This document shows, in pieces, positions 1 through 30,305 of a DNA stretch of 30,305 bases. This DNA is from a virus. Each line of letters starts with the position of its first letter. The first letter of the stretch is position 1. Below the pieces are notes generated by a model. The model saw only the letters and a list, made by a program, of their open reading frames with translations. It was not told the origin of the DNA and ran no database searches. Position numbers and translations under genes: made by a program. The stretch spans positions 1 through 30,305 of the IMG/VR virus record IMGVR_UViG_3300030333_003826; one strand, 5' to 3'.

Positions 1-3000
1 TGAACCTGAGGTAAACCAGTTGAATAGTTACCTGGACCATATCCAACATATTCAAATGTATGTCCAGATGCACGTAGAATAGAAGGTCTACGGAATTCAA
101 CAGGAATTGGTTTAATCTTTTTAACTACTGCTCCATTAAGGTGTTTAGACTTTATAGATCCTAAAGCACCACGAATTACACTTATCTCATTGTTACTAGA
201 TCCAGAAAGAGTAGATGAGGAAACTCTCATTATCTCATTTCCAATCTGTATGTAAGATCCCAATGGGAATCTAGTCATGGTTCCTATACCAGCAGCATTT
301 GGAAGTGCGACATTAATAGTAGTAGCAGCAGCTAAACAATCTGCTACGAGTTTCAAACTTTCATTATCATAGAAAGATAAACCTCTAGTACCAAGATTCT
401 CACCATCTTTATCGGAAAGTGCATTGTTAGTATCCATTCCCAATTTATAGATGGTACTAGATCCAGAAATATCTGTAAGACCAACTACTGCTTTGAATTC
501 ATCTACACTAACAACTTCACTAACAACAAAGTCACCAAGTCTTGAATTAGAACTGTTTAATATTCTGAAAGAATTTCCAACAACTAATCCATGTCCAGTA
601 GAGGTATTAACTGTTAAAACTTCATCAGTCCAAGCAGTAGATCCTATACTTACAGAAGGACCAAGATCAAGAATATATTGTCCAGCATAAGGAGTTGGAT
701 CTCCAATACTCTTCGCAATTGATATTTGAGTATGATTAGGAACCGTTGCGATTTTATAATATCCATCAGTTTGAGTTCCTATACCAGTTGCCTGAACAAC
801 ATCTCCAACGTTGTTAGCGATACCAATATCGGTTCCTGTGCTAGTGATAACATATCTCGCAGCACCATTACCAGCACCAATTCTAGTCTGATCAAAGTAT
901 AATGAATCAGAACTATATCCACCACCCTTCGCAATAATTTCAACACTACTTACAGCACCACCAGTAACAACTACTTTTGCAGTAGCACCTTTCCAAGTAC
1001 CAACTGTTGGGTCTGAATTATTGTTAAGTAGTTTTACGTTTTGATGTGTTCCAGTTATGTAACCAGATCCTGCAGTAATAGTTCCCTGTACTATTGCATT
1101 ATAATTATGTCCTCTATCAAAAGTAAGAGTAGCACTTGTACCACTATCACTTACAGTTGTAATTACATTACCTAAACCAAAGTCTTTAATAAACTTATCT
1201 GCAGTTTCTCTAGTTAAACTATCCTTTAAGTAATTGGTTGAAACCTCACCTAGAGGACTTCTCTTGGTTGTTGAAACAGTCGCAGAAGGATTAGGAGTTA
1301 GATTATCTCTATCAGTTTGTGGATAAAGATCAACTACATTCTGACTATACTTAAGATCAGTAAATTCCTCTGGCATTGCATTACCAGCATTTAGAACAAA
1401 TACATGATAGATACCATCTTGTATTCCTTCAATATAAGGAGTTATAGTTTCATTCCTGTAGATATAATAGTTTTGACCAATATCAGTTATTTCATATCTT
1501 GGAAGATCTGTATCTCTAGTTGTTACATCATTTGTAAATGTACCTACAGTATGTAATAATCCATCAGTGTCAGTCGTTGAATACTTAAAGGACTTACTAT
1601 CAACAATTTCACTAACAGAAAAGACACCATTGTATGCAGAATTTGCTGCTCCAGCAGTATTATTAGTACTTTTTACATTTTTAATAGTGACCTTATCATG
1701 AACATTTAAGTTATGAGGAAGATCGGTTAAAACAGTAACAACATTTGATGAAACTGTACATGTGCTAATGAATCTTGGATTTCTACCATATTCCCAATCA
1801 TCAGCATCTATAGAAGTTAAACTGAAATCAGCAGCTGATCTTGCTCCTGTAGTACTAGAATCTTGAATAATAAAACTCTCTTCTGGATTCTTTCCATTTA
1901 CAACTTCTTTAGGAACAACAACCCTCATCTTGTAGATTTTCTCGTCAAGAGATCTAGAGTCTTCTGTTCGAGAAATATAACTTACATTGGTAGTACCCTC
2001 ATCAGGAAGATCGGTTACAGGTGCAGGAGTATTAGCAATATCTAACCAAACACTATTAGCAGGATCAACAGTAATATACCAACCAGCAGTCTCTGTTACT
2101 GGAGTAGATGGAAATTCAGGTCTATAAAATGTAACATCATTACTATTAAACTGTATAGGAGATCCAATCTCACCAGACTCTTTATCATGAACTCTACTTT
2201 CTACACTTAGTTTAGATCCACCATAAATCGTGATTGCCTCTGAATTTTCAGCATCTGTAAATGAAGATGCTATTCTAATTTCTGTAGTAGAATCTACAAT
2301 AGCATAATAAAGAGTATGATCATCTAGATTTTCAGGAAGATCTGCATCATCACTAAAGACTCTAATACTTTCACCAGTTGTTAATTCATGTGTTCCAATG
2401 TTAAATTTATTATTAACTGGACCAGATATAACAGGATATCTCTTTACACTTACACTACTTCCCATGTAAACAGAGAGACCTGCACCTACTCCACCACCAT
2501 CAACCATCTTAACAGTTGCAGTACGAGTGACTCTATTTGGATTAGATCGTTTTCCAATAGGTACATATAATATTTCTTGACTACCAGAATTAATTCCTAC
2601 CTGTCCACCTCTTGCACCAATACGATATCCTGCGGTTAAAGTTGGTGGAGCATCACTATCATTTGTAAATCCATTAACATAAAGATGACTATTAATACCA
2701 ACTGCCGCAGTCTTAGAAGCATCAATCTTGAACCAATCAATCTTAGTTGTACTTTCTCCACTAGTTTTCGCAGTTCCAGCGATTGATTTTGGTGTAATAA
2801 TTGAAGTAATAAGTGCAGTATTATCCTTTTCAAAGGCTTCTGCTTTAAATCCATCAGAACTTAATGATAACTGACCAAAGTTAGAGTTGGAGTTTGTTAT
2901 AGATGCGTCTCCACCAGTCTCTGCACCAAAATGCTTATTATATCCAATAGCAAACACAGAAACTATCTGAAGTATAGCATCATTAATAATACTAACGTGT

Positions 3001-4484
3001 GTAGTTTCCCATCCAGATCTATAAATTGCATCAGAATCTAAATGATAAACCTTATTTACATCAAGAGCAGAAGATTCTGCTGCTAATTTACTACCAGTAG
3101 TAATAGTACTAAGGGATATACCTTCATAAGTTCTATTTGATTTGTTATATTTTACAAATGCTCTATCATCTTTCTGCAATGAAATACCAGTAAACTGGGC
3201 AACAACCATTGAACGGAAACCAGTTGCCTTCTTACCATCTGCCTTCATTCCCTGCATACCATAAACTGATCTCAATGAACAGTTAAAGATATAAGGAGAT
3301 GCACCTTCTACAGTATCAGTCTCAACAGTTACAGTTGCATTAGCAACACTAAGTCCTGTACCTGAAGTACTAGCAGATAATCCAGTTAGACTTCCATTAA
3401 TCAAATAAGTAAACTGAGTATCACTAAGAACCTCTTGAACAACTGAAGAAGCATTATAAGAAATTACAGTATTAGTTCCTTGACTTACTCCATCAACCTT
3501 AATAGGTGTTCCTTGGTTTAATCCATGTGGTTTCGCAGTTGTAATTGTAATAAGTCGAGAAGGAGTTGATCCATCACCAGAAATGATATTTGATATAGTA
3601 ATAGGATCACTTGCAAATGCACCAACTATTTCATATTCTGGTCTTCTCTTTGCAAAACCTTCAGGATTAAGAGGATACTTATCTGCAGCAGGAATTTCTT
3701 TTGTAGATGCTGAAGCATTAAATGCATTACTTAATTTATAGTAATACATGTCGAGATCAGTTTTCTCATATCCAGGTGCTGCTACATTAACACCATCTGC
3801 ATACTCAAAACAAGTTAATTTGTGATGAGAAAAGAGTGGAGTAGCTACATCATTTACACCATCAAAACTTTTATTGTTAGTATATACAGTTCCGTCTGTG
3901 TTACCATCAAATAAAGAGAACTGCCAGAAATAACATGCACCAGTAATTCTAAAAATAGCAGAACTAGGAACAGCAGGATCTATTGGGTTTGGAACATATT
4001 TTGGTCTTATCTTTGTCTTTCTTAAATCTAAACCAACTAAAGAAGTTCCTCTAGGTACAACAACACCACCATTTACACTATTAAACTTATATAAAATATT
4101 ATTTTTTTGCTCTATATCAAAATTAGAAGTCAGAGTTAATGTAAACTCATCTTGTGCGTTAGACTCTCCACCATTCGGGGCAACCGCTTTTGCTACAGTA
4201 GGATTACCAGAATCAGGTTTTATTGCGTATCCTGGACGGTTATCAATAACATGTTCACCAGGATATACAAGTATTGTTGTTCTTTCTATATAATCGTTAT
4301 TGTCACCAGATACATAAGAGAATCTCGCTGCTTCAATCAGTGCTCTCTGAATCGTCTTAAATGGTTGTGCTAACGAATTACCATCATTGTTTATACTATC
4401 GGAAGAATCAAGATCATTAGGATTAACATAAAGTATCCTTCCCTCAATGTTCTTGATAAAATTCTCTAATCTATTAAGAGGCAT
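1..4484 (-). CDS. Very long virion structural protein with beta-helix region, 3' end outside window
   Basis: I read an uninterrupted frame of at least 1494 codons from the ATG at 4484 (MPLNRLENFIKNIEGR) to the left edge; no stop lies in the window. Near residues 40-75 it reads PFKTIQRALIEAAR followed by TILVYPGEH, the usual opening of a right-handed parallel beta-helix of the pectate-lyase type. Around residues 500-550 it has VSVFAIGYNKHF and SITNSNSNFGQLSL, closely matched in the 1208-residue protein at 15317-18943. Further on come repeated beta modules with patterns such as PHGLNQG, PHNLNVHD and GHGLVVG. Near the edge it reads GHTFEYVGYGPGNYSTGLPQV, a stretch I associate with large structural proteins of marine T4-like phages. 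Role inferred: baseplate-attached fibre or spike protein. It has its own promoter-like motif in the 63-bp gap upstream. I could not match it to a named T4 gene. Confidence 0.8.
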   Translation of the reverse strand, partial: MPLNRLENFIKNIEGRILYVNPNDLDSSDSINNDGNSLAQPFKTIQRALIEAARFSYVSGDNNDYIERTTILVYPGEHVIDNRPGYAIKPDSGNPTVAKAVAPNGGESNAQDEFTLTLTSNFDIEQKNNILYKFNSVNGGVVVPRGTSLVGLDLRKTKIRPKYVPNPIDPAVPSSAIFRITGACYFWQFSLFDGNTDGTVYTNNKSFDGVNDVATPLFSHHKLTCFEYADGVNVAAPGYEKTDLDMYYYKLSNAFNASASTKEIPAADKYPLNPEGFAKRRPEYEIVGAFASDPITISNIISGDGSTPSRLITITTAKPHGLNQGTPIKVDGVSQGTNTVISYNASSVVQEVLSDTQFTYLINGSLTGLSASTSGTGLSVANATVTVETDTVEGASPYIFNCSLRSVYGMQGMKADGKKATGFRSMVVAQFTGISLQKDDRAFVKYNKSNRTYEGISLSTITTGSKLAAESSALDVNKVYHLDSDAIYRSGWETTHVSIINDAILQIVSVFAIGYNKHFGAETGGDASITNSNSNFGQLSLSSDGFKAEAFEKDNTALITSIITPKSIAGTAKTSGESTTKIDWFKIDASKTAAVGINSHLYVNGFTNDSDAPPTLTAGYRIGARGGQVGINSGSQEILYVPIGKRSNPNRVTRTATVKMVDGGGVGAGLSVYMGSSVSVKRYPVISGPVNNKFNIGTHELTTGESIRVFSDDADLPENLDDHTLYYAIVDSTTEIRIASSFTDAENSEAITIYGGSKLSVESRVHDKESGEIGSPIQFNSNDVTFYRPEFPSTPVTETAGWYITVDPANSVWLDIANTPAPVTDLPDEGTTNVSYISRTEDSRSLDEKIYKMRVVVPKEVVNGKNPEESFIIQDSSTTGARSAADFSLTSIDADDWEYGRNPRFISTCTVSSNVVTVLTDLPHNLNVHDKVTIKNVKSTNNTAGAANSAYNGVFSVSEIVDSKSFKYSTTDTDGLLHTVGTFTNDVTTRDTDLPRYEITDIGQNYYIYRNETITPYIEGIQDGIYHVFVLNAGNAMPEEFTDLKYSQNVVDLYPQTDRDNLTPNPSATVSTTKRSPLGEVSTNYLKDSLTRETADKFIKDFGLGNVITTVSDSGTSATLTFDRGHNYNAIVQGTITAGSGYITGTHQNVKLLNNNSDPTVGTWKGATAKVVVTGGAVSSVEIIAKGGGYSSDSLYFDQTRIGAGNGAARYVITSTGTDIGIANNVGDVVQATGIGTQTDGYYKIATVPNHTQISIAKSIGDPTPYAGQYILDLGPSVSIGSTAWTDEVLTVNTSTGHGLVVGNSFRILNSSNSRLGDFVVSEVVSVDEFKAVVGLTDISGSSTIYKLGMDTNNALSDKDGENLGTRGLSFYDNESLKLVADCLAAATTINVALPNAAGIGTMTRFPLGSYIQIGNEIMRVSSSTLSGSSNNEISVIRGALGSIKSKHLNGAVVKKIKPIPVEFRRPSILRASGHTFEYVGYGPGNYSTGLPQV

Positions 4485-4516
4485 TGTCTTATAACGGCCA
4501 AAATATTTCTATGTTT

Positions 4517-4524
4517 CTATTTAG
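4517..4524 (-). promoter_or_regulatory. Late-promoter-like CTAAATAG
   Basis: On the minus strand CTAAATAG lies 33 bp upstream of the ATG at 4484, in the only gap of more than 50 bp on this strand. It resembles the T4 late -10 core TATAAATA and is identical to the motif at 27376-27383. Function is inferred from position and similarity. Confidence 0.4.
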
Positions 4525-4547
4525 TCACCTAAAAAGTAAGTTATTTT

Positions 4548-4742
4548 TTATATCTCTCTTGTTGATAAATCTGCATACTGAATTTGAGACTCATCTAACC
4601 TATCAGTACACACTTTTAACACTCTCATAAACTGATCAGGATCTTCACAAGTCACTTCTTTTTCCTGTCCTTCTTCACTCAATAATAAAAATTTACGGGA
4701 ACACAAATCGATTATAATTCCCAATACTGTATCATCATCCAT
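4548..4742 (-). CDS. Small acidic conserved-type phage protein, 64 aa, function unknown
   Basis: The frame is open from 4763, but I chose the ATG at 4742 (MDDDTVLGIIIDLCSR). This start overlaps the last 8 bases of the oxygenase gene, which suggests translational coupling. The protein is acidic and shows a beta-strand-like start (VLGIIIDL, KFLLLSEEG) followed by a probable helix (DQFMRVLKVCTDRL). There is no signal peptide or membrane segment. I have no firm family name. Its coupling to the 2OG-Fe(II) oxygenase gene suggests co-production with that enzyme, but nothing in the sequence shows a direct functional link. Confidence 0.65.
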   Translation of the reverse strand: MDDDTVLGIIIDLCSRKFLLLSEEGQEKEVTCEDPDQFMRVLKVCTDRLDESQIQYADLSTREI

Positions 4743-5262
4743 TTTTAACACCAAAAGTAACAACTAATACAACCCTATCCTTAGTATGAGAAGTTTCTAC
4801 ACAATGCGTACAACCAGGAAACATAATAATATCATCCTCCTTTGGATCATGAGCCTCATTACCTACTATAGTTCTTCCACCAGCATTTGTCAAGTATATC
4901 AGAATATTACTATGTGGAAATTCATGGTCAACATGTTCTTTAGTCCTTTGAACTGGAAATATTGGTGTCATTAAATTTACATTCATCCTATAAAGGCAAA
5001 ATGCATCAATATTATTTGCATAAAATATTTCCTTTAAAACATTACCAACTAAAGGTGTATGATTAGAACATGTTTCGGGATATAATTGATCCCCACAGTC
5101 TGTTCTCTGTAAAAAAGTATGAGAAAAATATCTAAGAACATTTTTAGCATCACCAGGTTGAGCATTCCCTTTAAACCAAGGAAAATTTGAACCAGAAATA
5201 ATATTCTTTAAATCAATATAATTACAAGTTTTAGGATTATGTAATTTTTCAATGAGACTCAT
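4735..5262 (-). CDS. 2-oxoglutarate/Fe(II)-dependent oxygenase (prolyl/lysyl hydroxylase-like)
   Basis: This 175-residue protein has the double-stranded beta-helix signature of 2OG-Fe(II) oxygenases. The HxD pair is His110/Asp112 (HVDHEFPHSNILIYL). The distal His is probably His153 in FPGCTHCVETSH, and Arg163 in KDRVVLVVTF would bind the 2-oxoglutarate C5 carboxylate. Such enzymes hydroxylate proteins, nucleic acids or small molecules using O2 and 2-oxoglutarate. The start at 5262 has a GGTGAT Shine-Dalgarno-like sequence formed by the end of the upstream gene, 9 bp away. It lies 348 bp downstream of a collagen-like fibre gene, so the fibre is a possible substrate (inference). Such genes are frequent in marine T4-like phages with unknown substrates. 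His159 is an alternative metal ligand. Confidence 0.85.
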   Translation of the reverse strand: MSLIEKLHNPKTCNYIDLKNIISGSNFPWFKGNAQPGDAKNVLRYFSHTFLQRTDCGDQLYPETCSNHTPLVGNVLKEIFYANNIDAFCLYRMNVNLMTPIFPVQRTKEHVDHEFPHSNILIYLTNAGGRTIVGNEAHDPKEDDIIMFPGCTHCVETSHTKDRVVLVVTFGVKNG

Positions 5263-5271
5263 TTATGTATA

Positions 5272-5607
5272 TCACCAAGGTAATGTTTTAGATACTTCAG
5301 GAGGTGCTGGAGTATTCTTCTTAGATTCTATCCATGCCTCTGCATTTGTTTTTACAGTACTTTCAGCAAGTTCGTCTGCTATCCAACCCTTAACAATATC
5401 CTCTGATAAACTATCATATGCTATAAATCCTGACGCACCAGTTCCACCTTCAGCATCTACAAAATAAGTATTAGAAGTTGTTTTTGTAAGCTTTGAAGGA
5501 TTTGAATCATCAACAGAGACAGTTTTGATTACAACCTGAGAAACAACATCTGTTCCATCGTTTAATACTATTAAGTCACTAACAGTTTCGGTATGAGTAA
5601 TTGCCAT
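5272..5607 (-). CDS. Conserved-type hypothetical phage protein, 111 aa
   Basis: The protein begins MAITHTETVSDLIVLNDGTD and continues with alternating hydrophobic residues (VVSQVVIKTVSVDD), suggesting a small beta-sheet domain in the first 50 residues. A helical stretch follows (DIVKGWIADELAESTVKTNAEAWIESKK) and then a short Pro-containing tail. The start at 5607 lies only 3 bp after the collagen-like gene, with a GGAG element upstream. It is probably co-transcribed with the fibre and the oxygenase. The fold resembles small accessory proteins seen next to tail-fibre genes in marine myoviruses, but I cannot name a function. A fibre chaperone or a small virion protein is possible. Confidence 0.7.
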   Translation of the reverse strand: MAITHTETVSDLIVLNDGTDVVSQVVIKTVSVDDSNPSKLTKTTSNTYFVDAEGGTGASGFIAYDSLSEDIVKGWIADELAESTVKTNAEAWIESKKNTPAPPEVSKTLPW

Positions 5608-5610
5608 ATA

Positions 5611-7809
5611 TTAACACTCCATAGCTACAATAGACATTCCTTTTAATATATCTAGGGGATCACTTGGAGTATCCCCTTGTACTACATATTTCGCCCAAAC
5701 AGAATATTGAAGTGTGGGATAAGCAGTAGAAGTAAGACCAGCATCATGGACTTGAAGACTAGCAAAATTATATTTCCTGACATCACCATTCCAAGTGTCG
5801 ATGCTTCCAGCAAGATGAGTTAGTGCTAATTCTTGACCAAGATTAGTCCAACCACCAGATGTTCCTATTCTTCTCCGAAGTAAGAAATAAACATCGGTAT
5901 AACCACCATCATCGACAGTATTTATAATTCCATGTGTAAAAGGCATAGTTGCCTGAACTAAAATATTACGATTTGCATCTTTAGTAATTTGAGCTACCGT
6001 AGTAGATATTTGTGCATAAGCACCATTACTAAAACCACTAAAATCTCCTCCAAGTATACCACTCGCTACCCTAATAGAAGGAGCACCTCCTCCACCAGCA
6101 CTACTCCAGGTGGGTAGGCTACCAGATCCTTGACTTGTTAATACTTGACCTGCTGTTCCATAATTACCATCACCATTAGTATTAGACATATGCCCTAACC
6201 CAAGAGCACCATTCTTGTTCACACAATATCTTTGCTTATTAATTCTTTGATCAATAACTCTTATTACATTATCATCACTTGAAACATTTCCATAAACATC
6301 AATTGCATAAGAAATAGTACCATTAGGACTTGCAAACTGAAGATGACCACCTTCTCCAACAGTAGCAGTACCATTTGCACATGCTCTAAGAATTAATTCT
6401 CTGTTGTGATCAACACGAAAAGCTTCAGTACCGTCTACTACACCAGTAATATATGAATTTGATCCAGTTACAGAATTATCGGATACTTCTACTTTTGTAT
6501 CACCTTCCTCTATCTTATCTGACGCTCCACCTGCTGATGATCCATCAATCGTTAATGTATTATTACTAGCATTACCTACTACTGTAATTCCTCCAGTACC
6601 AGTAACATTTACATCATCTGTTGAACCGTCACTACCCTTAAGGCTTACTCCACTCGCCCCATTAGTAGTACCAAAGGTAGGTAAAGTATAAGTTACATCA
6701 CCCTTATCACCTTTATCTCCTTGATTACCTTTATTACCTTTTGCATCTACATCACCAGGATCACCTTTATCTCCTTTTACTGAATCACCCTTATTACCTT
6801 TTGCTTCTACATCACCTTGATCTCCTTTATTACCTTTCTCCCCTTTATTATCACCTTTTAGTCCTTTATCACCCTTATTACCTTTTGCTTCTACGTCACC
6901 AGGAGCACCTTTATCTCCTTTCTCCCCTTTATTATCACCTTTTAGTCCTTTATCACCCTTATTACCTTTTGCTTCTACGTCACCAGGAGCACCTTTATCT
7001 CCTTTCTGCCCTTTATTATCACCTTTTAGTCCTTTATTACCTTTCTCACCTTTATTACCCTTCTCTTCTACATCACCTTTATCACCTTTATCACCTTCAT
7101 CACCTTTAGCACCCTTTTCTGCATCACCTTTATCTCCTTTTACCTCATCACCTTTCTCTCCTTTTACTGAATCACCTTTATCACCTTTATCACCTTCATC
7201 ACCTTTAGCACCTTTAGCTAATACATCTCCATCAGAACCTTTTAGTCCTTTTAGACCTTTAGCACCTTTCTGCCCTTTATTATCACCTTTTAGACCCTTT
7301 AAACCTTTATTACCCTTTAGTCCTTTTAGACCCTTTAAACCCTTATCTCCTTCATCACCTTTATCACCTTTATCACCTTTATCTCCATCTCCTTTATCTC
7401 CTTTTACCGCATCACCTTTCTCTCCTTTTATTGAATCACCTTTTAGTCCTTTTAGACCCTTTAGACCCTTTAAACCTTTATTACCCTTTTCCCCCTTACT
7501 ACCTTCATCACCATCATCTCCTTTATCACCCTTTAGTCCTTTTAGACCTTTTAATCCTTTATTACCTTTATCTCCTTTTATCTCATCACCTTTCTCTCCT
7601 TTTACTGAATCACCTTTTAGTCCTTTTAGACCCTTATCTCCTTCATCACCTTTATCACCCTTTTCTGCTACTGCACCATCTTGTCCTTTTAGACCCTTTA
7701 AACCTTTTAAACCCTTTAAACCTTTATCACCTTTTTCACCTTTTTGTCCCTTGACACCAAGATCCGCAATGTTTACCCAAGCACCATTTTTTCTTATCTT
7801 TAACGCCAT
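5611..7809 (-). CDS. Collagen-like triple-helix fibre protein, 732 aa
   Basis: Residues 1-17 form a short N-terminal segment (MALKIRKNGAWVNIADL). A Gly-X-Y tract then runs from about residue 18 to 372, dominated by GDK, GLK and GEK triplets with Lys in the Y position and almost no Pro. Recurrent interruptions take the forms GDSVK, GDNK and GDVEAK. After residue 372 there is a beta-rich region with motifs common in phage tail fibres (GTAGQVLTSQGSGSLPTWSS near 570-590), then a compact C-terminal domain ending GMSIVAMEC that could drive trimerisation or receptor binding. The protein is probably a trimeric, flexible adhesin fibre on the baseplate or tail. A late-promoter-like AATAAATA lies 18 bp upstream of the ATG. 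The tract's 9-bp DNA periodicity makes it prone to length change. Confidence 0.85.
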   Translation of the reverse strand: MALKIRKNGAWVNIADLGVKGQKGEKGDKGLKGLKGLKGLKGQDGAVAEKGDKGDEGDKGLKGLKGDSVKGEKGDEIKGDKGNKGLKGLKGLKGDKGDDGDEGSKGEKGNKGLKGLKGLKGLKGDSIKGEKGDAVKGDKGDGDKGDKGDKGDEGDKGLKGLKGLKGNKGLKGLKGDNKGQKGAKGLKGLKGSDGDVLAKGAKGDEGDKGDKGDSVKGEKGDEVKGDKGDAEKGAKGDEGDKGDKGDVEEKGNKGEKGNKGLKGDNKGQKGDKGAPGDVEAKGNKGDKGLKGDNKGEKGDKGAPGDVEAKGNKGDKGLKGDNKGEKGNKGDQGDVEAKGNKGDSVKGDKGDPGDVDAKGNKGNQGDKGDKGDVTYTLPTFGTTNGASGVSLKGSDGSTDDVNVTGTGGITVVGNASNNTLTIDGSSAGGASDKIEEGDTKVEVSDNSVTGSNSYITGVVDGTEAFRVDHNRELILRACANGTATVGEGGHLQFASPNGTISYAIDVYGNVSSDDNVIRVIDQRINKQRYCVNKNGALGLGHMSNTNGDGNYGTAGQVLTSQGSGSLPTWSSAGGGGAPSIRVASGILGGDFSGFSNGAYAQISTTVAQITKDANRNILVQATMPFTHGIINTVDDGGYTDVYFLLRRRIGTSGGWTNLGQELALTHLAGSIDTWNGDVRKYNFASLQVHDAGLTSTAYPTLQYSVWAKYVVQGDTPSDPLDILKGMSIVAMEC
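6694..7758 (-). repeat. Gly-X-Y coding tract, 9-bp periodic DNA
   Basis: About 355 codons of collagen-type repeat give strong 3-residue (9-bp) periodicity. Short variants of ccttttagt, cctttatca and cctttatct recur on the plus strand. Runs of GLK triplets occur at residues 30-42, 88-95, 111-124 and 157-173. Long open frames on the plus strand here are shadows of this repeat and not genes. Confidence 0.9.
6841..7037 (-). repeat. 84-bp tandem repeat within the collagen-like gene
   Basis: Positions 6841-6924 and 6925-7008 match at 83 of 84 bases by eye, differing only at the last base. A third, partial copy runs from 7009 to about 7037. Each unit encodes 28 residues with the pattern GNKGDKGLKGDNKG plus a KGDKGAPGDVEAK-like half. 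Near-identity at DNA level suggests recent duplication. Confidence 0.85.
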
Positions 7810-7826
7810 AATTTATATCTTTTGTC

Positions 7827-7834
7827 TATTTATT
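7827..7834 (-). promoter_or_regulatory. Late-promoter-like AATAAATA
   Basis: The minus strand reads AATAAATA, one base from the T4 late core TATAAATA. It lies in the 29-bp gap between the protease and collagen-like genes, 18 bp upstream of the ATG at 7809. It would give a short leader for the fibre gene. Confidence 0.4.
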
Positions 7835-7838
7835 AGGT

Positions 7839-9542
7839 TTATACAGGTTTAGTCACAACACTATTTACTCGTGGATATTTTACACCATTAGACGATGAAA
7901 GTCTATTTCCATGATTATCATGTGGGAACACAGTTCCGCTTTGTGGTCTTTTAAAAACATAAGCAGCATACCGATTATTAGAATCACCAAGATCAGTATA
8001 TGGAGAAGCAACCATACCTTCACTAGTATCAGCAATTTGATCTACACCTGCAGATTCAATTACATATTGAAGTGCATCTTCTTGCCTCATGTTGGGATAT
8101 TGTTCAGCAGCACATGCTAAAAGTCCAGCAACTTGAGGTGCTGCCATACTTGTACCACTAGCAGCTGCATTATAATAGTTGGAATCTCGTGAATCAGCAT
8201 TTTGATTACTATAACCAGAACTAGAATTAGCTACAGATGACATAATAGATACGCCAGGTGCATAAATATCAACTCTTTCTTCACAATTACTAAACCATCC
8301 TTTTCTATCATTAGTATTAACTGATATTGCACCTACAGAAATAGAATCACCATTTGAAGTTTCTGTATTACCTGGACTTGATCCTCGTGAAGAAAAATAA
8401 TCACCAGCACTTGTAAAAAGTATATTAAAATAATCATTACCATCAGGACTTCTATCAATTGGCCAATAACCATTTCCTGCAGATCCAACAAAAATTACCC
8501 CATCTCCCATAGCATCTTCAATATCTGAATCTATTGATGCATTTCTTATACCCAAATCAGGAAGTCTATCACTATTGAATGAACCACCATAAGTAGAGGA
8601 TGGAACAGGAATTCTTCTAGATTGTAACGCTGTTCTTTTTTCAGAAGTAGTCATTGAACTCAAATCAGTAGTTACTGATCTATACCTTACTTCAGAAATC
8701 TGAGATAATAAAATATTAGATGCAGTTGCGTATATTGACCAACTATTATTAACTATTGTTGGATTTCTTCTTCCAGTAGCAGCGTTAATTGGTTTATTAT
8801 TATGAAAATACCTAATATAATCATATAAAACTAATGTCCAATTTATTCCAGTTATTCCATTTCCTCCACCAGCATCAGAACCAAATTCTATATTATAGAT
8901 ATTGGCATCTCTTGCCCATCCTTGAGTATTTCCAGCAACCGTTCCTGCTACATGAGTTCCGTGACTAGATGCAATTGTAGAATAAGAATAGGTTGCTGCA
9001 GTATTAGATCCATAACCTAACGCAGAACTATACTGAAACCAATTAAATTCGTTGCTACGAAGACTACCAGTTCCATCAGGATTTTCTCTAAATTCTGGAT
9101 GACCAAAATTTAGATGACGATCTACTATAATAACATCTACATTTTTACCAGAACTTGTTGTATTAAAAGTACCAGTTTCTTCACTCGTTCCATCAGAACC
9201 CCAATTGGATGTTTGTGATCCATCAATACATCTTTTAATAGCCCAATTTTTATCAGATGCTTCATCTGGACTTTTATCCCAATCACCAGTTTGTGATTGA
9301 TCCCAAGTTTCAGCAGTATATAATTCAACATTTTCTTCACAAGCTTTTACTCTAGAATCATTCAATAATTCATTTGCTTCAGCATCAGATAAAGTAAAAA
9401 TTGTATTTCTACTTTGAGGTCTCATCAAATCACATGTACATGCCCTACTAGGAACAGAACCAGTTCCACTAGAAGCAGTCATTTCATTACAAAAACTTGT
9501 TTTATCAGAAAAATTTTTAAGAGTGACTATATATTCTTTCAT
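7839..9542 (-). CDS. Subtilisin-family (S8) serine protease in the virion gene cluster, 567 aa
   Basis: The catalytic triad of the subtilase family is visible: Asp141 (VDVIIVDRH), His194 (SSHGTHVAGTVAG) and Ser465 (ASGTSMAAPQVAG). The oxyanion-hole Asn357 is in GSAGNG. The N-terminal 75 residues (MKEYIVTLKNFSDK to VKACEENVEL) resemble an inhibitor-I9-type prodomain, and the mature domain would span about residues 95-505. No signal peptide is visible, so it is more likely assembled into the virion than secreted. The residues after the catalytic Asp are Arg-His rather than the common Ser/Thr-Gly. The start at 9542 has a strong GGAGG site, and the ATG directly follows the upstream stop codon. 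Neighbours on both sides are fibre-like proteins, suggesting a role in digesting host surface protein or maturing a fibre (inference). Confidence 0.9.
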   Translation of the reverse strand: MKEYIVTLKNFSDKTSFCNEMTASSGTGSVPSRACTCDLMRPQSRNTIFTLSDAEANELLNDSRVKACEENVELYTAETWDQSQTGDWDKSPDEASDKNWAIKRCIDGSQTSNWGSDGTSEETGTFNTTSSGKNVDVIIVDRHLNFGHPEFRENPDGTGSLRSNEFNWFQYSSALGYGSNTAATYSYSTIASSHGTHVAGTVAGNTQGWARDANIYNIEFGSDAGGGNGITGINWTLVLYDYIRYFHNNKPINAATGRRNPTIVNNSWSIYATASNILLSQISEVRYRSVTTDLSSMTTSEKRTALQSRRIPVPSSTYGGSFNSDRLPDLGIRNASIDSDIEDAMGDGVIFVGSAGNGYWPIDRSPDGNDYFNILFTSAGDYFSSRGSSPGNTETSNGDSISVGAISVNTNDRKGWFSNCEERVDIYAPGVSIMSSVANSSSGYSNQNADSRDSNYYNAAASGTSMAAPQVAGLLACAAEQYPNMRQEDALQYVIESAGVDQIADTSEGMVASPYTDLGDSNNRYAAYVFKRPQSGTVFPHDNHGNRLSSSNGVKYPRVNSVVTKPV

Positions 9543-12500
9543 TTATGCCTCCGCTTGTATTAGAGTCAAAGTTACTGTAATTGCACGAGCAGAAGAATCC
9601 TTATTTGTCACTTTTGCATAAACTGTTGTAGAAGGAGTTCCATCATTATTCCATCCAATAACTCCTGGTGACATTAAGAATGTGCTTGCACCTGCAGTTG
9701 TAGTTAAAACTTCTGCAATAACACCTGACCCTGGTAATGGGTCTGTTCCCTCTACTCTACTAGCATCAGAAGTTCTAGATGCAGAATCAACATAAAGTCT
9801 AACCCAAGCAGGATGATCTATTGCTATTTTAAGTAAATTATATGCCTTGAATGCCGTTATTGATAAATCACCAGAAGCACCAGCACTAAGAGAAGCAGTA
9901 GTAGCATTCTTCGTAGTCCTTGATGCTATTGAACCACCACCAGAAATTGTAATTGTTTTTGTTGCACCTGTTCCACTTGCTACAACACCAGATCCAACAA
10001 AATCAAGTTTCGTAGCTAAAGTTGATAAATCGCCACCCTCATCAGCAACAGTTATACCACTACCACCACCAGAAATTGTAATTGTTTTCTCTGCTCCTGT
10101 TCCAGTTGCTACAACACCAGCTCCAGCAAAATTAAGAGTTGTGGCAAGAGTTGATAATGCACTACCATCATCCTCTACAGTTATACCAGATATATAACTA
10201 CCTGATCCACTATTAGCAGTTTCATCATACCATAAATCACCATCACAAACTGTGTGACTACCACCTGCTACACTAGTAGGATCATCTGTTTGTACAAATT
10301 TATGCCCATATGCATTACTGGTTGTTCCAATTCCAATAGTTGAAATTCCTGGTGTACTAACATCTACATCAATTGGATTGAGACATGATCTTACAGATCT
10401 TGGAGAAGTATTATCATCTGAGAATTGTGTTACAAATACTGTACCAATACCACCACTTGTATTATCTTTCCATGTCCATCCACCAAGACCATCTGCTGTT
10501 ATAACCTGCTCATTTGCACCAGTATCAACACTACCCCATTCTTCTATTGATTCTACTTTTAACTTTTGAGCAGTCAATAAATTAGTTGATGCATTCCAAG
10601 TTAAACTATCATTATCAACATTAATTCCTTGATAGTTAGTTGTTGTATCATCAACAAATGTTATATGATAAGTATTATCATCACTCTTAGAAGTAACTCT
10701 AACCTTCTCTGAATTTTCTACTGATATAGTTCCTGGACTTACCCATTGCGTTCCAGAAGCACCTAATGAACTTAAAAGCCATCCACTACTTCCAGCACTC
10801 CCAGTACTATCATGAACTGCACTTGCAAAGGTAGCAATACCTGATACAGTCAGTGAATTGATACCAACATTACCATAGAAAGTAGCACCAACGCCAGTTG
10901 TTTCTATACGTGGATTACCCTGACTATAGATAACTGCTCTTGCATTAACACCACCATGCAATTTTAATAAGTTACGCCAATCTTGATCAAAGAATTGATA
11001 TGCTCCTGGTCCATCACCACCATTTGACTTAAATATTAATCCACCTGGTCCTACCTCTTCAATTAATGAGGTTCTACCATCAACAATTGAATCTCCATTA
11101 GAATCATTTTGATCCCTAAGTGTATTAGTATGATATATTTTTAAATCATTTCCTGTTCCGAAACTAGCATATGATTCATCATTAAACTTAAGTCGATTAG
11201 CAGACTTATCCCAGAAAGCTGATGTTATACCATTAGCACCATGAAACTGTACATCATCTTTAAAGGTTGCAATACCAGAGACATATAGGTAATTAACATC
11301 GAGATTTGTTAAACTTGAAAGTGAATCAAAATAACCAGTTCTCCATCTAAGAACATCAGTACCTAAATCATAGGTATTGTCAGCATCAGGAATAATACTA
11401 GAATCTACTCTACCAACAACAGTTATATTATCAGTATCTGCATCACCTAAAACTACATTCGCATTTAAGTATGAAACATCACTTACAGTTAAAATACCTG
11501 AAAGAATACCATCTACAGCCTCTACATTTTGAGTAACAGTTAAAATTCCTGTTATTCTAGCTCCATGTGAAGTAGTTTCAAATTTCCTACCAGCACCAGT
11601 ACCTCCTCTATAATGTAAATCTACAGCTCCATCAGCATTATATACTGCTAAATTAGCACCGCTAGTAGTTTCAAATACTATATCATGATTACCTGTAGGT
11701 ACTTGGAACCGCATATCATGTGGTCCTGTGTGTTTGAATACACTACCCTCATTAGATCCATCACCATCTGTATAATATATCTGAAGATCTTCACTAGTAC
11801 CAAATATAGCTTTTGTATCATCAATAAACTTAAGTGCATTATCAGACTTATCCCAATAAGCTGATGTTATACCATTAACACCATGAAGTTGTACATCTCC
11901 TTTAAATGTTGAAATTCCTGGACTTACAATAAGTCTTTGGAAATTACCTTCTTCTAAAATCTGGGCACCCTTAACATATAAATCACCCTCAACATAAAGA
12001 TCATCACCAAAAGTTCCTATACCAGTAAAAGTAGAAAGACCAGATACAGTAATTGATCCACCGATATTTACATTCTTATTAATTCCAACACCACCTTCTA
12101 CTGTAACAGCACCAGTATCTACACTCCAAGAGTCAGTTACATTTAAAACTTCAAATGTAGTAGAAGATGATATATCTACTGATCCACCAGCAGATTCTAA
12201 TTTAAGATCACCTGCTATTGTATCAATGGTTGTACTATCAACTTTACCAATTTGAATGTTAGATATAGTACCAACACCACTAGCCTTTAATCCTACCGTT
12301 GTAGTAGTTCCAGAAACATTTACTCCTTGACTGCTTAAGGTATAATCATCATAAGTTAAGTTAGCACTATCTTTTAACTCTCCACCCGTTCCTACAGTAA
12401 CAACCCGTCCACTTGTAAGATCAGTAACTTTTGCAGTGTTTGCAGTTATACCACCATTTGCATTAATAACATTAAGGAATGTGCTAATACCAGTGATATA

Positions 12501-13385
12501 CAAAGTACTACCATCAATAGCACCATCAACCCTAACATCACCTTTAAATGAAGATATACCTATAACATCTAATAAAACATTTGGTTGTGTACTTCCTATA
12601 CCAACACGACTTGTATCTGCACGATAAACAAAATTATCAGCACCACCAACAGTACCAGCAGTACTGTGATATTGCATTTCATATATTGTTCCACCAGCAC
12701 CTGATATAATAGAACTTTGTCCAATCCATTCTACACCTGTAGCACCTCTACTTAAAATATTACCTTGAGCACCGTTACTATTACTATAATCATAAAGATG
12801 TTCTTCTAATCTAAAATTACCAACAACATGCAATTCTTGTGTGGGAGCAGCAGTTAATATACCTACTCCAACAGAATCAACCTGAAGTCTAGAAGCACCA
12901 ACATCTAAAAATCCACCAACACTAAGACGATCTCCAGAATCATTAAAGGTTAATCCATCAGATGTTGCAAAATCATCAGAACTTTTAAATAAAACACTCC
13001 CATTATCACCAGGAGGTCTAATAGTAACAGTTCCAGCAACACCTGTAGATACACCATCAACATAAGGATCAGCAACTACATTTACAGCATTTCCCCGAAA
13101 ATCAACTTGAGTAATACTATCAGCAGTTCCTACAAGACTTCCTTCATCATATAAACTAATAGAACCAGGTATTAGACCACCACTTTTCGTAACCCAATAT
13201 CTTTGTCCTGGATAATTTACAAGAGAAACTAGTTGATATTGTTGACCTACAGGAACAGCAGGTAAAGAAGGTGTAGGATCACCAATATTAGGTTCAGCTT
13301 GCTCTAATCCAAGATATTGATATCTATCATCCGTTAAAGCACTCTGAGGTGTTCTTTTTACTCTACCACTAAGATACTTAGGCAT
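9543..13385 (-). CDS. Large repetitive fibre-like virion protein, 1280 aa
   Basis: This protein is built from short beta modules. Residues 1-85 form a distinct N-terminal region (MPKYLSGRVKRTPQSALTDD). Motifs of the type SRVGIGSTQP and VGINKNVNIGGSITVSG follow and are shared with the 1208-residue neighbour. A roughly 55-residue module starting SGISTFKGDVQLHGVNGITS (about residue 489) recurs at about 703 (SGIATFKDDVQFHGANGITS). A tail-fibre-like motif TYDLGTDVLRWRTGYFDSL lies near 671-689. Near the C-terminus a 43-residue unit is duplicated in tandem (SGITVEDDGSALSTLATTL and SGITVADEGGDLSTLATKL). Role inferred: elongated trimeric fibre or baseplate-decorating protein. Its ATG overlaps the stop of the upstream gene (ATGCCTAA), suggesting coupled translation. 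I know of no T4 counterpart. Confidence 0.8.
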   Translation of the reverse strand: MPKYLSGRVKRTPQSALTDDRYQYLGLEQAEPNIGDPTPSLPAVPVGQQYQLVSLVNYPGQRYWVTKSGGLIPGSISLYDEGSLVGTADSITQVDFRGNAVNVVADPYVDGVSTGVAGTVTIRPPGDNGSVLFKSSDDFATSDGLTFNDSGDRLSVGGFLDVGASRLQVDSVGVGILTAAPTQELHVVGNFRLEEHLYDYSNSNGAQGNILSRGATGVEWIGQSSIISGAGGTIYEMQYHSTAGTVGGADNFVYRADTSRVGIGSTQPNVLLDVIGISSFKGDVRVDGAIDGSTLYITGISTFLNVINANGGITANTAKVTDLTSGRVVTVGTGGELKDSANLTYDDYTLSSQGVNVSGTTTTVGLKASGVGTISNIQIGKVDSTTIDTIAGDLKLESAGGSVDISSSTTFEVLNVTDSWSVDTGAVTVEGGVGINKNVNIGGSITVSGLSTFTGIGTFGDDLYVEGDLYVKGAQILEEGNFQRLIVSPGISTFKGDVQLHGVNGITSAYWDKSDNALKFIDDTKAIFGTSEDLQIYYTDGDGSNEGSVFKHTGPHDMRFQVPTGNHDIVFETTSGANLAVYNADGAVDLHYRGGTGAGRKFETTSHGARITGILTVTQNVEAVDGILSGILTVSDVSYLNANVVLGDADTDNITVVGRVDSSIIPDADNTYDLGTDVLRWRTGYFDSLSSLTNLDVNYLYVSGIATFKDDVQFHGANGITSAFWDKSANRLKFNDESYASFGTGNDLKIYHTNTLRDQNDSNGDSIVDGRTSLIEEVGPGGLIFKSNGGDGPGAYQFFDQDWRNLLKLHGGVNARAVIYSQGNPRIETTGVGATFYGNVGINSLTVSGIATFASAVHDSTGSAGSSGWLLSSLGASGTQWVSPGTISVENSEKVRVTSKSDDNTYHITFVDDTTTNYQGINVDNDSLTWNASTNLLTAQKLKVESIEEWGSVDTGANEQVITADGLGGWTWKDNTSGGIGTVFVTQFSDDNTSPRSVRSCLNPIDVDVSTPGISTIGIGTTSNAYGHKFVQTDDPTSVAGGSHTVCDGDLWYDETANSGSGSYISGITVEDDGSALSTLATTLNFAGAGVVATGTGAEKTITISGGGSGITVADEGGDLSTLATKLDFVGSGVVASGTGATKTITISGGGSIASRTTKNATTASLSAGASGDLSITAFKAYNLLKIAIDHPAWVRLYVDSASRTSDASRVEGTDPLPGSGVIAEVLTTTAGASTFLMSPGVIGWNNDGTPSTTVYAKVTNKDSSARAITVTLTLIQAEA

Positions 13386-15315
13386 TACTATTCTCTAGAA
13401 TACTTGCGATAAATTCCATCTGAAGTGGTCCAACAAGTCCACCACTCGTATTCACACCAACATTTACAGTAATATTATTAGTATCTCCTTCGATAATTGG
13501 TAAATTACTATTATAAGCAGGATCACTTGCTCTTGGATATCCATGCTCTGTTGCATCTCCATCTTGACTACAAGTAAATACTATTGATTCTGTAGCAATA
13601 CCAATATAATCAGTTGCTCTCTTCATACCACTAGCAGTAAAGGAAGCAGGAACAGGAGTATGAGCATAATCACCACCACTTACAATAGCGTCAGCGTCTG
13701 CAGATGAGAATGTATGAATACCACCAGAAGTAGTTCTACCAACATTTAAAGCAATTGTTGTGTCACCTGCTTCCACAATAGGAACAGGTTTATTGTAATA
13801 AGGATCAGCTCCACCAACACAATTAGGTCCAGTACAACCACTTGCTCTTGGATAAGATTTTATAGATGCATGTGTATCTTGTGCACAAGTAAATTTAATA
13901 GATTCTGTTGCTATCTTAACTGATGTAGTTGCTCTACTTAAAGTATTTGCATTCCATGATACAAACGTATGAGTAGTAGTATTAGTAGAAGGAGCAGAAT
14001 CCAAAACCTGAATACTAAAACTATTAGCATCAATATATGTGATAGGAATCCATCTCTCAGAAATTGGGTCAGTTGATCTAGGATAGTACTTAGTTCCAGC
14101 ACCATGAGTACATGTAAAACCTATAGCATCATCATCAATTTTAATTAAATCTCCATCAATAAAATTATGATTAGCAAGAGTAATTGTCATAACACCTGTT
14201 GTAGGGTTATAAACAGCATTAGTTGGACTATGTGTTGTAGGACCAGGTAAACTATGACTACCAATAGTAAGAGTCATAATACCAACAGCACCATTATATT
14301 CACCAGCAGTAGGTGTAAAATTAACAGCATTACTTTTCCCTACATCTATTGTAAATGAAGTTGTAGTACCTACAGTAATTTTTTTCCACTTACCACTTAT
14401 AGGATCTGTTGATCTTGGATATTTTTTTATAGAACTACTACCGTCCATTGCACATTTAAATGCTAATGAATAATCATCAAATTTAACAACATTATTTGTA
14501 GAAAATCCATGAGCAGTTGCCGTGGTAACAGTCATAATTCCTGATGAAGGAGTATAGAATGCCCAGTTTGGAGTATGTGATGTTGCAGATGCAAAAAGTC
14601 CATGACCTGGTATATTTAATTCTAAATCTCCTGTTCCTGAATCATAATTTGCACTGGTAGGAGTAAAGTAAACTGCATTACCATTAGCAAATACTGAATT
14701 AACGTCTGACCTGACATAACTGTGTTGAGCACCATTATAAAAATGAGTTATACCATTAGAAGAACCAACACGAATAGAAAAATACTTTGGATCAGTAACC
14801 GCTTCCACAACATAAGATGATTGTGGATCTGGGAAAATTGTAGTTGTGATGCCAGAATTATTATTAGCACAAGTAAATGCTATTCCAGCTAAAGTAATCG
14901 GATCACCTGCACTAAATCCATGATTATCTATCGTGGTTACTGTAGCAATTCCTAATGGTTCACAATAAGTAACATCAGTGATTGTAGCTAAACCACTTTG
15001 TACTCCACTAACAAATAAACGATCTAAAACTAGGGGTGTTTTTTCCAACACCATTCTACCATCAACAAGAATTGCTGCATCATTTGGTGGTATTTCTATA
15101 TCTTTTATAACTCTTACATCTCGTGTAAGTCCTGTACTTCTTGATTCTCTTCTCTGAGTCAAAGTGACTGTTGGATATGTACCTATACCGACATTTGCTA
15201 CTTGAACATATAATACTAGAGCAGAAGTTCCTGTTGGAACCTCATAAAGTTTCTGCTGTCCTGGTGCTACAGGTACAACAACTGATATAAACTTATTTAC
15301 TGGTGCTATTGCCAT
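13378..15315 (-). CDS. Repetitive virion structural protein, 645 aa
   Basis: The N-terminal 115 residues (MAIAPVNKFISVVVPVAPGQ to LDRLFVSGVQ) look like a separate beta domain. After that, a module repeats about five or six times. It contains a GHGL/NHGF turn, an I(A/V)FTC strand with a conserved Cys, and often a YPRSTDPIS-like loop, then a strand such as SFSIQV or ITVNVG and a THT/TH(T)F ending. This reads as a string of small beta-sandwich domains, typical of fibre shafts or decoration proteins. The gene lies 1 bp after its upstream neighbour and overlaps its downstream neighbour by 8 bp, so the three long fibre genes probably form one translation-coupled set. I cannot name the family. Confidence 0.75.
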   Translation of the reverse strand: MAIAPVNKFISVVVPVAPGQQKLYEVPTGTSALVLYVQVANVGIGTYPTVTLTQRRESRSTGLTRDVRVIKDIEIPPNDAAILVDGRMVLEKTPLVLDRLFVSGVQSGLATITDVTYCEPLGIATVTTIDNHGFSAGDPITLAGIAFTCANNNSGITTTIFPDPQSSYVVEAVTDPKYFSIRVGSSNGITHFYNGAQHSYVRSDVNSVFANGNAVYFTPTSANYDSGTGDLELNIPGHGLFASATSHTPNWAFYTPSSGIMTVTTATAHGFSTNNVVKFDDYSLAFKCAMDGSSSIKKYPRSTDPISGKWKKITVGTTTSFTIDVGKSNAVNFTPTAGEYNGAVGIMTLTIGSHSLPGPTTHSPTNAVYNPTTGVMTITLANHNFIDGDLIKIDDDAIGFTCTHGAGTKYYPRSTDPISERWIPITYIDANSFSIQVLDSAPSTNTTTHTFVSWNANTLSRATTSVKIATESIKFTCAQDTHASIKSYPRASGCTGPNCVGGADPYYNKPVPIVEAGDTTIALNVGRTTSGGIHTFSSADADAIVSGGDYAHTPVPASFTASGMKRATDYIGIATESIVFTCSQDGDATEHGYPRASDPAYNSNLPIIEGDTNNITVNVGVNTSGGLVGPLQMEFIASILENSNA

Positions 15316-15316
15316 A

Positions 15317-18300
15317 TTATCTCAACGCTAGTATTAATGGTGTTAATTGGGCTTGAATTGCTCTGTTAAAGTCTCTTCCTCGAATAGTTGAAGTTGTTTG
15401 ATCGACTGTTAATCCATCACCAATTCTAAAATTACCTTTTTGATCAGTGCTAGTAAATGGAACTTGACCTCCGTTTATAGCAATAACTTCATTTGCAGTA
15501 ATAGGTTCACCACCTTGGAAGGGGTTCGCTTTATTTATATCGGTACCAGCACCAATATATTCAAACGAATGAGAACTGGTAATAATACGACTAATTCTAA
15601 AGAGTTCAATATCAACTCCACTATTAACCTTATATGGAACAAATTCATTAAAAGTTACTGTGGTTAATCCAACAGTATCTGTTGGAGGAGTAGCAAGACT
15701 TACAGTATATAAAATAGGATCTGTATTTGCTTTAAGTTGTGCACTACCTGTACCAGAAATATTAACTGCAAATGATTGATTTGGCAAGAAATTTCTACCA
15801 CTAGCAAGAACATCAACAGATGTAATTGTTCCAGCAGCACTCACATTAGCAGAAAATTCTGCTTGAATAGATTCTGGTCCTAATGGATTTGGAACAGTAA
15901 TAATTGGTGGTGCTGCAGCATTATAATCTCCATCAGCTCCACCATTAACAACTTCGATAGATCGAATTAATTGCATTGGTTCTTGTATAATTCCACTTCC
16001 AGTTATATCAAGATAATCTGAAAGATCAATCTTAAAGAACAATCCCTGCCCATCAAAAGGTTTTCTATATCTTCCCTGAACATCTGTAAGATTAGTAATT
16101 TGGAAAGTATCATTATCTGCAGCTACATTTCCTGTTGTTGTACCTGTAAATTCTACAGCACCAACTCCATCTGCCTTTAATCCAACATTACCAAAGGATG
16201 AGTTAGAGTTAGTTAGGTCACACTGTCCACCTGTATCACAATAAATTGCTATGTCACAACCAATAGTAAAGATAGAAACTAACTGAGCATATGCATTGTT
16301 TGTAATTGATACACCAATACCATTCTGGTTATATTGTGTAAACGCATCACAAACAAATGATTTAAAATCTTGTCCTAAGTTATTAGTACCACCAAAATCA
16401 GCATTAGCATGATTACCATCTATTTTCATACCAATACTACCAGTCATAAAGTTAGTACAGTTTCTAACATATGGAGATTTCCATCTACCAGACGGACCTT
16501 CATTAGCAGGACCAGTATGAGCATATCCAGTAGCAGCAGGAGTATCTAATGGTGGGAAAGCAGCAGCTGCACATCCAGGATGATTATATGAAACTCCACC
16601 TTGTCCATCATCTTGAGGACCAGAGAAGTTAAGATTCTGTATCAAACATCCTCTTCTAACATGGAAAACATCCTTAGTTCTATTCTGAGGAATAATAGTT
16701 ACAAGTCTTAGATCTTCACCAGATACTGAAACATCAGTTCTTAATCCAATTGGATTATTCTCAATATAAGTACCAGAACGAATAATAATAGTATCTCCTT
16801 CTTTTGCTATAGATGCAGCAGCACCAACAGTTCTTTTTGCATCACCTTCTAACAATCCAGTATTAGTATCATCACCATCAACAGTAACCCAAATAGCATT
16901 ATCAGTATCTACACCAGAAGGTCTCCATGATACACCACTACCTACAGCAGATAATCTATAATCATTTTTTGTACGACTAGCATCATAACCAACACTGTTT
17001 AACTTATCAATAATAGAGTTTTCTAACTCTAAAGTACCAATAATTTTTGCATCTTCACCAACATTAAGATTCTTTTCAATACCAGCACCACCATCTACAA
17101 TAAGAGCACCAGTATCCTTATCAGTTGATTGAGTAGTTCCTTCAACTATCGCATCACCACAAATATAAACCGTTCCACCAACACCAATACCACCACCAAA
17201 AACAGCAGAACCAGTTGTACAACTAGTGGATACTGTTGTATCTGCTACGGTTAAAGAACCACCAATATTAACATTCTTCTCAATACCAGCACCACCATCA
17301 ACTACAATTGCACCAGTATCTTTATCTTCAGATTGAGTAGTTCCACCAATATGAACATCCTTCTCAATACCAACACCACCATCAACTATTAATGCACCAG
17401 TATCTTTACTAATGGATTGAGTGGTTCCATCAATTTTTGCATCACCACCTACATTAAGATTTTTCTCAATACCAACACCACCATCAACTATTAATGCACC
17501 AGTATCTTTATCAGTTGATTGAGTAGTTCCTTCAATTTCTGCATCATTTCCAACAAAAAGATTCTGTGCAATACCAGCACCACCAGCAACTATAAGTGCA
17601 CCTGAATTAGTAGAAGTAGATGCAGTGGTTCCCTCAATTTTAGCATCTTCACCAACAAATAAATTTTTACCTATACCAGCACCACCTAGTACTATTAATG
17701 CACCCGTGCTACTGCTAGTCGCATTAGTAGTTCCTTCAATCTTAGTATTATCACCAATAAAAACTTTCTTTACAACACCAAGTCCACCATCGATCTGAAC
17801 AGATGCATTTGTAATACTAGTTGCATCTGTTGCATCATTAAATGTCGCTACACCATCTACATCTAGTGTACTATTAAGAGTTGTAGCACCGTCAACATCC
17901 AGTGTTAAATTAAGAGTAGTAGCACCATCAACATCAAGTGTAGCATTTAAAGTTGTATCTCCATCTACATCAAGTGTATCGTTTAAAGTTGTGACACCAT
18001 CTACATTTAAAGCACCACCAACTTGAGCTTCAGAAGTAACTTGAAAGTTTCCCTGAACATCTAAATCATAAGCTGGATTATTCTGCCTAACACCAACCCT
18101 TGTCATCCTATAGATTGGAGTATTAACATCACCTGGAGTAGTATATCCCCAATAATCCTGATTTTCTATTCTGGCAATAGCAGTAGGATTATCAATATCA
18201 GGTAAAGCAGTTACATTATCAGTACCAACACCAAGACTATTAGTTCCCCAGAAATTTAAAGTTGAGAATGTTCTAGCAGTTCCAGGATTTGGTTGATATA

Positions 18301-18943
18301 TCCCTTCATCTTGAACAAATATTCCTTCTAATGACAAAGGAGATGCTTCAACCCATCTAATTCCACCTAAATCTTGATTTAAATAATATCCATTTACACC
18401 TGAAGATTGAGCAGAGTCAAAAATATCTTTACTAATGCTTACACTACCCTTCACATCAAGTGTTACAGGAGAACTACTCATCTCAGATGTTGATTTACCT
18501 GGAATTGTAGTTCCAATTCCAACTAGTCCTTCATTTGTTACTATAAAAGTTGTAGATACTGGTTCACCATTAACATTTAAAACAGAAGTATTAGGACCAC
18601 CAACTTGAAATCTTCCTAAAGGTTCTGTATTTGCAACACCAACTCTACCACCTTCTGGACCAGCACCTGTACTGATTCCTGTAAATACAGTTCCACCAGC
18701 ACCAACATCTAATCTCTGAAAAACTGTTAAATATTCTGTATTTAATTTAGCCTTAATATCAACATCATCATAGAACGTAGTAAGACCAAGAAACTCTGCG
18801 TTTCCTAGAACTTTAAGTGTATCTAATTCTAAATTTCTAAAAGCAGCATCACCTTTAAAGTCATAATGAAGGGTTCCATAGACGTAAACATCTTCAAATA
18901 TTGATTGACCAGCCCATGTATTTTGATTACTTAATTGTGTCAT
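15317..18943 (-). CDS. Large repetitive fibre protein with beta-helix domain, 1208 aa
   Basis: Residues 1-300 hold fibre-like beta repeats (SIFEDVYVYGTLHYDFKGD, GLVGIGTTIPGK). Residues 306-370 are 14-residue tandem units of LDVDGATTLN type. Residues 385-640 are about seven units of 25-37 residues with the core TGALIVDGGVGIEKNLNVGG. From about residue 683 a right-handed beta-helix begins (AIWVTVDGDD, then EGDTIIIRSGTYIENNPIGL, VRRGCLIQNLNFSG), with VSIFTIGCDIAIY and LTNSNSSFGNVGL matching the protein at 1-4484. The C-terminus (SHSFEYIGAG, then RAIQAQLTPLILALR) is helical. It is probably a trimeric tail or baseplate fibre. A GGGGG ribosome binding site precedes the ATG at 18943. Confidence 0.8.
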   Translation of the reverse strand: MTQLSNQNTWAGQSIFEDVYVYGTLHYDFKGDAAFRNLELDTLKVLGNAEFLGLTTFYDDVDIKAKLNTEYLTVFQRLDVGAGGTVFTGISTGAGPEGGRVGVANTEPLGRFQVGGPNTSVLNVNGEPVSTTFIVTNEGLVGIGTTIPGKSTSEMSSSPVTLDVKGSVSISKDIFDSAQSSGVNGYYLNQDLGGIRWVEASPLSLEGIFVQDEGIYQPNPGTARTFSTLNFWGTNSLGVGTDNVTALPDIDNPTAIARIENQDYWGYTTPGDVNTPIYRMTRVGVRQNNPAYDLDVQGNFQVTSEAQVGGALNVDGVTTLNDTLDVDGDTTLNATLDVDGATTLNLTLDVDGATTLNSTLDVDGVATFNDATDATSITNASVQIDGGLGVVKKVFIGDNTKIEGTTNATSSSTGALIVLGGAGIGKNLFVGEDAKIEGTTASTSTNSGALIVAGGAGIAQNLFVGNDAEIEGTTQSTDKDTGALIVDGGVGIEKNLNVGGDAKIDGTTQSISKDTGALIVDGGVGIEKDVHIGGTTQSEDKDTGAIVVDGGAGIEKNVNIGGSLTVADTTVSTSCTTGSAVFGGGIGVGGTVYICGDAIVEGTTQSTDKDTGALIVDGGAGIEKNLNVGEDAKIIGTLELENSIIDKLNSVGYDASRTKNDYRLSAVGSGVSWRPSGVDTDNAIWVTVDGDDTNTGLLEGDAKRTVGAAASIAKEGDTIIIRSGTYIENNPIGLRTDVSVSGEDLRLVTIIPQNRTKDVFHVRRGCLIQNLNFSGPQDDGQGGVSYNHPGCAAAAFPPLDTPAATGYAHTGPANEGPSGRWKSPYVRNCTNFMTGSIGMKIDGNHANADFGGTNNLGQDFKSFVCDAFTQYNQNGIGVSITNNAYAQLVSIFTIGCDIAIYCDTGGQCDLTNSNSSFGNVGLKADGVGAVEFTGTTTGNVAADNDTFQITNLTDVQGRYRKPFDGQGLFFKIDLSDYLDITGSGIIQEPMQLIRSIEVVNGGADGDYNAAAPPIITVPNPLGPESIQAEFSANVSAAGTITSVDVLASGRNFLPNQSFAVNISGTGSAQLKANTDPILYTVSLATPPTDTVGLTTVTFNEFVPYKVNSGVDIELFRISRIITSSHSFEYIGAGTDINKANPFQGGEPITANEVIAINGGQVPFTSTDQKGNFRIGDGLTVDQTTSTIRGRDFNRAIQAQLTPLILALR
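17024..17791 (-). repeat. Tandem repeat of about 25-37 residue units (GGVGIEKN cassette)
   Basis: About seven in-frame units encode a KIEGTT, STDKDTGALIVDGG, VGIEKNLNVGG pattern. DNA of the units is very similar, for example gcaccagtatctttatca and accaacaccaccatcaac recur on the plus strand. One unit (STSCTTGSAVFGGGIGVGG) has diverged and carries two Cys. Confidence 0.85.
17836..18013 (-). repeat. Tandem 42-bp repeat encoding LDVDGATTLN units
   Basis: Four to five units of 14 residues (LDVDG, then V/D/A, TTLN, variable residue, T) lie directly before the longer repeat block. On the plus strand they appear as repeated catcaagtgt and agttgtagcacc-like segments. The one-residue variation between units suggests duplication followed by drift. 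Confidence 0.85.
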
Positions 18944-18951
18944 ATATCCCC

Positions 18952-19584
18952 CTATAGAAACGCATCAACTGCCAAACCACCAGCAGGACCAAGAGCACCT
19001 GTAGCATATGTTTTAAGACCAGCTTTAGCAAGTCCTTTAAGACCACCTCCACCAAGAGCAGAGGCTCCTATCGAACCTAACTTATTATTTACAAAACTAC
19101 TAGCAAATGCTTTATACTTATCACTAATTTTCATCCAATCCCCCAAATTACCATTATTACGTGAGACTTGGATCTTTCTTGCATTAAGATTGATTTGATC
19201 CGTTGTACGATCAAGATTTCCTATATTTATTGTATTTTTTGCTTTAATAGTAACATCATTACCTTCTAAACAAATCCGATCAGCCTTAAGTAAAATAGAA
19301 CCTTTATCAGCATTAACAGCATAACTTCCATGATGAGTTATCATTCTATAACTGACTTCCTCATCTTTATTTTGAAAACCACACTCTACCTGTAGTGTCT
19401 TACCTGCATATTGTCTGGATAAACCACTACCCTCATGCAAACTCTGATTATATAATACATTATCTTCAGTTCGAGATTCCATAATATATGCAGTCTTTCC
19501 AGCATATCCAACAACCTCTGATCCAGATTCAATAATTAATTTTTGATTTAGTACATCGCAAGTGCGATTCTCTTGATTTGCCAC
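18952..19584 (-). CDS. Spike-like beta-repeat baseplate protein, 210 aa
   Basis: The start is a GTG at 19584 with GAGGAA 8 nt upstream; MANQENRTCD follows. Residues 93-141 (DKGSILLKADRICLEGND, then VTIKAKNTINIGN and INLNARKIQVSR) alternate charged and hydrophobic residues with turns, as in the intertwined beta-helix of gp5/VgrG spikes (SILLKAD, VTIKAKN). The C-terminal 45 residues are Gly/Ala-rich and hydrophobic (SALGGGGLKGLAKAGLKTYA). The first 90 residues are unassigned. Position four genes after the hub candidate and two after the OB-fold gp5-like gene supports a central-spike or needle role. This assignment is inferred from pattern and context only. Confidence 0.6.
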   Translation of the reverse strand: MANQENRTCDVLNQKLIIESGSEVVGYAGKTAYIMESRTEDNVLYNQSLHEGSGLSRQYAGKTLQVECGFQNKDEEVSYRMITHHGSYAVNADKGSILLKADRICLEGNDVTIKAKNTINIGNLDRTTDQINLNARKIQVSRNNGNLGDWMKISDKYKAFASSFVNNKLGSIGASALGGGGLKGLAKAGLKTYATGALGPAGGLAVDAFL

Positions 19585-19587
19585 TTA

Positions 19588-21522
19588 TTAACTTCCTCTT
19601 TCTGGTTGCAGTGGTTTACCCACACAATCAATAGACTGAACAAGATCTTGTTCAATTATACGTCTTTCTGTTGTCATAATAGGGCGAAGAACAGCACCAA
19701 ATCCAGCATTTTTAATCTTTATTGTAGGAATACTATCATATTCTTTCTGACAAATAACATCAATACTCTTAATTCTACCATCAACAACATTTAGAGTTAA
19801 GCACTCATCCTCAATTTCAGCATCTTCATACCCTTTACCTGGATTTTCAACTATAATTTCCTTAATATAGACTGGTTTTGTTTCTGCTGGAAGATCTACA
19901 GGATAATTTTCACCTTCACTTAGAATTACAATATTTGTAATTTGTCCATAAGTAGGAGAATTTACATTTTTATCAACAACTGCTTGACCATAAGCACCAT
20001 ATCCTTTATCACAACTATCACTAAATGAAACAAGTGGTTCATCAGTATATCCTTCACCAGGATCAGTTATTTCAACACCCACAATACTAGCAGTTCTTTC
20101 AATATCACCATAGATATCATTCACATCAAGATTATCTACAAATTTTCCAAGAAGAATTTTTCCTGCACCTCCAATTCCATTACCACCAAATAAAGTTACT
20201 TTAGGAGCACCACATTTAAATAAATTTCCAGTATAACAATTAGTACCAAGACCATGATCTTCTGCTTCACCAACTTTATTTCCAAATATTGACCATTGAC
20301 CATACTCTTTTTCAAAATCACTTATACCTTCTTTAACACCACCAAGAAGACCATCTTTTTTCTTTTCTACTTGATCCATAGCATCATTTCCTGCATCAAA
20401 TACTTTGTCTAACACATTCTGTTGTTCAGCATCACTTTTAGTTTTTATACCATTACCATCAATTTTATACTTAGGATTAACACATTTTGGTTTCTTTGGT
20501 TTGCATCCAAAAGGATCTTGAAGTTTATTTAATAGATTAGCTCCCTTACTAACAAAATCCTTTACTTTAAATGCTGCACCAAGAACTTTGTTTAATGGAC
20601 CTGTAACAGGAGAAATAAAATTATCAACTAACGAACCAATTTTACCAGTTATAGCACCTACGAATTGATTAATAGCACAAGCAGGACCGTTCAATACATT
20701 CTTAACCATTCCAGTCAACATATCTTCAACAGCACCAGTCAAAGCACCAGTAACCTTATTCACAAGACAATCTACTGATCCAAACATTTTTGTGACAAAT
20801 GGTATTAATGCAGATTGTGCACCAATAACTTTAGGAAGTGCTTTTTGAAATTTTGGGAAAGCAGCAAATATATCACCTGCAATCTTATCCATTCCACCTT
20901 TGACCCAATCAATCATCCCATCTGCCAAATTATTAGCAATACCACTAACAAATGATTGGGATGCTTTACCAATTAATTTTGATATACTCTTTATCTCACC
21001 AGGAAGATCAAGATTAAATTGTTGTGCTCTACTTACTAAATCGATAAAATTACCTAACTGAGTTTCCACCTCATCTACAAAATTGCCTTTACATGGATCT
21101 GCAGTAAGAACCTCTTTTCCAGTAGATGGTGATACTGGTTGAACATTTGGAAAACCTGCCTTACTATATTTTTCAAGTCTATTTGTATAAGCTTCATACT
21201 CTGACTCAGATAAATTATCTAATTGTTCTTGAGTAAAATTTTTCTCATTTGTAAGTCTTGGATATTTTTCTTTAAGTTCGGAAATTTTCTGCTGCCACTT
21301 TTCATCCTGAGGATTATCTCTTATAAGAGTCCTATATGCTTTAAGTTGTTGTCTGGTTAATTCTTGGGGTGGTGGTGGATTTTTTGGAAACTTAGGAAGT
21401 TCTGAGGTTTCACTAAAAATTTTTGTAGTACTTCCTCCAGTAACACCAGAAATAGGTCTACCAGTGGCAGTATCATATGTTATACCATTAACAGTGTATG
21501 TTCCAGCAGTTGAACTTGTCAT
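19588..21522 (-). CDS. Baseplate-associated protein of unknown function, 644 aa
   Basis: The N-terminal 45 residues are beta-type (TYTVNGITYDTATGRPISG). A charged helical region spans 52-125 (ELTRQQLKAYRTLIRD, then EYEAYTNRLEKYSKAG). An amphipathic, Gly/Ala-rich helical part spans 150-335 with repeated VTGALTGAVEDM and GAITGKIGSLVDN-like segments, which may associate with membrane or pack around a core. Several Cys follow (GCKPKKPKC). The C-terminal part (480-615) has three modules of the ITDPGEGYTDEPLVSF type with a V/I-G-Q/R-I-x-x-I strand. A late-promoter-like motif lies 20 bp upstream. Its place between gp5-like and spike-like genes suggests a hub or cell-puncturing component. No enzyme motif is evident. 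Confidence 0.7.
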   Translation of the reverse strand: MTSSTAGTYTVNGITYDTATGRPISGVTGGSTTKIFSETSELPKFPKNPPPPQELTRQQLKAYRTLIRDNPQDEKWQQKISELKEKYPRLTNEKNFTQEQLDNLSESEYEAYTNRLEKYSKAGFPNVQPVSPSTGKEVLTADPCKGNFVDEVETQLGNFIDLVSRAQQFNLDLPGEIKSISKLIGKASQSFVSGIANNLADGMIDWVKGGMDKIAGDIFAAFPKFQKALPKVIGAQSALIPFVTKMFGSVDCLVNKVTGALTGAVEDMLTGMVKNVLNGPACAINQFVGAITGKIGSLVDNFISPVTGPLNKVLGAAFKVKDFVSKGANLLNKLQDPFGCKPKKPKCVNPKYKIDGNGIKTKSDAEQQNVLDKVFDAGNDAMDQVEKKKDGLLGGVKEGISDFEKEYGQWSIFGNKVGEAEDHGLGTNCYTGNLFKCGAPKVTLFGGNGIGGAGKILLGKFVDNLDVNDIYGDIERTASIVGVEITDPGEGYTDEPLVSFSDSCDKGYGAYGQAVVDKNVNSPTYGQITNIVILSEGENYPVDLPAETKPVYIKEIIVENPGKGYEDAEIEDECLTLNVVDGRIKSIDVICQKEYDSIPTIKIKNAGFGAVLRPIMTTERRIIEQDLVQSIDCVGKPLQPERGS

Positions 21523-21541
21523 CTTAATTCTATCCGTACTT

Positions 21542-21549
21542 TATTTATT
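21542..21549 (-). promoter_or_regulatory. Late-promoter-like AATAAATA
   Basis: AATAAATA on the minus strand lies 20 bp upstream of the ATG at 21522 and overlaps the stop codon of the gp5-like gene. It is a near match to TATAAATA. It could start an internal transcript for the unknown, spike-like and fibre genes. Confidence 0.4.
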
Positions 21550-22606
21550 ACTGTAACGTGAGGTAAGTACCATCAGGAGAATTTCTTACTAATTCCATTT
21601 CCTTTTTGTTCCATTCGATCCAATCTGGATTTTTCGTACCATTTGGTAATTTAAATGGTGGTTCTCCATCCTCACCCCCCTGATAAAGTTGAAATTCCTT
21701 TCCAGCATCATATTCTAATTTTCTTTTTATCTCATCATATGAATCATCATCACTCTCTACAACTGCCATAACAGTATCAGGTGACAATCCATTATCCTTA
21801 GCAACTTGTTTAATTACACTATTATTTGTTTGATTATTCTTTCTACCTAAGGTTGCTTCAAATGCTTTATCATACTCTGATTCTGGAATTGCTCCATTAT
21901 ATTGCTTATCAAGTTGTTCAAGTCTATTATCAAATTCTTTTCTAGCTGCTCGTCTTTCCTCAACAGTTGGACGGGTCTTTCCCTTTATTATCTCTTCACC
22001 CTGATCAGTTAATGGAGTTTCTGGATCTGGAGTTGCACCAACAGCATTTTCATCATCCTGTCCACCTTTAACATTATTCAACTCTTCCTTAGGAGTAGAT
22101 TTTGTTGTACCACTACCTTTCTTAATTAATGTTTCTATTATAGGTGTAATAATATCATCATGACCTGAAAATTCATAACCTTCAGTCAAACCTTTAATCA
22201 TCTTCCCAACAAACCCAGATTCAATTCCAAATTTAGTATCAGGATCCTTTTTCTTAGAACTAGCATTTGGTGTAGACTTTGTTCTAGGAAAAGCCATTAA
22301 AATAACAGGGAATCCATTGTTAGGTGCTAAAAATGCACCCAATACCATATCTCCCTGTGCTAATCTAACAGGAGCAGTTCTTCCTCCACCACCTGTTCCA
22401 CTAGTTGTAGGTAAAAGTGCAGCAGCAGTAACAACATTCCCATCATCAACACTATCTTTATCTGAGAAGTCTCCTACAATACGAACTTTATATCTCCACC
22501 CCCAAGATTGTCCAGAAACTAATTCTCTCTGAGCATCAAACTTAACTACCTTCCCTATAAAAGGACGTAATCCACCTTTACCAAAATATGTATTATTATC
22601 AGTCAT
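21548..22606 (-). CDS. 5: gp5-like baseplate hub/spike OB-fold protein, 352 aa
   Basis: Residues 5-110 (NTYFGKGGLRPFIGKVVKFD, then GWRYKVRIVGDFSD, AALLPTTSGTGG and LAQGDMVLGAFLAPNNGFPVILMAF) match the OB-fold start of T4-type gp5, which attaches the central spike to gp27. The KVRIVG, MPTT-like and G-F-x-DxxxPVI features are the recognisable ones. The remainder is charged and probably flexible, with KQVAKDNGLSPDTVMAVVE near residues 255-275. I see no lysozyme domain and no C-terminal spike repeat, both of which T4 gp5 has. It starts 2 bp after the hub candidate gene, with a TAAGAG site upstream. The gp5 relation is based on N-terminal pattern only. Confidence 0.65.
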   Translation of the reverse strand: MTDNNTYFGKGGLRPFIGKVVKFDAQRELVSGQSWGWRYKVRIVGDFSDKDSVDDGNVVTAAALLPTTSGTGGGGRTAPVRLAQGDMVLGAFLAPNNGFPVILMAFPRTKSTPNASSKKKDPDTKFGIESGFVGKMIKGLTEGYEFSGHDDIITPIIETLIKKGSGTTKSTPKEELNNVKGGQDDENAVGATPDPETPLTDQGEEIIKGKTRPTVEERRAARKEFDNRLEQLDKQYNGAIPESEYDKAFEATLGRKNNQTNNSVIKQVAKDNGLSPDTVMAVVESDDDSYDEIKRKLEYDAGKEFQLYQGGEDGEPPFKLPNGTKNPDWIEWNKKEMELVRNSPDGTYLTLQ

Positions 22607-22608
22607 AT

Positions 22609-23868
22609 CTAACTCTTATTAGTGTATAATCCGTAAGCATCACGGCATATGGTCATAGAAGTATATGACCTTTCAGTATCAAAATGATGACAAAGATGTA
22701 ATATTAAGTATTTACCACTTTGTTGTTGATCAACACCACCCATTGCAGTTTCACCTTGTCTTTGAAACTCACATCTAATTATATCACCAGCATTTAATTT
22801 TACATTACAAGGAACTTGAATCTCCATTATTTGAGAATGTAGAAGATTATATCTCATAGGAGATTTTGCTTGCCATTCTCTTGGATCATTGTTAGGAGTA
22901 ATTACATTAGGATCAGCATCAGTACTGCCAATATCTAAAACAACAAAATTAGTTGTACTATAACTCTTTATTTTATCTTCAAAAGCTGGCTTCCTTCCCA
23001 AGAGTTTTTTAACCTTACTATTCTTTAGTGAATAAATTTTAGGTTCTTCAACTTCAAGATTTTGAGGATTAAAGAATACATTACGACTACTATAATACTT
23101 CAATGCTTCCTCTACATCCTGATCTTTAATAATGTTTGGTGGTAATAAAATTCTAAAGTCATTTTCATCATTATCAAGATTTGCCTTAGAACCACCAGAA
23201 TATGTATAAGTTTCTACTGGATTTTGAGATATAAGATTATCTATACCTCTAAAATTAATACCTCTCTGTGTTTCATAAAAGAAATATGCAGGATCACCAT
23301 TTTGAGGAATAGATCTTCTACATAAGTCATTTATTAAATCCAATCCACCTACCCCATTTGAATAGAAATCATAATTATTTTGTGTAGGATCTATATTAGA
23401 TTTTCTTACATTGAGGTCTTTAAGTATCTTTTTAACAGTATCACTAATTCTACCTTTATACTTCTTACATGGATCTTTAATATCTAAATTTTCATAAGCA
23501 GAACTAGATTTAAGAGATAAGAGTACACTTTGACGATTTGAATCCTCTGTTAAAGTAGGAGCACCATTAACTTTAAAAGGAAAATTTAAAGTTCCTGACT
23601 TAGATTTAATTTTTACGTAAACATCTTCATAACCAGTAATTGGTAATGCACTTTTAATACTTCCAAGTCTACCCTGACTATCTTGTTCTTTACTAGATTG
23701 AATAGAAGCATCAGCATCAATAAAAAGTAAAGTAGCAGTTACTTCAGGAGAATACAAACTTTCATAGTAATCAAAACTTACAGTTTTACCTATAAGATTG
23801 GCATTCTTACCATCTTTACTAATTTCCATCTTCTCATAGATGGATGCTCGTGCTGCACTTCCTGACAT
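22609..23868 (-). CDS. Candidate gp27/gpD-like baseplate hub protein, 419 aa
   Basis: The protein starts with beta-rich segments (KTVSFDYYESLYSPEVTATL, then GYEDVYVKIKSK), continues with a KGRISDTVKKILKDLN helix near residues 140-155, and has SNGVGGLDLINDLCRRSIP near 168-187. It ends with LHSQIMEIQVPCNVKLNAGD, then SGKYLILHLCHHFDTERSYT and CRDAYG. That pattern (a helix for a loaded linker, a single-residue picker helix, then a G-x-YLI-x-x-L-x-H-x-F strand and R-D-x-YG) is that of late-control-D/VgrG/gp27 hub proteins. T4 gp27 is 391 residues. Its place between the tape-measure genes and the gp5-like gene is exactly where a hub would sit. Sequence-level match to T4 gp27 is not obvious, so this is inference from motif and order. 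Confidence 0.6.
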   Translation of the reverse strand: MSGSAARASIYEKMEISKDGKNANLIGKTVSFDYYESLYSPEVTATLLFIDADASIQSSKEQDSQGRLGSIKSALPITGYEDVYVKIKSKSGTLNFPFKVNGAPTLTEDSNRQSVLLSLKSSSAYENLDIKDPCKKYKGRISDTVKKILKDLNVRKSNIDPTQNNYDFYSNGVGGLDLINDLCRRSIPQNGDPAYFFYETQRGINFRGIDNLISQNPVETYTYSGGSKANLDNDENDFRILLPPNIIKDQDVEEALKYYSSRNVFFNPQNLEVEEPKIYSLKNSKVKKLLGRKPAFEDKIKSYSTTNFVVLDIGSTDADPNVITPNNDPREWQAKSPMRYNLLHSQIMEIQVPCNVKLNAGDIIRCEFQRQGETAMGGVDQQQSGKYLILHLCHHFDTERSYTSMTICRDAYGLYTNKS

Positions 23869-24621
23869 TTATGCTTCGTGTATTACTGGTTGTCTTGCTA
23901 AGATCACTGTATTTTTATTCTCCTCACCACTATTTAATAGACTACTGAGATTGGTATCATCCTTTATAGGTTGAATTATATTATTAGATTCACTACTCAT
24001 TGGTTTCAATATACCAGAAGAAGATCCTTCTTCACTATCACCTAACATTTTATAATATTCTGTTGCTGTTGTTGTTATCATTTTTCCTGGATTTTCTGGA
24101 TCAGGATAAGAATATGTAGCGTTTTTATCTTCCAATTTTTTAACGTCTTCATTCAATTTTTTAGTTTTATTAAAAAACTTATCAGACATTTCCTTCAACT
24201 TACCAGTAGGAATTTTATCTAAACCCTTTTCAACCTTATCCATTTTACCTTCATTATTACCCATCCAAGAATCTAATTTTTTCTTTAAATTCTCAGCACC
24301 TTTTTTTATATCATCCATACTTGCAAATACTGCATTTATTGCTACGCCACTAACAAGCAGTCCTGCTACTCCAATAACCTTTCCTATATTTAATTTAGTA
24401 GATACTTTCTTAAATGGGGATAATATTTTTTTAGCCGCACCCTTTAATGGAGATTCTAATTTTTTTTCTGCAGATTGTCTTTTCTGTTGAGAAAATAATT
24501 TATTCTGATCTCTTGAATTTATCTTTTTTAAATTAGCTAATCTCTTAGTTTTTTTACTAAGAATACTTCTAATATTAGTTACTGTTATTTTAAGTTTTTT
24601 TGCTTGAGATACTGCTGACAT
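23869..24621 (-). CDS. Small tape-measure-related protein, 250 aa
   Basis: The protein is Lys-rich and helical. One hydrophobic segment near residues 80-100 reads IGKVIGVAGLLVSGVAINAV, and coiled-coil-like stretches follow (DDIKKGAENLKKKLDSWM; KEMSDKFFNKTKKLNEDVKK). The VAINAV plus following IKK pattern matches VAINALWPNIKK in the neighbouring 394-residue protein, so the two may be paralogues. The C-terminal 50 residues are Ser/Asn-rich and end NTVILARQPVIHEA. The gene starts 4 bp after its neighbour. Possible roles are a second tape-measure component or a hub-associated partner. I cannot choose between these from sequence. Confidence 0.6.
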   Translation of the reverse strand: MSAVSQAKKLKITVTNIRSILSKKTKRLANLKKINSRDQNKLFSQQKRQSAEKKLESPLKGAAKKILSPFKKVSTKLNIGKVIGVAGLLVSGVAINAVFASMDDIKKGAENLKKKLDSWMGNNEGKMDKVEKGLDKIPTGKLKEMSDKFFNKTKKLNEDVKKLEDKNATYSYPDPENPGKMITTTATEYYKMLGDSEEGSSSGILKPMSSESNNIIQPIKDDTNLSSLLNSGEENKNTVILARQPVIHEA

Positions 24622-24625
24622 AATT

Positions 24626-25810
24626 TTATACTAATATCCCATGCAATTCTGGTGTTTTGGTCATATAAGGATTTAACACATTAATAGAAGAAATGGCATT
24701 AACTGTTGTTGTTTCTTCCATTGCAACTTTCTTTTCTTTTGGAGGTATTCTTATTGGAGGTAAATCCATTTCAATTAAATTTATTCCTGGTTTTTGAGAA
24801 AGTGATGCAACCAATTCCTTAGGAATTACTGCTTCACCACGTTCAAGAATTGCAGGAATTTCATTCGTAGCACCACCTACAATTCCACCATCATGAAACA
24901 TTGGTGCTCTAAATGTACCACCACCACTAGTCTTTTCTAAATTTTTTTCTGCTTCTTTCTTTGCTTTCTGTTGGAAATTATCTTTATCTTTATAAGATTG
25001 TGAATAATCAAATTGATTTACTCGATCTAATGGTTTTTTACTCATTTCTCGATCAGTACCACCAATTTTATGTGCTAGCCATGTTGCACCTCCAATAAGT
25101 GCCAGTATTGCTAAAACTTTAGCACCACCAATCAATCCTACTAATGAAATTATACCACCAAGACCACCAAGAAGATTAAGACCAACTAATGCACCACCTA
25201 CTAATAATATCTTATCAAGGTTATTCATTGTCCAATCAAATATCTTTTTTATATTCGGCCATAATGCATTAATTGCAACACCAGCAGCAAGAAGTTTAGC
25301 AGCATTCAGAATACCTCCAAAACTAAGTCCCGTAGCTGCTTTTCCAACAGTACCTAATCCAGATCCTACACCCTTTCCAATTTTTTTTGTACTTTCTAAT
25401 GAACTTTCAGCACTGGATCTTCTATCGGCAGATGCCTGTGCTTTTAATGCTTTATTATCTTGCTTTTGTTCTGTAATTCTATTTGCAAAATCTAATGCTA
25501 AAGCACCACCAATATCTTGCATTACTGCATTAACTTCTGATAACTGTTGATTCATATTGAATACAGCACCAGATAGCATATCAATGCGTCTTCTTAAATC
25601 TATGTGCTCATCTATATTTTTTATATTTGTCTTAATTTGGAAAGTATCAATATTAAGTGAACTCTTTTTAGGTTTAGATATCCCTCCTCCCAGTGCATTT
25701 GCAATTGGTCCAGCAGAAATTTTTGGTATGGAAGATCCACTACCAAAAGGAGATTTGATATTACTTACATTTAATTTTGGTTTAGTTGTTAGACTATTGA
25801 TTAGTGCCAC
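24626..25810 (-). CDS. Tape-measure-like tail protein, 394 aa
   Basis: The start is a GTG at 25810, because an in-frame stop lies four codons upstream. Residues 60-145 are helical with coiled-coil character. Residues 200-247 are strongly hydrophobic (ILLVGGALVGLNLLGG and AKVLAILALIGGATWLAHK), as in tape measures. At 305-330 comes FHDGGIVGGATNEIPAILER then GEAVIPKE, a motif I associate with the C-terminal part of many tape-measure proteins. It follows the gp26 chaperone genes, as in other tailed phages. It overlaps the 59-residue gene by 17 bp. At 394 residues it is shorter than T4 gp29 (590), so it may act with the 250-residue neighbour. Assignment rests on motif and gene order. Confidence 0.7.
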   Translation of the reverse strand: MALINSLTTKPKLNVSNIKSPFGSGSSIPKISAGPIANALGGGISKPKKSSLNIDTFQIKTNIKNIDEHIDLRRRIDMLSGAVFNMNQQLSEVNAVMQDIGGALALDFANRITEQKQDNKALKAQASADRRSSAESSLESTKKIGKGVGSGLGTVGKAATGLSFGGILNAAKLLAAGVAINALWPNIKKIFDWTMNNLDKILLVGGALVGLNLLGGLGGIISLVGLIGGAKVLAILALIGGATWLAHKIGGTDREMSKKPLDRVNQFDYSQSYKDKDNFQQKAKKEAEKNLEKTSGGGTFRAPMFHDGGIVGGATNEIPAILERGEAVIPKELVASLSQKPGINLIEMDLPPIRIPPKEKKVAMEETTTVNAISSINVLNPYMTKTPELHGILV

Positions 25811-25973
25811 TTTGTTGTTTTAGGTTTTCTTCATCTATGTACTGTTTTAATAATGTCACATACACTTCCCTTTCCCAAGGGATCATATTTTCTATCTCTG
25901 TTAAAGAGTATTTATGGTGTTGAACCAAGGCAAAATTTACTTTATAGTATGACTCAAGATCAGTATGAGCCAT
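25794..25973 (-). CDS. 59-aa C-terminal chaperone-type ORF in the gp51 position, probably a -1 frameshift extension of gp26
   Basis: The minus-strand frame from ATG 25973 reads MAHTDLESYYKVNFALVQHH and continues KYSLTEIENMIPWEREVYVT with YIDEEN near the end; the stop is TAG. The core IPWEREVYVTLLKQYIDEEN is typical of the second part of tail assembly chaperones. T4 has gene 51 right after gene 26, so this is the equivalent position. The ATG lies two nucleotides after the gp26 stop, and only TAAG, spaced too closely, precedes it, so it lacks a convincing Shine-Dalgarno site. Its frame is -1 relative to gp26. It may be made as a gp26 fusion (238 + 3 + 59 = 300 residues), by termination-reinitiation, or by both routes. 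Confidence 0.75.
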   Translation of the reverse strand: MAHTDLESYYKVNFALVQHHKYSLTEIENMIPWEREVYVTLLKQYIDEENLKQQSGTNQ

Positions 25974-25988
25974 ACTTAGGTGAAAAAA
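25946..25988 (-). promoter_or_regulatory. Putative programmed -1 ribosomal frameshift site at the end of gene 26
   Basis: The heptamer T TTT TTC (25988 to 25982) is in the gp26 frame (AGT TTT TTC ACC TAA). After a 5-nt spacer (ACCTA), arm AGTATGGCTC (25976-25967) can pair with GAGTCATACT (25955-25946) as 10 bp including one G-U, with an 11-nt loop. A -1 slip continues into CAC CTA AGT and then the ATG of the 59-codon ORF. Heptamer, spacer and hairpin are read from the sequence; function is inferred. Confidence 0.7.
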
Positions 25989-26695
25989 CTTGCCAACCCT
26001 TCCAACACTACTTCAGATTCCACCTCAGTGATTGGATTTGTTACTTTAACTTTATGAGAAAGTTTAGGCATTGTCTCAAAGAATTTTTCAATTGCTTTGA
26101 ATTGTTTACTGTTCAATTGTTCTACAAATTCCTCCAATTCTTGTTTAGTTGAATCAGAAGCATCCCAACTCTCCTCTTCATCATAAACGATTTCAATACA
26201 TGAACTAATCATATTAAGAGATTTGTTCACTGCACTACCTTCATTAGTATCGAAATTATTTCCAATAAATTCATCGAGAGAAGGATATTTAAGTTTCATA
26301 GAATATTGATCATCAAGTTTGATAATGTTCTTATGTCCTCTAGTTTTTTGAACTTTAATACTATCAAGATTAATTTCCATTTGAACTGATGTTTTATTAT
26401 CATCAGGACAAACTATATTAACTTCAACAGTCTCACCAACTGATTTTGAACGAACATTCAAGAATAAGTATTCAATATCAAAAGTAGCAAGTTTAGTAAC
26501 ATCTACTCCTTTTGTTAAGATACATTCAGATAATATATCTACAACAGCATTTGATATATCTTCACTATTTTCAGTCTCCAATGCCATAATAAGAATCTTC
26601 TCTTCCCTTACGAGAAAGGGACGATATTTAATTTTCTTATTATTAGAAGGTAAAGTCAACTCATAAGTTGGAGTATTAATCTTTGGTAATGGCAT
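25976..26695 (-). CDS. 26: gp26-like baseplate hub assembly protein, 239 aa
   Basis: The protein starts MPLPKINTPTYELTLPSNNK and continues KIKYRPFLVREEKILIMALE, then SECILTKGVDVTKLATFDIE and FLNVRSKSVGE, VNIVCPDD. This is the conserved core I recognise in gp26 of marine T4-like phages, a family related to T4 gp26/gp51 and to tail assembly chaperones. T4 gp26 is 208 residues. It acts during assembly of the baseplate hub. The acidic segment around 165-190 (DEEESWDASDSTKQELEEF) precedes a helix. The last codons are Ala-Ser-Phe-Phe-Thr, followed by TAA. The Phe-Phe pair lies on the candidate slippery heptamer. A perfect TATAAATA lies 25 bp upstream. Confidence 0.85.
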   Translation of the reverse strand: MPLPKINTPTYELTLPSNNKKIKYRPFLVREEKILIMALETENSEDISNAVVDILSECILTKGVDVTKLATFDIEYLFLNVRSKSVGETVEVNIVCPDDNKTSVQMEINLDSIKVQKTRGHKNIIKLDDQYSMKLKYPSLDEFIGNNFDTNEGSAVNKSLNMISSCIEIVYDEEESWDASDSTKQELEEFVEQLNSKQFKAIEKFFETMPKLSHKVKVTNPITEVESEVVLEGLASFFT

Positions 26696-26719
26696 AATGT
26701 TTTCACACTTCAGTAATTT

Positions 26720-26727
26720 TATTTATA
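26720..26727 (-). promoter_or_regulatory. T4-type late promoter core TATAAATA
   Basis: The minus strand reads TATAAATA exactly, in the 41-bp gap between the tail-tube-family gene and gene 26, 25 bp upstream of the ATG. This equals the T4 late core recognised by gp55-type sigma factors. The downstream genes are structural, as expected for late transcription. Confidence 0.65.
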
Positions 26728-26736
26728 GGGGTAATT

Positions 26737-27345
26737 TTAACTTCTTGTTACAACGTATCTATCATAGTTAAAGTTGACTGTAACTTTTAAAAGATCTGCT
26801 GTTCCATAAGTAACAGGTAAAGATGTAATTGATTTTGGAAAAGCATTTTTAAATTCATACATTAATGTTCTTTCAATATTTTTTTCAAATTTAGTAATAG
26901 TCATTGAATCAACTTTATAATCATCTGGATACCTAAATCTTCTATAAAATGCTTTTTCATTAAGATCAACAGCAGCACCACTAGAAATATAATCCATCCA
27001 TCCTTCAAAGATACTTAAAGATGTATAGTCTTCATCAACATAAAAAGTAAAATCAATATCAGTATATAATCTAGTATGAGCGAACTCCTGAGGAATACCC
27101 ATAAAATTATCTTTTACTTCTCCTGTCGCAAATGCACTGGCAGGTAAGGATGCATCAGAACACAGTATTCCAACATCTCTAGATAAGAAATTATCAACAT
27201 TATCAATTCCATTTGATTTAAGATAATCTGATATTGTTTTCCTTAAAGTTGAAAAATGAACCTGATATTGATTCGTTAACGACAACTTGCCAAGTTTCTC
27301 CTTGACTTCCTGCATCGTTATTCTTTGTACTATACCCTTTGCCAC
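26737..27345 (-). CDS. Tail-tube-family protein (gp19/gp54-like), 202 aa
   Basis: The start is a GTG at 27345 with TAAGG about 8 nt upstream; MAKGIVQRIT follows. Motifs VGILCSDASLPASAFATGEV, then FAHTRLYTDIDFTFYVDEDY and FEGWMDYISSG, are those of contractile-tail tube proteins, in which the beta-barrel binds along the tube. The end reads TVNFNYDRYVV. T4 gp19 is 163 residues and gp54 is 320, so this 202-residue protein could be a tube protein or a tube initiator (gp54-like). Placement beside gp26 and near gp48 favours a baseplate/tube-start role, while the major tube protein would usually lie near the sheath gene, which is not in this window. Confidence 0.6.
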   Translation of the reverse strand: MAKGIVQRITMQEVKEKLGKLSLTNQYQVHFSTLRKTISDYLKSNGIDNVDNFLSRDVGILCSDASLPASAFATGEVKDNFMGIPQEFAHTRLYTDIDFTFYVDEDYTSLSIFEGWMDYISSGAAVDLNEKAFYRRFRYPDDYKVDSMTITKFEKNIERTLMYEFKNAFPKSITSLPVTYGTADLLKVTVNFNYDRYVVTRS

Positions 27346-27346
27346 T

Positions 27347-27354
27347 CTAAATAC
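27347..27354 (+). promoter_or_regulatory. Late-promoter-like CTAAATAC toward gp4
   Basis: CTAAATAC lies 30 bp upstream of the gp4 ATG at 27384, just after the start of the divergent tube-family gene. It mirrors the CTAAATAG on the other strand. Both are at about the same distance from their gene starts. Confidence 0.45.
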
Positions 27355-27375
27355 CTTACGAGTCTTATATTATTT

Positions 27376-27383
27376 CTATTTAG
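27376..27383 (-). promoter_or_regulatory. Late-promoter-like CTAAATAG toward the tail-tube gene
   Basis: On the minus strand CTAAATAG lies 31 bp upstream of the GTG at 27345 and abuts the gp4 ATG. It is identical to the motif at 4517-4524. With the plus-strand motif at 27347 it would make a compact divergent promoter in 38 bp. Confidence 0.45.
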
Positions 27384-27821
27384 ATGGCTTATAAAGGAAA
27401 ATTCAGACCAAGCATTCCTAAAAAGTATAAAGGGGATTATACCAATATAATATACCGTTCTTTATGGGAACTAAAGTTCATGAAATATTGTGATAGTAAT
27501 CAGAATATTTTAGAGTGGGGGAGTGAAGAATTCTTTATTCCTTACAAGTCACCAATAGATAATAGATACCATAGATACTTTCCAGACTTTTATATTAAGG
27601 TACGAGAAAGTAATGGGCAAATTAAAAAATATGTAATTGAAATTAAACCAAAGAAACAATGTATAGAACCCAAAGTACAAAAAAGAAAAACTAAATCATA
27701 TATTCGTGAGGTATGCGAATATGCAAAGAACCAAGCAAAATGGGAAGCAGCAACAGAATATTGTAAAGATAGAATGGTAGAATTTAAAGTATTAACAGAG
27801 AACGAACTAGGTATCAAGTAA
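27384..27821 (+). CDS. 4: gp4-like head completion protein with nuclease-like motif, 145 aa
   Basis: The protein reads MAYKGKFRPSIPKKYKGDYT with IIYRSLWELKFMKYCDSNQN, then HRYFPDFYIKVRE and YVIEIKPKKQC. This matches gp4 (also gp50) of T4-like phages, which completes the head before tail joining. The PDF with Asp68 and E-x-K at Glu86/Lys88, with Glu29 in the WEL helix, looks like a PD-(D/E)XK nuclease core, so the family may retain nuclease activity (inference). The T4 protein is about 150 residues, so this is full length. Its stop overlaps the next start (TAATG), giving coupled translation. Confidence 0.85.
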   Translation: MAYKGKFRPSIPKKYKGDYTNIIYRSLWELKFMKYCDSNQNILEWGSEEFFIPYKSPIDNRYHRYFPDFYIKVRESNGQIKKYVIEIKPKKQCIEPKVQKRKTKSYIREVCEYAKNQAKWEAATEYCKDRMVEFKVLTENELGIK

Positions 27822-28171
27822 TGGCAGATAGAATCGATGATGCAAAACAAGAAATACTTAGTGCAGTAAGTCCTGATGATAGGATGCTTGAAATCCTAGA
27901 GATATTATCAGAAACAGAATTAGTTCCAGAGGCTGGTAAGTATTATACTTTTGTTTATCAACCTAAAACACCTGATATAGAATATGATGAATTTCCTTTA
28001 GTAGCAGTCACTGATATTTTTCAATGGGGTTTTAGAGGTATTAATTTTCATTGGGGTGGATTCAGACAATATACATGGGATGAGGTAATAGGACAACTGC
28101 ATATTGTGTCAAATGAAGAGATACAATCGTTACGTGGAATACCTTATGCGAAAATGCGTCTAAATAACTAA
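27821..28171 (+). CDS. Conserved-type hypothetical protein between gp4 and gp48, 116 aa
   Basis: The start overlaps the gp4 stop by one base. The first 35 residues are helical and acidic (MADRIDDAKQEILSAVSPDD). The rest is aromatic-rich beta (GKYYTFVYQPKTPDIEYDEF, then LVAVTDIFQWGFRGINFHWG, FRQYTW, IGQLHIV), suggesting a compact beta domain that may bind a partner in the tail or baseplate. No catalytic motif or membrane segment is visible. In T4, gp4 is followed directly by gp53, so this gene and gp48 are additional here. I do not recognise the family. Confidence 0.65.
   Translation: MADRIDDAKQEILSAVSPDDRMLEILEILSETELVPEAGKYYTFVYQPKTPDIEYDEFPLVAVTDIFQWGFRGINFHWGGFRQYTWDEVIGQLHIVSNEEIQSLRGIPYAKMRLNN
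28160..28167 (+). promoter_or_regulatory. Possible late-promoter-like CTAAATAA upstream of gp48
   Basis: CTAAATAA at the 3' end of the 116-residue gene lies 34 bp upstream of the gp48 ATG, the same distance as the motifs at 27347 and 27376. It also encodes the last codons of that gene, so the match may be chance. The A-rich surroundings make confidence low. Confidence 0.25.
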
Positions 28172-28193
28172 TAATACTTAAATAGGTCGATAA

Positions 28194-29528
28194 ATGGGAA
28201 GAAAGACAGGATCACAAAGAAGAGCTGAAAGAGAAAGAAAACGAAAGTTAAGAAATCAAAAACCCTTAACTAATGATATGTCTTTAACCGAACAAGACAA
28301 ACAAGATGCTGCTGATGAAGAAGCACTTTTTACAATATTAAGTAACAGTGATAAGTATAGGTCAGTCACTGATAAATCTGGGGCACAAGCCATTATGCAA
28401 GGTGGTGGAGAAAATATAACAATAGAATCATTAACTGGAACAAATAAAGAAGTAAGTGAACAAATACAGGAACAACTAGATTCAAATAAAAAATATAATA
28501 CAGGATCACTTCTTCAGAATAAACAAGCACCAATAAGAACAAGAGGTGGAGTATTAAGATATCCGTTAGAAGCAATGACGGATTCTACAGACTATCTACA
28601 AATTGATATTGTAGAATACTCAGCAATAGGAGAACAAAATAAAGCACGAAGTGGTGTTGACACTCTTGTATCATTACCAGGAAGTAGAAGAAATACTATC
28701 AATAGAACTAGACTTCCTAAAAGTGTATCAACCAAATCATTAGTAAATAAAGGAACTGTATTATTACAGATACCAGCAAATATTCAAGATGGAAACTCTA
28801 TAAGTGCTGGTGATTCTAAAATGAATAGTATTGTTGGTGCTGCATTAGGTGCAAGCACAAGTTTAATGACAGATGTAGGTAATGCGATTAGTGGAAAGCA
28901 AGACTTTGGAGGTGGAGATAACCGTTTACAAAATGCAGGAATTGCTGCAAAAAATGCTATAGAAGGAGGACTAGCCGATTCTGGTGTAACTGGTAAAAAT
29001 CTTAGAGGACTTATTACTAAAAAATTAGCAGCAAGTGCAGTTAATGCATTAGGTGGTAATGTAACAATGAATCAACTATTAGCCAGACAAGACGGAACAA
29101 TATTTAACCCAAATATGGAACTGTTGTTTAATGGTCCTACATTAAGAAACTTCAGGTTCTCATTCAAAATGACTCCAAGAGGTAAAGATGAAGCAGAACA
29201 AATAAAATTAATTATGAGAACCTTTAAAATGAATATGGCACCTAAAGTAACTAGTGGTGGTCCTAATCTATTTTTAAAGACACCTAATGTATTTGAATTA
29301 AGGTATAAATCAGGAAGAAAGGATCATCCATTCTTACATAAATTTAAACAATGCTTCTTAACAGATATATCTGTTAATTATACTGCAGAAGGAGTATATG
29401 CAACATATGAAAATAAAGAACCAATTTCTATGATTATGGATTTAACCTTTAAAGAACTTGAACCAATCTATGATATTGATTACTTTGACAAATATGGATA
29501 TGATGCAGACAACACAGTAGGATATTAA
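28194..29528 (+). CDS. 48: gp48-like baseplate tail-tube cap protein, 444 aa
   Basis: The N-terminus is a highly basic helix (MGRKTGSQRRAERERKRKLR). Residues 105-200 carry a beta-rich region (PLEAMTDSTDYLQIDIVEYS). The Gly/Ala-rich middle (about 205-290) is followed by NPNMELLFNGPTLRNFRFSF, then KMTPRGKDEAEQIKLIMRTF, HPFLHKFKQCFLTDISVNYT and MIMDLTFKELEPIYDID. The last stretch, with its TFKELEPI motif, is the signature I associate with gp48 tube caps of T4-like phages. T4 gp48 is 364 residues. gp48 polymerises on the hub and starts the tail tube with gp54. An AGGT element lies upstream of the ATG. Its stop is 1 bp before gp53. Confidence 0.8.
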   Translation: MGRKTGSQRRAERERKRKLRNQKPLTNDMSLTEQDKQDAADEEALFTILSNSDKYRSVTDKSGAQAIMQGGGENITIESLTGTNKEVSEQIQEQLDSNKKYNTGSLLQNKQAPIRTRGGVLRYPLEAMTDSTDYLQIDIVEYSAIGEQNKARSGVDTLVSLPGSRRNTINRTRLPKSVSTKSLVNKGTVLLQIPANIQDGNSISAGDSKMNSIVGAALGASTSLMTDVGNAISGKQDFGGGDNRLQNAGIAAKNAIEGGLADSGVTGKNLRGLITKKLAASAVNALGGNVTMNQLLARQDGTIFNPNMELLFNGPTLRNFRFSFKMTPRGKDEAEQIKLIMRTFKMNMAPKVTSGGPNLFLKTPNVFELRYKSGRKDHPFLHKFKQCFLTDISVNYTAEGVYATYENKEPISMIMDLTFKELEPIYDIDYFDKYGYDADNTVGY

Positions 29529-29529
29529 A

Positions 29530-30210
29530 ATGGGATATTTCAGAGAACTACCAAACTTACTTTACCAATCATTCTTACCTTCCAAAAATTCCTCTTTGGA
29601 TTATATTGAAGTAAAAAATATATTTCGTAGATCTAAAGTAAGAGATGATCTACAAAATATATTTACTGTTTTTGACAAATATGAAATACCTGATGAATAT
29701 CGTCCTGAAACTGTAGCAGAAGAAATGTATGGTAGTGCAGAATTGGACTGGGTTGTTTTAACGACTGCTAATATAATAAATGTTAGAAATGATTGGCCAC
29801 TTTCCAATAGAGATATATATGACTTTGCACTTGATAAATATGGAAACGATTTAAATCAAATACGTTACTATGAAACAAAAGAAATTAAAGATAGTAAAGG
29901 TAAATTAATTTTACCAAAAGGTCAAAGAGTTAACTCTGATTTCTCAGTTAAATTTTATGATCCTAGCAATTCAGCTGCTGTTACTGGATATGTTACTAAG
30001 AGTGGATCTAATGTTCTATCAGGTATTTCAAACTATACCCATGAACTTCTTTTAAATGATAAAAAAAGAGAAATATATTTACTAAAAAATGAATATCTAG
30101 GGCAATTCTTAAATGACTTTAGGGATGTAATGGTATATGGCAGATCATCCGAATATGTGGACGATGACCTAATACAAACAGAGAATACTAATATTACAAT
30201 GCCATATTAA
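29530..30210 (+). CDS. 53: gp53-like baseplate wedge subunit, 226 aa
   Basis: The protein starts MGYFRELPNLLYQSFLPSKN and continues with DYIEVKNIFRRSKVRDDLQN, IFTVFDKYEIPDEYRPETVA, then ELDWVVLTTANIINVRNDWP. The DxVLxxANxIxNxRNDWPLS stretch is characteristic of gp53 in T4-like phages. T4 gp53 is 196 residues and caps the wedge complex, locking neighbouring wedges around the hub. It contains no membrane segment. It lies 1 bp after gp48 and is the last gene before the hairpin at 30212-30233. I am confident of the family. Confidence 0.85.
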   Translation: MGYFRELPNLLYQSFLPSKNSSLDYIEVKNIFRRSKVRDDLQNIFTVFDKYEIPDEYRPETVAEEMYGSAELDWVVLTTANIINVRNDWPLSNRDIYDFALDKYGNDLNQIRYYETKEIKDSKGKLILPKGQRVNSDFSVKFYDPSNSAAVTGYVTKSGSNVLSGISNYTHELLLNDKKREIYLLKNEYLGQFLNDFRDVMVYGRSSEYVDDDLIQTENTNITMPY

Positions 30211-30211
30211 A

Positions 30212-30233
30212 AAAGGGGTCGTAAGACCCCTTT
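30212..30233. terminator. Strong bidirectional hairpin terminator
   Basis: AAAGGGGTC and GACCCCTTT form a perfect 9-bp stem around the loop GTAA, with an A-run before and a T-run within the stem. It lies 2 bp past the gp53 stop and 7 bp from the stop of the convergent gene. It can therefore end transcription in both directions. Confidence 0.85.
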
Positions 30234-30239
30234 CTTGTG

Positions 30240-30305
30240 TTATTCAGCAGCGAGTTTCGCAAAATACGAAAGTGCTTCATCATCGTCATCCGTGCTAGAC
30301 GGAGT
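30240..30305 (-). CDS. C-terminal end of a convergent gene, acidic tail (partial)
   Basis: Only the last 21 codons are present, reading TPSSTDDDEALSYFAKLAAE-like residues before TAA at 30240-30242. The acidic DDDEALSYFAKLA tail resembles C-terminal tails of phage single-stranded DNA-binding proteins, such as T4 gp32, which bind other replication proteins. With only this fragment the assignment is weak, and many other acidic-tailed proteins would fit. The gene's 5' part lies beyond the window's right edge. Confidence 0.4.
   Translation of the reverse strand, partial: TPSSTDDDDEALSYFAKLAAE

Follow-up and report, generated by a model that had tools for sequence, protein, structure and literature searches.

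A probable -1 programmed frameshift signal at the end of gene 26 in a marine T4-like phage genome and its relatives

The question raised by this locus is how a small ORF that begins immediately after gene 26, in a different frame, comes to be translated. The locus lies in a virus record of 30,305 bases, the whole of which was analyzed and is referred to here as the window. A preliminary description of this DNA had proposed that ribosomes slip back by one base at a heptamer near the end of gene 26 and so enter the frame of the 59-residue ORF before reaching the gp26 stop codon. All of the elements claimed for such a site are present on the minus strand (Table 1), and the claimed -1 relation of gp26 to the 59-residue ORF is borne out by frame analysis. 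On this strand gene 26 ends ...GGAAGGGTTGGCAAG TTTTTTC ACC TAA, with the heptamer three codons before the stop, and the ATG of the 59-codon ORF starts 2 nt past that stop (TAAGTATG). The predicted fusion would comprise gp26 residues 1-238, HLS, and the 59 residues, with the junction reading ..ASFF-HLSMAHTD... Among the 22 ORFs of at least 100 codons in the window (8,704 codons), in-frame T TTT TTC occurs as a single copy, the one at the gp26 end. It is very probable, from the comparisons presented below, that the end of gene 26 is a -1 programmed frameshift signal giving rise to a short and a long tail chaperone.

Table 1. Features of the gp26-gp51 region, with positions numbered along the window.
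Feature	Position	Strand	Description
gp26 ORF	25976..26695	minus	239 aa; short form of the tail assembly chaperone (TAC-N) and N-terminal part of the long form
Shine-Dalgarno-like stretch GGAAGGG	25997..26003	minus	upstream of the slip site
Slippery heptamer T TTT TTC	25982..25988	minus	read T_TTT_TTC in the 0 frame
Spacer, heptamer to hairpin	25981-25977	minus	5 nt
gp26 stop codon TAA	25976..25978	minus	read only by non-slipping ribosomes
Hairpin	25946..25976	minus	arms 25976-25967 and 25955-25946, 11-nt loop
59-codon ORF, gp51 family	25794..25973	minus	-1 frame; C-terminal part of the long form (TAC-C)
Predicted -1 frameshift product	25794..26695	minus	~300 aa, from frame analysis
Candidate tape measure gene	24626..25810	minus	394 aa; overlaps the end of the 59-codon ORF

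The identities of the two proteins are clear from profile searches. gp26 matches PF12322 (T4_baseplate; E 1.1e-72, 244.7 bits against a curated cut-off of 24.5) and phrog_150 (baseplate hub; E 6.4e-81), while the 59-aa protein matches phrog_634, the baseplate hub assembly catalyst or gp51 family, with E 3.3e-28 over 57 of its 59 residues. The latter also matches positions 239-278 (of 282) of phrog_150 with E 6.9e-07, and phrog_150 seems to have been built from an alignment that includes gp26 with a gp51-type extension. A structure model of gp26 (pLDDT 85) gave no significant PDB match with Foldseek. When residues 1-95 were aligned structurally with VIA-align, 3fgx ranked first among the Foldseek candidates at Z 8.1, followed by the HK97 tail assembly chaperone 2ob9 at 7.8 and YqbN 3klu at 7.1, with a drop to 5.3 and 4.3 thereafter; values of 7-8 are close to what common arrangements can give. 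Judging from the model, the N-terminal domain of gp26 appears to resemble the HK97 tail assembly chaperone. Among distant gp26 proteins, a Cys-x2-Cys zinc-ribbon-like motif (CPKCG) is found near the C-terminus (alignment A1, columns 280-300), and this motif has been lost in the marine clade that includes the window (gp26 C-terminus, 25976-26060).

The gene neighborhood is of the expected kind, as the preliminary description had suggested in pointing to a chaperone, a second-frame extension, and a tape-measure-like gene in succession. A tail tube protein gene (PF23849, 26737-27345) lies upstream of gp26, and the candidate tape measure gene follows directly after the chaperone genes, so that the pair sits between the two. 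The last of these genes is identified weakly, by tape-measure profile matches to the 394-aa protein in its C-terminal DGGIVGG..IPAILERGEAVIPKE stretch (phrog_23940, E 0.0086). Between 23869 and 25810 the window encodes successive proteins of 394 and 250 aa where P-SSM2 has proteins of 529 and 516 aa, and the shorter lengths may reflect a tail of reduced length or a tape measure that is divided differently.

To compare gene 26 ends, relatives were gathered by their gp26 protein, with the heptamer not used as a criterion, and dereplicated at 90% nucleotide identity to 74 sequences from Kyanoviridae, Schizotequatrovirus, Aeromonas and Cronobacter Straboviridae, and phages of Stenotrophomonas, Rhizobium, Agrobacterium, and Ochrobactrum; locus L040, in which gp26 stops early, and a few truncated loci were omitted from the counts. 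A scan for related loci that started from ValKK3 gp26 yielded only two. All 78 intact gp26 ends among the first 80 loci carry TTTTTTC, and T TTT TTN is present in 74/74 of the dereplicated relatives (TTTTTTC in 65, TTTTTTT in 8, and TTTTTTG in 1). The distance from the heptamer to the stop is variable in this set (-7, -10, -13, or -16) and the frame is constant, with the -1 ORF open from the heptamer or earlier through gp51 in all complete cases and conserved as a protein. At the longest distance, 16 nt, loci L122 and L124 encode a gp26 C-terminus of GFFGLA and have an intact -1 relation. A +1 frameshift was rejected, as it is the -1 frame and not the +1 frame that continues into the gp51 family in 14 divergent records. 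Given the range of families represented, common descent in the absence of selection is an implausible cause of the conservation seen in these alignments, bearing in mind that the sequences are related and therefore not independent trials. The conservation test proposed in the preliminary description thus found both the heptamer and the -1 relation kept in relatives, save three Ackermannviridae records. These records (L091, L094, and L095), from which T TTT TTY is absent, are the sole exceptions among the relatives examined. In each a gp51-like ORF in the -1 frame follows gp26 (L091 2540-2640, L094 2720-2830, and L095 2670-2780), and the junctions read CTTTTCAAGTAA, GGTTTTCATCTGA, and CTTTTTCGCTAA, respectively. 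A start codon is absent for 35 nt in one of them, phiMAM1 (L094), and with neither heptamer nor start codon this phage needs another slip site or mechanism.

Conservation of the heptamer could instead reflect a requirement of the protein for Phe-Phe at the end of gp26, with the frame relation being incidental. Neither Phe237 nor Phe238 varies in the alignment, and T4 gp26 likewise has Phe-Phe near its end, but the protein does not fix the codons. Among 344 control Phe-Phe pairs from ORFs of the same loci, TTC-TTT is the commonest spelling (144), followed by TTT-TTT (114) and TTC-TTC (54), and TTT-TTC is the rarest (32); 39 of the 344 (11%) are slippery and preceded by T, 14 as T-TTT-TTC and 25 as T-TTT-TTT. 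At the gp26 end the preceding codon may be Ser, Asn, Asp, Ala, Gly, or Thr, yet its final base is T in 74/74, and Rhizobium phage RHph_I34 replaces the second Phe with Leu yet retains a slippery T TTT TTG. These codon controls led us to reject a Phe-Phe constraint as the whole cause of the heptamer, an explanation that we find scarcely credible.

Another alternative to frameshifting is translational coupling, in which ribosomes would terminate at the TAA and restart at the ATG located 2 nt further on, producing a free 59-aa gp51 and no fusion. The arrangement in the window, with the ORF having its own ATG, makes separate translation possible, and the deposited annotations of several phages list gp51 as its own gene. 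An early ATG is also present in 48 of 71 complete relatives, with 12 having only another or later start and 11 having none within 13 codons, counting ATG, GTG, and TTG. The -1 ORF is nonetheless open and conserved in the 23 relatives that are missing the early ATG, and those without any usable start keep both the ORF and the heptamer. Moreover, the position of the initiator Met is merely hydrophobic in other lineages, being occupied by Leu, Phe, or Ile, and coupling leaves the invariant Phe-Phe codons unexplained. The ATG state changes at least seven times on the gp26 tree. The heptamer is found in 8/8 further isolate records, of which S-RIM2, S-MbCM100, ACG-2014d, S-H38, and Melnitz-1 lack a gp51 start over the initial 50 nt, S-CAM1 and P-HM1 have only a late one, and S-PRM1 has an ATG. 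Because the second ORF lacks a start codon in many relatives, frameshifting is required there, and in such phages the conserved gp51 domain can hardly be made, as far as these sequences indicate, except by -1 frameshifting. The start-less relatives led us to reject coupled reinitiation as a general mechanism, and it is very unlikely to account for this locus. Together with the conserved heptamer, they support the earlier frameshift reading in essence.

It is also conceivable that both routes operate in the marine clade, with the frameshift fusion accompanied by some free gp51 made through reinitiation at the ATG. The ATG is retained in 45 of 48 near relatives, but a start-site signal was not seen, and the three separate near relatives without an ATG represent three apparent nested losses within the clade of the window (L044, L053, and L059), which suggest that free gp51 is dispensable. 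We therefore regard a dual route as rather unlikely, and return to frameshifting and the elements that may stimulate it.

Upstream of the heptamer, pairing with the 16S anti-Shine-Dalgarno sequence was computed and averaged over relatives. Of ~600 positions at the gp26 end, the strongest mean pairing belongs to the 8-mer ending 7-9 nt before the heptamer, where the mean duplex energy is -8.1 kcal/mol in the near set and -5.4 kcal/mol in the far set. Most near relatives carry GGAGGG here, and the GGAAGGG of the window is among the weaker copies. Part of the GG is due to an invariant Gly. In the near set, the Glu codon within the stretch is GAG in 42/49 cases compared to 30% elsewhere in gp26, and the codon preceding it is a Leu codon ending in G in 30/49, compared to 23% of Leu codons elsewhere. 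The stretch lies ~23 nt from the gp51 ATG, too distant to serve as its ribosome binding site, which argues further against coupling, whereas its spacing from the heptamer suits a stimulatory role; the stimulator of E. coli dnaX has a similar spacing. As judged across the alignment, this element is more widely conserved than the hairpin downstream.

The hairpin in the window has exactly the geometry given in the preliminary description, including the spacer and loop lengths listed in Table 1, and its stem, AGTATGGCTC (25976-25967) paired with GAGTCATACT (25955-25946), comprises 10 bp with one G-U. The 45-nt stretch has an MFE of -14.7 kcal/mol and a z of -4.8 against dinucleotide shuffles, and equal stability was not reached by any sampled gp26 window of the same size. 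However, the structure is a feature of the marine clade rather than part of the conserved core. At least 9 of the 10 pairs are present in 36/74 relatives, restricted to the clade, and the mean z is -3.6 in the near set (92% below -1) compared to -1.1 in the far set. In the 3' arm, 36/37 Ser codons are TCA and 40/47 Tyr codons are TAC, compared to 30% and 17% elsewhere in gp26, a codon choice that suggests selection on the RNA. Covariation was not clearly above that of slid controls (11 both-side changes compared to 3-16). A role as a conserved core was accordingly not upheld, the hairpin being strong in the near set only and its covariation within the slid-control range, but it is likely, although not proven, that it acts as a clade-level stimulator in the marine clade of the window. 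The ATG of the 59-codon ORF falls within the 5' arm of the hairpin, a further point against coupling. A more elaborate possibility is that the marine clade has a three-way switch, in which the Shine-Dalgarno-like stretch and the hairpin would set the frameshift rate and the hairpin would hide the gp51 AUG, so that the free extension domain would come only from ribosomes that had opened the hairpin and the short, long, and free forms would be made in a fixed ratio. We consider this distinctly improbable.

The data are most consistent with a model in which most ribosomes end at the gp26 stop and yield the short chaperone, TAC-N, of 239 aa. We infer that some ribosomes, with both tRNA-Phe positioned on T_TTT_TTC, would slip one base back and bypass this stop, appending the gp51-type domain, TAC-C, to give a chaperone of ~300 aa, TAC-NC. 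The Shine-Dalgarno-like stretch, lying 7-9 nt upstream, would stimulate slipping, as would the 10-bp hairpin 5 nt downstream in this clade. By analogy to lambda gpG and gpGT, many short copies and few long ones may coat the tape measure protein, with the extension recruiting tail-tube subunits.

These results have implications for annotation. In the public records of many cultured cyanophages gp51 is missing, shortened, or entered as a free protein, and if what functions is a gp26–gp51 fusion, as the comparative evidence here indicates, this annotation should change. In the deposited S-CAM1, ACG-2014d, S-MbCM100, and S-PRM1 records (L130, L131, L132, and L133) there is a geneless gap of ~180 nt at gp51, and in S-RIM2, P-HM1, S-H38, C48C1, OC, and Melnitz-1, gp51 is listed in a form shortened to a late start. 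T4 gp51, known as the 'baseplate hub assembly catalyst', is likewise better read as a long tail assembly chaperone. In this picture, most of the T4-like phages tested fulfil by frameshifting a single function for which T4 uses two genes. Isolates that lack the start, S-RIM2 among them, are convenient test cases for frameshifting in cyanobacterial hosts.

A frameshift at this position is reportedly conserved in several groups of T4-like phages, with T4 said to use genes 26 and 51. The preliminary description had stated that such a signal is not generally described for T4-like gene 26, a view outdated by the work of Vladimirov, Gautam & Davidson (Virology 2022, 566:9-15), which reportedly identified these genes as the tail assembly chaperones of T4-like phages and is cited in PMC12846349 for poly-T -1 frameshift signals in T4-like TAC-N genes and in PMC10885494 for some T4-like phages carrying a short and a long gene instead. 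As represented in those citations, the T4-like gp26/gp51 chaperones share with the window the gene pair, the short and long forms, and the poly-T -1 sites, and this genome and most of its metagenomic relatives are new instances relative to that work. The present analysis itself arrived at the Shine-Dalgarno-like element, the hairpin of the clade, and the recurrent changes of start codon, which may also be covered by the 2022 paper. In 2016, T4 was still named as an exception to the tail-gene frameshift (PMC5009743). In a search with a profile of predicted fusions, T4 gp26 (6e-28) matched over the short part only, positions 11-242 of 302, ending at Phe-Phe, whereas T4 gp51 (2e-16) matched over positions 23-289, across the junction, as one in-frame protein. 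With gp26 matching the short part and gp51 spanning the junction, the short and the long form each have a gene of their own in T4; these two genes lie on opposite strands, so that a frameshift is unneeded, whereas in the window both forms would come from one message. T4 gp51 is required, yet absent from the final particle (PMC3004832).

Similar systems are known beyond the T4-like phages. In Vandenendeviridae and Andersonviridae, the tail assembly chaperone likewise has a -1 frameshift at the end of TAC-N with TAC-C annotated separately, although these are other phage families and, unlike the window, use a GTTTTT motif (PMC12846349). The analogy that the preliminary description had drawn to P2 E/E' and lambda G/GT also fits. 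P2 E/E' slips at T TTT TTG, the same type of site as in the window and exactly the heptamer of RHph_I34, and lambda slips at G GGA AAG, which differs from the T TTT TTC of the window. Lambda G/GT likewise pairs a short chaperone with a minor -1 extension, and the tape measure gene follows directly downstream (PMC5009743). Set against these systems, the gp26-gp51 junction of the window is a sound new instance of an already known mechanism.
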